A program made the position numbers and the translations under genes. 64,000 nt of DNA from Candidatus Zixiibacteriota bacterium (GTDB lineage: Bacteria > Zixibacteria > MSB-5A5 > WJJR01 > JAJRUJ01): positions 1-64,000 of the forward strand of contig JAGVQM010000039.1 of assembly GCA_020051695.1 (NCBI GenBank), written 5' to 3'. The first letter of the stretch is position 1. The number at the start of each line of letters is the position of its first letter. Of the stretch, positions 1-64,000 are shown piece by piece. Under the pieces are notes generated by a model, which was not told the origin of the DNA, ran no database searches, and worked only from the letters and a program-made list of their open reading frames with translations.

Positions 1-434
1 ATGATTATGCCCACCACCCGACCGAGCTGCGGGCGGCGCTGGCCACGGGCAAGGCCTACACCGCCGGGCGGCTGATTGTCGTATTCCAGCCCCATTTATT
101 TTCCCGGACGCGGTTTTTCTATCGGGAATTCGCCGCTGCGCTGCAACTGGCCGACGAGATCATTCTGGCGGAGATCTACCCCTCACGGGAGGAGCCGGTG
201 CCCGGCGTGGACTCAGGATTGATTCTGGATGTATTGAAAAAGGGCGGGGTCATCCATGCCCGGTACGAACCGGAGTTCGCGGCAATTCCCGCCCGTGTCG
301 CCGACGTGGCCCGGCCGGGCGATGTGGTCATGACGGTCGGCGCGGGTTCGGTCTACCGGCTGGCGGTCAGGATACTGGAGGCGATCAACAAGCGGGCATC
401 CGCACCATCGAATAAAAAGGAGATCAACTCGTGA
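1..434 (+). CDS. murC: UDP-N-acetylmuramate--L-alanine ligase, C-terminal part
   Basis: This is the C-terminal domain of MurC, the cytoplasmic ATP-dependent ligase that adds L-alanine to UDP-MurNAc in peptidoglycan precursor synthesis. The gene is cut by the left edge; the frame begins at base 3. The first visible residues, DYAHHPTE, are the Mur-ligase C-domain signature, followed by a VVFQPHLFSRT segment and the GDVVMTVGAGSVY motif typical of MurC ends. The stop overlaps the next gene's GTG start (GTGA), which implies translational coupling with ftsQ. No murB or ddl lies between murC and ftsQ, unlike the enterobacterial order. The identity is secure even though most of the protein is outside the window. 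Confidence 0.93.
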   Translation, partial: DYAHHPTELRAALATGKAYTAGRLIVVFQPHLFSRTRFFYREFAAALQLADEIILAEIYPSREEPVPGVDSGLILDVLKKGGVIHARYEPEFAAIPARVADVARPGDVVMTVGAGSVYRLAVRILEAINKRASAPSNKKEINS

Positions 435-1246
435 GTTGGTGGAGGCGCCTGGTTTGGGTTTGCAAGATCCTGTTGCCGGTCAATTTGTTGCTGGCCGGGG
501 CCGCATTGGCCTGTCTGGAGTATCCGGTGTTTCGCCTGCGGGAAATAGACCTTGCCTTCGCCGACGGACGCGCGGTGTCTCCGGAATTATACCAGCAGAC
601 AATCGAAATCTTGCCGGTAACCGCCGATTCCAACTTATTTGCTATTAATGAACAGGCGCTGGCCCGCTCGATTTTGTTGTGGAACGCTGATCTGTCGCGG
701 GTCGAAGTCCGGCTGGTGCCGCCGCACAAACTGGTTATTCGTCTGCATGCCGCCCAACCGACGCTCTGGTGGTCCGCAGACCGTGTGTTGTGTCTGGCCG
801 GAGACGGCCACCCGCTGAAAGCCGAGGTGCCCGACGACACGGGCTACCCCATCTGTGTGGGACAGGGCTTCGGCAAATTTGAACGCTGGCAGTTGGTGCA
901 GTTTTATGAGCGACTGGTGGCTCATAACCCGTCATGGACCGAGGTCGTCTCGCAGATTCATTACGATCCGTCGGCCGGATGGCTGCTGGTCCTGAACGGC
1001 GGAGCAGAACGGATTCTGCTGGGCCATCATCCCGACGACAATACGTTTGGCCGGGTCTGCCGGTTTCTGGAATCGGTCCCCGAGGAGGAATGGGCTTGCG
1101 GGACGATCGATGCCCGGTTCGGTGGTCGAATTATTGTCACCCCGCCGGACAAAAAAAACAGTGCGGACGACCAGGCAATAAGCGATACTCTTTCAGAAAA
1201 TTTGTCGGTACTCGTTGGGGGGAGGTCAAAGGATGGACCCACGTGA
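431..1246 (+). CDS. ftsQ: Cell division protein FtsQ/DivIB
   Basis: A bitopic divisome protein of 271 aa that would link early and late division proteins. It has a short cytoplasmic tail, one membrane segment at about residues 10-30, then a POTRA-like region beginning near FRLREIDL (the FtsQ start of POTRA) and a beta domain. Sequence conservation in this family is low, so the call leans on topology, length and position between murC and ftsA. The start is a GTG overlapping the murC stop. The end overlaps the ftsA start by 14 bases, so all three genes are probably co-translated. Confidence 0.85.
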   Translation: MSWWRRLVWVCKILLPVNLLLAGAALACLEYPVFRLREIDLAFADGRAVSPELYQQTIEILPVTADSNLFAINEQALARSILLWNADLSRVEVRLVPPHKLVIRLHAAQPTLWWSADRVLCLAGDGHPLKAEVPDDTGYPICVGQGFGKFERWQLVQFYERLVAHNPSWTEVVSQIHYDPSAGWLLVLNGGAERILLGHHPDDNTFGRVCRFLESVPEEEWACGTIDARFGGRIIVTPPDKKNSADDQAISDTLSENLSVLVGGRSKDGPT

Positions 1247-2462
1247 ACAAATAATCGCCGGGCTGGACATCGGCAGTACCAAGGTGGAGGCGATCATTGC
1301 CGAGGTTGTTCCCCCCGGTCCGCCGAAAATCATCGGCGTGGGCCGCTGCCGCTCGGAAGGGCTGCGGCGGGGAATGGTCGTGGACCTGGATAAGACGACG
1401 CAGACAATACGCACGGCGATGTCCGAGGCCGAAATGATGGCCGGGTGTTCGGTGGTGTCGGTGACCACCGCGATTGCCGGTGAACATATCCGCAGCATTA
1501 ATTCGCGCGGGGTGGTGGCGGTCTCGCGCCAGAGCGATGAGATCGGACAGGCAGACATCGAACGGGTAGTCGATGCCGCCCGGGCGCTGCCGATCCCGCA
1601 GGACCGCGAGATTATTCATGTGCTCCCCATGGAGTACCTGATTGACGATCAATCAGGGATCAAGCGGCCGGAGGGGATGTACGGCTCGCGGCTGGAAGCC
1701 GAAGTGCTGATTGTCACCGGCGCGATGACTGCCGTGCGCAACATCCATAAATCGATTCAGAACGCCGGGTACGAAGTCGCCGATCTGATCCTGGAATCGC
1801 TGGCCTGCGGCCGGGCCTTGCTGAATCCCTCGGAACGGGAGATGGGCGTCGCCATTATCAATCTCGGCGGCGGTATCACCGATGTTGCCATTTTCTATGA
1901 CGAATCAATCCGCTACAACGTCACGCTGGCCGTGGGCGGCAAGAACATTACCAGCGACATCGCGATCGGCCTGCGCACGCCGATCGAGTCGGCGGAAAAC
2001 ATCAAGACGGTACACGGTTCCATGCTGGCCACACTGGCCGAGACCAACGGGCCGATCAGTGTCCCGGGCGTCGGGGACCGGCCGCCGCGGGAAGTCTCCC
2101 CGACACTGCTGGCCTCGATCATCGAACCGCGGGCCGAGGAAATTTTCGAGTTGACCCTGCGCGAAATCAAGAAAACGCCCTATTACGAATTGTTGACTTC
2201 CGGGATCATCCTGACCGGGGGCGGGGCGTTACTGCCGGGCATGGTCGAGCTCGCTGAGCGAATTTTCGATCTGCCGGTGCGCATCGGGCGGCCGACTGGG
2301 GTGGAAGGCATGAAGGACCTGGCGGCCTCGCCGGCGCATACCACGGCGGTGGGCTTGTTGTTGCACGGCGCCGACCATGTCGAGACCGTGCAAAACCGCG
2401 ATACGGGCATGTTGAAGCGTTGGGCGCGCAAAATGGAGCATATTCTAAACGAATTTATATAA
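1233..2462 (+). CDS. ftsA: Cell division protein FtsA
   Basis: An actin-like ATPase that tethers FtsZ filaments to the inner membrane; 409 aa, usual length. The N-terminal phosphate-1 motif [13 protein letters not shown], the 1C (SHS2) region, the phosphate-2 stretch [13 protein letters not shown] and the adenosine motif [11 protein letters not shown] are all visible. The C-terminus ends in a short basic/hydrophobic segment ([13 protein letters not shown]), consistent with the membrane-targeting helix. The ATG at 1233 is chosen because a GGAGG lies 8 bases upstream; an in-frame start at 1215 has no such site. Confidence 0.96.
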
Positions 2463-2482
2463 ATCCAGGGAGGGCAGGAAAT

Positions 2483-3703
<1,221 letters not shown>

Positions 3704-3714
3704 GTGCGGAAAAC

Positions 3715-3795
3715 TACGCACAGACAAATAGGCCGGCAAAGCAGCCCGGTTTCGCGGGGGGAACCAGCAGGGGCGAGACTGCGGCCTTGCCGACA
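3715..3795 (+). other. Possible structured RNA segment between ftsZ and its terminator
   Basis: The GC-rich stretch right after the ftsZ stop can fold on itself: AGGCCG near 3730 pairs with CGGCCT near 3783, GCCGGCAA pairs with TTGCCGAC at seven of eight positions, and a small hairpin CCCGG/CGGGG lies inside. It ends just before the terminator. I considered the c-di-GMP-I riboswitch because of the GCAAAGC and TTGCCGA pieces, but the GNRA loop and the rest of the consensus are not there. It may simply be the 3' UTR of ftsZ. Confidence 0.25.
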
Positions 3796-3801
3796 AAAGG
3801 G

Positions 3802-3829
3802 GGGCGGGAAATGGTCCCGCCCTTTTTTT
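3802..3829 (+). terminator. Rho-independent terminator after ftsZ
   Basis: A perfect 8-bp stem (GGGCGGGA/TCCCGCCC) with a 5-base loop is followed directly by seven T residues. It sits about 100 bases after the ftsZ stop and 220 bases before the next gene, so it ends the murC-ftsZ transcript. Confidence 0.9.
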
Positions 3830-4050
3830 GGAAAAAATGGTTGCATTATATGTACCCGAATTCGAGATTGAGCATACCCCGGTTTGGTGTCGGAGCCGTC
3901 AATGACAATATCTGGTGCGTCCGACCGATGTATATGGGGGCGAGAGTTCAGCGGCGTCAGCGACCACCCTATATGAGCGCCACTGAATAGATTTTTGTAT
4001 AATGGGAAATGTACATGAAATCATATCAAATTCACGGAGGGACTCGAAAA

Positions 4051-4650
4051 ATGAAGAAGAATTTCCTTCTCTTCCTGCTGGCGGCGGCGCTGATTGTCGG
4101 CTGCAGCAGCTCACGGCAGGTGACGCGGATGGAACCGGATACGCAGACCGATCTGTCCGGGCGGTGGAACGACACCGACGCGCGGCTGGTGGCGCAGGAG
4201 ATGATCTCCGACTGCCTGTCGCGGGTATGGCTGACTGATTTTGCCGCTGCGCAGGGCCGCAAACCGGTGGTGACCGTGGGGCGGATCCGCAACGTGACCG
4301 ACGAACATATCAACACCGAGACCTTCACCAAGGATTTTGAGCGGGAATTGCTCAACGCCGGGCAGGTGAAATTCGTCGGGACGATGGATGAACGACAGGA
4401 TGTCCGCGAGGAACGGGCCGACCAGAGCGAATATGCCTCGGCCGAAACCATCAAACAACTGCGGAACGAAACCGGCGCGGATTTTGTCCTGCTGGGCGCG
4501 GTGAAAACGATTACCGACGAGGCCGAAGGCCAGCGCGTGGTGTTCTACCAGACCGACCTGGAATTGATTAACGTCGAATCCAATGAAAAAGTCTGGATCG
4601 GGACCAAGAAGATCAAAAAAGGTATATCGCAGGGCCAGTTTAAACCCTAA
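4051..4650 (+). CDS. LpoB-like penicillin-binding-protein activator lipoprotein
   Basis: A 199-aa lipoprotein resembling LpoB/YcfM, the outer-membrane lipoprotein that reaches through the periplasm to activate PBP1b. It has a signal peptide with a lipobox ending at Cys18 (LIVGC), a mid-protein VTVGRIRNVTDEHINT strand typical of the family, a GADFVLLGAV motif, and YQTDLELINVESNEKVWIG near the end. The ATG at 4051 has CACGGAGG 10 bases upstream; an in-frame start at 4009 would bury the signal peptide. Its stop abuts the next lipoprotein's ATG. PBP activation is inferred from the family only. Confidence 0.85.
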   Translation: MKKNFLLFLLAAALIVGCSSSRQVTRMEPDTQTDLSGRWNDTDARLVAQEMISDCLSRVWLTDFAAAQGRKPVVTVGRIRNVTDEHINTETFTKDFERELLNAGQVKFVGTMDERQDVREERADQSEYASAETIKQLRNETGADFVLLGAVKTITDEAEGQRVVFYQTDLELINVESNEKVWIGTKKIKKGISQGQFKP

Positions 4651-6060
4651 ATGAGACCGGTGTGCCGATATCCGGTTGGGGTGGTGGCGGCCGTACTGTT
4701 GTGCGGGGTTGTGCTGTCGTGCGGCTGCTCGTCGGTCGCCACCCGGCGGGGGTTTTATGACCCGATCGTGGCCGACGTGCGCGCAGAGGACTACCCCGCC
4801 GCAGTGACCAAAATCGAAAAGGCGCGCGAAGACAACAAGTTTACCAATAAAGAACGCTTTTTGTATTTCCTCGATGCCGGGCTGGCGCTCCATTACGCCG
4901 GCAATTACCAATTGAGCAACGAAAAACTGCATGCGGCCGAGCAAGCCGCCGAGGAACTGTTCACCAAAAGCGTGTCCCGGGCTGCCGTTTCAATTCTGCT
5001 CAACGATAATGCCCTGGAGTACTCCGGCGAAGACTATGAAATCCTGTACGCCAATTTGATCAAGGCGCTCAACTATCTCGCCCTGGGTGAATTCGACGAC
5101 GCCTTTGTCGAAATCCGCCGGGCCAACAACAAGTTGGCATTGCTGGAAGACAAATACGCCGAAGCGGCGCGAGAGTACCAGCGGGGGGCCGAGATCGACA
5201 CCGCGAAGACCGGTATTATCTACGAGCCCAAACATGTCCGGTTCTACAACGATGCGTTTGCCCGATATTTGAGTATGCACCTGTACGCGGCCGACGGCAA
5301 ACCCGACGATGCGCGGATCGATTACGATTTCCTGACCGAGGCCTTCGAGGCCCAGCCGTTCGTGTACAATTTCGCACAACCGGAGGCGTCCTATCATGCC
5401 GGGGATAAGGCCATCCTCTCAGTGGTGGCCTTAGGCGGCCTGGGGCCGCGCAAGGAAGCATTTACACTCCGCCTCCGCACGGATAAGGACATCGGACTCG
5501 TGCAGGTTTTGTATACCGATTCCGACGGCCGGGAGGCGGAATATGGGCACCTGCCGCTGCCGGTGAAAGCCGATTATTATTTCAAATTTGCAATCCCGCG
5601 AGTCGAGTCCCGCCCCTCGGACATTGGCCGTATCTGCTTATTGGCCAATGGGATCGAAGTGGGCGAATTGCGGCTTCTGGAAGACGTTGCGGCGGTGGCC
5701 GAGGAAACTTTCGCGGCGAAAAAATCGCTGATTTATTTGCGGTCAGTTGCTCGTGCGGTGGCCAAAGGGCTGGTGGCCCATAACATGAAAAATAAGGCCG
5801 ATACCGGCGGACTCGAAGGTTGGCTTAAGAAAGCAGCCATCGATGTCGCCACGGATGTCTCGGAGAATGCCGATCTGCGCTCGGCGCAGTTGCTGCCGGG
5901 GAAAATTTACGTCGGCGACTTTGCCCTCCAACCGGGAGTGTATGACCTTGCCGTGGAATTTTATACTCCGGACGGGCTGTTGCTTTCCCGGGACCTCTTC
6001 ACCGGCTACAATGTGACTTCGTCCGGCCTGAATTTCATCGAGGCCATCTCCCCGCGGTAG
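4651..6060 (+). CDS. COG3014-like lipoprotein
   Basis: A 469-aa lipoprotein with a signal peptide and lipobox ending at Cys24 (VLSC). Residues about 35-210 are helical and TPR-like (YPAAVTKIEKARED, ALNYLALGEFDDAFVEIRRANN), followed by a beta-rich C-terminal half. It resembles the uncharacterised COG3014 family, which in gammaproteobacteria is encoded beside LpoB-like lipoproteins. Here the two genes are separated by zero bases (TAAATG), pointing to joint function, possibly in peptidoglycan synthesis or envelope assembly. No catalytic motif is seen. Confidence 0.75.
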   Translation: MRPVCRYPVGVVAAVLLCGVVLSCGCSSVATRRGFYDPIVADVRAEDYPAAVTKIEKAREDNKFTNKERFLYFLDAGLALHYAGNYQLSNEKLHAAEQAAEELFTKSVSRAAVSILLNDNALEYSGEDYEILYANLIKALNYLALGEFDDAFVEIRRANNKLALLEDKYAEAAREYQRGAEIDTAKTGIIYEPKHVRFYNDAFARYLSMHLYAADGKPDDARIDYDFLTEAFEAQPFVYNFAQPEASYHAGDKAILSVVALGGLGPRKEAFTLRLRTDKDIGLVQVLYTDSDGREAEYGHLPLPVKADYYFKFAIPRVESRPSDIGRICLLANGIEVGELRLLEDVAAVAEETFAAKKSLIYLRSVARAVAKGLVAHNMKNKADTGGLEGWLKKAAIDVATDVSENADLRSAQLLPGKIYVGDFALQPGVYDLAVEFYTPDGLLLSRDLFTGYNVTSSGLNFIEAISPR

Positions 6061-6106
6061 TCGGTCTCAGTGTCTTCCGGCCACTCCTGTGGCACAGACA
6101 ACAAAA

Positions 6107-6132
6107 CGCCTGCATCCGGGCGGATGCAGGCG
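6107..6132 (-). terminator. Terminator of the DASS/CBS operon
   Basis: A perfect 11-bp stem (CGCCTGCATCC/GGATGCAGGCG) with a 4-base loop. Read on the minus strand it is followed by TTTTGTTGT. It lies about 30 bases beyond the CBS gene stop. Confidence 0.85.
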
Positions 6133-6159
6133 GCAGGTTCCCTGTTTTTCGCTTCGCTC

Positions 6160-6723
6160 TCAGGAACACTGATTTTCGTCATCGAGACGTTTCATAAATT
6201 CAGCGACTTCATTGCAGATATCGGACAGCCGCAGGATGCCGACAATCTCCTCGCCGCGGGTGACCAGCACCGAGAGGGTTTCCCAGGTCACAATTTTGTA
6301 AATTGCCTCGCCCAGCGACGCGTTTTCGTCGATATGTTCGGCGACTGGATGCATGACATCCTTGACCTTGATATGCCGGGCATGGGCACACAACGCGCTC
6401 AGGTCTTCCTGAAAAAACCGGTAATGCTGGGTGACCGACGCGATGAACTGTTCGCTGACACCCGCGCTGGAAAGCTTACTCATATCGGTCAGGATATTAT
6501 GCTGCGGCTCCAGGGCTTTCAGGAAAGCCAGCTGGCCCAGTTTCCCGACGACTTTCTTGTTCTTGTCGACAACCAGCACCGCGCGGTGCGGCGGGCGGTT
6601 GCGGTTGCGCTTCCGGTGGGCTTCGTCGAAGATCATAATGGCATTGATCAGCGTACTGTCCTCATCGACGATGCCGTATTCCTGCAGCGGGACCATAATA
6701 TCCTTAACGCGCTTGGTATCCAT
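6160..6723 (-). CDS. CBS-domain pair protein
   Basis: A 187-aa soluble protein with two CBS modules: the first about residues 5-75 (VKDIMVP ... AVLVVDKNKKVVG), the second about 120-185 (IKVKDVMHPVAEHIDENASLGEAIYKI ... LSVLVTRGEEIVGILRLSDI). Paired CBS domains bind adenine nucleotides and act as regulatory switches. The gene starts 21 bases after the transporter gene on the same strand, with AAAGGAAAC before the ATG, and ends at a strong terminator. I infer that it gates or senses for the transporter; the ligand cannot be read from sequence. Confidence 0.85.
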   Translation of the reverse strand: MDTKRVKDIMVPLQEYGIVDEDSTLINAIMIFDEAHRKRNRNRPPHRAVLVVDKNKKVVGKLGQLAFLKALEPQHNILTDMSKLSSAGVSEQFIASVTQHYRFFQEDLSALCAHARHIKVKDVMHPVAEHIDENASLGEAIYKIVTWETLSVLVTRGEEIVGILRLSDICNEVAEFMKRLDDENQCS

Positions 6724-6744
6724 GAGTGTTTCCTTTGAAAATGT

Positions 6745-8355
6745 TTATATCCCGCTTTCCATGGCTTGCTTCGCTGTTTCCAGAATCCCCGGTGGGAACC
6801 CGACAAAGTTGAATACCAGCAGGAACCCGATGATCCACACGATAGCCAACGAAAGCAACCACAGCACAAAACCGTATTTCAGGAAATCTACGGGCTGGAT
6901 GGCCCGCTCTCCGGTATCCGGAAAGACGCCCAGGCCGTAGACGATGGCATTATTGGGTGTGCCGACGATGAGAAAATGGGCGAACGACGTGGCGAAAGCG
7001 ACGGCCAGACCGCAGGCCCAGGGTTCAGCGAGATGGCCGCTCATGATGCCCATCGGAATGATGATGGGTCCCAGCAACGCGGTCACGCCGGCATCGGACA
7101 TGAAGTTGGTCATTAATCCCGAAAGCGACGACACGCCGACCCACAGGCCGAAGCCCTGCGTAACATTGAACGAGGCCAGCACCGCCATCATGCTCTCGGC
7201 CAGCCACTGAGCCGCGCCGCTTTCTTTAAGCAGCTCACCCAGAGTCAGGGCGCCGCAGTACATGAACCAGGCGTCCCAGGAAATCCCATTAAGGATCTTT
7301 TTCCAGTCGGTAACCCGGAATATGACAGGGACCAATAAGGCCAGCAAAGCCGGTCCGCCCAGCCCCAGATCGTGGCCGCCGAAAATCCAGAGCAACAGGA
7401 TAACCAGCATCATGCCCAACGTCACATATTCGCGGTATTTCATCCGGCCCATTCTGGCGGTTTCGTCCTTGATCGTCTTCAGGCCGGGGGTCAGGTCTTT
7501 ATACTTGATCTTTTTGGAAAAAATTATCAGCATATACAAGGCGACGACCGTGCCCAGGACAGGGACCATCGGCAGGCCATACTTCATCCAGGTGAAAAAA
7601 TCCATGGGGACGTTATAGCTGTCCCAAAAACCCATCATGATGACGTTCCGTCCCCCGGCGGCCGGGGAACCGACTCCCCCCACATTCAGCGCGTAGCACA
7701 GACTGAACAACAGCAATTTGGCCAGGGCGTGGTCGTGTTTAATCTGTCCGCCGGATCGATTGGCCATAACGGTCCCGATATACACGGCCATCATTACCGG
7801 CGTCATAAACGCACACATGGCGTGGGCCGAGATAAATGAACCGATAACCGACATGCTGACGCACAGGACAAAAATCGGAACCAAAAAGCCCCGTGTCCAC
7901 CCCAGGATCCAACTGGCCAATCGCTTGTGGAAGCCGACGTCGACAACGACAACCCCCATGGCCAGTACCCCCAGCAAGAACAGGGGGGCGTCACCGGCAA
8001 AGGTCTTGCCAATCATCCCGCGCGGCAGCAGGCCCAGAAAATAGGCCAGAATCGGCATGAGCACTCCGGTCAGGCCGATCGGGATCGCCTCCGTGGCGAA
8101 AAAAACGATGGCCATGGGGATGATACCCAGCACCAGCATGGTTTTGTCGGCCGCGCCCCGGGCGTCGTGGGCAATATGCCACTCGATCATTTTGGCGGCA
8201 AAACCATTATTACTGATCGTGTCAATCAGACTTTGGGGTGTGGGTAGAATGAACCCGACGATCAGGAATAGCCCTAGTCCGACACACAACCACAGCACTT
8301 TGTTGGCCAGCAAACCTCCACTGCCGGTCGAGTCGTGGCCGAGATCATGGCTCAT
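6745..8355 (-). CDS. DASS/SLC13-type anion transporter with unusual motifs
   Basis: A 536-aa inner-membrane protein with roughly a dozen hydrophobic segments and the divalent anion:Na+ symporter architecture. The two SNT signatures that bind Na+ and carboxylate in characterised members are not canonical: the first reads S-A-H (FISAHAMCAFMTPV) and the second S-D-A (NFMSDAGVTALLGP). The GTPNNAI motif near the end is kept. The ATG at 8355 is preferred (GAGGGAAAG upstream); the frame extends to 8556, but the extra 67 residues are not membrane-like. Co-transcribed with the CBS protein. The substrate is unknown and may not be a dicarboxylate. Confidence 0.82.
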   Translation of the reverse strand: MSHDLGHDSTGSGGLLANKVLWLCVGLGLFLIVGFILPTPQSLIDTISNNGFAAKMIEWHIAHDARGAADKTMLVLGIIPMAIVFFATEAIPIGLTGVLMPILAYFLGLLPRGMIGKTFAGDAPLFLLGVLAMGVVVVDVGFHKRLASWILGWTRGFLVPIFVLCVSMSVIGSFISAHAMCAFMTPVMMAVYIGTVMANRSGGQIKHDHALAKLLLFSLCYALNVGGVGSPAAGGRNVIMMGFWDSYNVPMDFFTWMKYGLPMVPVLGTVVALYMLIIFSKKIKYKDLTPGLKTIKDETARMGRMKYREYVTLGMMLVILLLWIFGGHDLGLGGPALLALLVPVIFRVTDWKKILNGISWDAWFMYCGALTLGELLKESGAAQWLAESMMAVLASFNVTQGFGLWVGVSSLSGLMTNFMSDAGVTALLGPIIIPMGIMSGHLAEPWACGLAVAFATSFAHFLIVGTPNNAIVYGLGVFPDTGERAIQPVDFLKYGFVLWLLSLAIVWIIGFLLVFNFVGFPPGILETAKQAMESGI

Positions 8356-9085
8356 ACGCTTTCCCTCATTGGGGAATATTGAATACAGATTCCGGGCCTC
8401 ATGGTCAATATAATAGGTTTCGGCCGTGCCGGTTTTGACAGCTGTTGGGGTCAGGTTGGTGCCTGTGTGCCGGGGCGGGGTTCGTGAACCTCTTGTCGAG
8501 GGCCGGGTTGCCGGGCATTTGCCACTTATGATCCGGAGCCGGGGACTTTTTCTCAACCCGGGAGTACTGTGGTTTTCCGGTCGAAGGGCGCTTTGATTAG
8601 TCGTCAGACCCCGAGGCAGGCGGATGCGCGACGGCTATCTCTGAGCCGGCCGGAGCGTTTCCCCGGTCGGGTCACCCGGGATACGTCGGTCGTTGTCGCC
8701 GTTGATTCCAATCCCCGACCGCCGGGACGGGGTGTGCCCGTCAGACTTCTTTATATTTCCTTCATTACCTGACAAATGCTGTCGCATAATATGAACTTTG
8801 CCACTTGCGTTCAAGAAAATATAAAAAAACAGGTTGCATCATCATCAATGTTTTGATAAATTATGAGCGGTGCCGGGAATACTGTCGTATGCTCGAATGA
8901 CGAGTCCAATTTCATACTGGACATAATTCGGCGCCGGGTCTATGAGTGTATAGAAGCACACGGCGGGGCGCGCTATATTAAGGGGGATGACCAATTTCCC
9001 GGACTTGCAGCCGTGTGCTTGTATTATGAGGGGAACCCGTGGCAGTCGGCCCTAAATATCGGCAAATATGCCGGGGAGCGCACGT
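8356..9085. other. 730-base gene-poor divergent region with inverted repeats
   Basis: No convincing gene lies between the minus-strand transporter and the plus-strand regulator. A 67-codon frame at 8569-8772 and a 96-codon frame at 8863-9153 lack clear ribosome sites and family features. The part from about 8570 to 8745 is GC-rich and can fold: GGTCGGG (8665-8671) pairs with CCCGACC (8714-8720), and GACGGG/CCCGTC forms a hairpin at 8726-8742 followed by a weakly T-rich stretch. The rest is AT-richer and probably holds the two divergent promoters. Confidence 0.4.
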
Positions 9086-9733
9086 ATGGCGGTAAGGATT
9101 ATGCTGGTGGATGTTCAGGAATCCGTTCGTTCAGACCTGCGCAAGTGCATTGAAGGTGAGCCGGATTTGGCGGTGGTGGGTGAGGCCGCTGATGGCCTGA
9201 CCGCCATTGAATTGGTGAAAAAACTGCGGCCGGATGTGGTAATCATGGATGTCGTCATCCCCAAACTCGATGGTATTGAAACGACCCGCCGCATATTGAA
9301 AGTCTGCTCCAGTACCAAAATACTGGCCTTTTCGGTTCATGCCGACCGGCCGTTTATTAATGCCATGTTTCGGGCGGGGGCGGTTGGGTACCACGTGAAG
9401 GGGCGTGATGTATCGCAGCTTCTGGAAGCCATCCGCGACGTGATGAACGATCGCAAGTATGTTTCGCCGCAGATCTCCCGGATGTTGCTTCATTCGCTGA
9501 TTGATCAGTTAAGCGGGGAAGACCGCCCGGGACGGCACGCCCTGACTACCCCGGAGTTGGCCATCATGCGGTTGCTGGCCAACGGGCTTTCCCGGGAAGA
9601 AATTGCGGCCCGGCTGGAAATCGAGCTTAAAACAGTTGAGGCACGCTGCGCCAGCATTATGCGCAAGCTGCAGATTAGGGATACGGCGGAACTGGTCCTT
9701 TCAGCTCTGCCTGAAAAAAATGGTTCACTCTAA
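9086..9733 (+). CDS. Orphan NarL/FixJ-type response regulator, incomplete acidic pair
   Basis: A 215-aa regulator with a receiver domain (about 1-120) and a LuxR-type helix-turn-helix (about 150-210; LTTPELAIMRLLANGLSREEIAARL, KTVEARCASIMRKLQI). The phospho-acceptor Asp55, switch Ser83 and Lys105 are present, but the Mg-binding pair is D9-V10 where its paralogue at 28228 has D9-D10. Phosphorylation may therefore be weak or absent. GGGGAG ahead of ATG 9086 fixes the start; ATG 9068 is the alternative. No kinase gene adjoins it. Confidence 0.88.
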   Translation: MAVRIMLVDVQESVRSDLRKCIEGEPDLAVVGEAADGLTAIELVKKLRPDVVIMDVVIPKLDGIETTRRILKVCSSTKILAFSVHADRPFINAMFRAGAVGYHVKGRDVSQLLEAIRDVMNDRKYVSPQISRMLLHSLIDQLSGEDRPGRHALTTPELAIMRLLANGLSREEIAARLEIELKTVEARCASIMRKLQIRDTAELVLSALPEKNGSL

Positions 9734-9840
9734 CTGCCCGCCGCATGCGGCTCTGCAATGCCTTTCCCGAGTATTTTTGCCTGCAACATGTTCAACCGAT
9801 GTGCGTATCATCGTGTGGTAATGATTGAGGATGACAGGCC

Positions 9841-10038
9841 ATGGTGAAGTTCCTGTTGTGGATTTTTCTTCTGATACTGTGCTGGCCGCTGGCGTTGCTG
9901 GCGCTGGTCTTCTATCCCATTGTCTGGCTGTTGCTGCTTCCGTTCCGGTTGGTCGGCATTACCGTCGACGCGGTTTTCGAATTATTGCGGAGTATCCTGC
10001 TTTTGCCCGCGCGGATTTTGGGCGGCCGTCCGCGGTGA
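9841..10038 (+). CDS. Small hydrophobic membrane protein
   Basis: A 65-aa protein that is almost wholly hydrophobic: residues about 4-35 form one or two membrane segments rich in Leu/Trp (LLILCWPLALLALVFYPIVW), followed by an amphipathic stretch and a basic tail ending in ARILGGRPR. GAGGATGACAGGCC precedes the ATG. Similar tiny proteins occur widely in bacteria without an assigned role. It stands about 110 bases before the Tat-exported DUF362 gene and could share its transcript. Confidence 0.65.
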   Translation: MVKFLLWIFLLILCWPLALLALVFYPIVWLLLLPFRLVGITVDAVFELLRSILLLPARILGGRPR

Positions 10039-10153
10039 ACCCGCCCGGGCAGCGGCATCCATAAATCCTGTAAAAGTCGCTTGCCGATTGTGCAGGCGGC
10101 AGGTAGTTTACCCCCTGAAGGAAGCAAACGGCAATTCCGCGGGAGGTGCATGC

Positions 10154-11368
10154 ATGCGCGTTGCGGGCTACAAATCGATAAACACATTGTTTCCGGTGAG
10201 CCGCCGTGATTTTGTCAAGATCACCGGAGCCGTCGGAGCGGGCTTGATTCTTGGTACGCCCCCGGTCTGGGGACAGGATACCACCGGCACCAAAACGCCG
10301 GCCAAACCAAAAACAAATATCGACGAGATCGCCAAAATCCCCCGCACCAAACAGTCGCTACCGGGCGCCTTTCCGGGGCGGGTCGTTGAAGTACTTGACA
10401 ACAAGGCACTTACCGACAATATGCCGACGCCGAAAGTTGTTTCGGCTATGTTCGAAAAAGGGCTTACCCGCCTAACCGGGAAAGATGCCGGGGCGAGTTT
10501 TGGCCTGCTGTTTAACCCGGGGGATATTATCGGGATCAAGGTCAATCCGGTGGGCCCGGGTCTGATTTCGACCAATCTCGAAGTGGTTGATGCGGTCATC
10601 GGCTGGCTGGTCAACAACGGCGTGAAAAGGGAAAATATCATTATCTGGGACCGTTTCGATTACATGCTGGCTGATGCCGGTTTCACGCCCGAGCGGTTTC
10701 CCGGTATCGGCATTGCGGGCTTGCAGACGATGGACGAGTCGGCCGCGGCCGGCGAAACCCAGGACAACAGCCGCTGGCTGAACGCCGACGGCACGCATCG
10801 TTCACTCGGCAACTTCGATCAACATGTTTCATACTGGGCGGACATCGACGCGCCGCAGGATCAGGCCTATTTGAACCAGCATGTCGTCAACGGAAAACAC
10901 TCGTATTTCGGCAAGCTGCTGACCGAAAAGCTGACCAGGATCATCAATATTCCGGTGTTCAAGAATACGGGCAACGGCATTTCCATGGCCACGAAAAACC
11001 TCGGGTACGGCGCCATTTGCAATACCGGCCGGCTGCATCAACCGCTGTTTTTTGATGTGTGCACTGAAGTGCTGGCGTTTCCGGCGATCCGGGACAAACT
11101 GGTTTTAAATATCACCGATGGTCTGCGGGGGCAGTATGATGGCGGCCCGATGCCCGCCGCCAAGTTCGTTTATCCGTTAAGCACCCTGTTTTTTGCCACC
11201 GACCCGTTTGCGCTGGATCTGGTGTGCCATGATTTGATGGTGGCCAAACGCAAGAGCATGAACGTACCGGTCAATGAACATCCCCGGTATACCGAATACC
11301 TGCGGTATGGCGAACAACTCGGTTTGGGTGTTGCCGACCCCGGGAAAATCGAACATCTCAAGGTGTAA
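10154..11368 (+). CDS. Tat-exported DUF362-domain protein
   Basis: A 404-aa protein whose N-terminus carries a twin-arginine signal (SRRDFVK at residues 16-22, then a hydrophobic AVGAGLILG stretch), so it is folded before export. The body matches DUF362: DIIGIKVNPVGPG, a GVKRENIIIWDRFDYML segment and TDPFALDLVCHDLM near the end. No ferredoxin-type Cys clusters are present, unlike some DUF362 members. Tat export suggests a cofactor or early folding, but none can be identified. GGGAGG 7 bases before ATG 10154 fixes the start. The DUF6599 gene follows after 35 bases on the same strand. Confidence 0.82.
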   Translation: MRVAGYKSINTLFPVSRRDFVKITGAVGAGLILGTPPVWGQDTTGTKTPAKPKTNIDEIAKIPRTKQSLPGAFPGRVVEVLDNKALTDNMPTPKVVSAMFEKGLTRLTGKDAGASFGLLFNPGDIIGIKVNPVGPGLISTNLEVVDAVIGWLVNNGVKRENIIIWDRFDYMLADAGFTPERFPGIGIAGLQTMDESAAAGETQDNSRWLNADGTHRSLGNFDQHVSYWADIDAPQDQAYLNQHVVNGKHSYFGKLLTEKLTRIINIPVFKNTGNGISMATKNLGYGAICNTGRLHQPLFFDVCTEVLAFPAIRDKLVLNITDGLRGQYDGGPMPAAKFVYPLSTLFFATDPFALDLVCHDLMVAKRKSMNVPVNEHPRYTEYLRYGEQLGLGVADPGKIEHLKV

Positions 11369-11403
11369 CGACATGAATTGCATACCTGCGGGGGGCCACG
11401 CCG

Positions 11404-12312
11404 ATGAATAACAGTATGCGTCTGGGCCCGGTGGTCCTGCTGACGATCCTCCTGCTTTCGGCGGCGCCTGCGGCCGCACAGGATACGTCGCGCGCACACG
11501 CGGTGTCTGTCACACTTCCTGAAGGCGGCTGCGTGCCGGGGTGGGAGCAAATCGGCGCGGCACAATGCTTCTCTGAGAAAAACCTGTACGGGTATATCGA
11601 CGGCGGCGCGGAATTGTTCCTGGAGTTCGGTTTTAAGGAGCTGTTGCTGCAACGTTACGGTGACCATGAGCGGGAAGTGGCGCTTGAAGTGTATGTCATG
11701 GAAAATGCGGCTGCGGCGCTAGGCATATACTTGTTGTGGTGTGGCCGGGAGACGCCGGTCTCCGGCATCGGTGGCCGGAATTCCGGGGACCGGTACCAGA
11801 TAAATATTTGTCGGAACAATTGTTATTTGCTGGTCAATAATTTTGAAGGTGATTCGGCGTTCCTGCCGGTGATGACCGTGCTGGCCCAACAAGCTCTGAA
11901 ATCGATTCCCGATGGCGAACCGGTGACCCTGTTTGATTATCTGCCCACAGAGGATTTGATCGCCGGCACCGAACGGCTGATTCGCGGCCCATACGGACTG
12001 CAACCGATTTTTACCCTGGGGGAAGGCGACGTCCTGCAATTAGGGGGAAAGATTTTCGCGGCCGTGGGTGATTACCGCCTGACGGATTCATCACGATATA
12101 CACAAATCGTCGTCCCTTATCCCGGCCGTCCGGCGGCATCCACGGCATTGGCCTATCTCGAAAAACACTTTGATCCATATCATACGGTCCTGGACCGGCG
12201 CGACCACGGTTTCTCCTTCCAGGATTTTGCCGGTACATTCGGGAGCGTGGCCGTCCGGGATTCTGTGCTGAGTATACTTATCAACCTGCCGCAGCGACCC
12301 GCGATCCAGTAG
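11404..12312 (+). CDS. Secreted DUF6599-family protein
   Basis: A 302-aa exported protein with a Sec signal peptide (about 1-26, ending AAAQD). The motif LYGYIDGGAELFLEFGF at about residues 60-76 is the hallmark of DUF6599, a family of unknown function. Two roughly similar halves are apparent (GYIDGGAELF... and later GDVLQLGGKIFAAVGDYRL), perhaps a duplicated fold. It follows the DUF362 gene, and the two families may work together in the periplasm. No catalytic residues can be proposed. Confidence 0.75.
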   Translation: MNNSMRLGPVVLLTILLLSAAPAAAQDTSRAHAVSVTLPEGGCVPGWEQIGAAQCFSEKNLYGYIDGGAELFLEFGFKELLLQRYGDHEREVALEVYVMENAAAALGIYLLWCGRETPVSGIGGRNSGDRYQINICRNNCYLLVNNFEGDSAFLPVMTVLAQQALKSIPDGEPVTLFDYLPTEDLIAGTERLIRGPYGLQPIFTLGEGDVLQLGGKIFAAVGDYRLTDSSRYTQIVVPYPGRPAASTALAYLEKHFDPYHTVLDRRDHGFSFQDFAGTFGSVAVRDSVLSILINLPQRPAIQ

Positions 12313-12345
12313 TTACCGGAGTTCGCCGGGGTCGGCGCAGTGTGT

Positions 12346-13041
12346 TCAATGTACCATGAGCTTGAAACCTTTGCTATGGACATTCACTATTTCCACATTC
12401 GGATCGTCTTTCAGATATTTGCGCAGTTTGGAGATGAACACATCCATGCTGCGGCCTGAAAAATAACTTTCATCCCCCCAGATTTTCCGCAGGGCGCTGT
12501 CGCGGGCCAGAGTCCGGTTCATGTGCAAACATAAATGGAATAACAAATCTGCTTCCCGGGCAGTCAGTTTGTGTTCCCGGTCCGCATAGCGCAAGACCTG
12601 GCGCGGATGATCGAAGGTATACGTGCCGATGGCAAATGACCGTGGGCTGCTTTCTTCGGCGCATATCCCGCCGCTTCGTTTAAGCACGGCTTCAATACGC
12701 AGGAGCAATTCCTCAATGGAAAACGGTTTGGTCAGGTAATCATCACAACCGATTTTGAAGCCCTCGATTTTGTCCTCTTTGAGCGATTTGGCGGTCAGGA
12801 ATATCAGCGGGGTTTGCTGGTCGTCCGCGCGGAGTTCGCGGGCAAACGTGAACCCGTCCTTTTTCGGCATCATGATATCGACCAGGCACAGGTCATAGCC
12901 GCCCCGGCGGTATGCGGCCAGGCCGTCCTCGCCGTTTTCGCACAGGGTGACTGCAAAACCCTGCAGGTGGAGATGCTCCTGCAGGATCAGTCCCAGGTTG
13001 GCGTCGTCCTCCAGCAGGAGTATTTTGCGCGTTTCACTCAT
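12346..13041 (-). CDS. OmpR/PhoB-type response regulator
   Basis: A 231-aa DNA-binding regulator: receiver domain (residues 1-120) with E11, D12, D13, phospho-acceptor D55, T83 and K105 all intact, and a winged-helix domain (about 140-230; KLTAREADLLFHLCLHMNRTLARD ... DVFISKLRKYL). It overlaps the upstream kinase gene by 8 bases. The likely targets are the phased repeats at 14784-14818, between this operon and the divergent PDZ/ABC operon. Confidence 0.94.
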   Translation of the reverse strand: MSETRKILLLEDDANLGLILQEHLHLQGFAVTLCENGEDGLAAYRRGGYDLCLVDIMMPKKDGFTFARELRADDQQTPLIFLTAKSLKEDKIEGFKIGCDDYLTKPFSIEELLLRIEAVLKRSGGICAEESSPRSFAIGTYTFDHPRQVLRYADREHKLTAREADLLFHLCLHMNRTLARDSALRKIWGDESYFSGRSMDVFISKLRKYLKDDPNVEIVNVHSKGFKLMVH

Positions 13042-14743
13042 GATGTTCTCCGTCGGCCAGCGGCAGCCGGATATCCACTCGCGTCCCTCCGCCGGACGGG
13101 CCGGCCAGGGAAATGGTCCCGCCGTGTGCCATCACCATTAATTTCACATAACTCAGTCCCAGCCCGAACCCCTTGACATCGTGGATATTTCCCGCAGGCA
13201 CCCGATAATATTTGTCGAATACCATTTTCCGGTCTTCAGCTTTGATGCCCATCCCCTGGTCGGTGATAGTAATGACCATGCTGTCGGCATCATTTGCTGT
13301 GGCCACTGAGATAACCGGCGATTGGGGTGAATACTTGTTGGCATTGTCGAGGAGGTTGTTAAAAATATTCGCCAGATGGACCACATCGGCATGGACGACA
13401 TGCCGGGCGGCATTCAGCGCAGTCGAAATTCGGCCGCCGCGATGCTCGATTTGCAGCGTGATGCTGTCGACGGTCTGCTTGATCACTTCGTGGACATCGA
13501 CCTCGGCCAATTGCAGTTCATAATCCCCTTTTTCCAGGACAGCCATTTGCAGGATTTTTTCCACTTGGCCCTGCATCCGCCGGTTTTCGTCCTTAATCAT
13601 CCGGTTGTAGCGCGCGATTTTATCTTTCTGGTCTAGAATATCAGGCCGGGCGATGGCCTGGCAGGCCAACGCCACAGTCGAAATCGGCGTTTTGAATTCA
13701 TGCGTCATATTGTTGATAAAACCCACCATCCGATCGGCCAGCTGCCGCTGGGTGATGATCGTCCGCACCGCCAGAATAAAACAAATGATGATCACCAGCA
13801 TCAGCAGAAACGTCGCGGCAAACAGCGGCCCCATCTGCCGCCAGAGGTAACCCCGGTGGCCGGGAAAATAGACGGCCAGATCATGGCGCGGCGCGAAGAT
13901 ATCGCCGGGAAACAACCGCGCCCGATACTCCGACTGCCGCAATTCTTCGGCATACCCGGACGGCTGCGTCATCTTCAGTGAATCGGTTGATGAAGAAATG
14001 ACCCCGAACGCATATGTCAAAGCGATGCCCGTTGCGGCCAGTGTTGAACCGAGCACGGAATCGAGTGTTGCCGGTTCAATCCGCTTTTCAATAGGTTCCC
14101 ACTCGTCCATGGTCAGGCGTTCGGCAACGGTGCTGACCCAGGCCTCGCGGTTTCCGGTGAGTTGCTGCCAGGGAAAGAGATTGCAGATCGAATCACCGGA
14201 GGCCTGGAAGACGACAGACATGCTGTCGGTAGCCAGCCGAAACACCAGCTTTCCGTTGGGCGCAATGGTATCGGCGAATTTGTATTCATAAGTCCCCGGC
14301 GGGCGAAATGATTCTTCCAGACTTATGAAGCGGCCGATGTCACGGTCATATGACTGCAGACTGACGCGCTGCGGGGTGTTGAGTTCATAATGGACTACTC
14401 GGTTTTCGACCCACGGTGTCCGCGACAGCCCCTGGGGAGTATGCACGATAAAAACACTATCGATTTCGGCCGTATCGGTTGCGACGCGCACGATCTGCAT
14501 GCGGAGATCATGTCCGACGGTGTCCGGCGCGCCATCCCGCTGTTTCAGAACGCCGACGAGCGTTTGGCCAAATTCCAGCCGGGCCACGGTGGTGTTTAAC
14601 GCGGCCAGTACGTTACGCCGAAACGCCTGCTCCTTTAATTCCATCGTGACGTTGAGCAGATACGATTGCAGGACAACCAATCCGGCCAGTGACACAACCA
14701 GCAAGCCCATCATGATGCCGACGTTTTTTTTCGACAGTGCCAT
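13034..14743 (-). CDS. Membrane sensor histidine kinase
   Basis: A 569-aa sensor with membrane segments at about residues 8-28 and 306-330 enclosing a large periplasmic sensing region of about 275 residues with no family I recognise. Cytoplasmic part: HisKA with phospho-acceptor His348 (NMTHEFKTPIST), then HATPase_c with N-box LLDNANKYSP, G1 DQGMGI, F-box FDKYYRV and G2 GFGLGLSYVKL, all canonical. First gene of the pair; the regulator overlaps its end. The long periplasmic region suits detection of an envelope or export signal. Confidence 0.93.
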   Translation of the reverse strand: MALSKKNVGIMMGLLVVSLAGLVVLQSYLLNVTMELKEQAFRRNVLAALNTTVARLEFGQTLVGVLKQRDGAPDTVGHDLRMQIVRVATDTAEIDSVFIVHTPQGLSRTPWVENRVVHYELNTPQRVSLQSYDRDIGRFISLEESFRPPGTYEYKFADTIAPNGKLVFRLATDSMSVVFQASGDSICNLFPWQQLTGNREAWVSTVAERLTMDEWEPIEKRIEPATLDSVLGSTLAATGIALTYAFGVISSSTDSLKMTQPSGYAEELRQSEYRARLFPGDIFAPRHDLAVYFPGHRGYLWRQMGPLFAATFLLMLVIIICFILAVRTIITQRQLADRMVGFINNMTHEFKTPISTVALACQAIARPDILDQKDKIARYNRMIKDENRRMQGQVEKILQMAVLEKGDYELQLAEVDVHEVIKQTVDSITLQIEHRGGRISTALNAARHVVHADVVHLANIFNNLLDNANKYSPQSPVISVATANDADSMVITITDQGMGIKAEDRKMVFDKYYRVPAGNIHDVKGFGLGLSYVKLMVMAHGGTISLAGPSGGGTRVDIRLPLADGEHHE

Positions 14744-14783
14744 GCAATGAATATACGCCGTACAGCATCACGTGCCAGTATTC

Positions 14784-14818
14784 TTAACAGTCATTAACAT
14801 CAGATAACAATGATTAAC
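14784..14818 (+). promoter_or_regulatory. Four 10-bp-phased TTAAC direct repeats (likely regulator operator)
   Basis: TTAAC occurs at 14784, 14794 and 14814, and ATAAC at 14804, so four pentamers recur exactly every 10 bases. An inverted copy (TTGTTAAG) follows at about 14838. OmpR-family regulators bind head-to-tail direct repeats spaced 10-11 bases, as with CpxR boxes. The array sits between the kinase start (14743, minus) and the PDZ gene start (14893, plus), so it can serve both promoters. Confidence 0.6.
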
Positions 14819-14892
14819 TTGGCCCGCCGCGAACCATTGTTAAGTTGGACTCGTAGGAGAAAACAAAAAGGTACCACACGAAAGGATGGGGT

Positions 14893-15720
14893 ATGCAAAA
14901 CAAATTACAGCGCGCGGTGTTCGTCCTAAGTGTATGTGCGGCGGCCGGTTTGGCACCGACCACGACTGCCTGGGCGCAAACCGGCGAACGCCGGGTGATG
15001 ACGTTTCAACAAGGCGAAGTGTTCTTCCTTCATGAGCTCGGGGCGCTGATTACCAGCAGCGAGGCGGGTTTGGTAGTCGAGCTGGCCCCGCCGCCGGAAC
15101 GTCGTCCCCCCGCGTATCGCGAGGTCGACCTGAAAGAAAAAGACCTGGTCGCCATGTTCAACGGCAGGCGCGTGAAGACAATTGCCGAATTGCAGGGCCG
15201 CTATGATTCGCTGAAGGTGGGAGAGGAAGTCAAACTGGGGATCAAGCGGGGGGATGAAATGCGGCTGGTGGCTTTTCCCAAAGTAGATCAATCGACCCTC
15301 CCGCAGACAAGACAGATTATGCTCAGTGGCAATGCAGATTCTGCAACAGCACAGGGCAGCGGTGCTCCGCAGCAGGGGATGATGATGACCTGGAACGGCG
15401 GACCCGGCGAAGGCGAAATTGTTGCTCTACCGGAGCTGGGTCTGGTGTTCACCGAGCAGGACAGCACGGTCCGGGTCGCTTCCGTCCTGCCGAACGCCGG
15501 CAAGGTGTTTAACGACAACACGCCGCAGGAGGGGGATCTCATCAAAGCTATCGGCGGGAAGCATGTCCATGATCTGGACGCCTTTCAGAAGGCGTATGAC
15601 GAAATTCCTGTCGGCGGGGACGTACAACTGATCTTTATCCGCGACAAAAAAGAATCGACAGTTTCGGTGAAGAAAGCAGAAGCTGCGCCACAACAAACGA
15701 TGATCCGGAAACAGGGCTGA
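14893..15720 (+). CDS. Secreted two-PDZ protein
   Basis: A 275-aa exported protein with a Sec signal (about 1-29, ending AWAQ). Two PDZ-like modules are visible: one around residues 55-135 (DLKEKDLVAMFNGRRVKTIAELQGRYDSLKVGEEVKLGIKRG) and one around 175-265 (GLVFTEQDSTVRVASVLPNAGKVF ... GDLIKAIGGKHVHDLDAFQKAY). No protease domain is attached. It opens the ABC operon, with an AAAGGATGGGG site before the ATG and the next ATG one base past its stop. A role as periplasmic peptide- or tail-binding partner of the exporter is inference. Confidence 0.8.
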   Translation: MQNKLQRAVFVLSVCAAAGLAPTTTAWAQTGERRVMTFQQGEVFFLHELGALITSSEAGLVVELAPPPERRPPAYREVDLKEKDLVAMFNGRRVKTIAELQGRYDSLKVGEEVKLGIKRGDEMRLVAFPKVDQSTLPQTRQIMLSGNADSATAQGSGAPQQGMMMTWNGGPGEGEIVALPELGLVFTEQDSTVRVASVLPNAGKVFNDNTPQEGDLIKAIGGKHVHDLDAFQKAYDEIPVGGDVQLIFIRDKKESTVSVKKAEAAPQQTMIRKQG

Positions 15721-15721
15721 C

Positions 15722-17236
15722 ATGCGTGTGTTGATCCGTCAGGGAGTAGTTGCGTTATGGGCGGTTTTTATCACCGTCATCTGGGCCGCGCAGGTGGCAG
15801 ATGCGCAATCCAATGCGCCGTTCAATCAACGCGATGATCAGTACCGGTTGCTGGGATTGAAACGGGCCAAGGAAGTCTACGAAGTCGCGCGGTCCGATTT
15901 TGAACGGCAGCGGGAATTGCACGACAAGGGCTACATTACGTCTGTGGAACTGGAGAAAGCCCGCCGCGAGTACGCCGACGCCGAGGTCAACTATCAGCAG
16001 TCACTATTGGCCGTGCTCTTTGAAGAACAATTCGTTTCGATCTCCGATGCGGTGAAATATCAGGCGACGGACGGCTCCCGGCATGTGCGGCTGACCATCG
16101 TCAACTCTTCCGGCGGGACAGCCGAATTCCAGAAACTGCTGAACCTCGACGATGAGTTGTTTCGCTCGTTGCAGCCGGACATCATCAACAGTATTTACGT
16201 ATCCCTGCTTAACGAGAACAACGCCATTATCAGCCGTCCCTATGAATCGAAGATCGCCCAGTTGCGCTACGGCACGCCCGAGAAACTGGATTTCATCCTG
16301 CTGCAGGACCTGGATGCGGTCACCGTGTCGTTGATCTACGGCAACGGGACACAGCGCAATATGAAGATCTTTCTGCAAAAAGACGCCACGGTCGACCGGG
16401 TGCTCGTGCAGTCCGAACAATTTTCCCAGGAAATCGAATTGGGCGCGACGGCGTCTTTTGATTTGACGTTGGAATTATACAGCGGGACCACGAACACCTT
16501 TTCGCTGGCCGTGGTGAACCTGCCCGCGCAAATCGGCCGGTCGTTCCGCGCGGCCGAGGGCCAGGCCCGCCTGAGCCAGTTGAGGTTCACGGAAAGCAGC
16601 CGCACCAGGCAGGCCTCGCTGGAAGTGACCCTGCCGGACCGGCCGACCGACGAGGTCGCCATGGACCGCGCGATTCCCTTTTACGTGCTGGTCCTGCCGC
16701 ACGACCGATTACCCCAATTGGCTGAAGCGGCGGACAAGCTCTGGACGACGGAGGAAATTGAGGCGTTAAACGTCGGGTTTGTGCGCCTGGAATTGCTGCC
16801 TCGGGGCAAGGGCAAACTGCTGGTACGCGCGCCGCAGTTATACCACGCGATCAAGCACGGCGAAACCGCGCGCATGGTCATCGATATTAAAAACGAAGGC
16901 AGCCGGCGGTTGGATAACATCGAAATTGCCGTTGATCTGCCGTTGAACTGGGCCGAAGAGGTTGCTCCGTCGGTCATCTCTGAGCTGGCGGTCGGTGAGA
17001 ATCAACGCGTCGAACTGGGTTTTACGCCACCTGACGATATCGCGGTCGGCAAATATGAGTTGCGCATCAAAACGACTGCCGTGTCGGACAACCAGCCGGT
17101 CGTCGGCGAGGACAAGACCGTTACCATCGAAATTCAGGCCGGCACCAACGTCATCGGTACGGTGCTGCTGGTGCTGGCCATGGTCGGGCTGGTCGGGGGG
17201 ATGGTCGTTTTTGGTGTCCGCCTTTCGCGGCGTTAA
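15722..17236 (+). CDS. NEW3-type membrane-anchored protein with adaptor-like helical hairpin
   Basis: A 504-aa exported protein: signal peptide (about 1-28), a helical hairpin at about 45-100 (DFERQRELHDKGYITSVELEKARREYADAEVNY) that closely resembles the alpha-hairpin of HlyD/RND membrane-fusion proteins, a long beta-rich middle, a NEW3-like Ig domain at about 375-470 (NIEIAVDLPLNWAEEVAPSVISELAVGENQRVELGFTPP), and a C-terminal membrane anchor (about 478-498) with a short basic tail (RLSRR). Between the PDZ protein and the ABC genes it could be the periplasmic adaptor of the exporter. The resemblance is by motif reading only. Confidence 0.72.
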   Translation: MRVLIRQGVVALWAVFITVIWAAQVADAQSNAPFNQRDDQYRLLGLKRAKEVYEVARSDFERQRELHDKGYITSVELEKARREYADAEVNYQQSLLAVLFEEQFVSISDAVKYQATDGSRHVRLTIVNSSGGTAEFQKLLNLDDELFRSLQPDIINSIYVSLLNENNAIISRPYESKIAQLRYGTPEKLDFILLQDLDAVTVSLIYGNGTQRNMKIFLQKDATVDRVLVQSEQFSQEIELGATASFDLTLELYSGTTNTFSLAVVNLPAQIGRSFRAAEGQARLSQLRFTESSRTRQASLEVTLPDRPTDEVAMDRAIPFYVLVLPHDRLPQLAEAADKLWTTEEIEALNVGFVRLELLPRGKGKLLVRAPQLYHAIKHGETARMVIDIKNEGSRRLDNIEIAVDLPLNWAEEVAPSVISELAVGENQRVELGFTPPDDIAVGKYELRIKTTAVSDNQPVVGEDKTVTIEIQAGTNVIGTVLLVLAMVGLVGGMVVFGVRLSRR

Positions 17237-17265
17237 TGAGAAACATGCAGCCAACGAGGATTGCC

Positions 17266-18060
17266 ATGAATGAAGAGTCGACCGCGCAGGAGCAGCCGAT
17301 GCTGGAGGCGGCCGCACTGACCAAACGGTATGAAGACGGTGTTTTGGCCGTAGACAATGTCTCCTTCACCGTAATGCCGGGGCAGATATTCGCCATGCTC
17401 GGCGGGAACGGCGCCGGCAAAACCACGACGATCAATCTGTTTTTGAATTTTCTGGAACCCACGACCGGTGAAACCCGGATCAACGGTGTTGTTACTCATC
17501 GGGAACCGTTGAAAGCCAAGCAGCATATCGCGTTTGTCTCCGAAAATGTCATGCTCTACCCGAATTTTACGGCCATCCAGAACCTGGATTTTTTTGCGCG
17601 GCTGGGCGGGCGCACGGAGTACAGCAAGACGGACTATCGTGATGTATTGTTGCGCGTGGGCCTGGCCGAGGACGTACACCATAAACGGCTCAAGGGCTTC
17701 TCCAAGGGCATGCGCCAGAAGTGCGGGATCGCCATCGCCATGTTGAAAAACGCCCCGGCGATCCTGCTGGATGAACCCACCGCCGGCCTCGACCCGCAGG
17801 CCGGGTATGACTTTATCAAATTGCTGGGCGCGTTACGCGACGAAGGCAAAGCGATCCTGATGTCGACCCATGATATTTTTCGCGCACGGGAAATCGCCGA
17901 TATCATTGCCATTATGAACCGGGGGCGCCTGATTATGCAGCGTAACGCCGCCGAGCTGGCCGGCGAAGACCTCGAGCAGCTTTATTTGCAGTACATGGCC
18001 GGATCGAATTCCTCACCGGAAAACAACCAGCCGGGGGCGGGTCCATGCTCAAAACAATAA
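17266..18060 (+). CDS. ABC transporter ATP-binding protein
   Basis: A 264-aa ABC-2 type ATPase: Walker A GGNGAGKT at residues 46-53, signature region FSKGMRQK, Walker B AILLDEPTAGLDPQ, and H-loop STHDIF. The signature is the SKGM form rather than LSGGQ, common in drug/lipid/polysaccharide-type ABC-2 exporters. ATG 17266 has GAGG 6 bases upstream; an earlier in-frame ATG at 17236 overlaps the previous stop (TAATG) and is the alternative. It overlaps the following permease gene by 16 bases, indicating a single complex. Confidence 0.93.
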   Translation: MNEESTAQEQPMLEAAALTKRYEDGVLAVDNVSFTVMPGQIFAMLGGNGAGKTTTINLFLNFLEPTTGETRINGVVTHREPLKAKQHIAFVSENVMLYPNFTAIQNLDFFARLGGRTEYSKTDYRDVLLRVGLAEDVHHKRLKGFSKGMRQKCGIAIAMLKNAPAILLDEPTAGLDPQAGYDFIKLLGALRDEGKAILMSTHDIFRAREIADIIAIMNRGRLIMQRNAAELAGEDLEQLYLQYMAGSNSSPENNQPGAGPCSKQ

Positions 18061-19460
18061 TCGAGAAAGAAATCCGGGACATCATCGGTTCGACCAAATT
18101 TGCCGTCACGTTCGGCGTCTGCGCCGTCTTGATCCTGCTCTCGTTTTTCGCGGGGGCCAATAACTATCAGGTCAGCCGTGCCCGCTATGAGGCAGCAAAA
18201 ACCGAAAACCTGCGCCAATTCGCGGGGTTGACCGACTGGTTCAGTGTGCGCCAGCACCGGATCTTTTTGCCGCCGCAACCCCTGGGTACGTTGGTCACCG
18301 GTATTTCCAACGACATCGGCCGGACCACCGAGATCACCGGCCGGGGAGAATTAACCCCGGACGATAGTCGTTTTAACGAGGACCCGCTGTTTGCCGTCTT
18401 CCGCTTTTTGGATTTGGATTTCCTGTTCGGGGTTGTCCTGTCGCTGCTGGCGATATTATTCGGCTTTGACGCCATCAGCGGGGAAAAGGAGCGCGGCACG
18501 TTGCGTCTGGTCCTGGCCAATGCCGTGCCGCGCGGCACATATGTCCTGGGTCGCTTATGCGGGAGTTTTATCGCCCTGGCAGCGCCGCTGGTCGCCACTG
18601 TTGTCCTCGGCTGCCTGCTCCTGCCCGTATTCGGTATTGCACTGACCGGCGGGGAGTGGCTGCGGTTGGGCCTGGTTCTACTGGCCGGATTGTTATATTT
18701 CGGCGTTTTTCTGACCGTGGCAGTGTTTGTTTCCGCGGTGACCCACCGTTCCTCCAGTTCCTTTCTCGTGCTGCTTGTGGTGTGGATTCTCGCAGTGATG
18801 ATTGTGCCGCGTGCGGCGGTGCTGCTGGCGGGCCGGGCGGTCGAGGTACCCGCAGTCGATGAACTCGACGCACAAAAGGCGGCGTTCGGCACTCAGCTCT
18901 GGCGTGAACACCGGGAAAAGTTGAGTAGTTTTAAACCCACGCAAAACGATGACATGCAGGGGTTGATGGACGAATTCAACCGGTTCATGAACGACCTGGC
19001 CGATGAGCGGGACAATAAAATGCAGGAATTCGCGGGGCGGTTGAACGAAGACCGCCAGAACCGCCAGCAGGTGCAGCGAACGCTGGCTTTCTCGCTGGCC
19101 CGGATTTCCCCCGCAGCGCAGCTGTCGCTGGCTGTCAGCTCACTGGCCGGGACTTCGCTGGAACTCAAGGAACATTATCTGCAAGAGGCCACGGCCTATC
19201 AGGCAAAATATGCGCAGTTCATGAAGGAAAAAACGGGGATCAACACCGGCGGCGGGATGATGGTCGTCCAGGTCCGCGATGAGGGAGATGAGGAACCGGA
19301 ACCGATCGACCTTGGAGAGTTGCCGGTTTTTGAGTTCCGGCCGGTCGGTTTTGCCCGGTCGCTGGGCGCGGCGATAGTCGATCTGGGTCTGCTGGCCCTG
19401 GGCAACCTGGTGTTTTTTGCGGCCGCGTTTGTGGCTTTCGGCCGTTACGATGTGCGTTAG
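18045..19460 (+). CDS. ABC-2 type permease (first)
   Basis: A 471-aa inner-membrane permease with an N-terminal amphipathic stretch (TIIEKEIRDIIGSTKF), a first membrane segment at about 22-40, an extracytoplasmic insert of about 80 residues, a core of about five segments from 125 to 265 with the coupling motif EKERGTLRLVLANAVPR, then a second extracytoplasmic insert of about 160 residues rich in Glu/Gln helices, and a last segment near the C-terminus. This is the ABC2_membrane_2-like arrangement. Paralogue of the next gene. Substrate unknown; the big periplasmic inserts fit docking to the PDZ and NEW3 proteins. Confidence 0.87.
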   Translation: MLKTIIEKEIRDIIGSTKFAVTFGVCAVLILLSFFAGANNYQVSRARYEAAKTENLRQFAGLTDWFSVRQHRIFLPPQPLGTLVTGISNDIGRTTEITGRGELTPDDSRFNEDPLFAVFRFLDLDFLFGVVLSLLAILFGFDAISGEKERGTLRLVLANAVPRGTYVLGRLCGSFIALAAPLVATVVLGCLLLPVFGIALTGGEWLRLGLVLLAGLLYFGVFLTVAVFVSAVTHRSSSSFLVLLVVWILAVMIVPRAAVLLAGRAVEVPAVDELDAQKAAFGTQLWREHREKLSSFKPTQNDDMQGLMDEFNRFMNDLADERDNKMQEFAGRLNEDRQNRQQVQRTLAFSLARISPAAQLSLAVSSLAGTSLELKEHYLQEATAYQAKYAQFMKEKTGINTGGGMMVVQVRDEGDEEPEPIDLGELPVFEFRPVGFARSLGAAIVDLGLLALGNLVFFAAAFVAFGRYDVR

Positions 19461-19483
19461 GACGGCAATAGTGGAGACGGAAT

Positions 19484-20941
19484 ATGGTAGCGACATTGAT
19501 CGGTAAAGAATTAAAGGCGATTGTCCAAAGCCCGAAATTCATCGGGACATTTGCTGTCTGCGCGGTGTTGATGTTTTTAAGCGTGTATGTCGGCATCCGC
19601 GAATATCAGGCGTCGGTGCGGCAATTTGAGACCGCCGGGCGGCTGACCGAACAGCGAATGCAGCAGCAATCAAACTGGTTTTCAGTCACTAGCCGCACGC
19701 ACCGGGCGCCCAATCCGCTGCAGATATTTGTCTCCGGTCTGTCCTACGATATCGGTCGTTTCTCCGAGATCAGCGCCGAAGAGGGGGTCAAACTCCGCCA
19801 TAGTGTATATGCCGATGATCCCATCTTCGCGGTATTCAGGTTTATTGATTTTGCGTTTATCGTCCAGCTTGTCTTGTCCCTGTTTGCGATCTTGTTCACC
19901 TATGATGCGGTATGCGGGGAACGGGAGGGGGGGACCCTGCGGCTGGTGCTGGCCAATGCCGTCCCCCGGGCGCACTATATCTTTGCCAAGTGCGCCGGGG
20001 CCTGGCTGGGGCTGGTCGTGCCGATGTGTGTGCCGATCATCCTGTCGGTACTGCTCGTCGTCGTGTTCAATGTGCCGCTGGACGGTGGGCAATGGGCAAA
20101 ACTCCTGACACTCATCGGCGGCTCCCTGCTGTTTTTCACCTTTTTTATCGTGGCCGGAGTATTCATTTCCACACTTACCCGGCGTCCCACTGTGTCGTTT
20201 TTGTTGGCCCTCATGGTCTGGATCACCTTTGTCCTGGTTATCCCGCGTGCCGGGGTGCTGGCCGCGGGACAACTGGTAACCGTGCCAAGCGTAGCGGAAA
20301 TCGAGGGCCGGCGAGATGGTTTCGCCAAAGCCGAATGGGCGAAATTCTACGAGCAAATGGCCGAACGGTGGCACGACCGCAATGCCGCGGCCGAACCTGA
20401 TTCAACACAGGAAATGGACGACGAGCAAATGTGGAATCGGATGGAAGAAGAACAACGGGCGCGCAAAGAAGTCGAGCAGACCATTGACGATTTTGAAAGC
20501 AAGCTGGCGGCCGATCTCCGCCGCAGCCGTGAAGCGCAGGAGCGCCTGGGGTTGTCGCTGGGCCGCTTCTCGCCGGCCGCCGCCTATCAGCTGGCGACAA
20601 TGTCTCTGGCCGGCACCGGCATCGAATTAAAATCCCGCTACGAGGATGCTTTCAACGCATACCGTGAACGCTTCAAGCAGTTTGTTGAAAAAAAACAGGC
20701 GGAGGACGGGATGGCCGGGGGAATCATGATCACCGTCAGCAGCGAAGGCGGCTTCAACATTCAATCATCACGTGAAGGCCCGGGACTTGATTTCAGTGAG
20801 CTGCCGCGCTATGAATCACCTCGTACCACCTATGCCGCAGCTTTGGTCCCGGCGGTCATTGATTTTGGTCTTTTGGCGTTTTATACCATTCTTGCGTTTG
20901 CCGGCGCGTTCTACCGTTTTATCCGTTATGATGTGCGGTAG
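19484..20941 (+). CDS. ABC-2 type permease (second)
   Basis: A 485-aa paralogue of the preceding permease with the same plan: LIGKELKAIVQSPKF start, one segment, an approximately 85-residue loop with a matching SNWFSVTSRTHRAPNPLQIF portion (compare TDWFSVRQHRIFLPPQPLG in the partner), a core with the GEREGGTLRLVLANAVPR motif, a long charged helical loop (about 265-445) and a final segment. It ends with RYDVR, exactly as the first permease does. Together they would form a heterodimeric channel with the ATPase. Last gene of the operon. Confidence 0.87.
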   Translation: MVATLIGKELKAIVQSPKFIGTFAVCAVLMFLSVYVGIREYQASVRQFETAGRLTEQRMQQQSNWFSVTSRTHRAPNPLQIFVSGLSYDIGRFSEISAEEGVKLRHSVYADDPIFAVFRFIDFAFIVQLVLSLFAILFTYDAVCGEREGGTLRLVLANAVPRAHYIFAKCAGAWLGLVVPMCVPIILSVLLVVVFNVPLDGGQWAKLLTLIGGSLLFFTFFIVAGVFISTLTRRPTVSFLLALMVWITFVLVIPRAGVLAAGQLVTVPSVAEIEGRRDGFAKAEWAKFYEQMAERWHDRNAAAEPDSTQEMDDEQMWNRMEEEQRARKEVEQTIDDFESKLAADLRRSREAQERLGLSLGRFSPAAAYQLATMSLAGTGIELKSRYEDAFNAYRERFKQFVEKKQAEDGMAGGIMITVSSEGGFNIQSSREGPGLDFSELPRYESPRTTYAAALVPAVIDFGLLAFYTILAFAGAFYRFIRYDVR

Positions 20942-21381
20942 GCTGTTTTTGTATAACTTATTGTTTTTCTACCTGTTACCAGCGTAGGGCGTACTCGGGG
21001 CCGGCGAGCTCCGCTACGGCTCGAAACATCTTCCGGTTCCGTCCGATAATAAAAATATCATCGAATGTTTACTCGTGAATTGCGGGTGAACATTTTGCGG
21101 CGGTATTACCCGTGGCGTCGCAGGGGTTATTGACCCGTGGCCGATAGTGCGCACCGTGCCCGTGCCTAATTTATGCTTGACAAACCAGGCAAAGTTTGTA
21201 ACAAATTGCTTTGGAATTCGGGGGAATCGCTAACCCCCAATCTAGACATGACCGACAACTGGGGGCAGGTTTGTGTTCCTTGGATTGTGGAAGCCTTTTT
21301 GGCTTAGAGTCCGAGTCTTATGGGATTAGTTGGCAATTGAAGATAATGCGCCAAGCGTCATTTATCCAAGGGAGGAATGCT
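20942..21381 (+). other. Leader region upstream of the CheB-CheR gene
   Basis: 440 bases without a gene. From about 21177 it holds a candidate promoter, then a leader with mutually exclusive pairings: CCCCC at 21234-21238 can pair with GGGGG at 21220-21224 or, extended as CCCCCA, with TGGGGG at 21260-21265. A small AGCC/GGCT hairpin with a T loop lies near 21290. This could be an attenuator-like leader; no known riboswitch is recognised. Confidence 0.35.
21177..21204 (+). promoter_or_regulatory. Candidate sigma-70 promoter for the CheB-CheR gene
   Basis: TTGACA at 21177-21182 is followed after 16 bases by TAACAA (consensus TATAAT at three or four positions, depending on phase). The distance to ATG 21382 leaves a leader of about 170 bases. 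The -35 is perfect, the -10 weak. Confidence 0.4.
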
Positions 21382-24300
21382 ATGGCCAGAAAGGAAAAAG
21401 ATATTCAGAGACAGAAAACTCAGGCGTCGCTCGCCGAGTCCGTCGAGCCGTCACTGTCCATAGCGGAAGCTGATCCGATTGCCCCGGACGAATCGCCGGC
21501 GACCCATTTTCCCATCGTCGGTATCGGCGCCTCGGCCGGGGGGCTGGCGGCCTTTGAGGCTTTCTTTGCCGGCATGCCTGCCGACACCGAACCCGGCATG
21601 GCCTTTGTACTGGTGCAACACCTGGCCCCGGATCACAAGAGCATCCTTAGCGACCTGATCCGGCGTTACACCCGCATGCAGGTTTTTGAGGTCGAGGACG
21701 GGATGGTGGTGCGGCCCAACTGCACCTATATCATCCCGCCCAACCGCGACATGGCATTTTTGAATGGCACGCTTCAATTAATGGAGCCCTCCGCGCCGCG
21801 GGGCATGCGGCTGCCGATTGACTTTTTTTTCCGCTCTCTGGCCCAGGATCAGCGCGAGCGGGCTATCTGCATCGTGCTTTCGGGCACCGGCAGCGACGGC
21901 GCCCTCGGTGTGCGGGCCGTCAAGGGCGAGGGTGGCATGGTTATGGCACAGAACCCCGCCTCCACCGAGTACGACGGGATGCCGAGGAGCGCCATCGCCA
22001 CCGGCGTGGTGGACTACGAGCTTCCGCCGGCCGAGATGCCCACGCAGCTCATCGCCTATGTGCAGCATGCCTTCGGCAGGCCCCCCCGATCCGCCGCCGC
22101 CCCGCTGCCCAAAACCGAGAACATGCTGAAAAAGATCTTCGTTCTGCTGCGCATCCAGACCGGCCACGACTTTTCCCAGTACAAGCCGAGTACCATTCAC
22201 CGCCGCATCGAACGACGCATGGCCGTCCACCAGATCGAAACGATGGACGGATACGTCAAGTATTTGCAGCAGGCTCCGCCGGAGGTGGAGGCGCTTTTTC
22301 GCGACCTGTTGATCGGTGTGACCAGTTTCTTCCGCGACCCGGAAGTTTTCAAGGTGCTTGAGGAACGGGTCATCCCCGAGCTGTTTGCCGGCGAGCCGGC
22401 GGACGCTGTGATCCGCGTCTGGTCGCCAGGTTGCTCCACCGGTGAGGAGGCCTATTCCCTTGCTATCCTCCTGCAGGAGCGTATGGAGACGCTGAGGCAG
22501 AGTTTTAACGTACAGGTATTCGCCACCGACATTGATGGCCAGGCGATTGCCACGGCCCGGGCCGGCGTCTACCCGGCCAGTATTGCCGCCGATGTCTCGC
22601 CGGAACGGCTGGCGCGATTTTTCACCGCCGAGTCCGACAGCAACGCCTATCGCATCCATAAAAACATCCGCGATATGCTGGTCTTTTCCGAGCAGAACGT
22701 GGTCAAAGACCCCCCATTCTCCAAACTCGACCTCATCAGTTGCCGCAACCTCCTGATCTATATGGGCGGGGAGCTGCAAAAAAGACTCATTCCCCTGTTT
22801 CATTACGCGCTGAACCCGGGTCGTTTTCTCTTCTTGGGTGCCTCGGAAACCGTGGGGCAGTCTGACGATCTTTTTACACCGCTGGACCACAAGTCAAGGC
22901 TGTATCAGCGTAAGGAGGATTTTCACGGCGTTCGTTGTGCAGCCCTGGGCCGATTTCTGCTGCCGATGACGGTCCGGGAGGGGTCTGTCCCGCCGGTCTT
23001 CGAAAAGACGGCCGGCCACGGAAAACTGACGCTGCGCAAGCTGACCGAAAAGGCGCTCTTGCAACAGGTCGCCCCGGCCGGCGCACTCGTGGATAGCCAG
23101 GGCGACATCCTCTATCTTCATGGGCGTACCGGCCAGTACTTGGAACCGGCCTCCGGCGAGGCGGGCGTCAACAACATCCTGAAGATGGCCCGCGAAGGGT
23201 TGCAACGCGACCTGACCACGGCCCTGCACAAAGCCACAGGGCTAAAAGAGGTCGTGCGCCACGCCGGCCTGCGCGTCAAGACCAACGGTGAGTTTACTAC
23301 GGTCAATCTGACCATCCGTCCGCTGGCGGCAGATCTGTCTGACGCGGCACAGGCAGGTTCCGAGGCATCCCTGTTCCTGGTTATCCTGGAGGAAGCGCCA
23401 CCGGCCGGTCCAGAACAGGCGCAGCAGACTGCCGCCCTGCAAACCGCCCCGGAAGCGATCGGACCCGATGCGGACGCCAACGCGTGCATCATGGCGCTCA
23501 AGCAGGAATTACGCGCCAAGCAGGAATACCTCCAGACCACCAACGAGGAACTGGAGACCTCCAACGAAGAGCTCAAATCCTCAAATGAAGAGATGCAGTC
23601 GGTCAACGAAGAGCTGCAATCCACCAACGAGGAACTGGAGACTTCCAAGGAAGAACTGCAATCGGTCAACGAGGAACTGGCCACGGTCAACGCCGAATTG
23701 CAGACCAAGGTGACTGATTTGTCGCGGCTCAACAACGACATGATCAACCTGCTGGCCGGCACGGGCATCGGAACCATCTTTGTGGATCGTCAATTGCGCA
23801 TCCTGCGCTTCACCCCCGCCGCCGCCAAGATCATCAACCTCATCCTGAGCGACGTGGGGCGGCCGGTGGGCCATATCGTTTCCAACCTGGTCATCTACGA
23901 TGATTTGGTGGCTGACGCCCAGGCCGTACTGGATACGCTGATTCCCAAAGAAATAAATGTGCAGACCAAGGCGGGGGAATGGTACACAATGCGCATCGTG
24001 CCTTACCGCACGCTCGAGAATGTGATCGATGGTGTAGTAATCAGCTTTGTCGATATCACGGAGATGAAGCGAACGCAGGAAGCGCTGATCGACAGCGAAG
24101 GGCTGAACCGTCTGGCCGTGGTGGTACGCGACGCGTACGATGCCATCATGGTTCATGATTTGAAAGGCCGCATCCTCGCCTGGAACCCGGGCGCCGAGAG
24201 AATCTACGGCTGGAGTGAGGCCGAAGCGCTAAAGATGAATATCAACGATCTGATCCCCGAGAATCTGCGCGAAGACGCGTTGGACGTGATGAAGCGACTG

Positions 24301-24477
24301 GGCAAGTTGGATGTCCTGGAGCCATATCAAACGCAGCGGATCGCCAAGAACGGCCGGACCGTTTGCGTGTGGCTAACCGCCACGGCGCTGGTGAACGAGG
24401 CAGGGCAGATGTATGCCGTCGCGACCACGGAACGGCCGCGAGGTGCAGCAAACGATGCTGGAAATTCCGGGACTTGA
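21382..24477 (+). CDS. CheB-CheR-PAS fusion protein
   Basis: A 1031-aa fusion of chemotaxis-type methylesterase and methyltransferase with PAS domains. CheB-like domain about 40-230: catalytic Ser51 (GASAGG), His (QHLAP) and Asp (GTGSDGA) are present. CheR domain about 250-510 with SAM-binding SPGCSTGEEAYS at about 345-356. Then a run of about eight NEEL-type heptads (about 715-775), a PAS_10-like domain (RLNNDMINLLAGTGIGTIF) and a final PAS (AVVVRDAYDAIMVHDLKGRILAW). No histidine kinase follows, unlike many homologues, and no chemoreceptor genes are nearby. GGGAGG 6 bases before ATG 21382 fixes the start. Likely a signalling hub for the downstream genes. Confidence 0.9.
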   Translation: MARKEKDIQRQKTQASLAESVEPSLSIAEADPIAPDESPATHFPIVGIGASAGGLAAFEAFFAGMPADTEPGMAFVLVQHLAPDHKSILSDLIRRYTRMQVFEVEDGMVVRPNCTYIIPPNRDMAFLNGTLQLMEPSAPRGMRLPIDFFFRSLAQDQRERAICIVLSGTGSDGALGVRAVKGEGGMVMAQNPASTEYDGMPRSAIATGVVDYELPPAEMPTQLIAYVQHAFGRPPRSAAAPLPKTENMLKKIFVLLRIQTGHDFSQYKPSTIHRRIERRMAVHQIETMDGYVKYLQQAPPEVEALFRDLLIGVTSFFRDPEVFKVLEERVIPELFAGEPADAVIRVWSPGCSTGEEAYSLAILLQERMETLRQSFNVQVFATDIDGQAIATARAGVYPASIAADVSPERLARFFTAESDSNAYRIHKNIRDMLVFSEQNVVKDPPFSKLDLISCRNLLIYMGGELQKRLIPLFHYALNPGRFLFLGASETVGQSDDLFTPLDHKSRLYQRKEDFHGVRCAALGRFLLPMTVREGSVPPVFEKTAGHGKLTLRKLTEKALLQQVAPAGALVDSQGDILYLHGRTGQYLEPASGEAGVNNILKMAREGLQRDLTTALHKATGLKEVVRHAGLRVKTNGEFTTVNLTIRPLAADLSDAAQAGSEASLFLVILEEAPPAGPEQAQQTAALQTAPEAIGPDADANACIMALKQELRAKQEYLQTTNEELETSNEELKSSNEEMQSVNEELQSTNEELETSKEELQSVNEELATVNAELQTKVTDLSRLNNDMINLLAGTGIGTIFVDRQLRILRFTPAAAKIINLILSDVGRPVGHIVSNLVIYDDLVADAQAVLDTLIPKEINVQTKAGEWYTMRIVPYRTLENVIDGVVISFVDITEMKRTQEALIDSEGLNRLAVVVRDAYDAIMVHDLKGRILAWNPGAERIYGWSEAEALKMNINDLIPENLREDALDVMKRLGKLDVLEPYQTQRIAKNGRTVCVWLTATALVNEAGQMYAVATTERPRGAANDAGNSGT

Positions 24478-24536
24478 CCGGAATTTGTCGTTTGGCTCCG
24501 GACCGAGTTCATAGAGTTCAAGATTGGAGTAAGCCG

Positions 24537-25712
24537 ATGGCTGAGAAAAATAACGGCTCAGATCAGGTAACGCTCCTGCGCCGGCAGGCCGAGGAGATCG
24601 CCCGGATAAAACTGGTCAGACCGCCGGAAGACACTGCGGCCCTCTCGCCCGAAGAAAACCGGCGCCTTCTCCACGAACTGCGGGTGCACCAGATCGAACT
24701 GGAGATTCAGAACGAGGAGCTGCGCCGGGTGCAGGCGGAACTGGAAACCGCGCGGGCGCGCTATTTTGACCTGTATGACGTGGCCCCGGTGGGCTATTGC
24801 ACGGTCAGCGAGCAGAGCCTGATCCTGGAAGCCAACCTCACCGCTGCCGGGTTGCTGGGCGCGACCCGGAGCGAGCTGGTCAAGAGACCGATTTCCCGGT
24901 TCATCCTCAAAGAGGACCAGGACATCTACTACCTGCATCGCAAACAACTTTTTGAAACCGGTGCGCCGCAGGGTTGCGAACTGCGGCTGAGGCGCGCCGA
25001 CGAGTCGCACTTCTGGGCCCGGCTGGATGCGACCATGGCGCAGGAAATGGATGGCACACCGGTATGTCGGTTGGCCATAAGTGACATCACCGTGCTCACG
25101 CGCGGTGAGGACAACCTGCGCCGCGCCAAAGAGTCGCTGGAGACCACGCATCGCGAACTCCTGCAGTCGCTGGTGCGCGAACAATTTCTGGCGCGCACCG
25201 ACGGCCTGACCGGCCTGTACAACTACCGCCACTTTTCCGAAATCGCCGCCCATGAATTCAGCGCCGCCGCCCGCTATCGGCTTCCGCTGACCATCTTCAT
25301 GTTCGACGTGGACGGCTTCAAACAGATCAACGACACCGTCGGGCACAAGGCCGGCGACAAAGTGCTGGAGCAGGTGGCGCTGGCGATCACCGAACAGATA
25401 CGCACTGTTGACGTGCTGGCTCGTTACGGCGGCGACGAGTTCATCATCCTGCTCCCCCAGACCAGCGCGCAGCAAGCGCTCCCCATTGCCGAACGTATCC
25501 GCCAGAGCGTTGCAACCCTTCGTCTGGAAACCGACAACGGTCCACTGGGCATCACGGTCAGCATCGGCATTGCCGAGGCAGAGCACGAACCGGCAGATGA
25601 AAGTGTCGAAGCTGTCATCCAGCATGCGGATAAAGCCATGTACACGGCAAAAGCAGAAGGGTGCAACTGCACCGTAATCTACAGCGTGCAACCCCAGGGA
25701 AGTGCAGTATGA
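24537..25712 (+). CDS. PAS-GGDEF diguanylate cyclase
   Basis: A 391-aa protein with an N-terminal coiled-coil/PAS region (about 35-185; LHELRVHQIELEIQNEELRR, DLYDVAPVGYCTV) and a GGDEF domain (about 220-385). The active-site RYGGDEF is intact at about 298-302, and an inhibitory-site RxxD (RTVD) lies exactly five residues before it, so it should make c-di-GMP with feedback control. No membrane segment is present. Its N-terminal DNA is duplicated in the next gene. The end overlaps the next start (ATGA). ATG 24537 follows a TTGGAG site. Confidence 0.93.
   Translation: MAEKNNGSDQVTLLRRQAEEIARIKLVRPPEDTAALSPEENRRLLHELRVHQIELEIQNEELRRVQAELETARARYFDLYDVAPVGYCTVSEQSLILEANLTAAGLLGATRSELVKRPISRFILKEDQDIYYLHRKQLFETGAPQGCELRLRRADESHFWARLDATMAQEMDGTPVCRLAISDITVLTRGEDNLRRAKESLETTHRELLQSLVREQFLARTDGLTGLYNYRHFSEIAAHEFSAAARYRLPLTIFMFDVDGFKQINDTVGHKAGDKVLEQVALAITEQIRTVDVLARYGGDEFIILLPQTSAQQALPIAERIRQSVATLRLETDNGPLGITVSIGIAEAEHEPADESVEAVIQHADKAMYTAKAEGCNCTVIYSVQPQGSAV
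24643..25093 (+). repeat. Tandem duplicated PAS segment, copy 1
   Basis: About 450 bases encoding the coiled-coil and PAS region of the diguanylate cyclase recur, without gaps, 1157 bases downstream (25800-26250). Bases 24708-24766 are identical to 25865-25923. The match marks an intragenic tandem duplication or domain swap between neighbouring sensors. Confidence 0.9.
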
Positions 25713-28231
25713 CCGAAAGCGACACCGACCATTCCGCTGCCACCCTGCGCCGGTTGGCGGAGAAGCGGGCGCAGAGACTACTTGCCGATGCGGGTGCCTT
25801 CTCGCCCGAAGAAACCCGGCGCGTCCTCCACGAACTGCGGGTGCACCAGATCGAGTTGGAGATCCAGAACGAGGAGCTGCGCCGGGTGCAGGCGGAACTG
25901 GAAACCGCGCGGGCGCGCTATTTCGATCTGTATGACGTGGCACCTGTGGGCTATTGCACCGTCAGCGAGCAGGGTCTGATCCTCGAAGCCAACCTCGCCG
26001 GCGCCGAGTTGCTGGGCACAGTCCGGAGCGAGCTGATCAAAGAACCTCTGACCCGGTTTATTCTCAAAGAGGACCAGGACATCTACTACCTGCATCGTAA
26101 ACGGCTTTTTGAAACCGGCACGCCGCAGGGTTGCGAACTGCGGCTGAAGCGCGCCGACAACTCCCAATTGTGGGCCCGGCTGGATGCGACTGTGGCGGAA
26201 GAGGTGAATAGCCCACCGGTGTGCCGATTGGTAATGATTGACATTACCGATCGCAAACAAATTGAGTTGTCGCTGTTGAAATCGCAGATGTTCCTGAACG
26301 ATGTCATCGAGCAGTCGCCGTATGCGACGTGGATTGCGGATGAACACGGCACATTGCTCCGGCTCAACCGGGCGTGCCGGGAGCTGTTGCGGATTACAGA
26401 TGAAGAAGTCGTCGGCAAATACAATGTCCTGCAAGATAACCTGGTCGAACAACAGGGGTTGATGCCGCTGGTCCGGAGTGTTTTTGCCGAGAAAAAACCT
26501 GTGCGTTTCGAAATCGACTATGATACATCACGCGTTCAGGGACTGCAGCTGGCCGGGGCTTCAAAAGTCGTCCTGGAAGTGACGATGTTTCCGATTTGTG
26601 ATGCCAACGGCACGTTGACTAATGCTGTTATCCAGCATATGGATATCACCGAACGCAAACGGGCGGAAGAGGCCCTGAAGGCCAGTGAAACATCATTGGC
26701 CAGCATTTTCCGCGCGGCGCCGATCGGCATCGGGCTGGTATCCAACAGAATCCTGAAGCAGGTGAACGATCAGATGTGTACGCTGGTCGGCTACACGCGT
26801 GAGGAACTGGTGGGGAACAGTTCCAGAATGGTCTACCCCAGCGATGAAGAATTTGAATTCGTCGGGCGGGAAAAATACAGGCAGATCCGGGAACAGGGCA
26901 CCGGCACGGTGGAGACCCGCTGGCGGCGCAAGGACGGGGTGATTATCGATGTCCTGCTGAGTTCGACCCCGGTTGATCCTGATGATCCGGCGGCGGGGGT
27001 CACCTTCACTGCACTGGATGTTACCGAACGTGTGCAGGCCGAAAAAACACTGCGGGAAAGTGAAGAAAAATGGCGCTCCCTGGCCGAAAGTTCGCCGGAT
27101 CATATTATGAATCTGGATCAGGACGGCAAGATCAGGTTCATCAATTTCACTGTGAATGATTTAACAGCTGAGGGGGTCCTGGAGCGTCCGATTTATGATT
27201 TCATCCCGGAAAATTACCGGGGGGAGGTCAAGGCCTGTCTGGAACGAGTGCGAAAAACAGGGCGGCCGGATAGTTACGCCACGGAGTACAAACACAGTGA
27301 CGGGACAATGCTGTATTTTTCGTCGACGGTGGGGCCGATTTTGTTGGATGGGAAGGTCATCGGGTTTACCGTAAGCTCCCGTGATGTGACTTTGGCTAAA
27401 CAAGCAGAAGTTGTCCTGCAGAAAGCCCACGACGATTTGGAGTTGCGGGTCAAGCAGCGGACATTGGAGTTGTCCAAAGTCAACAGGGATTTGAAAAAAC
27501 AGATTCAGGTCCGCGAAAAGACCGAAAAGAAGTTGCGTGAACACCAGCAGGAGCTGCAGACATTGGCCAGTGAATTGTCGCTGGCCGAGGAACGGGAACG
27601 ACGGCGATTTGCCGAAAACCTGCACGATACGATCAGCCAGAGTCTGGTCATGGCGCATATGAAGCTGGAAAGTCTGACGGTCGATACATTACCTGGGGAG
27701 GTTTCAGATTCAATCCGGCAAATTAACCAGATGGTGGGCCACGCGCTGGAAAATACGCAGACATTGACGTTTGAGCTTAGTCCACCGGTGCTGCACCGGT
27801 TGGGCCTGGGGCCGGCTGTCGAATCGCTGGCCGACCGGCTGCATAGTCTGCATGGCTTAAAAGTCGAACTGGTGGACCATGGCCCCGCTGAACCGCTGGC
27901 CGAAAATATCGGTGTGCTCCTGTTCCGGGCGATCAGGGAATTGCTGATCAACGTGATTAAACATGCCGGAATGCGGACGGCGAAAGTCACCATCACCGCC
28001 GACAGCAGCAATGTTGTGGTGGATGTCGAAGACCAGGGTGCGGGCTTTGATCCGTCGGCGCAGAAGGACCGGCCCCGCCGCGAAGGTTTCGGCCTGTTGA
28101 ACATACAAGAACGCTTGACACATCTTGGGGGATCGTGTACCATACAGTCCAAGCCCGGCAAAGGGACGCGAATCACCTTGAGCGTGCCTGTGGTGACTGC
28201 CGGAAAAATCGCCGAGGGGAAGTACGTATGA
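25709..28231 (+). CDS. Multi-PAS NarL-family sensor histidine kinase
   Basis: An 840-aa soluble kinase. N-terminal coiled coil and PAS shared with the preceding cyclase (about 30-195), then further PAS/PAC units at about 200-325, 335-455 and 460-580, a coiled coil, and a HisKA_3 domain with phospho-acceptor His639 (FAENLHDTISQSL), then HATPase_c (ELLINVIKHAGM, DQGAGFD, GFGLLNIQERL). With no membrane segment it presumably senses a cytoplasmic or cofactor-borne signal. The start overlaps the cyclase stop and the end overlaps the next regulator's ATG, so the three are translationally coupled. The partner is almost certainly the regulator at 28228. Confidence 0.93.
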   Translation: MTESDTDHSAATLRRLAEKRAQRLLADAGAFSPEETRRVLHELRVHQIELEIQNEELRRVQAELETARARYFDLYDVAPVGYCTVSEQGLILEANLAGAELLGTVRSELIKEPLTRFILKEDQDIYYLHRKRLFETGTPQGCELRLKRADNSQLWARLDATVAEEVNSPPVCRLVMIDITDRKQIELSLLKSQMFLNDVIEQSPYATWIADEHGTLLRLNRACRELLRITDEEVVGKYNVLQDNLVEQQGLMPLVRSVFAEKKPVRFEIDYDTSRVQGLQLAGASKVVLEVTMFPICDANGTLTNAVIQHMDITERKRAEEALKASETSLASIFRAAPIGIGLVSNRILKQVNDQMCTLVGYTREELVGNSSRMVYPSDEEFEFVGREKYRQIREQGTGTVETRWRRKDGVIIDVLLSSTPVDPDDPAAGVTFTALDVTERVQAEKTLRESEEKWRSLAESSPDHIMNLDQDGKIRFINFTVNDLTAEGVLERPIYDFIPENYRGEVKACLERVRKTGRPDSYATEYKHSDGTMLYFSSTVGPILLDGKVIGFTVSSRDVTLAKQAEVVLQKAHDDLELRVKQRTLELSKVNRDLKKQIQVREKTEKKLREHQQELQTLASELSLAEERERRRFAENLHDTISQSLVMAHMKLESLTVDTLPGEVSDSIRQINQMVGHALENTQTLTFELSPPVLHRLGLGPAVESLADRLHSLHGLKVELVDHGPAEPLAENIGVLLFRAIRELLINVIKHAGMRTAKVTITADSSNVVVDVEDQGAGFDPSAQKDRPRREGFGLLNIQERLTHLGGSCTIQSKPGKGTRITLSVPVVTAGKIAEGKYV
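25800..26250 (+). repeat. Tandem duplicated PAS segment, copy 2
   Basis: Second copy of the duplicated coiled-coil/PAS coding segment, inside the kinase gene, offset by exactly 1157 bases from copy 1 with scattered, often third-position, substitutions and no gaps. Confidence 0.9.
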
Positions 28232-28875
28232 GGGTAAAGATTCTCATTGCCGACGACCATCAGGTCGTACGTGAGGGGTTGCGGACCATGCTGGAGAAAG
28301 ACCCCGATTTCGAGGTTGTCGGGGAGGCGGCGGACGGCAAGGCGGCAGCCGATTTGAGCCGGGAACTTTCACCGGATGTGATTATTATGGACGTGTCCAT
28401 GCCGATCATGGACGGCATCGATGCCACACGGCAGATTATCGCCCGGAATTCTCAGGCGAAAATTGTCGCACTTACCGTGCATCCGGAACGGCCGTTTATG
28501 TACGAGATGCTGCGTGCGGGCGCCAAGGCCTATCTGCTGAAAAATTCCGGCTACGAGGAGCTGACCTGTGCCATCCGGACCGTGATGAGCGGCCAGACCT
28601 ACCTTTCTCCCCGCGTGGCCAGCACAATGGTCGTTGATTTTGTCCAGCCGGGCAATGTCGAGAACAGGGACATCAGGAGCATGCTGACGCCCCGGGAAAT
28701 CGAGGTCCTGCAACTGCTGGCCCGGGAAAAATCCACCCGGGACATCGCCACTCATCTGCGCGTCAGCGTGAAGACCGTCGAAACCCATCGACGGGGGATC
28801 ATGAAGAAACTGGATATTAATAGTATCGCCGGTTTGACCAAGTATGCCGTGCGCGAGGGACTGGCTACACTCTGA
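28228..28875 (+). CDS. NarL/FixJ-type response regulator
   Basis: A 215-aa transcription regulator with a complete receiver domain (D9, D10, phospho-acceptor D55, T83, K105) and a LuxR-type helix-turn-helix (LTPREIEVLQLLAREKSTRDIATHLRVS, KTVETHRRGIMKKL). Starts inside the kinase stop (ATGA) with GAGGGGAAG upstream, so it is that kinase's partner. It aligns without gaps through the receiver with the orphan regulator at 9086, a clear paralogue. Confidence 0.95.
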   Translation: MRVKILIADDHQVVREGLRTMLEKDPDFEVVGEAADGKAAADLSRELSPDVIIMDVSMPIMDGIDATRQIIARNSQAKIVALTVHPERPFMYEMLRAGAKAYLLKNSGYEELTCAIRTVMSGQTYLSPRVASTMVVDFVQPGNVENRDIRSMLTPREIEVLQLLAREKSTRDIATHLRVSVKTVETHRRGIMKKLDINSIAGLTKYAVREGLATL

Positions 28876-29014
28876 CTCCTGCGCACCCCCAGTCGGTTTT
28901 ACGACCGCAGCGGGCCGAAGCAGTTTGGCGCGCTTCCGCTACGGCGGTCCTGATTTTGGCAACATTTATACCCCGGCCATTGCTATCCCTGATGTGATCA
29001 GTTATTGATGTCCC

Positions 29015-30193
29015 ATGTTCATGACGTGGGCGGGTTTTTTGATCTCTCTGGCGAGTATCCTGATCCTCTCGCGCAAAAACCTGGGCCTGGCGCTGATCGG
29101 CGGTGCGATCATTCTGGGTTTGATGACGTTGCCGCCGATCATCGTTCTGCAGCGGATTATTTTCACTGTAACGACGCCCTCCATTCTCCTGCTGGCCCTG
29201 GCGATGGGGATCATTCCGCTGCTGGGTGGGACGATGAAACAAAGCGGCCAGATCGACGCCCTGGTCAATAATATCCGGCTGAACAAACGCTTTTTGCTGC
29301 CGTTTGCCGCTGCACTGATGGGCCTGCTGCCGATGCCCGGTGGCGCCTTATTGTCGGCGCCCATTTTGGAACGCGGCGGGGCCGGAGTTTCCGAGTCGTT
29401 GAAAGCCACGATTAATAACTGGTTTCGTCACCTGTTTATCCTCGTGTATCCGCTGAACCCGGCGCTGATCGTTGCGGCGCAAATTTGCAGCCTGGATGTC
29501 TATCGCACCCTGGTCTATCTGGTGCCGGTTCTTTTTCTTTCCCTGCTTCTCGGGTATATTTTTTATTTGCGTCAAGTCCACGGGCGGCCGGCCTTCACCG
29601 GCGCTTTTTCCTGGCGGGCGCTGGTGGTCCCGCTGCTGGTCATTCTGGCAGCCCCCTTGCTGGATTTCGGCCTGAAACGACTCTTTGGCTGGGGAGCGGT
29701 GGCCACGGTAATCGGCGTCGTGAGTGGGTTGACGCTTTCCGTTGTTTTCAGCCGGAAGCGGTTAAACCTCCCCGTGATCGTCAAAGAAACGAAACCATGG
29801 AATTTTGGCTTGATCATCCTCGGCATGTTTTTATATCTGCATATTTTCGAAGTCTCCGAAGCCCGGAACTTGCTTGTGGGTTTGCCGTTACCGCCGCTGA
29901 TTCTGGCGGTGGTCGCCGGGTTCTCGCTGGGGTTTGTCACCGGCCGCGTGCAATTGCCTGCCTCAATTATCTTTCCGGTCTATCTGGCGGCTGTCGAACA
30001 GGTGGATTTGACCGTTTTCGCGTTGATTTATACGGCTGTTTATTTTGGTTATATCATTTCGCCCGTGCACCCGTGTCTGGTCGTGACCTGCGAATATTTC
30101 GGCGTGCCCCTGGCCAAAATCATCAAATCGCTGGCGTGGCCCACGCTGCTGGTGTTTGTCTCCGTGCTGCTCGTCGCCATCTATCTTTCCTGA
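29015..30193 (+). CDS. DUF401-family membrane protein (putative permease)
   Basis: A 392-aa polytopic protein with about ten membrane segments belonging to DUF401 (COG1906), related to ion-transporter-type permeases. Family-like features include GLLPMPGGALLSAPI, NNWFRHLFILVYPLNPALI and YFGYIISPVHPCLVVTCEYF, all conserved proline/glycine-rich re-entrant-like motifs. Substrate unknown. No obvious ribosome site precedes ATG 29015; ATG 29021 is two codons on. It stands alone between the signalling cluster and rho. Confidence 0.85.
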   Translation: MFMTWAGFLISLASILILSRKNLGLALIGGAIILGLMTLPPIIVLQRIIFTVTTPSILLLALAMGIIPLLGGTMKQSGQIDALVNNIRLNKRFLLPFAAALMGLLPMPGGALLSAPILERGGAGVSESLKATINNWFRHLFILVYPLNPALIVAAQICSLDVYRTLVYLVPVLFLSLLLGYIFYLRQVHGRPAFTGAFSWRALVVPLLVILAAPLLDFGLKRLFGWGAVATVIGVVSGLTLSVVFSRKRLNLPVIVKETKPWNFGLIILGMFLYLHIFEVSEARNLLVGLPLPPLILAVVAGFSLGFVTGRVQLPASIIFPVYLAAVEQVDLTVFALIYTAVYFGYIISPVHPCLVVTCEYFGVPLAKIIKSLAWPTLLVFVSVLLVAIYLS

Positions 30194-30374
30194 CCCGATG
30201 CCCAGAGCAGCGGGGGCCGGAAATAGCCCGACCGCCATTTTTTTTACCGGCGCCAATATAAGTGTGGACATTTTCGTATGTCTTTGCGACCATGCTTTAT
30301 TGGGTGGGCGGCAGTATCCCCAATATACACCGTTGGTAAGGCGACCGGATAACGTCAACTGAGGTGGTGCATCA

Positions 30375-31478
30375 ATGCCTGAAATAATAGATGGGATTTT
30401 GAAACGGACCAAGGGTGGTGCCGGGGTGTTGCGCCACCCCGCTCATTCATTGCAGCCGGCCGGCGACGAGGTCCGTGTTTCGGCCGGTCTGATTCGTGAA
30501 TACAAACTTGAAGAAGGTGTTATTATCAGCGGTCCGACCAAGCGGGAAAAAAACCAACTGGTCTTGGCTGAAATTAAATCGATTTGCGGTCTCGAGCCGC
30601 GGGCATATCAGGCCCGGATACCCTATACGCAACTGGTAGCGGTCAATCCCAACGACCGGTTCCATTTGTCGACCTCCGGTGATATCAGTATGCGGGCGGT
30701 GGACCTGATTGCCCCGATCGCCAAGGGCACGCGGGGGCTGATCGTTTCCCCGCCACGGGCCGGGAAAACGATGCTGCTGAAACAACTGGCCCAGGCGATC
30801 CGCCTGGATGCGCCGGAAAGCCGGGTTATCGTCCTGCTGGTCGATGAGCGGCCCGAGGAAGTGACTGATTTTCGGCGGACGGTTGAAGCCGAGGTCCTGG
30901 CCAGCACTTCCGATCAGAGTTTTGAACAGCAAGTGGAATTGACGGAGTTGCTGCTGGCCCATATTCGCACCGATCTGGAATGCGGACGCGACGTCATGGT
31001 ACTGGTCGACAGTCTGACCCGTATGGGCCGCGCCTTTAACCTGAAAGGTTCGGGCACGAAGCGGACCATGTCGGGCGGGATGGAAGCCGGAGCCATGGAA
31101 ATTCCCCGGCGCTTTTTCGGGCTGGCCCGCAATATCGAAAATGGCGGTTCGGTCACGATTATTGCCACGGCACTGGTCGATACCGGCTCGCGCATGGACG
31201 AAGTCATCTTTGAGGAATTCAAGGGTACCGGGAACAGCGAAATCGTCCTGGACCGCCATTTGGCCGAACAACGGATGTTCCCGGCGATCAATATCAGTAA
31301 AAGCGGCACACGGCGGGAGGAATGCCTGCATTCACCGGAGGACCTGCAGCGGCTGACTTTGTTGCGGCGGGCACTGGCCGGACGGCAGCCCCGGGAAGCG
31401 CTGGAAACACTCCTGCACCTGTTGAAAAAATATCCGACCAACGAAGAGCTGCTCGCCAATATCCCGCTGGAGGCGTAA
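30375..31478 (+). CDS. rho: Transcription termination factor Rho homologue, short and divergent
   Basis: A 367-aa RecA-type hexameric helicase of the Rho family. The P-loop SPPRAGKT is at residues 125-132, with LLVDERPEEVTDFRR, SLTRMGRAFN, RRFFGLARNIE and FEEFKGTGNSEIVLDR in order. It lacks the N-terminal helical domain and begins directly in the cold-shock-type RNA-binding domain. There the canonical DGFGFLR is GGAGVLR, so both RNA-stacking Phe are replaced (A16, V18). The catalytic core looks functional, but primary RNA loading should differ from classic Rho. It may be a second Rho paralogue. GAGGTGG precedes the ATG. Confidence 0.88.
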   Translation: MPEIIDGILKRTKGGAGVLRHPAHSLQPAGDEVRVSAGLIREYKLEEGVIISGPTKREKNQLVLAEIKSICGLEPRAYQARIPYTQLVAVNPNDRFHLSTSGDISMRAVDLIAPIAKGTRGLIVSPPRAGKTMLLKQLAQAIRLDAPESRVIVLLVDERPEEVTDFRRTVEAEVLASTSDQSFEQQVELTELLLAHIRTDLECGRDVMVLVDSLTRMGRAFNLKGSGTKRTMSGGMEAGAMEIPRRFFGLARNIENGGSVTIIATALVDTGSRMDEVIFEEFKGTGNSEIVLDRHLAEQRMFPAINISKSGTRREECLHSPEDLQRLTLLRRALAGRQPREALETLLHLLKKYPTNEELLANIPLEA

Positions 31479-31493
31479 TCTCCCGGTGTGCGA

Positions 31494-32687
31494 TCAGGAT
31501 GCTTTCACTGCCGCCATTTTCTTGGCGCGCTTGGCAATCTCAGTGGCGGCCAGTAAGGCCGAGTCGATGTGAGCTTCGGTATTGAACGGGCCGATCGCAA
31601 AACGAACGCTGCCGTGGATCGGCTCGGTGCCGAGTTGACGATGCACCAGCGGTGCGCAGTGCAGGCCGGTACGGGTGGCGATATTGAAATCGACGTCCAG
31701 CATGATCCCCACATCCCCGGCTTCCAGCCCCTCGACATTCATCGTGAACGTGGCCAGGTGGTCTTCCAGTTTGTCACAGCAGTAGATAATCGTGCCGTCG
31801 ATTTCCTTCAACCCCTGGATAAGCCGGTGCGCCAGTTTCATCTCCCCGGCATGGATGCGTTCCACGCCCCCGGATTCTTCAATCCAGTCCAGCCCCGCCC
31901 ACAATGAGGCGATACCAACCATATTGGGTGTGCCGTATTCCATCCGGTACGGGTATTCATCCAGATGATAGGGGTACGCCGAACGCACACCCGTGCCCCC
32001 GCCCCGGGTATGCTTCAATTCGACATGTTTGCGTACGCAAAGCCCGCCGATCCCCGTGGAGCCCATCAGCGATTTATGGCCGGTGAACGCCAGCACATCC
32101 ACGTTCATCTGCTGCATGTTGATTGGGACCATCCCGGCGGTCTGCGAGACGTCGATGGCGAACAGCACGCCGCGGTCCTTACACACCCGCCCGATCTCGG
32201 CCACGGGCTGGACGGTGCCCAGGACGTTTGAGCCGTGGTTGACGACCACGAGTTTCGTGTCGGCCCGGATGGCCCTGCTGATCTCCTCCGGTTCGACGAA
32301 ACCGCCGCCGTTGAACGGCACAAATGTCGCCTTCACGCCGTGGTCGCGCACCAGGTGGTTGATCGGCCTGATGACCGAATTGTGTTCGAGGTTGGTGGTG
32401 ACCACATGGTCGCCCGGACCGAGGATACCCTGGATAATCAGGTTTAACGCATCGGTGGCATTATAACCGAAACAGAGCCGTTTCGGTGCGTCTTCGTCAC
32501 CGCCGAAAAACCGGGTCAGGCGCGCGCGCAGGTCTTCGAGGATATTCCCGGCTTCGATGGCCTTGTCAAAACCGCTGCGTCCGGGATTTACGCCGCACTG
32601 GCGATAAAAATCTACCATGAAGGTGTAAACGGTATCCGGTTTCGGCCACGAAGTGGCGGCATTATCCAGGTAGATCAATTCTTCCAT
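31494..32687 (-). CDS. Cysteine desulfurase-like class V aminotransferase
   Basis: A 397-aa PLP enzyme of the cysteine desulfurase family (SufS/Csd-like). Visible are IYLDNAATSWPKP at the N-terminus, NATDALNLII, the PLP-lysine motif FTGHKSLMGSTG and the TGLHCAP loop with the persulfide Cys near the C-terminus. It would mobilise sulfur from cysteine, or act on a related substrate; no SufE/IscU partner is adjacent. mnmA, a sulfur acceptor pathway enzyme, lies 7 kb away. GGGAGCGGG precedes ATG 32687; the frame runs upstream to 32789 but without family similarity. Confidence 0.87.
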   Translation of the reverse strand: MEELIYLDNAATSWPKPDTVYTFMVDFYRQCGVNPGRSGFDKAIEAGNILEDLRARLTRFFGGDEDAPKRLCFGYNATDALNLIIQGILGPGDHVVTTNLEHNSVIRPINHLVRDHGVKATFVPFNGGGFVEPEEISRAIRADTKLVVVNHGSNVLGTVQPVAEIGRVCKDRGVLFAIDVSQTAGMVPINMQQMNVDVLAFTGHKSLMGSTGIGGLCVRKHVELKHTRGGGTGVRSAYPYHLDEYPYRMEYGTPNMVGIASLWAGLDWIEESGGVERIHAGEMKLAHRLIQGLKEIDGTIIYCCDKLEDHLATFTMNVEGLEAGDVGIMLDVDFNIATRTGLHCAPLVHRQLGTEPIHGSVRFAIGPFNTEAHIDSALLAATEIAKRAKKMAAVKAS

Positions 32688-33031
32688 GTCCCGCTCCCGA
32701 TCTTGACAACACTCCCGGCTGCGTATGCTCACCTGATCAACTTTCCTCATCAAAAAGTAACATGCCGCCTGATGTTGGTCAGGCGGCATGCGCCTTTATC
32801 GCTGCGGCGGAAATTGCCCCACCGTACATTTTGACTCGGTACACATAGGTACTGTTAACATAAAATCAAAAGGCAAAAGCCGCAACCCCGGCCATGGCAA
32901 TACTTGCCGATATTGTCATGAAGTGCGGCGCAGCGGCAGGGACGATATTTGTGTAAGTCGTTTGGTGACTATGTATTATACCCCAAGCATTCCTTCGGCA
33001 GTCGCAAGTGATTTTGGCATTGTGACCGGGT
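32688..33031 (-). other. Intergenic region between serine hydrolase and desulfurase-like gene
   Basis: 344 bases with no supported gene. It holds the perfect hairpin at 32761-32790, and between 32790 and 33031 nothing I can assign. Confidence 0.4.
32761..32790 (-). terminator. Perfect 12-bp hairpin, probable terminator of the serine hydrolase transcript
   Basis: CATGCCGCCTGA and its exact complement flank a 6-base loop. On the minus strand it is followed by TTACTTTTTG, so it fits termination of the gene ending at 33032. It also lies just upstream of the desulfurase-like gene and could act as an attenuator. Confidence 0.65.
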
Positions 33032-35176
33032 TCATTTCATCACCCGTTTAGCGTTGAACATGCCGTTGGGCTGTTTAAAATAGGCCTCGTTGACTGTTCC
33101 GTCCTTGCCGAAGATAAATTTCACGCTGAAGCCGGTGAGGTCCTTGATCTTGTATTCGTCCGCCCGATAGGGCACCAGGTCATAGACCGGTTGGCCGGGC
33201 AGTATGGCCACCAGCCGGTCGCCCCCCATGATTTCGAACCGGACAACCTGCGCGGCAAGTTCGAATTCGCCGGCGAATTGGGCGAGATATTCGGGTGTTG
33301 ACCATGCTGCGGATGGCCGGCGCGTGAAGGTGATCTCGGCGACATTGACCTCCAGCGGTACCACGATCCGGTCGACATGGCCGTCGGCGTTGGTCATAAA
33401 TTGCAGGGTCAGTGTCTGGTCATCGAATTCCGGCAAATGTGCCCGGTAAACATCATAATGCCAGTGTTCCAGCTCGCCGGCAAAAGCATTAAACGCGAAA
33501 GCCGGCGTTTTGCCCTGGGCCGTGATGTGCATTATGCCGTAACCCGGATGAGTATACTCCCCGGCGTATTCCGCGAGTTTATGCGATGGTTTGGTGCCCG
33601 CTACCCGGTCCATTTCCTCTTTTTCTTCTTTGTTTTCCGCCAGGGCGGCTTTGGCGGCATCGACCCGGGCCTTGATGCGGGCGTGGTACTCGACCGGTTC
33701 CAGCCCCAATAACACATCGGTGGCGTACAGACTGACAATTGAAGGCAGGGGCGTGGCGTTGGCATTGGTCAGGACCACCATCCCCAGCCGGTCCTGGGGG
33801 AGTAGCGACACCAGCGCCGAGAAACCATCGATGTTCCCCCCGTGGTGTACGCGATTATGCCCGCGATAGGCCTCAATGAACCAGCCGAGGCCATAGCTGG
33901 CCTGCAGGCGTTCGGTGAACTCTGCGGGTTCGCTGATGACCATTTGCGGTGTGTGCATTTCGGCAATCAGCGCGCTGGAGACCAGCTGCGAGTCGCCGAG
34001 TTTCCCGGCATCGAGGTGAAATTGCACCCACCTGGTCATATCGGCGATGGAGGAATTAATCGATCCCGCCGGTCCCATGGTCGTGATGTTGCGGAACGGC
34101 ATTTCGACGATTTGTTCATCTTCGGTCTCCCGATAGCCCACGGCAAAATCAGCAGACTGCTGTGATTCCTCGACCGAAAAGTTGGAATTGGCCATGCCCA
34201 GTGGCACAAAAATCCGGTCACGGACGACATCCTCCCAGGTCCCGTCAGTGAGTTGACCTACGAGATATCCGGCAGTCATGAACATCAGGTTCTGGTATTG
34301 GAATGTTGTCCGGAAATCCTCATTGGGCTCGAGGTATTGCAGGCGGTCGAATAGTTCCTGCCGCGAGAATGTCGAACCGTACCACATGATATCATGCCGG
34401 GGCAGGCCCGAGCGGTGGGTCACCAGATCGCGCGGGGTCATCCGCTCGGTGGCCATGTCGTCGAACATCTTAAACGTGGGCAGATAGGTGCGCACCGGCT
34501 CGTCCCAGTCCAGCCGACCTTCGGAGACCAGCATTGCCATGGTCATGGTAGTAAACGGCTTGGTCGCGGAACCGATGGCAAAGATCGTGTTTTTGGTGAC
34601 CGGCAGACTGTCGCGAATGTTCCGCAAGCCGAACCCCTCGGAAAAAATGACCTCGCCATCCTTGACAATGGCCAGGGCCAGCCCGGGGACGCGCCAGATT
34701 TCCCTGGTGGAATCGATGAAAGCACGGACCTCCGCCAGGCCGGCCGCCAGTTCATCTGCCTCTTTGGCCAGCGTGCCGGCGTTTTTTCGTTGCAGATGAA
34801 AGGGGAACGTTGCGCCACCCTGGGAAAAATCACCAGCAATTTCCTGACCGTCCTCTGTAATCGTCCCGTTGAATTGGGGCCCGCCGGGAACACCGGGGAG
34901 GTCGAATGTGATCGTCGTCCCCGCGACCTTGATGTTGTCCAGCGGCAGGTCTTTGGCGCCCTGCAGGGGGATATCTATGGCACCGGAGAATGTACTGTCA
35001 TCCATCCGGTCGAATTCAATCGTGATGCCCAATTCCGTTCCGGGGACGGCAATAGTGCCGTCCCATGTACCCGAGATATCGATTTGGGCGGCGGAATAGG
35101 ACGAGGGGTTGAGACAGATCAGGCAAAGCAGGGAAAAGGTTATTGCAACGATCGCCTTACGCTTCAGGGTCTTCAT
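33032..35176 (-). CDS. Secreted serine hydrolase (beta-lactamase/PBP-fold)
   Basis: A 714-aa exported protein: signal peptide (about 1-30), an N-terminal beta domain (about 31-130, SGTWDGTIAVPG), a class C beta-lactamase-like domain (about 145-510) and C-terminal beta domains. Catalytic motifs: S203-A-T-K206 (SxxK), Y294-Q-N296 (YxN), and HHGGNIDGF as the third-motif region. Such enzymes are esterases, peptidases or amidases; true beta-lactamase activity is unlikely to be inferable. Transcribed alone on the minus strand; AGGGAGGTTTC precedes the ATG. Confidence 0.88.
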   Translation of the reverse strand: MKTLKRKAIVAITFSLLCLICLNPSSYSAAQIDISGTWDGTIAVPGTELGITIEFDRMDDSTFSGAIDIPLQGAKDLPLDNIKVAGTTITFDLPGVPGGPQFNGTITEDGQEIAGDFSQGGATFPFHLQRKNAGTLAKEADELAAGLAEVRAFIDSTREIWRVPGLALAIVKDGEVIFSEGFGLRNIRDSLPVTKNTIFAIGSATKPFTTMTMAMLVSEGRLDWDEPVRTYLPTFKMFDDMATERMTPRDLVTHRSGLPRHDIMWYGSTFSRQELFDRLQYLEPNEDFRTTFQYQNLMFMTAGYLVGQLTDGTWEDVVRDRIFVPLGMANSNFSVEESQQSADFAVGYRETEDEQIVEMPFRNITTMGPAGSINSSIADMTRWVQFHLDAGKLGDSQLVSSALIAEMHTPQMVISEPAEFTERLQASYGLGWFIEAYRGHNRVHHGGNIDGFSALVSLLPQDRLGMVVLTNANATPLPSIVSLYATDVLLGLEPVEYHARIKARVDAAKAALAENKEEKEEMDRVAGTKPSHKLAEYAGEYTHPGYGIMHITAQGKTPAFAFNAFAGELEHWHYDVYRAHLPEFDDQTLTLQFMTNADGHVDRIVVPLEVNVAEITFTRRPSAAWSTPEYLAQFAGEFELAAQVVRFEIMGGDRLVAILPGQPVYDLVPYRADEYKIKDLTGFSVKFIFGKDGTVNEAYFKQPNGMFNAKRVMK

Positions 35177-35261
35177 CTTCCGAAACCTCCCTCAAAGGTC
35201 TATCTTCCACAGTCCGCGTGGTTTACCCTGATGCGTAGCGGATATTCATTGTTGGGGCAAG

Positions 35262-35603
35262 TTATTTTGTCGACTGATCCTTTTCATGTCTGGCCAATAG
35301 GATGTAATACACGAGAAAGCCCACGCCCCCGAAGATAAACATTAGCCCTAGCACCCCGGCCTCATCGAAATGGTCCGGGGCCAGACTCCCGGCCAGCGCC
35401 GCCACGCCGATACCGATTAACACCATGCCCCACTTGAGGTTATTTAGCGCCCTGGCCCGCGAACCTCCATTGTAGAGGAACTTGACCTTTTCATCGACCA
35501 ATCCTTTTTCAATCAGTCTATTGCGGGTGACGGTGTCCGTAATGATTTTGATAATCATGACGATCCCCCCGAATACGACCGCCATTTGTACGGCTTCTGA
35601 CAT
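35262..35603 (-). CDS. DUF6249-like small membrane protein
   Basis: A 113-aa protein with an N-terminal membrane segment (about 5-22), a charged middle (RNRLIEKGLVDEKVKFLY), and two further segments (about 57-75 and 83-103). The layout fits the DUF6249 family, often encoded beside ECF sigma factors. AAGGAG lies 7 bases before the ATG. Divergently oriented to the sigma gene, it is a likely member of that sigma's regulon. Confidence 0.72.
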   Translation of the reverse strand: MSEAVQMAVVFGGIVMIIKIITDTVTRNRLIEKGLVDEKVKFLYNGGSRARALNNLKWGMVLIGIGVAALAGSLAPDHFDEAGVLGLMFIFGGVGFLVYYILLARHEKDQSTK

Positions 35604-35635
35604 GGTTTTCTCCTTTTCTTCTTGTTCCTAACCCA

Positions 35636-35712
35636 TTTGACAACCCCTTGCCGCAAATGTTGCAGACTTTGGGGCAAAACTTGTGCAACTTTCTTTCGTT
35701 TGAAAGGACAGA
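35636..35712. promoter_or_regulatory. Candidate divergent ECF-sigma promoters
   Basis: TGCAAC occurs on the plus strand at 35684-35689 and on the minus strand at 35664-35659. Each is followed after exactly 17 bases by a similar element, GACAGA (35707, towards the sigma gene) and GTCAAA (35641, towards the DUF6249 gene). Paired -35/-10 motifs shared by both sides suggest autoregulation by the ECF factor and joint control of the membrane protein. Confidence 0.4.
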
Positions 35713-35731
35713 TTAAAGTAGAGATGAATGA

Positions 35732-36304
35732 ATGGACCAGGACCGGGCCCTGATTGAGAGGATCTTAGCCGGTGATACAGCGGCATTTACAGAATTTATT
35801 GCCCAATATCAGCGGTTGGTGAGCCATATCGTGTATAGGATGATCGACAATGCCGCCGACCGCGAGGATCTCAGCCAGGAGGTTTTTGTCGGAATTTATC
35901 GCGGCTTGGCAGAATTTCGGTTCGAGTCGAAGGTCTCAACCTGGGTGGGGCGAGTTGCCTATTATCGCTGTTTGAATTACCTGGAGAAGATGAAAACCCC
36001 GCTTTTTGAAGACCTCAGCGGGGAAGATCAGACAATTGATGATGTGGCCGGTCCGGCCCTCCGACCCGATGGATATGCCGAGGTGCAGGATGTCGCCGCG
36101 CGGGTCCGGGAGGAAATCGGGGGGTTGCCGGGGCAGTATCGGGTAATTGTCACCCTATATCATCTGGACGAGATGAGTTATGCTGAAATCGGCGAGATTA
36201 TGAAACTGCCCGAGGGAACAGTAAAAAGTTATCTTTTTCGCGCGCGGAAATTGCTGAAAAAACGGTTGGAGGCCAAATACCGTCCGGAGGAATTATGGCG
36301 ATGA
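35732..36304 (+). CDS. ECF RNA polymerase sigma factor
   Basis: A 190-aa sigma-70 family factor with region 2 (about 20-90; DREDLSQEVFVGIYRGL, FRFESKVSTWVGRVAYYRCLNYL) and region 4 (about 130-180; LPGQYRVIVTLYHLDEMSYAEIGEIMKLPEGTVKSYLFRARKLLKKRL), no region 3. It would direct polymerase to a small regulon when released by its anti-sigma, encoded by the overlapping next gene (10 bases shared). The ATG at 35732 lacks a strong ribosome site. Confidence 0.95.
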   Translation: MDQDRALIERILAGDTAAFTEFIAQYQRLVSHIVYRMIDNAADREDLSQEVFVGIYRGLAEFRFESKVSTWVGRVAYYRCLNYLEKMKTPLFEDLSGEDQTIDDVAGPALRPDGYAEVQDVAARVREEIGGLPGQYRVIVTLYHLDEMSYAEIGEIMKLPEGTVKSYLFRARKLLKKRLEAKYRPEELWR

Positions 36305-36807
36305 CCCACCTGAATGACGAACAGTTTCAGGAATTCCTGGATGGCGGCCGGCAGTCGCTTGGTGAACGTCTTGCGCAACATCTGGACGGCTGTCCGGAGT
36401 GCCGGTTAAAGGTGGCGGCATACCGCGCGATGTACCGGCGATTGACCAATGACGCGGGTTTTGACCTGTCTGTCGATTTCGCGGCATCTGTCATGCGGCG
36501 GGTCGAACTTGCTCCGCGGCGTAATCCGTGGTTGTGGGTGGTCTATCCGGCGGCGGCGCTGATCGCCGTTGTGACCGCATTATATTTCTTTGTCGATCTT
36601 TCGGGGACTTTCGGGCGGCTGGGGCAAACTATATCGTCGATTACCGGGATGGAAAACGCGGTCGTCAATTCCCTGAACGGGCTTCTCGAAGGGTTAAACC
36701 TGAAGCCGAGTCTGGTTCTGGCGGCCGGCGGCATGTTGGTGGCTTTCGCCCTCCTGGAGCGGCTGTTTTTCACCCTGCGCCGGGGCAAGGCGATGTTTTT
36801 TGCGTGA
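36295..36807 (+). CDS. Membrane anti-sigma factor with zinc-binding motif
   Basis: A 170-aa partner of the preceding sigma factor. The N-terminus carries the ZAS-type motif His29-x3-Cys33-x2-Cys36 (HLDGCPECR) that grips sigma, then membrane segments at about 75-97 and 141-160. The GGAGG at 36286 serves ATG 36295, with ATG 36301 also possible. Release probably needs proteolysis or a conformational signal in the membrane. Confidence 0.88.
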   Translation: MAMTHLNDEQFQEFLDGGRQSLGERLAQHLDGCPECRLKVAAYRAMYRRLTNDAGFDLSVDFAASVMRRVELAPRRNPWLWVVYPAAALIAVVTALYFFVDLSGTFGRLGQTISSITGMENAVVNSLNGLLEGLNLKPSLVLAAGGMLVAFALLERLFFTLRRGKAMFFA

Positions 36808-36819
36808 TAGAACTCGCGG

Positions 36820-36834
36820 CCGGCTTTTTGCCGG
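36820..36834 (+). terminator. Weak hairpin after the anti-sigma gene
   Basis: CCGGC and GCCGG pair around a loop of five T residues 12 bases past the stop, followed by an AT-rich stretch (ATAGCTATATTTTAC). Short stem, so only a tentative terminator. Confidence 0.35.
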
Positions 36835-36935
36835 AATAGCTATATTTTACTTCACCCCGACTTTTATCGTGCATCCGCTCTGAGCATGCTTTTTCCGTAT
36901 TGAAAAATGCCGGGCAATTTTTGTATTATCCCGTG

Positions 36936-37415
36936 ATGATTAGGACTGCCCGGAAAATTTCCGGCCCCGCTGAATATGCCGGTAACCTGACGCCCGCCCG
37001 GCGGCGGCTATTGACCCGGCGGTTCAAGACCATACCCTACCCCAACCATCTCGGGATGAAAATCAGGACCATTCAGCCGGGGCATGTGGTCTTATCCTTT
37101 CGGGTGACAGAACAGCTGAAGCAATACCAGGGTTTGTTGCATGGCGGGGCGATGGCCTCGCTTGCCGATACTGCCGCGACGTTTGCTGCATTGACCATTA
37201 TCCCCTCGGAACTGGACCTGATCACAGTGGAAATGAAAGGTAATTTCCTGGCCAGTATTGTTCGGGACACAGTGAATGTGGTGGCGGATGTGCTCCATAT
37301 GGGCAAGCGGACCTCGGTTATCGAATGTGCACTGTTCGGCGGCCGACAGCGGTTGCTTTGGAAAGGTTCGTTCACCTGCCTGCATTTTCCCAGCGGCATG
37401 AACCTCGCCGGTTGA
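36936..37415 (+). CDS. PaaI-type hotdog thioesterase
   Basis: A 159-aa hotdog-fold protein. The motif LLHGGAMASLADTAATFA at the core helix and the following strand (ITVEMKGNFLASI) match the PaaI/YdiI acyl-CoA thioesterase family, including the HGG and the Asp of the catalytic helix. It would hydrolyse acyl- or aryl-CoA in the cytoplasm; the substrate is not predictable. No clear ribosome site supports ATG 36936; the frame is open further upstream to a TTG at 36900. The Nudix gene begins 5 bases after its stop. Confidence 0.85.
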   Translation: MIRTARKISGPAEYAGNLTPARRRLLTRRFKTIPYPNHLGMKIRTIQPGHVVLSFRVTEQLKQYQGLLHGGAMASLADTAATFAALTIIPSELDLITVEMKGNFLASIVRDTVNVVADVLHMGKRTSVIECALFGGRQRLLWKGSFTCLHFPSGMNLAG

Positions 37416-37420
37416 TTGGT

Positions 37421-37984
37421 ATGTTTGTTACCGAAGACATGCTGGCTTTGGCGCGTGAACGATACGGCACGCCGGATGTTTTACGGGCCGAAGTGCCTTG
37501 CCCTGAATGGGAGATGGATATCATCGTCGGTTCCATGAAAAACGGGCGGGCGCATGATATCACCCTGTTTGTTTTTCGTGGGGATGAAATCGCCGTCACC
37601 GCCAAACATTCCTATCCGGAAAGGTTATACCGGCCGCCTTCGGGCGGTTTGCAGCCGGGGGAATCCCTTGAGGACGGCGCTGCCCGCGAAGCGTGGGAGG
37701 AAACCGGCCTGACGATTAAGCTGCGCAAATATGTTCTCTGCATCGAGGCCGGTTTTCACTCACCCACCCGCGAAATCGACTGGACCAGCCACGTTTTTCT
37801 TGCAGCATATGCCGGCGGCCGAATCGGGCCGCATGACCATGATGAAATACGCGAAGCACGCTGGGCGGCATCGGCTGAATTTCCTTTGTTCAGCCGGCTG
37901 ATGCGCAAGACCGATTCGGGTGGTTTACATTACCGTGCGTTCCTGCAGGAAGAGGTTCTGAAACGTCTCCCGACGTTCACATAA
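37421..37984 (+). CDS. Nudix hydrolase
   Basis: A 187-aa protein with a complete Nudix box at about residues 75-97 (G-x5-E-x7-REAWEETGL), so it should bind Mg2+ and cleave a nucleoside-diphosphate-linked compound. The N-terminal 50 residues are family-variable. It is tightly linked to the thioesterase gene, which could mean a joint role in CoA-related clean-up, but that is speculation. Confidence 0.88.
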   Translation: MFVTEDMLALARERYGTPDVLRAEVPCPEWEMDIIVGSMKNGRAHDITLFVFRGDEIAVTAKHSYPERLYRPPSGGLQPGESLEDGAAREAWEETGLTIKLRKYVLCIEAGFHSPTREIDWTSHVFLAAYAGGRIGPHDHDEIREARWAASAEFPLFSRLMRKTDSGGLHYRAFLQEEVLKRLPTFT

Positions 37985-38321
37985 TAAAACATAATCACGG
38001 CTTTCATCAAAAAGTACCGCCTCAATCCCCATTCCAGCCGCCAATTCATATTCGTACGGCCGATTCCATTGGCCGGCGGATGCGAGTTGACCCATCATGT
38101 ATGGGAACACTCCCATCACTGACCCGCATGGTAGAAAATTATACAGTCGTGATGTGGTCGTTTTATGCCCGATTATACAGTTATATCGCGTTGTACGTCA
38201 ATGAAATATAGTGTTTTGTTGAAATTGTGACCTCCCGCCGCCGCTGACGGCATTGCTCTTGCACTTCAGCTAACCAGCCAACGACGATGCAAACACTTCA
38301 CTGCTGGCTGGGAGAGGAACA
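37985..38321. other. 337-base intergenic region with repeats
   Basis: No supported gene. It contains a small palindrome ATGGGA-ACAC-TCCCAT (38101-38116) and two copies of ATTATACAGT (38138-38147 and 38172-38181), spaced 34 bases apart. These look like operator or promoter elements for the following small-gene cluster; the -10-like TATACA/TATACT resemblance may be part of it. Confidence 0.35.
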
Positions 38322-38600
38322 ATGTTGGTACGGTTTACATTAACAATGGACGACCTGACGGTGGAAGGCGAGCATTTCGATTCGGTTATCCTCGATTGGG
38401 AGTCGGACACCACGCAGGAAGAGGTCATGCGGATGTCGGAGAAATGGATTTCCACTCAGGATTTCCTGACAAGAAGGATGCTGGGGTTGACCAGGGTCGG
38501 GGAATCGAGTCTGACCATCGAACCAGTCGATGAGCACCTGAAATTCAGGCCCGAACTTGAGGACCTCGCCGATGGCCGAGCATATCTTGACGGCGATTAA
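38322..38600 (+). CDS. Hypothetical protein, 92 aa
   Basis: Not recognised. An acidic soluble protein (FTLTMDDLTVEGEHFDSVILDWESDTTQEEVMRM) with predicted beta then alpha content and no signal or membrane segment. A GGGAGAGGAACA site precedes the ATG, and the gene overlaps the next by 29 bases, which supports real coding. Confidence 0.6.
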   Translation: MLVRFTLTMDDLTVEGEHFDSVILDWESDTTQEEVMRMSEKWISTQDFLTRRMLGLTRVGESSLTIEPVDEHLKFRPELEDLADGRAYLDGD

Positions 38601-38895
38601 AGACACTATTGCGGCAGTGGCCACCGCACTGTGGGCCCGGGTCGGCGATGTGGATCAACTCCTCGAACGGTTCGGCACAGCCGACAGCCGATTGGTGGTG
38701 TATATCTGCATCGGTGTTGTGGGGTTGATGCTGCTGGGCCGCATCCTGAAACTTTCGTTTGCCATTTTGCAAAAAGTCGTGCTTCCCGCGGCGCTGGTGG
38801 CCTGGGCCGTCGGCACGTATTTCAATTTTCCGTTTTTGACGATATTCCCCGCACTGGTGGGGGTCGGTTCTGCCTGGATGCTGTTCAAGACGTGA
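38572..38895 (+). CDS. Small membrane protein, 107 aa
   Basis: Not recognised. After an amphipathic N-terminus (AEHILTAIKDTIAAVATAL) come two or three hydrophobic segments: about 44-58 (YICIGVVGLMLLG), 63-85 (FAILQKVVLPAALVAWAVG) and 88-105. GAGG lies upstream of ATG 38572, inside the previous gene. Part of a run of three overlapping or closely spaced small genes. Confidence 0.65.
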   Translation: MAEHILTAIKDTIAAVATALWARVGDVDQLLERFGTADSRLVVYICIGVVGLMLLGRILKLSFAILQKVVLPAALVAWAVGTYFNFPFLTIFPALVGVGSAWMLFKT

Positions 38896-38903
38896 GGAGA
38901 ACA

Positions 38904-39098
38904 ATGGCCGAAAACCATCAACAGGAACATGCCGGACAATTGTTATCATGCCCGATGTGCCGTTCGGCGCTGGAGCCGGTCGACGGCGGCTGGATTTGTT
39001 GTTCGTGTCTGGTCCGCTGGCATGGTGATACGTTCGAGCCCCTCGAAGAAAATACTCCCGATGTTCCGCCGTTTACTGATTTTTGTTATGGCCGGTAA
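38904..39098 (+). CDS. Small zinc-ribbon protein
   Basis: A 64-aa protein with two Cys pairs (CPMC at about 16-19 and CCSC/CxxC at about 32-35) that would bind one zinc ion, in a layout like the Trm112/UPF0434 zinc-ribbon proteins (LLSCPMCRSALEP ... WICCSCLVRW). The C-terminal PDVPPF tail resembles the end of such proteins. GAGGAG precedes ATG 38904. The function is not known; it could support a partner enzyme. Confidence 0.7.
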   Translation: MAENHQQEHAGQLLSCPMCRSALEPVDGGWICCSCLVRWHGDTFEPLEENTPDVPPFTDFCYGR

Positions 39099-39116
39099 TG
39101 CGGGCACGGCAGTCGT

Positions 39117-40226
39117 CTAGTTGCCGACGTCCCGGATCCGTCCGCCGCCAAGAACTGTATCCCGATTATAAAAAACCGCCGACTGGCCCGGCGTAATTGC
39201 GCGTTGCGGGGTATCAAAGGCCACACGGACGATGCCGTCCTCCCTTGACAACCGGGCCATGGCTGCCGGATGGCGGTAACGGATTTGCACCTTGGCCGAC
39301 AGGGGGGTCTCCGGCGGGGAGATGGAGATCCAATTCGTGTCCTCGACTGAACATTCCCTGCGCATCAAGTCTTCGTTGCCGCCGATCTGTACGGTATTTG
39401 ATTGCGGTTTGAGAGAGGTAACGTAAGCCGGAACACCGTGCGCGCCGATTCCCTTGCGCTGCCCGATGGTATAGAATGGCACGCCCTGATGGGTGCCCAC
39501 CGTCGTGCCGCGCTGATCGACGATCTCGCCGGTGGTGGGCTCAACTCCCGCATGCTCGCGCAGAAAGCGGCCGTAATCGTCATCGACCACAAAACATATT
39601 TCCCGGCTCTCCGGACGGTCGGCGTTGCGCAAGCCCATCTCACGGGCGATGCGCCGGACAATATCCTTGGTCAAACCGCCGAGCGGAAAGACCGTCTTGC
39701 GGAGCGAGTCGGGGGTAAGACCCCACAGAAAGTACGATTGATCACGATGCTCATCTGCGCCGCGCAGTAATCTGAGGTGATCTTGTTGATTGCCATACTC
39801 GATACGGGCGTAGTGGCCGGTGGCCAGAAAATCGGCGTGCAATGCCTGCGCATGAGCTTCCAGCGCCGTCCATTTAATCTTCGAATTGCAGACCACACAG
39901 GGATTAGGTGTCCGCCCGGCCCGGTATTCCCTGATAAAATCGGCGATGACCTCCCGGCGGAACTCATCAGCCAGATCGACCACATGGAAGGGGATCTGGG
40001 TTTGGCGGGCAACCTGGCGAGCATCACACAGCGTATCGGCCGAGCAGCAGCGGGAGTCATTATCGGCGTTATTGCCCAGCTCGGCGGGGTCCCAGAGTTT
40101 CATGGTCACCCCAATGACTTCACACCCGGCCTCGGCCAATAGCGCGGCGGCGACTGATGAATCGACGCCGCCGGACATCGCCACCACCACGCGGGCCCCG
40201 GAGAATTGTCGCAGGTCGGGTTTCAT
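39117..40226 (-). CDS. mnmA: tRNA-specific 2-thiouridylase MnmA
   Basis: A 369-aa enzyme that inserts sulfur at C2 of the wobble uridine (U34) of Glu, Gln and Lys tRNAs. The PP-loop SGGVDSS is at residues 18-24, the catalytic Cys110 lies in NPCVVCN and the second Cys211 in SREICFV; TGHYAR and IGQRKG motifs are all present. It converges with the small zinc-ribbon gene (18 bases between stops) and is followed on the same strand, upstream, by the amidotransferase gene. Confidence 0.96.
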   Translation of the reverse strand: MKPDLRQFSGARVVVAMSGGVDSSVAAALLAEAGCEVIGVTMKLWDPAELGNNADNDSRCCSADTLCDARQVARQTQIPFHVVDLADEFRREVIADFIREYRAGRTPNPCVVCNSKIKWTALEAHAQALHADFLATGHYARIEYGNQQDHLRLLRGADEHRDQSYFLWGLTPDSLRKTVFPLGGLTKDIVRRIAREMGLRNADRPESREICFVVDDDYGRFLREHAGVEPTTGEIVDQRGTTVGTHQGVPFYTIGQRKGIGAHGVPAYVTSLKPQSNTVQIGGNEDLMRRECSVEDTNWISISPPETPLSAKVQIRYRHPAAMARLSREDGIVRVAFDTPQRAITPGQSAVFYNRDTVLGGGRIRDVGN

Positions 40227-40232
40227 AGAAAA

Positions 40233-40973
40233 TCAGCCCCGGCGGCAGGCGGTGATAAAGGCCGCCGCAAGTTTTCTGGTATTCATGTCATTTTCCGCCA
40301 TTACTTCCGGGTGCCATTGAAGGGCCAGAACAAAGCGGGTACCGGAGAGCTCGATACCCTCGATGACCCGGTCGTCCGGGGACAAGGCGTTGACTTGCCA
40401 GCCGGAGGCGAGGTCCTTGACGGCCTGGTGATGCGCGGTCGACACACTGATGCGGTCGAGACCGATTATCTCATGCAGCCGGGTACCTTTCTCGATTGTC
40501 ACATCATGAAATCGCCGGTAAAACAGACTGCCGCGCGAGTGGTTCTCCGTCGGCTTTTCCCGTTGTTCCAGCAGGTCCTGATACAATGTCCCGCCGTGCG
40601 CCACATTGAGTACCTGGCACCCGCGACAGATGCCCAGGACGGGCAAACCGAGCTGATCGGCGTATTCAATGGCCTGCAATTCGAATTCATCCCGTGCGGG
40701 GGCCGGTTTGAGCGTGTCAGTCCGCACGTCTTCGCGAAACCGACAAGGTTCGACATCCTCACCGCCGGTCAATAACAATCCGTCAAGGACACCAAGCAAT
40801 CGTCTGACTTCCTCTGCGTCCGCCGCATTGGGCAGCAGGACCGGCACGCCCCCTGCCCGACGGATCATAAAACTATATGCGCGGTGCAGGAATTCGAACG
40901 GGTAAGGGGTCGGGTACGTACGTTCGTCTTCGTGCGGAGCTACCCACATGGTCATGCCGATCAACGGCCGCAT
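40233..40973 (-). CDS. Class I glutamine amidotransferase-like hydrolase (peptidase C26, PuuD-like)
   Basis: A 246-aa enzyme resembling gamma-glutamyl-GABA hydrolases. The nucleophile Cys lies in GICRGCQVLN, the His-Glu of the triad in LQWHPE near the end, and the conserved LLTGGEDVEP and PAPARDEFE motifs are present. Likely cytoplasmic hydrolysis of a gamma-glutamyl amide. mnmA starts 6 bases beyond its stop on the same strand, so the two are co-transcribed with no evident metabolic link. Confidence 0.88.
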   Translation of the reverse strand: MRPLIGMTMWVAPHEDERTYPTPYPFEFLHRAYSFMIRRAGGVPVLLPNAADAEEVRRLLGVLDGLLLTGGEDVEPCRFREDVRTDTLKPAPARDEFELQAIEYADQLGLPVLGICRGCQVLNVAHGGTLYQDLLEQREKPTENHSRGSLFYRRFHDVTIEKGTRLHEIIGLDRISVSTAHHQAVKDLASGWQVNALSPDDRVIEGIELSGTRFVLALQWHPEVMAENDMNTRKLAAAFITACRRG

Positions 40974-40992
40974 GGTGTATGGACCTTTCCTC

Positions 40993-42957
40993 TTAAAACG
41001 AGAACAGGATGGACAAGTGCATCCGGTCGGAAGCCGGATGGCCGTGGTGGATTACCCGGCGGCCGTAATCCAGACGCAACGGCCCCACCGGTGAGGTATA
41101 TTGCACGCCGACACCCAGGGTCAGCAGAATATGAGTCAGTTTCATGTCTTTCGGTTTGTCCCAGTTGTTTCCCATGTCGCCGAATACCGTAAACCATAGT
41201 TTCCAGATTACGGGTGTGCGCATCTCGATGTTGGTGATGCCGAAGATTCGCCCGCCGGAGGGGGAACCGTCATCGGCCGACGGACCCACGCGGTTTTCCT
41301 GGTAGCCCCGGATGGAATTGGCCCCCCCGCTGTAGAAACGGTCGATGGTCGGCACGGGGTGTTCGTGCGATAATTCGTTGACATACCCGATTTTAAAACG
41401 TGTGGCAAAGACGCTTGCCGCATACATCTGATAGCGGGCCCATGAACCCACGACCTTGTAAAATCCCGCATCGCCGCCGAGGAACCCCCCGGCCCACTCC
41501 GTTTCCAGCCGGGTCAGCGACCCGGATGTCGGGACAAGGATGTTCGGACGGGAGTCTTTTTCGAGAGTCAGGGTCAGTTTGCGCGTGATCAGCACGCCCT
41601 CGTCCTGGCGCAATTGTCGGGAGTTCAGACTGTCGATGTCGAATTTTACGTCCTCATGGATCAACGAAAACCAGGCCTTCCTGGTTAGCCCGGAACTGAT
41701 CGTGAAACTCAATTCGCCGGCGATTTTCGTCAACCAGTACTGATGGATCGCCGACCGGACTCGTGGTTCATACGACACCTGAGCAGTGGTCGGGAGCCGG
41801 ACGCCGAAGATCCAGGGCTCGGTATAACGGGCGACAAAGCGATGGTACAGGATTGTCCAGTTAATCAATTGTCCGGCCACGGCACGGAACTCAGACTTGG
41901 CCTGCAAAGCCCAGCGGCGGCCGGTCCCGAGCCAGTTGCGCGTGCCCCATTCCACTGAATAATCCCAGGTCAGGTCCTGTTGGACGTCCTGACCGGCGCC
42001 GGTGGAAAAGTCGATATACGACGGTTTGCGCTCGACGACTTTGACGATAAAATCCGGCGCCAGATTGGGCAGCGTGTCGAAGGAGGTCGAATCGGTTTGG
42101 ACCAGCAGCCGCGTGAAGGTAAACATGCCGGTGCGGTAGATGTTATTTTGCGATTCGTTGATCAGTTTGCGCGAATACAATGTCCCGGGCGCGAAGGCCA
42201 GCTCCCGCCGGATGATGTTGGTCCTCGTGCGGCTGTTGCCGGAGATTTCCACTTTCCCGAAATGCACCACCGGCCCGGGCTGGACTTCGATTGCCAGATG
42301 AGCGGTGTCCCACGAGGTTGAATCAATGTCCCAGCGGGTGGCGAACTGCGCATAGGGCAGGCCGTAATCGGCATATGTCGACTGGCACTGCAGAAGGGTT
42401 TGCCGCAGCAAAACGGGATTCGCCGGTTCCCCCAAATGCAGCTGTCTCAGCCAGCGGTGGATTTTGCCTGCGGCGACCGACGAATCGGCAGACACTGCGA
42501 TCGTGCCCCAGACGGTGCGCCGTCCTTCATCGACAAATACCTCAATGATTGCCCGCTCGTTGTGCTCAATGCGGCGAATGGTGATTATGACCCGCGCCTG
42601 CAGGAAACCGTGGCGCTGATATAATTCGACAAGCGCCTGCCGGTCCCGCTGCCACGCATCGCGCAATATTCGGGGACGTTTGCGCAGGCCGAGGCCGCCC
42701 AGCATCGAGCGGGGGACCATCTCCATCTGGCCGCGGATCTCCCGTTCGGAGAGGTGCTCATTGCCGGTAATGATGAGTTTTTCGATCTCCGGTTTCCGGC
42801 GCAGCCAGTTTTCATCCGGTTCGGCCACCGGGAGTTTATCGACGGCCCAGGCCTGCCATTCCCCCGGTGCAGAGCCGGGACCCGGTGTCATCGCCGCCGC
42901 AGATACCAGCAGCACGATCAGCACAAGACGGCAATATGGCAGACAGGGTGTCGACAT
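40993..42957 (-). CDS. tamA: TamA-like Omp85 outer-membrane protein
   Basis: A 654-aa Omp85-family protein with a signal peptide, about three POTRA domains (about 55-300; PEIEKLIITGNEHLSEREI, VHFGKVEISGNSRTRTNIIRREL) and a C-terminal 16-strand barrel (about 310-654) carrying the RGY lid motif (SIRGYQE) and ending in a Phe. It lies 6 bases downstream of the tamB-like gene on the same strand, the usual TamA/TamB pairing for lipid transport or outer-membrane protein insertion. The number of POTRA domains fits TamA better than BamA (five). Confidence 0.87.
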   Translation of the reverse strand: MSTPCLPYCRLVLIVLLVSAAAMTPGPGSAPGEWQAWAVDKLPVAEPDENWLRRKPEIEKLIITGNEHLSEREIRGQMEMVPRSMLGGLGLRKRPRILRDAWQRDRQALVELYQRHGFLQARVIITIRRIEHNERAIIEVFVDEGRRTVWGTIAVSADSSVAAGKIHRWLRQLHLGEPANPVLLRQTLLQCQSTYADYGLPYAQFATRWDIDSTSWDTAHLAIEVQPGPVVHFGKVEISGNSRTRTNIIRRELAFAPGTLYSRKLINESQNNIYRTGMFTFTRLLVQTDSTSFDTLPNLAPDFIVKVVERKPSYIDFSTGAGQDVQQDLTWDYSVEWGTRNWLGTGRRWALQAKSEFRAVAGQLINWTILYHRFVARYTEPWIFGVRLPTTAQVSYEPRVRSAIHQYWLTKIAGELSFTISSGLTRKAWFSLIHEDVKFDIDSLNSRQLRQDEGVLITRKLTLTLEKDSRPNILVPTSGSLTRLETEWAGGFLGGDAGFYKVVGSWARYQMYAASVFATRFKIGYVNELSHEHPVPTIDRFYSGGANSIRGYQENRVGPSADDGSPSGGRIFGITNIEMRTPVIWKLWFTVFGDMGNNWDKPKDMKLTHILLTLGVGVQYTSPVGPLRLDYGRRVIHHGHPASDRMHLSILFSF

Positions 42958-42963
42958 CGCTGA

Positions 42964-45900
42964 TCAATACTCCAGATTCAAATGCAGATTTAAGCGATAC
43001 TGGTTCATTTTATCGCGCCGGCCATCGAAGTAAAGTCCACGGCGGATGCGGTATTCGAAGCCCACTTCCTGTCCGCGGTCGAGCGACACCCGGCTGCTGC
43101 CGTACACGTAGAAGTTGCGCATGAAATAACTCCCGACGGTCAATTCGGTTTCTGCCGCGGTGGCGCCGGTCCGGACATTGACCGTTTCAATGCCCAGGGT
43201 GCGGGCCATTTCGCGTTCCACCTGTGAAAAAAACAAGTTAGTCGCCGCAAACCGAATCCGGCTGAAATAAAGGTCCCCTTCGCCGGAGGCCGTTCCCTGG
43301 GTTGTTGCCCGGTTGGCGGCCAGCAGCAACAAAATATCCTGATCGGAGTACGGCGAGCCCTCCGCCGAACTAATGAGCGGTTCGGAGGCATACCCGGTGA
43401 CCAGCAGGGTCAGGTCCACGTCCCGCGCATATTCTGTCTGCCCGCCCGCGCCGTTCGTCTGCTCGGGTGTTGCGCTGGGGATGCGAAAAGTCAGCGTCAG
43501 GTCCAATCGGGGATCGCTGCTCCCCGGCCGGTCGAACGTCAATTCTCCCTGATCAATCCGCCCCACGCGGTCGAAGACATATACCTTGCCCCGTCCGGCG
43601 ACGAATTGAGCATTGCCCAATACTGAAATGATGCCATATTCGCGCAACAACCGCAGGTCGAGTTCCAGCTCTGCCTGCACATCGTCGTTGCGGATCCAGT
43701 AATTTCCGGGAGAGACGACGGCAATGTCCCAGTCCCAGAGCGTTGTGTCCGGCAGGACGATATCGGACTCATAGGAGAACGGTTCACGGTCTTCGGCCCG
43801 GAGTATCTTAATCGTGCCGGAGACTTTCGGCGGGGAAGACCCGACGACCGCCACATCGACATCGGCAGTCAATTCATAATCCTGAAATTCGAATTGTATG
43901 GGGATTTCTTTTGCGGTAATCTGCAAATTGTAAAGGTAATTATCGACGGATTGCACGATGACTCTTCCGTTGGCCGCAATGTTAGGTCCGACCTTTGTCT
44001 TTTGGCCTTTGATGCTGCCTGCTGCGCGGTGGACGGTGATCGTATCCTGGTGCAATTCCAGTTCCACGTCCAGGTCTTCGATTGGATTTTCGATTTCGAC
44101 GGCCTTGATCACACCATCGGTCAGGCGGGCCCACCCGCCAAACCGGGGTTGTTGGGGAGTCCCGGTCAGTTGAATCGACATTGACCAGTCACCCGCGATC
44201 GATTCGACAACATCCGGCAAAAACCACGTGACTGGCGTAAGGGCTTGACCTTTTCCGGTCACGGTGAAATTCTGCGGAATCGGCAGCACACGCGGGGTGA
44301 CCGAGGCAAACGCCAGATCAACGGGAAAAACCCCATTCCCTTCAAAGTGCCATTCCGGGTGATGCAGCGATATCGAGTCAACCCGGAGCTGCCGGGCCTG
44401 GTAGGAAAACGTGCCGTTCAACTCACCGAGGGGTGAATTGAGATAAGCCAGTTCCGTTGCCTTCCCCGTCCCGGAGATCCGCGGGTAATCGAAGTTGCCG
44501 GAGAGCCGGGCTTGCAATGATAATCGTCCGGACAAGGGAAATCCCGGAAACGCGCGCTGCCAATAGGGAGCAAACTGGAAATTTTCGACTGAGATGCGCC
44601 CATCGAGCCGTGCATCAAAATCGATTTGGCCTTCTGCGCTGACGCGACCGAGTTCGCTGATGACGGTAAACGGCTGAAAGACGAATCCCGTATCGTTGAT
44701 TGCCCAACTGATTGTGTCCGGGGCGTAAAAACCCTGAGTGCCGAATTTGCCGGAAAAATCAAACAGGCGAATCGGGATAATGTCGTGTGCCCAGTTCAGC
44801 CGGCCGTTGGCGAACACGGAGGCGGCGGGGAAATAGGCGCGCGCGGAATCGATGAATACTTCAGTCCCGGCAAAACGCAGCCGTGTGGCCAGCGAGTCGA
44901 TCGGCAACGACCAGCCGACGGACTGGCCCCAGTTCAGTACCGCCTCTCCGCTGCGGTCGTCAAAGACCCGAGCGACATTAAAATGCCCCGTGAAGAAATC
45001 GGTCTGCAGATCAAAAACGCGCAGCGAGTCTGATTCAAAATGCCCAATCAGGTCCGGCGTGGCCGTTTTGCCGACCAGATTGCAATAGGCATACCCCCGG
45101 CCGCATAAGCTGTCGATGAACGTCTGCCCCTCAAAATCAGACAAATCCTCGAAATAGACATTGGCAAAGATATCCACCGCATCATCAAACTCCACGGACC
45201 CCGCACAATGGACAGTGGTGTTTTTGTACACAATGGAGAAATCTTCTTCGAATACCGCCTGGTGCACATCGACTGCCAGGCGGCCGCCCGCTGAATCAAA
45301 CGTATAATCATCGAAGCGGCCATGGCCCAACGTCAAATCGAATTCGAGGGCCATGTCGTCATTGGTCAGTCCCCGGCCGCTCATAGTGACCCATCCCGAG
45401 AGGTTCGTGGCAAAGCTGTTAAACGCCGTGTTGTTCAAATTGAAACCGTCGACTTGACCGATGAATTCGTATACCGGGACATCTTCGCCCAGGTCGACGT
45501 ACCCCGCGCCGGAAAAACCGGCCCCCAGCGCCGTTCCCCGGAGGTGCGGAAGATCCACGCGCCCGCCGCCGTAACGAAATGTGAGGGAGAGTTCTTGGAT
45601 TTTGCGGTCCTGCAATTCACCGGACAACGTCCCTTCGCCTGAAATCGTTCCCGCCGAATCGATGCTGAGTGTTCCGTCGTACCGCGCAAGTCCGGTGATC
45701 CCCGAACCCAGCGGCCCGGCGATCTCTTCGATAGTCAGCGGATCGGTTGTAATATGCAAAGGTTCGCCCCTGCCGATCGGGCCATGGATATAGATCACCG
45801 ACTGTGGCGTAACCAGCGAAAGAGAATCGACAAACCAGCCCCCGGCGGCCGAACGTCCTGCACCCTGCACTGCCACCGATTCCAGACCCAGTTCGGGGGA

Positions 45901-46764
45901 ACTGAAACTTGCGCGGTCAATTTTCCAATTCAGGACACCATCGATATTTTGCACCATCCCGGAGAGTTGGATGTTTTTTATCCGTGGCCGTATTGGGCGT
46001 TCCCCCGACGGAGACGCAACGGCCTGTTGACTGTCGCGGCCGGTGTTCTCCCGACCTGCCTGCAGCGAGTCCTCGCGGTCCAATACAGTGCGCGGTGTGG
46101 TCAGCGCAACCGAATCAACATACCAGCCGAGATCGGCCATTGAACCGGCGTTGTGTACCCCAACTGAATCTATCGACAACCCGGGCAGACTGAACTCGGC
46201 CCGGTCGACTTTCCAGGACAGGGCGCCGCCGATGCACTGGACCATACCCGATAAATTGAAGTCATCCACCTGCAGGAGGTCCCGGCCGGATGCCCGAAAG
46301 TCGGCGCCGGTGATCGACAGGGTGTCGATGCGGATGTCTATCGCCGTCGAGCGGGAAATCCCGTCTTTCGCCTTGACCCGGCTTTTCCAGACGGCCAGCA
46401 CCGAATCAGCCGGCAACCGAACCCTGAGTCTGTCCACCTCGGCCCGACCAAACAGCAGCCGACCACGCAGCAAATCAATAAGGCGGTAAGTGACGCGGAT
46501 TTCGCCGACAGACAACACCGTGTCCGCTGGGGCTTCTGTGCCGATTACCAGAATATTCCGGACAGCCAGGCCGGTGAGATCCGGGTCCGACATCTCGGCG
46601 ATAGATATACTCAGCGGGAGTCCGGCAGGGACCAGCGCGTTTAGCCGGGACTCAGCATATTGGCGCAGAAAACCGGATTGAACGGCGAGGAACGCGACCA
46701 GCAAGGGCAGCCCGATCACCAGGACCACAACGATGACTGCGATTTTGATCGTTCTGCGCACCAA
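42964..46764 (-). CDS. tamB: TamB-like translocation and assembly module protein
   Basis: A 1266-aa protein with an N-terminal signal anchor (about 8-30), a long repetitive beta region typical of AsmA/TamB bridges that span the periplasm, and the C-terminal TamB/DUF490 domain (about 960-1266; GRGKVYVFDRVGRIDQGELTF, PLISSAEGSPYSDQDILLLL, VGFEYRIRRGLYFDGRRDKMNQYRLN). Two neighbouring internal repeats occur at about residues 170-330, each with LSGMVQ..G.L.WK.DRA.FS. Its product would span inner and outer membranes with the adjacent TamA-like barrel. Confidence 0.9.
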   Translation of the reverse strand: MVRRTIKIAVIVVVLVIGLPLLVAFLAVQSGFLRQYAESRLNALVPAGLPLSISIAEMSDPDLTGLAVRNILVIGTEAPADTVLSVGEIRVTYRLIDLLRGRLLFGRAEVDRLRVRLPADSVLAVWKSRVKAKDGISRSTAIDIRIDTLSITGADFRASGRDLLQVDDFNLSGMVQCIGGALSWKVDRAEFSLPGLSIDSVGVHNAGSMADLGWYVDSVALTTPRTVLDREDSLQAGRENTGRDSQQAVASPSGERPIRPRIKNIQLSGMVQNIDGVLNWKIDRASFSSPELGLESVAVQGAGRSAAGGWFVDSLSLVTPQSVIYIHGPIGRGEPLHITTDPLTIEEIAGPLGSGITGLARYDGTLSIDSAGTISGEGTLSGELQDRKIQELSLTFRYGGGRVDLPHLRGTALGAGFSGAGYVDLGEDVPVYEFIGQVDGFNLNNTAFNSFATNLSGWVTMSGRGLTNDDMALEFDLTLGHGRFDDYTFDSAGGRLAVDVHQAVFEEDFSIVYKNTTVHCAGSVEFDDAVDIFANVYFEDLSDFEGQTFIDSLCGRGYAYCNLVGKTATPDLIGHFESDSLRVFDLQTDFFTGHFNVARVFDDRSGEAVLNWGQSVGWSLPIDSLATRLRFAGTEVFIDSARAYFPAASVFANGRLNWAHDIIPIRLFDFSGKFGTQGFYAPDTISWAINDTGFVFQPFTVISELGRVSAEGQIDFDARLDGRISVENFQFAPYWQRAFPGFPLSGRLSLQARLSGNFDYPRISGTGKATELAYLNSPLGELNGTFSYQARQLRVDSISLHHPEWHFEGNGVFPVDLAFASVTPRVLPIPQNFTVTGKGQALTPVTWFLPDVVESIAGDWSMSIQLTGTPQQPRFGGWARLTDGVIKAVEIENPIEDLDVELELHQDTITVHRAAGSIKGQKTKVGPNIAANGRVIVQSVDNYLYNLQITAKEIPIQFEFQDYELTADVDVAVVGSSPPKVSGTIKILRAEDREPFSYESDIVLPDTTLWDWDIAVVSPGNYWIRNDDVQAELELDLRLLREYGIISVLGNAQFVAGRGKVYVFDRVGRIDQGELTFDRPGSSDPRLDLTLTFRIPSATPEQTNGAGGQTEYARDVDLTLLVTGYASEPLISSAEGSPYSDQDILLLLAANRATTQGTASGEGDLYFSRIRFAATNLFFSQVEREMARTLGIETVNVRTGATAAETELTVGSYFMRNFYVYGSSRVSLDRGQEVGFEYRIRRGLYFDGRRDKMNQYRLNLHLNLEY

Positions 46765-46841
46765 CCGGGCCTTTCCCCGAACGGCAGGATCGATTATATT
46801 CCCACCATATACGTCAATCTATAACATCAGCCGCCCACTGC

Positions 46842-46870
46842 CAAAAAAAAACCCCCGAAACTCCGGGAGT
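46842..46870 (-). terminator. Rho-independent terminator after the HtrA-like gene
   Basis: On the minus strand CTCCCG and CGGGGG pair (one G-T) around GAGTTT and are followed by nine T residues. It separates the HtrA-like gene from the tamB-like gene. Confidence 0.8.
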
Positions 46871-46900
46871 TTGACAGCAAATATCTCCGCCCGCCGCGAT

Positions 46901-48208
46901 TCATGGCCCAATTTTATGATCGACGGGCATTGTTCCCAGGGAATCCGCGCTCTGCAGGATGCGCCGCCGTATCTCATTGAGCCGTTCGACAGACATCGAA
47001 TCAGTGCGGTGCAGGACGCCGGGGACAGTGGTCGTTTGCTGGAATAATTGTGTTTCCAGTCGGGATTCACCCTCGGGCTGTCCTTCCTTGAGATAGCTGG
47101 GGGTTCCGGCACAGCCCATAACGAGTTTGACTTTGATGGTCGTCGTCCCGCCGCGCAGGACATCGAGCAAGACCCGATCGCCCGGCGCGCTGCCGGCGAT
47201 CAACTGCCGAAAATGCCGCACAGACTGGACGGGGACCTGGTCAAATGCCTGGATGAGGTCGCCGCGTTCCAAACCGTATTTTTGAGCGGGAGTGTTTTCC
47301 ACTACTCCGCCGACTACCACTCCCTGATTGGTGTGGTAATATTGGGCCAAGACCGAGTGCAGGTCTGTAACATAGACGCCGAGATACGGATAGTCGTCCC
47401 CGCCGCCGCCGATGACTCGTTCGGCGACGTCCAGCGCGACATTGATGGGTACGGCCAGGGCCACCCCCGATGTCGGCAATTCTATTTTAAAAGGCGGCAA
47501 CGACCAGCGTTCGGATGGATCTTCCGGCCGCCGGATGCGCATCGCGGGCACCCCACTGGACTCCGAAACCTTCGCTTTGATCAGGCCGACCACCTCGCCG
47601 GCGGAGTTGATCATCGCGCCGCCGGAGTTGCCCGCCGTCACCGGGGCGTTCAGTTGGATTGTCGTGCCGTCCGGGCGGAAGCCGTTAATCGTACCCCAGG
47701 TCACCGATTGCGGACAGCCATAGGAATTGCCCATGACGATAATAATTGAACCAGAGCGCAGGTCATCGGAATTGCCCCAGACCGGCGGCCGTAAACCCGG
47801 CGCAATGGTCCGCAAAATCGCGACGTCCGCCGCGGTATTTTTCCCGACCAGCATGGCTTCATAGACCCGCGTATCGGGAAGCTCCACGAGGAAACGGTCC
47901 CGGCCTTCCGCTACCAAAGCGGTGGTCAGGATATGTCCCGAACTGTCCAGCACGACGCCGGAACCGATAAACGTGGAAGTCGCCGTGCCCTGACGGGCAT
48001 CCGGATACTCTGCCGAGGCGGCCGGGGAATGGGTTATCGCCCGAATGGTGACCACCGAAGGTCCCAACTTCTCGACGGTGGCCTGGATCTCCCGCTCCAG
48101 CAACTGTAAAATCCCCCCGCCGTCCTGGGCTTGTGTGACCGTCCCGAGGCACAAAACCGCGATGAGGATTTGAATGGCAGTGTTAATTTTTCTCAAATGT
48201 CCCTTCAA
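46901..48208 (-). CDS. HtrA-like S1C protease homologue lacking the catalytic His
   Basis: A 435-aa exported protein with a signal peptide (about 1-28), a trypsin-like domain (about 45-235) and a PDZ domain (about 270-355; GVVVGGVVENTPAQKYGLERGDLIQAFDQV). The Asp (D128, AADVAIL) and Ser (S195, AGNSGG) of the triad are present, but the segment that reads TNxHVV in active HtrA/DegP proteins is TTALVA, placing Leu98 at the His position. It is probably proteolytically inactive, perhaps a periplasmic sensor or scaffold. Its position downstream of an RpoE-like sigma/anti-sigma pair parallels mucD, though a terminator intervenes. Confidence 0.87.
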   Translation of the reverse strand: MKGHLRKINTAIQILIAVLCLGTVTQAQDGGGILQLLEREIQATVEKLGPSVVTIRAITHSPAASAEYPDARQGTATSTFIGSGVVLDSSGHILTTALVAEGRDRFLVELPDTRVYEAMLVGKNTAADVAILRTIAPGLRPPVWGNSDDLRSGSIIIVMGNSYGCPQSVTWGTINGFRPDGTTIQLNAPVTAGNSGGAMINSAGEVVGLIKAKVSESSGVPAMRIRRPEDPSERWSLPPFKIELPTSGVALAVPINVALDVAERVIGGGGDDYPYLGVYVTDLHSVLAQYYHTNQGVVVGGVVENTPAQKYGLERGDLIQAFDQVPVQSVRHFRQLIAGSAPGDRVLLDVLRGGTTTIKVKLVMGCAGTPSYLKEGQPEGESRLETQLFQQTTTVPGVLHRTDSMSVERLNEIRRRILQSADSLGTMPVDHKIGP

Positions 48209-48300
48209 CCTCCTTAACGTTCCCGATGACGTGCATCCATTTGTACAACCCGCTAATCGCGCCGTTCCTCAACATCGGCAAATATTCCCGGAAAAGGCAT

Positions 48301-48324
48301 AAAAAAACGCCCGGTAGTCCGGGC
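48301..48324 (-). terminator. Rho-independent terminator after the anti-sigma gene
   Basis: A perfect 7-bp stem (CGCCCGG/CCGGGCG) with a 4-base loop, followed on the minus strand by six T residues. It ends the sigma/anti-sigma transcript about 30 bases beyond the stop and before the HtrA-like gene. Confidence 0.85.
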
Positions 48325-48350
48325 GATAGAAATTCGTAACCAATTGTTGC

Positions 48351-48977
48351 TTAAAAGATTAGTTGCGCATTCACCTGTTCTGCGGGAATGGTGGGCATGA
48401 CATAATTCGGTTGCGAACGGGGGGAGGTATAGTCGGACAGGCTTACCCCGGAAATCAGATAATCCCGCAACGGATCAGCAACTTCCGTCTCCAGACGTAA
48501 CTCATAGCCGATCTGATTCAAATCGGCGAGTTCCTGAGTAAGCGCGGCAGTGTTGTCCACCAGCTGCTCATCGGAATCATACCCGGTCCAGATTATGATG
48601 GTCAACAAGGCGGTGACAACCCCAACCACAGCAAACCGCCGTTGCCCGAACAGGATGTTTCCCAGCCCGGCAAAATAATGCGCGGCCCAAACCGACAGTT
48701 CCCGCAAAGTACGCCATGACGACGGGGCATGATCGCGGAGCGTCTCCTGTTCGACTTCCCAGGCGTTGATTTTGGCCTGCAGCCGCAGGTTAAAATCCGC
48801 GCGAGCCCTGATCTTCTCGACCCCGGCCGTCTGCCCTTTGATCTCAGAGAAATAGAACGCCTCACGCCGACATGACGGACACTCATCGAGATGAGCGGCA
48901 AGATCGCGCCGCTGTTTCTCCGATAACGTGTCGTCACATCGTGCGGACAGGTACCAATGTGCCTTTCGACAGCGCAC
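48351..48977 (-). CDS. Zinc-binding membrane anti-sigma factor (RseA/zf-HC2 type)
   Basis: A 208-aa protein with His29-x3-Cys33-x2-Cys36 (HLDECPSCR) at the N-terminus, exactly the spacing of the anti-sigma at 36295, and a membrane segment at about 115-135 (FAVVGVVTALLTIIIW), then a periplasmic tail of about 70 residues. The frame is open to an ATG at 49007, but a GTG at 48977 has GGAGG 6 bases before it and gives the usual ZAS start (MRCRKAHWYLSARCDD). It overlaps the sigma gene by 44 bases. Confidence 0.87.
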   Translation of the reverse strand: MRCRKAHWYLSARCDDTLSEKQRRDLAAHLDECPSCRREAFYFSEIKGQTAGVEKIRARADFNLRLQAKINAWEVEQETLRDHAPSSWRTLRELSVWAAHYFAGLGNILFGQRRFAVVGVVTALLTIIIWTGYDSDEQLVDNTAALTQELADLNQIGYELRLETEVADPLRDYLISGVSLSDYTSPRSQPNYVMPTIPAEQVNAQLIF

Positions 48978-49530
48978 GGCGTTCCTCCAGTTTCGGCCGC
49001 AACTCATCTTTCAGGATGGCCCGCGCCCGATTGACTCTCGATTTGACTGTACCCAGCGGCACTTCCAGAATCTGGGCTACCTCTTCATAACTCAATTGAT
49101 CGACATCACGCAACACAAAGGCGGTTTTGTATTTCACCGGCAATGTGGCAATCGCTTTCTCCAGGATTATTTTCAACGATTGGGGGCCGGGCTTGGTGTC
49201 TTCCAATTCAACGCCTTTGGCCTGCAGGTCAAAGAGACTGAAAAACTTGAATTTTTTCTTCCGGCGCAATTCGTTCTTGGCCAGATTCAGAGCAATCGTG
49301 TAAATCCACGTCGACAGGCAATAGGTGAAGTCGTACTCCTGACGGTGTTTATACACGCGCAGAAATGTTTCCTGGACCAGATCCTCGGCTTCGTTGCGCT
49401 CATTGAGCATTCGGAATAACACATTGACCAGCCGGTCTTTGTAACGCTCAACCAGCTCCTCAAAAGCCGCGAAGTCGTCCTGCTGGATACGGCGCATCAG
49501 GCCGTGATCGATGTCTTTTTGTGTCTCCAT
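48934..49530 (-). CDS. RpoE-like ECF sigma factor
   Basis: A 198-aa sigma factor with region 2 (about 10-85; DFAAFEELVERYKDRLVNVLFRML, EDLVQETFLRVYKHRQEYDF, STWIYTIALNLAKNELRR) and region 4 (about 120-175; LPVKYKTAFVLRDVDQLSYEEVAQILEVPLGTVKSRVNRARAILK). It would control an envelope-stress-like regulon. The ATG at 49530 is preferred over a GTG at 49536 because of GGGGGTGGAG just upstream. The anti-sigma gene begins inside its end. Confidence 0.95.
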   Translation of the reverse strand: METQKDIDHGLMRRIQQDDFAAFEELVERYKDRLVNVLFRMLNERNEAEDLVQETFLRVYKHRQEYDFTYCLSTWIYTIALNLAKNELRRKKKFKFFSLFDLQAKGVELEDTKPGPQSLKIILEKAIATLPVKYKTAFVLRDVDQLSYEEVAQILEVPLGTVKSRVNRARAILKDELRPKLEERRALSKGTLVPVRTM

Positions 49531-49897
49531 CTCCACCCCCGGACTGGGAACGTCCCCCGCCCAGATACTACGTATACTCCCCGAACCCCGTATCCGTTCC
49601 CAATTAGTTATTTTTCTCTATTTTTAGCAAGAGCAAAAAGCGGGCAAAAAACTATGAAAGAGTCAACCAAATCCCATAAATTAAGTAACTTATTGAATAA
49701 CAACATGATAAATATTTTTATCCATCCCGCGCCGGTCATGCCTTATGGCGGACAGGGGATGCGTGCACAAATTTGCGTCCGGGGACGACCGAATTTTGTC
49801 GCCGCCCCGCGGAACTGAAAATCCTGTCGTCCGAGCGTGGCGAACGTTACATTCAGGTGGGTTAATTGGGCGAAGCAGCAAATCGGGGGAATAGGAC
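49531..49897. other. Divergent intergenic region upstream of the RpoE-like gene
   Basis: 367 bases with no supported gene between the minus-strand sigma gene and the plus-strand 78-aa gene. On the minus strand a GGGAAC element followed by a GTATAC-containing segment might be an ECF-type -35/-10, suggesting autoregulation, but it is not strong. The rest is AT-rich up to about 49720, then GC-rich. Confidence 0.35.
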
Positions 49898-50134
49898 GTG
49901 GCCGAAATCAGAATGACCGGAGAGGTGCGGACCGATTTTGATTGTGAGACCACCGGGCTTCCGGCCGAACGCTGGGCCGAGACGGTTTTGAAAATCGGTG
50001 ACGAGGAACTGGTGCTGGAAGTCAGTGTCGAGGATAAAATTATTGTGGCCCTGTCCGCGGGGGACGACGCTGTATGGAAAGGAACACTTGAGGGATTAAA
50101 GATGCTCTTGCGGGGGGAAATTAAAGCCCGGTAA
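49898..50134 (+). CDS. Hypothetical protein, 78 aa
   Basis: Not recognised. A small acidic soluble protein (VRTDFDCETTGLPAERWAETVLKIGDEELVLEVSVEDK) likely with a beta fold. It starts at GTG 49898 with GGGGGAATAG upstream; an in-frame ATG at 49913 is the alternative. It lies about 85 bases before the ACT-domain gene on the same strand. Confidence 0.55.
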   Translation: MAEIRMTGEVRTDFDCETTGLPAERWAETVLKIGDEELVLEVSVEDKIIVALSAGDDAVWKGTLEGLKMLLRGEIKAR

Positions 50135-50218
50135 GGCGCTTTTTCCCCGCTGTATATCAGCAATCGATTATTATAACCTGGTAGAAATATTCGTGTAGTC
50201 ACGGTAAAGGAGGTTTCC

Positions 50219-50635
50219 ATGGCGGAGACCATCCGCAAGGTAGAGTACTATTATGTAATTGTGGAAGACAAGCCGGGGGAGGCCCGCCGCTTGTGTGAAT
50301 TTCTCAGCGCGCATGGGGTCAATCTGCTGTCGTTTACGGCCTTTCCAATCGGTGAGGGGCGGGCGCAGATAGATTTTGTGCCGGAGGACTCGGAGGTGCT
50401 GCACCAGGCGGTGCGGGAAGCCGGATTTCGGCTGGTCGGCCCGAAGAAGGCGTTATTTATCCAGGGCGATGAGCGCATCGGCGTACTGACCGAATACCAT
50501 TTGCGGCTGGCTGATGCGGGGATCAATGTCCACGCCGCCAACGGCGCCAGCGACGGTCGCGGCCGCTTCGGTTATATCATCTGGGTCAAACCGGAGGATT
50601 ATCACCGGGCCGCGCAGGCGCTGGGGGCAAAATAA
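50219..50635 (+). CDS. ACT-domain regulatory protein
   Basis: A 138-aa protein with two ACT-like modules: about 5-75 (YYYVIVEDKPGEARRLCEFLSAHGVNLLSFTAFPIGEGRAQIDFV) and about 75-135 (ALFIQGDERIGVLTEYHLRLADAGINVHAANGAS). ACT domains bind amino acids or similar ligands and control enzymes allosterically. No enzyme domain is fused. A consensus AAAGGAGG precedes the ATG, so translation should be strong. It converges with ettA. Confidence 0.85.
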   Translation: MAETIRKVEYYYVIVEDKPGEARRLCEFLSAHGVNLLSFTAFPIGEGRAQIDFVPEDSEVLHQAVREAGFRLVGPKKALFIQGDERIGVLTEYHLRLADAGINVHAANGASDGRGRFGYIIWVKPEDYHRAAQALGAK

Positions 50636-50643
50636 GGAACAAA

Positions 50644-50683
50644 CGCCCTGGTCGGACGGCCGCAATTGTCGGTCCCCAGGGCG
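50644..50683 (-). terminator. Probable terminator of the ettA transcript
   Basis: CGCCCTGG and CCAGGGCG form an 8-bp stem around a GC-rich 24-base loop. On the minus strand it is followed by TTTGTTCCTTATTTT. It lies in the gap between the convergent ACT and ettA genes. Confidence 0.5.
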
Positions 50684-50708
50684 ACCGCAACAATCCAGCG
50701 CAAAAAAA

Positions 50709-52388
50709 CTACGCCTTGATCAGCGTCCGATAGCGGTTGCGGCGGTCTTCAAACAACCGGTCGCCGAGTTCCCGGCTGCGCCAGTCCTGATAAGCCGAGA
50801 AATTGCCCTCAAACCAGCGAATGTTACCCTCGCCCTCGAACACCAGAAGATGCGTGCACACCCGGTCGAGAAAGAACCGGTCGTGGCTGATGACCAGCAC
50901 GCACCCCGAAAAATCCAGAATCGCCTCTTCCAATAAGCGCAGCGTGTTGACATCCAGGTCGTTGGTCGGCTCGTCGAGGAGCAGCACATTACCGCCGACT
51001 TTGAGTACCTTGGCCAGATGACAACGATTTTGTTCACCACCGGATAACTCGCCCACCAGTTTTTGCTGTGACGGGCCTTTGAAACCGAAACTCGCCAGAT
51101 ATTGCCGAATGGGGATCGCGCGGCCGGCGATTTTTATTTCATCAAGCCCGCCGCCGACTTCGTTGATCAGGTCGATCTCACGGTCCTGGAATTCCCGTTC
51201 CTGGTCGGAGTAGGCCAGGGCCACCGATGAGCCGAGGATGACTTTTCCGACGAGCGGCTTCAACGTCCCGGCAATTAAATTAAACACCGTGGTCTTGCCG
51301 GTGCCGTTGGGGCCGAGCAGGCCGACCACCGCCGAACGCGGGACCATAAACGACAACTTCTCGAATAACCGGGTATCATCATAGCCCATCGCGACATCAT
51401 GAAATTCGACTACCTGCGTGCCCAGCTGGGGGCCGGGGGCGATGCGGATCGCCGTATTGTCGGCCTTGGCGGCGGCGGTCTCGCGGGCCACGAGGTGTTC
51501 GTATTCCCTGATGCGCAGCCGGGTCATTTCGTCGCGGTCGCCACGGCTCATGCGGATCCAGTTCAACTCCCGTTTGAGCGCCTGCGCGCGGGGTGATTCT
51601 TTCTTCTCCCCGGCCAGCAGTTTGGCGATTTTCTGCTCCAGCCATGAGCTGTAGTTCCCCTCCCAGGGGATGCCGTGCCCGCCCTCCAATTCGAGGATCC
51701 AGCCGGTAACGTTATCGAGGAAATAGCGGTCGTGGGTCACGATGATCACCGTGCCGGGGTATTCACGCAGTTGTTCTTCCAGCCAGCTTACTGTTTCCGG
51801 ATCGAGATGGTTGGTTGGCTCGTCCAAAAGCAGCAGATCGGGCCGTTCGAGGAGCACCCGGCACAGCGCCACCCGGCGTTTTTCACCGCCCGATAAGGTG
51901 CCCACCAGCCGGTCGTCATCAGGCAAAAACAACGCGTCGGCCGCTACCTGCAGATTGTGATCGAGGTTCCAGCCGTCGGCGGCGTCGATTTTATCCTGGA
52001 GCACGCTCATCCGGTCGAGAGCTTTTTGCATCTGGTCATCGCCCATCGGCTCGGCCATGCTGTCGGTAATCGCGTTGTACTCATCCAGCAGGGCCTTGGT
52101 CGCGCCGAAGGCCTGCTCCACGGTTTTGCGCACGGTCAGCCCCGGATCAAGCTGCAGGTCCTGCTCGACAATTCCCGCGCGGAAGCCGGGGGTAATCTGG
52201 GCGTGGCCCTGAAATTCGGCATCGAGCCCGGCCATGATCCGCAGGACCGTGGTCTTGCCCGAGCCGTTCTCGCCGACGATCCCGATTTTGGCGCCGGGGT
52301 AGAAGCTGAGGTTGATATCTTTGAGCACTTGCTTTTGCCCGTAGAACTTGTTGACACCGTACATGTGGAAGATGAATTTTTCGGTCAT
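50709..52388 (-). CDS. ettA: Energy-dependent translational throttle protein EttA (ABC-F)
   Basis: A 559-aa cytoplasmic ABC-F ATPase that gates elongating ribosomes according to ATP/ADP. Two ABC domains are complete: Walker A GENGSGKT and GPNGTGKT, signatures LSGGEKRR and LSGGEQNR, Walker B LLLLDEPTNHLD and LLLDEPTNDLD. A linker (about 240-320) carries the P-site tRNA interaction region (RAQALKRELNWIRMS). Length and motifs match EttA rather than Uup. ATG 52388 is followed by the family start MTEKFIFHMYGV; the longer open frame upstream is not conserved-looking. Confidence 0.95.
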   Translation of the reverse strand: MTEKFIFHMYGVNKFYGQKQVLKDINLSFYPGAKIGIVGENGSGKTTVLRIMAGLDAEFQGHAQITPGFRAGIVEQDLQLDPGLTVRKTVEQAFGATKALLDEYNAITDSMAEPMGDDQMQKALDRMSVLQDKIDAADGWNLDHNLQVAADALFLPDDDRLVGTLSGGEKRRVALCRVLLERPDLLLLDEPTNHLDPETVSWLEEQLREYPGTVIIVTHDRYFLDNVTGWILELEGGHGIPWEGNYSSWLEQKIAKLLAGEKKESPRAQALKRELNWIRMSRGDRDEMTRLRIREYEHLVARETAAAKADNTAIRIAPGPQLGTQVVEFHDVAMGYDDTRLFEKLSFMVPRSAVVGLLGPNGTGKTTVFNLIAGTLKPLVGKVILGSSVALAYSDQEREFQDREIDLINEVGGGLDEIKIAGRAIPIRQYLASFGFKGPSQQKLVGELSGGEQNRCHLAKVLKVGGNVLLLDEPTNDLDVNTLRLLEEAILDFSGCVLVISHDRFFLDRVCTHLLVFEGEGNIRWFEGNFSAYQDWRSRELGDRLFEDRRNRYRTLIKA

Positions 52389-52632
52389 ATCACGTCTCTT
52401 TACTTTCGCTCCTCTTTTCCGGCGGGCATAATAATGCTCCCGAGGACTAAAGACAAGGGAGGAAAACCTACCCCTCCAAACCCCGTAAATCCCTGTCAAA
52501 AAATCATATAAACACCCGCTATTTATCAGCCGATTGATATATATATGTCCGTAATACCCTGATGGGTGGCGGCAAAAGTCGTTCTCAGCCAACGGACAGG
52601 CCGGGTTGCACCGCCCAAACGGGGCAGGGATT

Positions 52633-53136
52633 ATGGAAATTTCGCGCCATCTAAAATCCGAGCTGATCAAACTCGAGCTGGACACGCGCATCGAGCCGGA
52701 CCCGGAAACGGGAGAGATCACCAAACGGAGTCTCCGGGAGGGGAAAGTCCGGCTATTGACCGAGATGGTCACGCTGATGGAGGAAAACGGCCGGATCGGC
52801 AACCCCACCAAGCTGATCACCGATTTGTATAACCGTGAAAAGAAAGCCACCACCGCAATCGGCCACGGCGTGGCGGTGCCGCATGTCCGTACCTACCAGG
52901 CCAAAGAATTCATCATGGCGGTCGGCCGCTCGGCCGAGGGAATCGAGTTCGAAGCGCCGGATAATCAGCCGGTGCACCTGTTTTTTTGCATGGCCGCCCC
53001 GCAATATGACGACAAGCTGTATCTCAAAGTTTTCAAAGCCCTCGCCGAAAACCTGCAGTATGATTATTTCCGCGACCGGTTGATGGCCGCCGGGTCGGAG
53101 TCCGAGATCATCCGGGCGTTCAAAGACATGGAATAA
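52633..53136 (+). CDS. PTS EIIA type 2 (PtsN-like) protein
   Basis: A 167-aa protein with a fructose/mannitol/nitrogen-type EIIA domain (about 35-165). The phospho-accepting His84 lies in IGHGVAVPHVR, and a VHLFFCMAAP strand matches the family core. There is no EI, HPr or permease nearby, so it is more likely a regulatory PtsN-like phosphocarrier than a sugar transporter part. The N-terminal 30 residues (HLKSELIKLELDTRIEPD) are an unusual extension. GGGGCAGGG precedes ATG 52633. Confidence 0.85.
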   Translation: MEISRHLKSELIKLELDTRIEPDPETGEITKRSLREGKVRLLTEMVTLMEENGRIGNPTKLITDLYNREKKATTAIGHGVAVPHVRTYQAKEFIMAVGRSAEGIEFEAPDNQPVHLFFCMAAPQYDDKLYLKVFKALAENLQYDYFRDRLMAAGSESEIIRAFKDME

Positions 53137-53171
53137 CCCCCGGCGCCCGAGCGTTTCACCGGCAATTCGCG

Positions 53172-54458
53172 TCAGATTATCAACGAGGCCAGCAGATCGG
53201 CCGCATCATCCAACATCTGTTCGGTATGCGCTGCTGAGATAAAACAGACCTCGTATCCCGACGGTGGGAAATACAGACCGCTATTGAGGATCTTCTCGTA
53301 TCCCCGGTTATAACGGGCAATACCGTTGGAATCGATTCTATCCGCCCGACGGGGAAGCTCCTGCTGGAACGACAGCCAGAAAATTGAACCGATTGAGGCG
53401 ATGGTGATACCCGCGCCGTCCAATCCGGCGGACAGCCGTTCGACGAAGCGCCGGGTCTTTTTCTGCAGGTCGGTATGGATTGTGCCGTCGGCCAGTTGTC
53501 TCAGTGTCGTCAGCCCGGCGACCATGGCCACCGGGTTACCGGATAACGTGCCCGCCTGATAGACCGGCCCCTCGGGCGAAAGCATGTCCATAATGTCCGC
53601 CCGTCCGCCGAAGGCACCCACCGGCATCCCGCCGCCGATGATTTTTCCATAGGTCAGCAGGTCGGGCCGAAGTCCGTAATGCGCCGCCGCGCCGCCGAGG
53701 CCGAGACGAAAACCGGTGATGACCTCATCCAGAAGCAATAGGGCGCCGTGTCGTTCGGTCAACTGACGCAACAGTCGCATATACTCACGCCGTTGAATTA
53801 ATAGACCGTTGTTGGCGGGAATGCCCTCGATGACCACTGCGGCAAGGTTATCGCCGTGGTGGGCAAAGAAATCCTCCAGCGCGGCATCATCATCCAACGG
53901 TAGGACCGCAGTCTGACCGGCAATCGACGCCGGGACGCCCGCGGAGGAGGGCTGCCCGAAAGTCGCGGCCCCCGACCCGGCCTGCACCAGCAGGAAATCG
54001 CTGTGGCCGTGGTAGCAGCCGTCGAATTTCAAAATCAAATCCCGACCCGTGAATCCGCGGGCCAGTCGGATTGCCGACATCACTGCCTCGGTGCCGGAGG
54101 AGACAAAACGAATTTTCTCGACCGAGTCGATCCGATCGACAATAAATTGCGCCAATTGATATTCCAACTCGGTGGAGGCGCCAAAGGTCAGGCCTTTGCC
54201 GGCCTGCTCCCGCACGGCGGCGACAACATCGGGGTCGGCGTGGCCCAAAATCAACGGTCCCCAGGAACAACAGAAATCAAGGTAGCGGTTACCGTCGGCA
54301 TCAATTAAATAAGGCCCCTCACCCCGCTCGATAAACCGCGGCGTGCCGCCCACTGCTTTGAACGCCCGCACCGGTGAATGCACCCCGCCGGGAGTGACTT
54401 GCCGGGCCAACTCGAGCAACCGGGCCGATTTTTCGGTTTTCTCCACTTTCCTACTCAT
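53172..54458 (-). CDS. hemL: Glutamate-1-semialdehyde 2,1-aminomutase
   Basis: A 428-aa class III aminotransferase that converts glutamate-1-semialdehyde to 5-aminolevulinate, the C5 route into haem and corrinoid synthesis. It shows VSSGTEAVMSAIRLARG, LLLLDEVITGFR and the PLP lysine K272 (LTYGKIIGGGMPVGA). Length and motifs are canonical. ATG 54458 gives the family start (SRKVEKTEKSARLLELA); a ribosome site is not obvious. Divergent to metH, which needs a cobalamin made from the same precursor. Confidence 0.94.
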   Translation of the reverse strand: MSRKVEKTEKSARLLELARQVTPGGVHSPVRAFKAVGGTPRFIERGEGPYLIDADGNRYLDFCCSWGPLILGHADPDVVAAVREQAGKGLTFGASTELEYQLAQFIVDRIDSVEKIRFVSSGTEAVMSAIRLARGFTGRDLILKFDGCYHGHSDFLLVQAGSGAATFGQPSSAGVPASIAGQTAVLPLDDDAALEDFFAHHGDNLAAVVIEGIPANNGLLIQRREYMRLLRQLTERHGALLLLDEVITGFRLGLGGAAAHYGLRPDLLTYGKIIGGGMPVGAFGGRADIMDMLSPEGPVYQAGTLSGNPVAMVAGLTTLRQLADGTIHTDLQKKTRRFVERLSAGLDGAGITIASIGSIFWLSFQQELPRRADRIDSNGIARYNRGYEKILNSGLYFPPSGYEVCFISAAHTEQMLDDAADLLASLII

Positions 54459-54628
54459 GGTGCTAAACATAGGCAAAAAAAGCCGGAAGGCAATCAATTG
54501 CTGCCCCCAGCTGCCGACCGCAATTCCTGGGGGCATTTTTCCGGGGTTTTTCCGATATTGCTAAAGACCGTCGGCGGGAAAACGATACGATGGGGTTTTT
54601 CCGTATCAGTAAGACGAGGAACTGAACT

Positions 54629-57600
54629 ATGGAATCACCGGTGCGGCAACAGCTCAGCCGATTACTGCAAGAGCGCATCCTTGTGCTGGATGGTGCCATG
54701 GGCACAATGATCCAGCAATATACGCTGCAGGAGACCGATTATCGCGGGGAACGGTATGCCGGGCATGACCATGAGCTGAAGGGGAATTATGATATTCTCG
54801 CGCTGAGCCGCCCGGATATTCTGGAGGCGATACACCGGGAGTACCTCGCGGCGGGCGCAGATATTATCGAAACCAATACACTGAATGCCACGGCAATCTC
54901 TCAGGCCGAATATCGTACCGAGGATTGTATTCACGATTTGAACCTCGCCGCCGCTCGAATCGCCCGGCGGGCGGCTGATGATTTTACCGCACATGACCCG
55001 GCCAAACCCCGCTTTGTGGCCGGGGTCGTGGGTTCGACAAGCCGAACATGTTCGATCTCGCCGGATGTCGAGCATCCGGAGTATCGCAATATTACCTTTG
55101 ACGAGCTTGTTCCGGCCTACGCCGCCCAGGCCCGCGCGTTAATCGCGGGCGGTGTTGATCTGTTGCTGATCGAAACGGCAATTGACACGCTGAATGTAAA
55201 GGCCGCCCTGTTTGCCATCCAGAACCTACTGGAGGAAATCTCGCGCGATGTCCCGGTCTGGGTTTCGGGGACGATCACCGATGCCGGCGGGCGGACATTA
55301 TCCGGGCAGACCCCGGAGGCATTCTATATCTCGATCGCGCATGCCGCGCCGTTTTGCGTGGGCTTAAACTGCGCGCTCGGTGCGGCGAGTCTGCGTCCGC
55401 ATGTTGAGAAACTGGCGCAGGTTGCCGAAACATATGTCTCGGCCCATCCCAATGCCGGGCTGCCGAACGCTTTCGGGGGGTATGACGAAACCCCCGAACA
55501 GATGGCGGCCATTCTGGAAGACTACGTCCGCGCCGGCATGGTCAATATCCTTGGCGGATGCTGCGGGACCACCCCGAAGCATATCGAGGCCATTGCCGAG
55601 CTGGTCAAAGCCCAGCCGCCACGCCGCATCCCGGCGAAAACACATGTCTGCCGCCTGAGCGGGTTGGAACCGCTGGTCATCGATGATGCGGCATTATTCG
55701 TCAATGTCGGCGAGCGGACGAATGTCGCCGGGTCAGCTATGTTTGCCCGGTTGATTAAAGCCGGACAATACGAGGACGCGCTGGCGGTGGCGCGCAGCCA
55801 GGTCAACAAAGGTGCGCAGATTATCGATGTCAATATGGATGAGCCACTGCTGGATTCGAAAACCGCGATGGTCACGTTCCTGAATATGGCCGCTTCCGAT
55901 CCGGAGATTTCCCGCGTCCCGGTGATGATTGATTCGTCCGACTGGGATGTCATCGAATCCGGCCTGAAATGCCTGCAGGGGAAAGGTATCGTCAATTCAA
56001 TCAGTCTCAAGGACGGCGAGGACGAATTCAAGCGCCGGGCGGCCCTGGTCCGTCGCTATGGCGCGGCGGTGATCGTTATGGCCTTTGATGAGCAGGGCCA
56101 GGCCGACACGAAAGAGCGCAAAATCGATATTTGTACACGCGCCTATCGTCTATTAACCGGGGAAGTCGGTTTTCCGCCCGAGGATATTATCCTCGATCCG
56201 GGAATTCTGGCCGTGGCCACGGGCATCGAGGAACACAATGGGTATGCTTTGGCCTATATCGAGGCCTGCCGGCAAATCAAACAAACCCTGCCGCACGCGC
56301 TGGTTTCCGGCGGGGTGAGCAATCTTTCGTTTGCTTTCCGAGGGAATGAAACGGTACGCCGGGCAATGCACTCGGCATTTTTATATCATGCCATCAACGC
56401 CGGGATGGACCTGGGCATCGTCAATGCCGGGCAGTTGGCGGTCTATGACGAAATCCCGTCCGAACTGTTAATCGCCGTCGAGGATGTGGTCCTCAACCGC
56501 AATCCAAACGCTGTTCAGCGTTTGATCGAACTGGCCAGGACCACGAAAAGCACAGTGGTCCGCCCGACTGAAGACCTCGCTTGGCGGCACAAGCCGGTCG
56601 CCGAACGGCTGACCCATGCGCTAGTGCACGGGATCATCGACTATCTCGACGCCGACCTGGCGGAAATCAGGCGGCAATATGACGATCCGGTGGAGATCAT
56701 CGAAGGCCCGCTGATGGCTGGAATGAACCATGTCGGTGATTTATTCGGTGCGGGGAAGATGTTTTTACCCCAGGTGGTCAAAAGCGCACGGGTGATGAAA
56801 AAAGCAGTAGCTGTGTTGACACCACTTATCGCGACAGGCCGGAACGGGCGCAGGGAACCGGCCGGCCGCATTTTAATGGCGACCGTGCGCGGAGATGTTC
56901 ATGATATCGGGAAAAATATCGTGCAGGTCATTCTGGGCTGCCATAATTATGAAATCATCGACCTGGGGGTCATGGTACCCGCCGAGAAAATCTGTGATAC
57001 CGCCGCGGAAAAGAATGTCGATCTAATCGGGTTGAGCGGCCTGATTACTCCGTCGCTAAACGAAATGGTGACCGTGGCCGCGGAACTGGAACGGCGTAAA
57101 CTGGATATTCCCCTGCTGATCGGCGGGGCGACGACCTCACTGGCGCATACCGCGGTAAAAATAGAACCGCAGTACCGCGCGCCAAGCGTATATGTCCCGG
57201 ATGCCTCCCGCGCGGTGGGTGTGGTGAAAAAACTGCTGTCTCCCGGGGGACGGACAGCGTATATTCGGGAGATCAGGGAAAAATACGAGCATATCCGGCA
57301 GCGGTATTTTGATCGTGAGGCCGCGAAAACCATTATCTCCCTCGAGGAGGCGCGCCGGCGAAAAGTCGGCATCGATTGGCACGCCTACAATCCGCCGCGC
57401 CCCGCCAAGTTCGGGATCTCCGTCTTTGAAAACTATAATCTGGAAGAATTGATTCCCTATATCGACTGGACGCCGTTTTTTGCGGTGTGGGACCTGGCCG
57501 GACGCTATCCGCACATCTTCGACAAACCGGAAATCGGACAACGTGCGCGAGAATTGTACGACGACGCCCAGCAAGCGCTGATCCGTGTTTGCCGCGAGGG

Positions 57601-58321
57601 TCTGCTGCAGGCACGGGCGGTACTCGGTTTTTTCCCCGCGCATGCAATCGGGGATGATATCAACATCTATACGGATAATGACCGCACGGAGACGCGCTTG
57701 ATCGTGCACGGTTTGCGCCGGCAGATCGTCAGGGACGGCGATACCGACAATCCCTGCCTGTCGGATTTTGTCGCTCCCGCCGAGACCGGCCTGCCCGATT
57801 TTCTCGGCGCATTTGTGGTTTCGGCGGGGTTCGGCGCCGAGGAATTGGCGGCGGAATACGAACAGCAGGGCGACGAATACAACAGGATTATGGTCAAGGC
57901 GCTGGCCGACCGGCTGGCTGAGGCACTGGCCGAGCGGCTGCACCAGCGCGTACGCACCGAGTTCTGGGGGTATGCGGCAGCCGAGCAGATGCATGCCGAG
58001 AGTCTGATCCACGAAAAATATCAGGGGATTCGCCCGGCCCCCGGTTACCCGGCCTGTCCCGACCATACCGAAAAGGCCGGGTTGTTCCAGCTGCTCAGTG
58101 CCGAGAGAAATATCGGCGTCCAGCTGACCGGAAATTTCGCCATGTACCCCGCCGCATCAATTGCCGGCTGGTATTTCGCGCATCCCCAGTCCCGCTATTT
58201 CCATATCGGCCGCCTCGGCCGGGATCAGGTCGCCGATTATGCCCGGCGGAAGAATATGGCGGTAGAGGAAGTTGAGCGGTGGCTGGGGGCGTATTTGGGG
58301 TATGAGCCGAAGAATCCGTAG
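54629..58321 (+). CDS. metH: Cobalamin-dependent methionine synthase
   Basis: A 1230-aa, full-length four-module MetH. The homocysteine module (about 1-325) carries the zinc-binding Cys in VGLNCALG and GGCCGTT; the pterin module is about 345-610; the cobalamin module (about 640-880) has the lower-ligand His758 in DVHDIGKN; and the SAM-dependent reactivation module (about 895-1228) ends in [14 protein letters not shown]. It methylates homocysteine from methyltetrahydrofolate in the cytoplasm. GAGGAACTGAACT precedes the ATG. No B12 riboswitch is seen in the 170-base gap to hemL. Confidence 0.97.
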
Positions 58322-58576
58322 TCGGGTTTCCTTCATATGGGTACGATTCACCTGCGTTAAACAAACTTTGACCGTTCCGCCACTTGAGCGGGCCGGCGAC
58401 CTGCCGTCGGCACCGGATGACGTCATGCGCCGGGATTTGTCAGCGATGACGCATGCACAGCAAAGATGCTGCGCCGCAGTCATCTTCGCTTACATCCGCT
58501 GCAATTCGCCGACAGCATCCTCGAAATGAAAACGGGCGAATCCATTATGCGTTCGGCAAAAACGAATGATGCTGCT

Positions 58577-60868
58577 CTACGTCTGGAACAAATACTGCAA
58601 TTTCAGGAAAAACTGCCGTTTGGACAGGGTGGTCATGGTGTCGATGTGGTTCGGCCCGACCTGGTCGAAACGGTCATAATCATACGTTGCCCCGAGATAA
58701 AATGTCGAAAACGGGTTAATCCGGTAGGTCAGCAGCGGATCAACGTTCCATTGCCGGCTGAAATTATTATATTCAGTGACCAGCCGGAGGGAGAACTCGC
58801 GGTTGACCTGGCAGCCCAGCCGGGTCCGCACGATATACCCGCAATAATACATTTTGTCGGTATCAATATCACGGCTTTCGGTGTAGATGATGCTCGGTTC
58901 CACCAAAACACGCCCCAGCAGGCGCAAGTCCGCCCACGTTTGCAGCGTCAATTCGCGGCCCATGGCCAGCGCCGACCGGGCGATTTGATGGCCGAACACG
59001 ACATTACCACCCAGATCGACATCGGGCATCGGCGTAGCCCAGACCTCCCCTGCAGCCGACCAGATATCGGCGAAATCGACACCGGCGAACCGCTCGCCCC
59101 GCGTCTCGACCTCGGTCCAAAACCCCGATTGCGCAAAACGGAAATTCCCGTTCAACGTGGCGGTCAGCCACTCCTCTTTCCTCAACCCATTGAAGTCCCA
59201 GATCCGCCCGCAGGAGAAGCCGGGAGTCAGCCGGGTTAGAATCGTCTTGGTCGGTCGAATGTAGTATTGAAAATCCCCCAATGTCCACCGGTCGCCGTTG
59301 CGGGGTTGGTATCCATTGTCGGCATGAAACGTAGGCGTTCGCTGATAGGCGCGAACGTAGGCGTACACTTCGCGCGATTGGCAGGCGAAACCCGCCAGCC
59401 CGCCGGTACCGGAGAACGATTCGCCGTCAAATGCAGCGGTATACTTGCCGTTGTCGAATGTTGTATCGGGCAGGTACTGACTTAATATGTCGTCGTCCGG
59501 TTCTGCGGTATGCGTGGCCATAAACTGGCCTTTGAGCGACAAACTCTTGGTCAGTCGCATTTGTCCGTCCACGCTGGCCAGTGTCCCAATCCCGCCGCCT
59601 TCAAACCGCCGGTCCGTGAGCACGCCCCGGAGATGATTATCCTCGCCGAAGGAGTGCCGGAACGCGGCCATATTGGTGTAACTTCTGCCCGCGGGCACGT
59701 ACGCTGATCGTTCCTCAAAGGGAATGATCATCGGGCTGTGTTCGTCGTGGGCCGACAACGCCGCGACACTGGTCGTGCCGAACTTTGCCGAAGATTTAAG
59801 GGCAAAATCCGGATCGTTGATCGAACGGGTGTACACCGCGTTGAAGTTCGTGCGAAACAGGTCCATGCCTTCCTGAAAAAACGGTCGCTTTTCTTCATAA
59901 AAAAGCGCGAAGGTCGTGTTGACATCGATCTGCGAGGCGTCGGCCTCAATCTGACTGAAATCCGGGTTGTAACTGCCCTCCACGATAATGTCCGAGGATA
60001 CGGCATATTTGCCGCCCAGCGACAGGTCGCCGAAGATGTCGCCGTTGGCAAATGAGGTATCGGGGTCACCATAATTGACGATTTCACCCGATTGGTGGGC
60101 GACAAAACTGGGCAGGACCTCGATGCCCCGGCCGGGCGCGACATTCTCGATACCGTATACAGTACCCCACTGACAGGGCCAGCAGGGATCGTTCTGATCG
60201 TACGCCGCCCAGGACATCGAATAGTGGACTTCCCGCTGATGATGACGGTAGAAGTCGAATTTCCACTCCTGCAGGGGTTTGTTGTCAAAGCGCAAACAGG
60301 AGAACGGGATGGCCAGTTCTACCTGGTACCCGGAATCGGTGACCGTCCCCGATGACTTGAACACCAGATCGAAGTTGCTGTCTTCGCCGTAACCGGGTGA
60401 CCAGAGAGCATCGTATTGAATGCCATAGGGGTTGATGTTAATAATGTACGCTCGTGAAGCATCGCCATATGTATCAAAGAAAAAGCCGATATTATCGTCG
60501 GAGAAAATCCGTTCGCGTTCGCACATCGATGCCCGCACGGTGCCCGGGTCGGCGTAACAGACTGCCGACAGGTACAGGTTTTCATCGTCGTAAGTTACAA
60601 AGACCTTTGTCTCCACACATGGGCGTACTTCCTCGCCCGGCGAGTGCTCGGTAAAATGAGTCGCCGGCTGCGCGCCCTGCCAGCCGGGGTCGGACAAATT
60701 GCCGTCGATGTCGATCTGCCCCGGCGCACGGGTTACCTGTAATGTGGGGTGAAATATGGGTGTAAAACCATTGTCATGTTCATCAGCGTGGGTATTAGTC
60801 GCCGCACATATCCCGGCCAGTACCGCCGCACACCACAAAAACCCAAACCGCCGTCTCCCCGAAAACAT
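58577..60868 (-). CDS. DUF5916 outer-membrane-type protein with CBM9-like domain
   Basis: A 763-aa exported protein: signal peptide (about 1-28), a family-9 carbohydrate-binding-like domain (about 40-225; IDGNLSDPGWQGAQPATHFTEHSPGE, TKVFVTYDDENLYLSAVCY), then a long region (about 240-763) of alternating strands that resembles a beta-barrel (DUF5916), ending LKLQYLFQT. The family is widespread in FCB-group bacteria and unassigned in function. Transcribed alone on the minus strand, about 270 bases downstream of the haem-porin gene. Confidence 0.85.
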   Translation of the reverse strand: MFSGRRRFGFLWCAAVLAGICAATNTHADEHDNGFTPIFHPTLQVTRAPGQIDIDGNLSDPGWQGAQPATHFTEHSPGEEVRPCVETKVFVTYDDENLYLSAVCYADPGTVRASMCERERIFSDDNIGFFFDTYGDASRAYIININPYGIQYDALWSPGYGEDSNFDLVFKSSGTVTDSGYQVELAIPFSCLRFDNKPLQEWKFDFYRHHQREVHYSMSWAAYDQNDPCWPCQWGTVYGIENVAPGRGIEVLPSFVAHQSGEIVNYGDPDTSFANGDIFGDLSLGGKYAVSSDIIVEGSYNPDFSQIEADASQIDVNTTFALFYEEKRPFFQEGMDLFRTNFNAVYTRSINDPDFALKSSAKFGTTSVAALSAHDEHSPMIIPFEERSAYVPAGRSYTNMAAFRHSFGEDNHLRGVLTDRRFEGGGIGTLASVDGQMRLTKSLSLKGQFMATHTAEPDDDILSQYLPDTTFDNGKYTAAFDGESFSGTGGLAGFACQSREVYAYVRAYQRTPTFHADNGYQPRNGDRWTLGDFQYYIRPTKTILTRLTPGFSCGRIWDFNGLRKEEWLTATLNGNFRFAQSGFWTEVETRGERFAGVDFADIWSAAGEVWATPMPDVDLGGNVVFGHQIARSALAMGRELTLQTWADLRLLGRVLVEPSIIYTESRDIDTDKMYYCGYIVRTRLGCQVNREFSLRLVTEYNNFSRQWNVDPLLTYRINPFSTFYLGATYDYDRFDQVGPNHIDTMTTLSKRQFFLKLQYLFQT

Positions 60869-61051
60869 GCCTCATCTCCTTTTTCTCCGCACCTGTGGTC
60901 GACCGCCCGCACATTCCCGGCGACTCCCTCCGGTCACCGGCTTCCCTCACATGGTTCACCATACGGGAGGACCAACTAATTGTTTCGTTGCAATTGATAA
61001 TTTCAGCAGTCAGGGTATTTCCCGAGGTGATGGCGGGGAACGGGGGAAGCA

Positions 61052-61084
61052 AATCGTCCCGGCGGATGTCCAGCCGGGACGATT
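61052..61084 (-). terminator. Perfect 12-bp hairpin downstream of the haem-porin gene
   Basis: AATCGTCCCGGC and its exact complement flank a 9-base loop about 57 bases past the haem-porin stop. The downstream minus-strand sequence is not T-rich (TTGCTTCC), so it may be a Rho-independent terminator with a weak tract or a transcript-end stabiliser. Confidence 0.55.
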
Positions 61085-61140
61085 CGTTGTGGCATATCGT
61101 GGCAGTGCTGGTTGTTTCCGGTCTATTCGCTGTCGCCCGG

Positions 61141-62328
61141 TTAAAACGCCACGACAAACCCGGTGATAGCCCGGTTTTCCTTATGTTCCAGATCGCGCGT
61201 GAACTCGACGAAATACCGCAGGTTGGTGCGGAAAACGTATCCCGCGTGGCCGGTCAGCGTCCGGTAGTTGAGGTCTTCCAGGTCGGATTCGATCCAGTTG
61301 AATAATCCTACAGCATACCAGGCGCTGCGGTCCCCGTGCGGCAGAAACACCACCTCGCCCAGCGCTCCCCGCGTTTTGATTTCCCCCACGGTATTGGAAT
61401 CACCGGCGAACAGCGGATCACTGTCCCGCCGTTCGAGGTACTGGATGTTTACTTCCAGCGGGCCGCCGGCCACTGTGAGGTCCGGGCCGAAATATTTGAC
61501 CTCGTTGGCCGCGGAATTTCCTTCCTTGCCGTAGTAGCCGAACCCGCCGATCCGCACATTTTCATTGATTGTCTGCGACAGGCGGCCGACGAACGATTTG
61601 TATTTATCGTTGTCGAAGACATGATGTTCATCGGCGGCGCCGATGCCGTTGCCGTTGGTGATTTCGGCCATCACATCGGTTCCGGTGGGGAAACCGTACG
61701 TCAGCATGATTCCCCTGTCGTACGTCAGATTGATGCGGGATTGACCAACTCTGGCTTTGTAAACCGGGTAATCCTCATATGTCATCCGTAGTTCCCGTTT
61801 AAACAACGGGTCGGAAATCTGAAATTGCCCGAAATACACGTCCAGTTCCGAATCAAACAGGTTGTTGAACATGATGTAGGCATCTTCGATCCCCGCGACT
61901 TCACCGCGTTCACTCAGGAAAAAATAGAAGTAGTAGGCGAGGTTGTCGGTCAACGACCCGCCGGAGAGCAATTTCAGGTTGTACGGCGTGGACAGATCTA
62001 TTTCGCGGTCGGTTTCACTTTGGTACTTAATGAATCCTTCCAGCCGGCAGGCCAGCGGCAGATCACGAATGAGGCTCAGGTTCTTATCGCCGGTATCCAC
62101 GAAATACCTCGGCGCTTCTTTGTCCTTCAGTACAAAGCCGTTGCCGGCGAATTCATCCCCGTACTCCTTGAGTTTGGGGAAGGGGGCATGGCAGGTCGTG
62201 CAGGTCATGTTGTACTTGCGGGCGAAGGCCGGTACTGCCCGACTGTCCTGGTACTGTCCCACCAGGATGACCCCGGCAAAAAACACGACAAGGATGACGG
62301 CAAACAGTGAGCGTTTCTGTGGCCGCAT
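61141..62328 (-). CDS. Haem-bearing porin-like outer-membrane protein
   Basis: A 395-aa exported protein with a signal peptide, one c-type haem motif CTTCH (about residue 43-47, in YNMTCTTCHAPFPKLKEYG) and, from about 75 on, alternating beta strands typical of a 14-18-strand outer-membrane barrel, ending FVVAF with terminal Phe. The haem site near the N-terminus should lie on the periplasmic side. AGGAGGG lies 6 bases before ATG 62328, spanning the end of the cytochrome gene, so the two are translationally coupled. Probably an electron-conducting porin. Confidence 0.82.
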   Translation of the reverse strand: MRPQKRSLFAVILVVFFAGVILVGQYQDSRAVPAFARKYNMTCTTCHAPFPKLKEYGDEFAGNGFVLKDKEAPRYFVDTGDKNLSLIRDLPLACRLEGFIKYQSETDREIDLSTPYNLKLLSGGSLTDNLAYYFYFFLSERGEVAGIEDAYIMFNNLFDSELDVYFGQFQISDPLFKRELRMTYEDYPVYKARVGQSRINLTYDRGIMLTYGFPTGTDVMAEITNGNGIGAADEHHVFDNDKYKSFVGRLSQTINENVRIGGFGYYGKEGNSAANEVKYFGPDLTVAGGPLEVNIQYLERRDSDPLFAGDSNTVGEIKTRGALGEVVFLPHGDRSAWYAVGLFNWIESDLEDLNYRTLTGHAGYVFRTNLRYFVEFTRDLEHKENRAITGFVVAF

Positions 62329-62338
62329 ATTTTCCCTC

Positions 62339-63739
62339 CTAGGGCAGGATGTTGACAATCGTCGAATGAGTGTTCACCACGATAATTTCGGTTTCCTCTT
62401 CCGGGACATGCAGGAAATCGCCCACCGATTTAACCAGCCGCCGATAGTTGAGTGTTGCGGTCACGGCCAGCGGGCCGGGAGGCAGGTTGTCCGGCAAATT
62501 GAACGTATATGTCTCCATTTTTGTCTCTCGCGGTCCCAGCCGATAATCAACGCCGAGCGAGGCGGTATTCCATTGCTGGATGGTCATCCGCCCCTGCGGA
62601 TCGAAGTACGGCATGCGGAAGATGCGGTCTCCCGGGGGGACCGCATCACGCGCCACGCCGGGAAAGTCGGGTTGTCCGAGGGCAATGCCCATGTCCTGAT
62701 AGGCGAGGTCTTCGCTGCCGATGGTGTATTGCTCGCCGTCAAAACCCTTCGGATTGACCTTTAGGTGGTGTACGCCGCCGGCGGCGTCCGTCGCCTCCAC
62801 ATGGGCCCAGACAATCCGGTCTTCCACCGAGCCGCTGGGGAATTTATGGCCGGTTTTCTGGTTGAACAGCGCCAGCGTGAATTTGACCGTCTCGCCCGGT
62901 TCTGCTTCAATAATGTCCGGGTGAATCCGCAGTTCAATCGTCCCGCGGACTTTGCCGGGATCGTGCGCGCCGTGGAACAGGTGTTGGGCGGCGTCCGCGT
63001 AATGTGCGCCCATTTCGGCAGTCTGCCCCGGGGCATACGTCATGTGGCAATCATGGCAGCGGACGCCCTCTTTGGCATAGGGGCCTTCCGACCACTCCAA
63101 ATGCGTCGATTTGACCCAGACGTCGTATGGGCTTTTCTCATTGTGGCACGTGCCGCAAAATTCGGCCGTGCTGAGGAATGCCGATTTCGCGGTTTCATGT
63201 TCGGGCGAGGCGAGGTTTTCCCGTGGCCCGTACTTGATATTACCCGGTGAGGTAATCCAGTTGAAGTTATACGGCGTGTCCCCGGCGAATCCAGTGACTG
63301 TATGGCAGACCTCGCACGAAACCGATTCATTGGCCCGGCTGTTTTCCGCAGGGTGCGGCGGCGGGACGTCCCCGGCCAGAAATGATATCGGTGCATGGCA
63401 GCCGTTGCAGCCGGCTTTGACCCCGGCGACTTTCTCGTCTTTTTCCGCATGCGGCACCGCCAGCTTGAAGTATTCAATTTCATCCCAATGGTGGGTGTAA
63501 CACTGCGACATCATGGCCTGTGTCCACTGCCGGTAAATGTCGACATGGCAGGATGTCCCGCAAAAACCCGGGGTTTCGTAATCATCATATGACCGAGTGC
63601 CTAGGGCCGCATCGCCGGCGGGCGGCGATTGCGCCATAGCAACCGCGGCCAACAGCAGGACCAACCCTAGCACTGACAACGACAACTTCGTGGGCACCCG
63701 CGCCCCTCCCGCTCCCGGTGTGCATTGCGTCTGTTCCAT
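62339..63739 (-). CDS. Multihaem c-type cytochrome (c554-like) with beta-sandwich domain
   Basis: A 466-aa exported cytochrome with a signal sequence (about 15-38). Four CxxCH haem sites are visible (CNGCH, CEVCH, CGTCH, CHDCH) plus an atypical CxxxCH (FCGTSCH) at the first position, so up to five haems, arranged like the cytochrome c554 family. The C-terminal half (about 265-460) is a beta-sandwich with the EAEPGETVKFTLALFN and KTGHKFPSG motifs; its His may be a distal ligand. GGGAGGG lies 5 bases before ATG 63739; an ATG at 63742 is closer. Encoded directly before the haem-porin. Confidence 0.85.
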   Translation of the reverse strand: MEQTQCTPGAGGARVPTKLSLSVLGLVLLLAAVAMAQSPPAGDAALGTRSYDDYETPGFCGTSCHVDIYRQWTQAMMSQCYTHHWDEIEYFKLAVPHAEKDEKVAGVKAGCNGCHAPISFLAGDVPPPHPAENSRANESVSCEVCHTVTGFAGDTPYNFNWITSPGNIKYGPRENLASPEHETAKSAFLSTAEFCGTCHNEKSPYDVWVKSTHLEWSEGPYAKEGVRCHDCHMTYAPGQTAEMGAHYADAAQHLFHGAHDPGKVRGTIELRIHPDIIEAEPGETVKFTLALFNQKTGHKFPSGSVEDRIVWAHVEATDAAGGVHHLKVNPKGFDGEQYTIGSEDLAYQDMGIALGQPDFPGVARDAVPPGDRIFRMPYFDPQGRMTIQQWNTASLGVDYRLGPRETKMETYTFNLPDNLPPGPLAVTATLNYRRLVKSVGDFLHVPEEETEIIVVNTHSTIVNILP

Positions 63740-63788
63740 CATAACCCTCCCTGTTATGCAGCATTGGTTTTTTCCTCAAGTACCAAAA

Positions 63789-63817
63789 AATATGTTAAAA
63801 ATTGGGGGATTTGTCAA
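63789..63817 (-). promoter_or_regulatory. Near-consensus sigma-70 promoter of the cytochrome operon
   Basis: On the minus strand TTGACA (63817-63812) is separated by exactly 17 bases from CATATT (63794-63789), about 45 bases upstream of the start codon. -35 is perfect and -10 matches at four of six positions, so expression should be strong. Confidence 0.75.
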
Positions 63818-63849
63818 TTCAAAGATGTTCCTGTGGGAGGATGGAGACA

Positions 63850-63877
63850 ATAATCGGCCTGTTGAATTGCCGATTAT
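63850..63877. repeat. 9-bp inverted repeat upstream of the cytochrome promoter
   Basis: ATAATCGGC and GCCGATTAT flank a 10-base spacer about 35 bases upstream of the cytochrome promoter -35. It could be an operator for a dimeric regulator or the end of an upstream transcript; no T tract on either strand. Confidence 0.35.
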
Positions 63878-63978
63878 GCGAAACCATTGACGGGAAGAAG
63901 CAGTATGCTGTTCACGCGTACCGGACAAGCCGGTCTCCGGGGGCCGGAAGACTGCGCAAAATAGTGCTTGATAATTTT

Positions 63979-63996
63979 AAGGCAGCGCGCTGCCTT
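63979..63996. repeat. Perfect 18-bp palindrome at the window edge
   Basis: AAGGCAGCG is followed directly by its complement CGCTGCCTT. As RNA it forms a hairpin with a short loop, preceded by an AT-rich stretch (minus strand reads AAAATTATC after it). Its role depends on the sequence beyond the window. Confidence 0.4.
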
Positions 63997-64000
63997 CACC

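Follow-up and report, generated by a model that had tools for sequence, protein, structure and literature searches.

A Cyc2-like fused cytochrome-porin paired with an ExtKL-type pentahaem cytochrome: a possible two-protein outer-membrane redox port in Candidatus Zixiibacteriota and Ignavibacteria

A Cyc2-like fused cytochrome-porin and a pentahaem c-type cytochrome related to ExtKL were found side by side in a Candidatus Zixiibacteriota bacterium. Close relatives in two lineages near-always keep the two genes together, which suggests that the cytochrome is a dedicated periplasmic partner for the pore. Both components are of known kinds; what appears to be new is how strictly the Cyc2-like port is coupled to a pentahaem partner of ExtKL type. 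No description of such a pairing was found in the literature searched, which did not extend to supplements, most subscription papers or bioRxiv. We propose that the two proteins may form an outer-membrane redox port, in which a Cyc2-type plug works with a pentahaem partner and inward flow is favoured, and we rate the chances of this reading as about even.

Gene pair and barrel protein

The window, which is the whole stretch of DNA analysed, comprises 64,000 nt of contig JAGVQM010000039.1 (assembly GCA_020051695.1). The reading frames confirmed both genes where a sequence-only reading of this DNA had placed them, on the minus strand, and all window features given below are on this strand. The cytochrome gene comes first (62339..63739, 466 aa), with its start at ATG 63739 or 63742 and its stop at 62341-62339. 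The barrel gene follows 10 nt after this stop (61141..62328, 395 aa); its ATG at 62328 suffices, and the TTG start at 62358 in the open reading frame list is unneeded. At the junction (62323..62345), the TAG stop overlaps an AGGAGG ribosome site and the ATG lies 10 nt past the stop. The translational coupling proposed earlier was borne out as a tight arrangement, although the genes themselves do not overlap. A near-consensus promoter had also been proposed, and the sigma-70-like string TTGACA-17-CATATT is present at 63789..63817, but such sites occur in the region at chance frequency (2 found vs 1.9 expected). An inverted repeat, perfect over 9 bp and longer when its flanks are included, lies 3' of the barrel gene (61055..61081) and probably marks the end of the transcript unit. 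This hairpin stands between the pair and the next gene downstream on the same strand (58577-60868), which encodes a CBM9-like and DUF5916 protein, probably a large outer-membrane protein.

As described by Keffer et al. 2021 (PMC8406198), Cyc2 proteins have a single CXXCH with AXPXFAR[Q/K][T/Y] upstream and PXL downstream, a minimum length of 365 aa and a porin of 16 strands that resembles OprO/OprP. The 395-aa window protein carries AVPAFARKY-NMT-CTTCH-APF-PKL at residues 31-53 (62170..62238), so that both the upstream motif, as AVPAFARKY, and the downstream motif, as PKL, are present. The haem motif CTTCH (62188-62202) is the one CxxCH near the N-terminus that had been noticed before, and occupies residues 43-47. 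This single N-terminal CXXCH is invariant in 46/46 sequences of alignment A1. Of the close relatives, 47 have a complete haem region; 46 of these keep PXFAR[Q/K][T/Y] and 39 the full three-part pattern. Chance was rejected as a source of the haem motifs, since only 4/20000 shuffles of the barrel composition gave at least one CxxCH and 0/20000 shuffles of the cytochrome composition gave at least four.

The predicted structure was also that of an OprO/OprP-like porin, and the earlier beta-barrel prediction holds. AlphaFold2 on 46 sequences gave exactly 16 strands at residues 92-394 (61147..62055), with a mean pLDDT of 73.9 and a pTM of 0.74; the pLDDT of the haem part (residues 24-77) was mostly below 50. 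Foldseek matched the model to general 16-strand porins. A second aligner placed OprO and OprP at the top (4rjw and 2o4v; Z 24.9, rmsd 2.8-2.9 over 292-295 residues), in a close ranking where another 47 of the listed entries came within 2.5 Z units, and the nearest folds also include a Comamonas anion-selective porin. In the model and the alignment, a long loop joins strands 5 and 6 (residues 171-202, 61723..61818). Mean conservation at the start of this loop (residues 166-180) was 0.89, equal to that of the haem part; position and conservation together suggest that the loop may be a substrate-shaping constriction. By every testable criterion of sequence and predicted fold the barrel protein is Cyc2-like, with Fe(II) oxidation as a possible function.

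The sequence-only reading had contrasted the pair with MtrCAB-type conduits and their haem-free barrels. That contrast overlooks Cyc2, a fused cytochrome-porin whose motif the barrel matches; a haem fused to a barrel is an already-known arrangement, and Cyc2 homologues from these two lineages have been reported before. An MtrB-type conduit was rejected as the identity of the pair: the barrel has 16 strands, one haem site and no Pfam MtrB_PioB match, the cytochrome has five sites where MtrAB, MtoAB and PioAB have a decahaem protein, and no search of the pair gave a significant match to MtrCAB, MtoAB or PioAB components. Strong MtrB_PioB matches (E <1e-90) occur in 3/132 genomes of the phylum, none of which is a pair carrier.

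The single haem also bears on how electrons could cross the membrane. The sequence-only reading had them cross the outer membrane by means of these two proteins only, which can be read as a continuous haem chain, and a haem in the barrel protein next to a multihaem neighbour speaks for such a chain. Nevertheless, the barrel protein has one haem, on its N-terminal side, and one periplasmic-side haem cannot span the membrane. Moreover, the modelled 16-strand barrel is too narrow to sheathe a multihaem protein in the way that MtrB does, which has 26 strands according to PMC8406198. We consider the chain extremely improbable. The broader idea was right in that the two genes make up a conserved unit, and this unit probably provides an electron route between the outside and the periplasm. 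In the Cyc2 model presented in PMC8406198, a dissolved donor goes into the pore.

Single-sequence PDB searches with either protein of the pair and profile searches with the barrel protein gave nothing useful. A plasmid search with the barrel protein gave one weak named relative, a Methylocystis plasmid protein with the Cyc2 motif, which served only as a Cyc2-motif comparison. The match (36% over 81 aa) covers the N-terminal haem part only, and this restriction fits the pattern described for Cyc2, whose homology is reported in PMC5566968 to be concentrated there. On the Methylocystis plasmid, this protein is annotated as hypothetical and its gene is followed by three c-type cytochrome genes (L114:3923-7693).

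Pentahaem cytochrome

The cytochrome consists of a signal peptide (recognised by eye), a haem domain at about residues 50-260 and an Ig-like C-terminal domain at about residues 266-466. The up to five haems claimed earlier correspond to four CxxCH sites and one CX3CH site. Site 1 is the CX3CH (CGTSCH, residues 60-65, 63545..63562), followed by CNGCH (site 2, residues 111-115, 63395..63409), CEVCH (site 3, residues 142-146, 63302..63316), CGTCH (site 4, residues 195-199, 63143..63157) and CHDCH (site 5, residues 228-232, 63044..63058). The cysteines and the histidine of site 1 are invariant in 42/42 untruncated relatives, and its spacing is CX3CH in 40 of the 42 untruncated members of alignment A2 and CXXCH in the other two (L009 and L035). 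A CX3CH that is conserved and sometimes replaced by CXXCH indicates a real haem site, hence five sites in all. In addition, six histidines outside the motifs (83, 97, 181, 253, 259 and 298) are invariant in 43/43 aligned cytochromes, and we infer that they would provide enough sixth ligands for five haems.

Pfam gave only generic multihaem matches for the cytochrome. The best NCBIfam model was ExtKL (NF040886), at 40.6 bits against a curated cut-off of 250, and this model was matched by 43/43 aligned cytochromes at E 0.001 or better. The frame runs without an internal stop and thus lacks the in-frame TGA for selenocysteine of ExtKL. AlphaFold2 on 43 sequences gave a haem domain and an Ig-like domain at a mean pLDDT of 75.8, with the five models ranging from 75.8 to 57.0. 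The best solved fold was 5ze8, the c552 of Thermochromatium tepidum (Foldseek 1.4e-16; Z 19.0, rmsd 3.8 over 302 residues, 22% identity), and other structural matches concerned mainly the Ig-like domain. The profile search also led to 5ze8 (E 1.9e-9), followed by 8e5g at 0.028, which we take to be the archaeal cytochrome nanowire AvECN. Matches to NrfA, NrfH and TorC were short and far below cut-offs, and these identities were rejected; a viral structure library gave weak matches only. With its five c-haem sites, the Ig-like domain after them and a predicted c552 fold, the cytochrome is, on sequence and model, a member of the ExtKL / T. tepidum c552 pentahaem family (PHC) and is not ExtKL proper.

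A paper on cable bacteria places its own PHCs together with ExtKL, Gsu2801 and, on structural grounds, c552, and relates them to AvECN (PMC11976967). This proposed relationship would allow the pentahaem protein, instead of diffusing as a carrier, to polymerise or stack on the Cyc2-like port and so form a haem chain across the periplasm. This is a very long shot; if true, it would be a minimal two-gene wire that joins the inner membrane to a port with one haem in the outer membrane.

The same family allows the pentahaem protein to be an enzyme, for example an oxyanion reductase, to which the porin feeds substrate while the barrel haem is auxiliary or a gate. The cable-bacteria PHCs are classed as potentially catalytic in PMC11976967, where pentacoordinate haems are proposed for them, and the nearest barrel folds include anion porins (OprO, OprP and the Comamonas porin). 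Furthermore, in Geobacter the gene of ExtKL lies near that of ExtI, a porin lacking haem, and loss of this porin hampers the reduction of selenite and tellurite, according to PMC5877670. On the other hand, the six invariant histidines are available as sixth ligands for all five haems, no catalytic residue pattern was identified in the cytochrome, and an enzyme would leave the kept Cyc2 haem signature of the barrel unexplained. This role for the cytochrome therefore seems improbable.

Pairing across genomes

The co-occurrence check proposed in the sequence-only reading was carried out in 132 genomes of the window's phylum (relatives titled Candidatus Zixiibacteriota) and in 197 evenly drawn genomes of the class of locus L008 (Ignavibacteria), and the pair proved to be conserved. 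A close barrel was present in 23/132 genomes of the phylum, all 23 of which also had a close cytochrome. In the Ignavibacteria sample the barrel was present in 46/197 genomes and the cytochrome in 45 of these 46, while the cytochrome alone occurred in none. The cytochrome gene lies immediately upstream on the same strand in 23/23 cases in the phylum and 44/45 in Ignavibacteria, together 67/68. The exceptions, both in the Ignavibacteria sample, are G285, with no close cytochrome, and G280, where another gene stands between the two.

The 31 genomes behind loci L007-L037 partly overlap both samples, and the cytochrome was found in 29 of them. One of the two misses is a contig-edge fragment and the other is Stygiobacter electus, with a broken barrel remnant; this remnant (L033:5001-5933) lacks the haem part, and a search of that genome gave no pentahaem cytochrome. 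After removal of duplicates, the order and strand were the same in 40/40 loci with both genes in full, and the intergenic gap was 30 nt or less, or a short overlap, in 35 of these 40. L007, titled Calditrichaeota, has the same match coordinates as G057 of the window's phylum, so that such a label should not count as a further phylum. The distance matrices of the two partners were correlated (r 0.69 over 41 loci; 0/2000 permutations as high), a value given little weight because shared ancestry alone can produce such a correlation.

In the window's phylum, the cytochrome occurs without the barrel in 7/30 cytochrome genomes, which indicates that it has uses of its own and counts against the proposed port. 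These genomes are G124, G098, G059, G060, G053, G054 and G061 (loci L080-L084 and L086 for six of them), and the G059 copy has an internal stop. Five CxxCH are present in the cytochrome copies of L082 and L084 and also in the second one of G057 (L085).

The barrel side was followed by a DNA scan for the Cyc2 core motif, which matched in 37/132 genomes of the phylum, whereas the reversed control matched in none. The other Cyc2-motif barrels of the phylum adjoin other haem partners, namely COX4-cytochrome c, Rieske with cytochrome b, or CCP/MauG. At L127:7682-9771, a Cyc2-motif barrel comes directly after a gene that Pfam identifies as a COX4_pro-cytochrome c fusion, and the order is similar at L128:6626-8714; hexahaem and monohaem genes run in the same direction at both loci. 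Downstream of the barrel gene at L133:5848-13664, the encoded proteins are a large oxidoreductase-like one, a Rieske protein, cytochrome b and a cytochrome with eight haems, an arrangement that would suit a barrel connected to a bc-type complex. In a third lineage with the Cyc2 motif (FARKYGFNCNMCH), there is an upstream dihaem gene (L129:4647-6990, L130:5824-8021, L131:5967-8358 and L138:6366-8789), which is CCP/MauG by Pfam in L129 and L130, with a similar order in L131 and L138. Such varied partners fit a modular view with a common port and a lineage-specific partner, and the periplasmic carriers of Cyc2 pathways are described as interchangeable in PMC7029218.

Redox port, direction of flow and known systems

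In the proposed port, the barrel would be a small 16-strand pore of the anion-porin type, and a plug carrying one haem would sit at its periplasmic mouth. The redox substrate, in dissolved form, would enter the narrow pore and swap an electron with the plug haem. The pentahaem protein, as a dedicated periplasmic partner of ExtKL/c552 type, would then act as the electron relay that connects the plug with the respiratory chain. At the respiratory end, the window genome may use a cbb3-type oxidase near an NrfD-type membrane subunit. There, a CcoN-CcoO fusion (cbb3-type) is encoded near an NrfD-family gene and a c-type cytochrome (L139:125-9522, G000:C36), and the latter two are possibly alternative complex III. 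The favoured direction would be inward, from a donor such as Fe(II).

Inward flow is favoured because the chemistry of the Cyc2 family is known, with Fe(II) oxidised by the characterised proteins (PMC8406198), and because barrel genomes are associated with oxidases. COX1 was over the cut-off in 19/23 barrel genomes against 58/109 others (Fisher p 0.01, uncorrected for relatedness). The four barrel genomes without COX1 count against an inward port; three of these four are 81-88% complete.

The same port could also run outward, with a low-potential pentahaem protein pushing electrons via the Cyc2-like haem to a dissolved acceptor in the pore, such as chelated Fe(III), humics or oxyanions. The relatives of the cytochrome point this way: every aligned cytochrome matches the ExtKL model, albeit far below the cut-off for the window protein, and ExtI/ExtKL, tied to selenite and tellurite reduction, rises with Fe(III) as reported in PMC5877670. 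The c552 relative is called low-potential in the title of its paper, as given in a reference list, as against +208 mV for Cyc2 of strain PV-1 (PMC8406198). Moreover, Cyc2-like genes are noted in Fe(III)-reducing Ignavibacteriaceae in PMC6344600. Set against this are the Fe(II)-oxidising activity of characterised Cyc2 proteins and the enrichment of haem-copper oxidases in barrel genomes, and we judge outward flow to be a serious but rather unlikely reading.

In general, the protein that partners Cyc2 in the periplasm differs from case to case and often has yet to be named, while here one Cyc2-like lineage is tied to one pentahaem partner. Because the pair is fixed, with the same gene order in nearly all pair-bearing genomes, the step from plug to carrier can be tested with two defined proteins. 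The pair also unites two families, one familiar from Fe(II) oxidation and the other from the reduction of metals and metalloids, so that the direction of flow, and the use of Cyc2 as an iron-oxidation marker in these bacteria, become concrete questions.

Among known systems, Cyc2 / Cyt572 shares with the window barrel the one N-terminal CXXCH within AXPXFAR[Q/K][T/Y]...PXL, the 16-strand OprO/OprP-like porin of at least 365 aa and homology that is strongest in the haem domain. The window barrel differs in its two-gene unit with an ExtKL-type pentahaem cytochrome and in its hosts, which are Zixiibacteriota and Ignavibacteria-type bacteria. ExtI and ExtKL of Geobacter sulfurreducens likewise place a sequence-related pentahaem cytochrome near a porin, annotated as phosphate-selective; unlike the window barrel, ExtI has no haem motif, and ExtKL, which is encoded in the large ext cluster as two annotated genes, is a selenoprotein. 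The c552 of T. tepidum (5ze8) and the PHC family of cable bacteria have the same fold, with a haem domain and an Ig-like domain, whereas haem site 1 is CX3CH in most members of the window family, and no porin was seen next to the cable-bacteria members. Finally, MtrCAB, MtoAB and PioAB resemble the pair in having a porin gene beside a gene for a periplasmic multihaem cytochrome, but in these systems a 26-strand haem-free barrel surrounds a decahaem protein.
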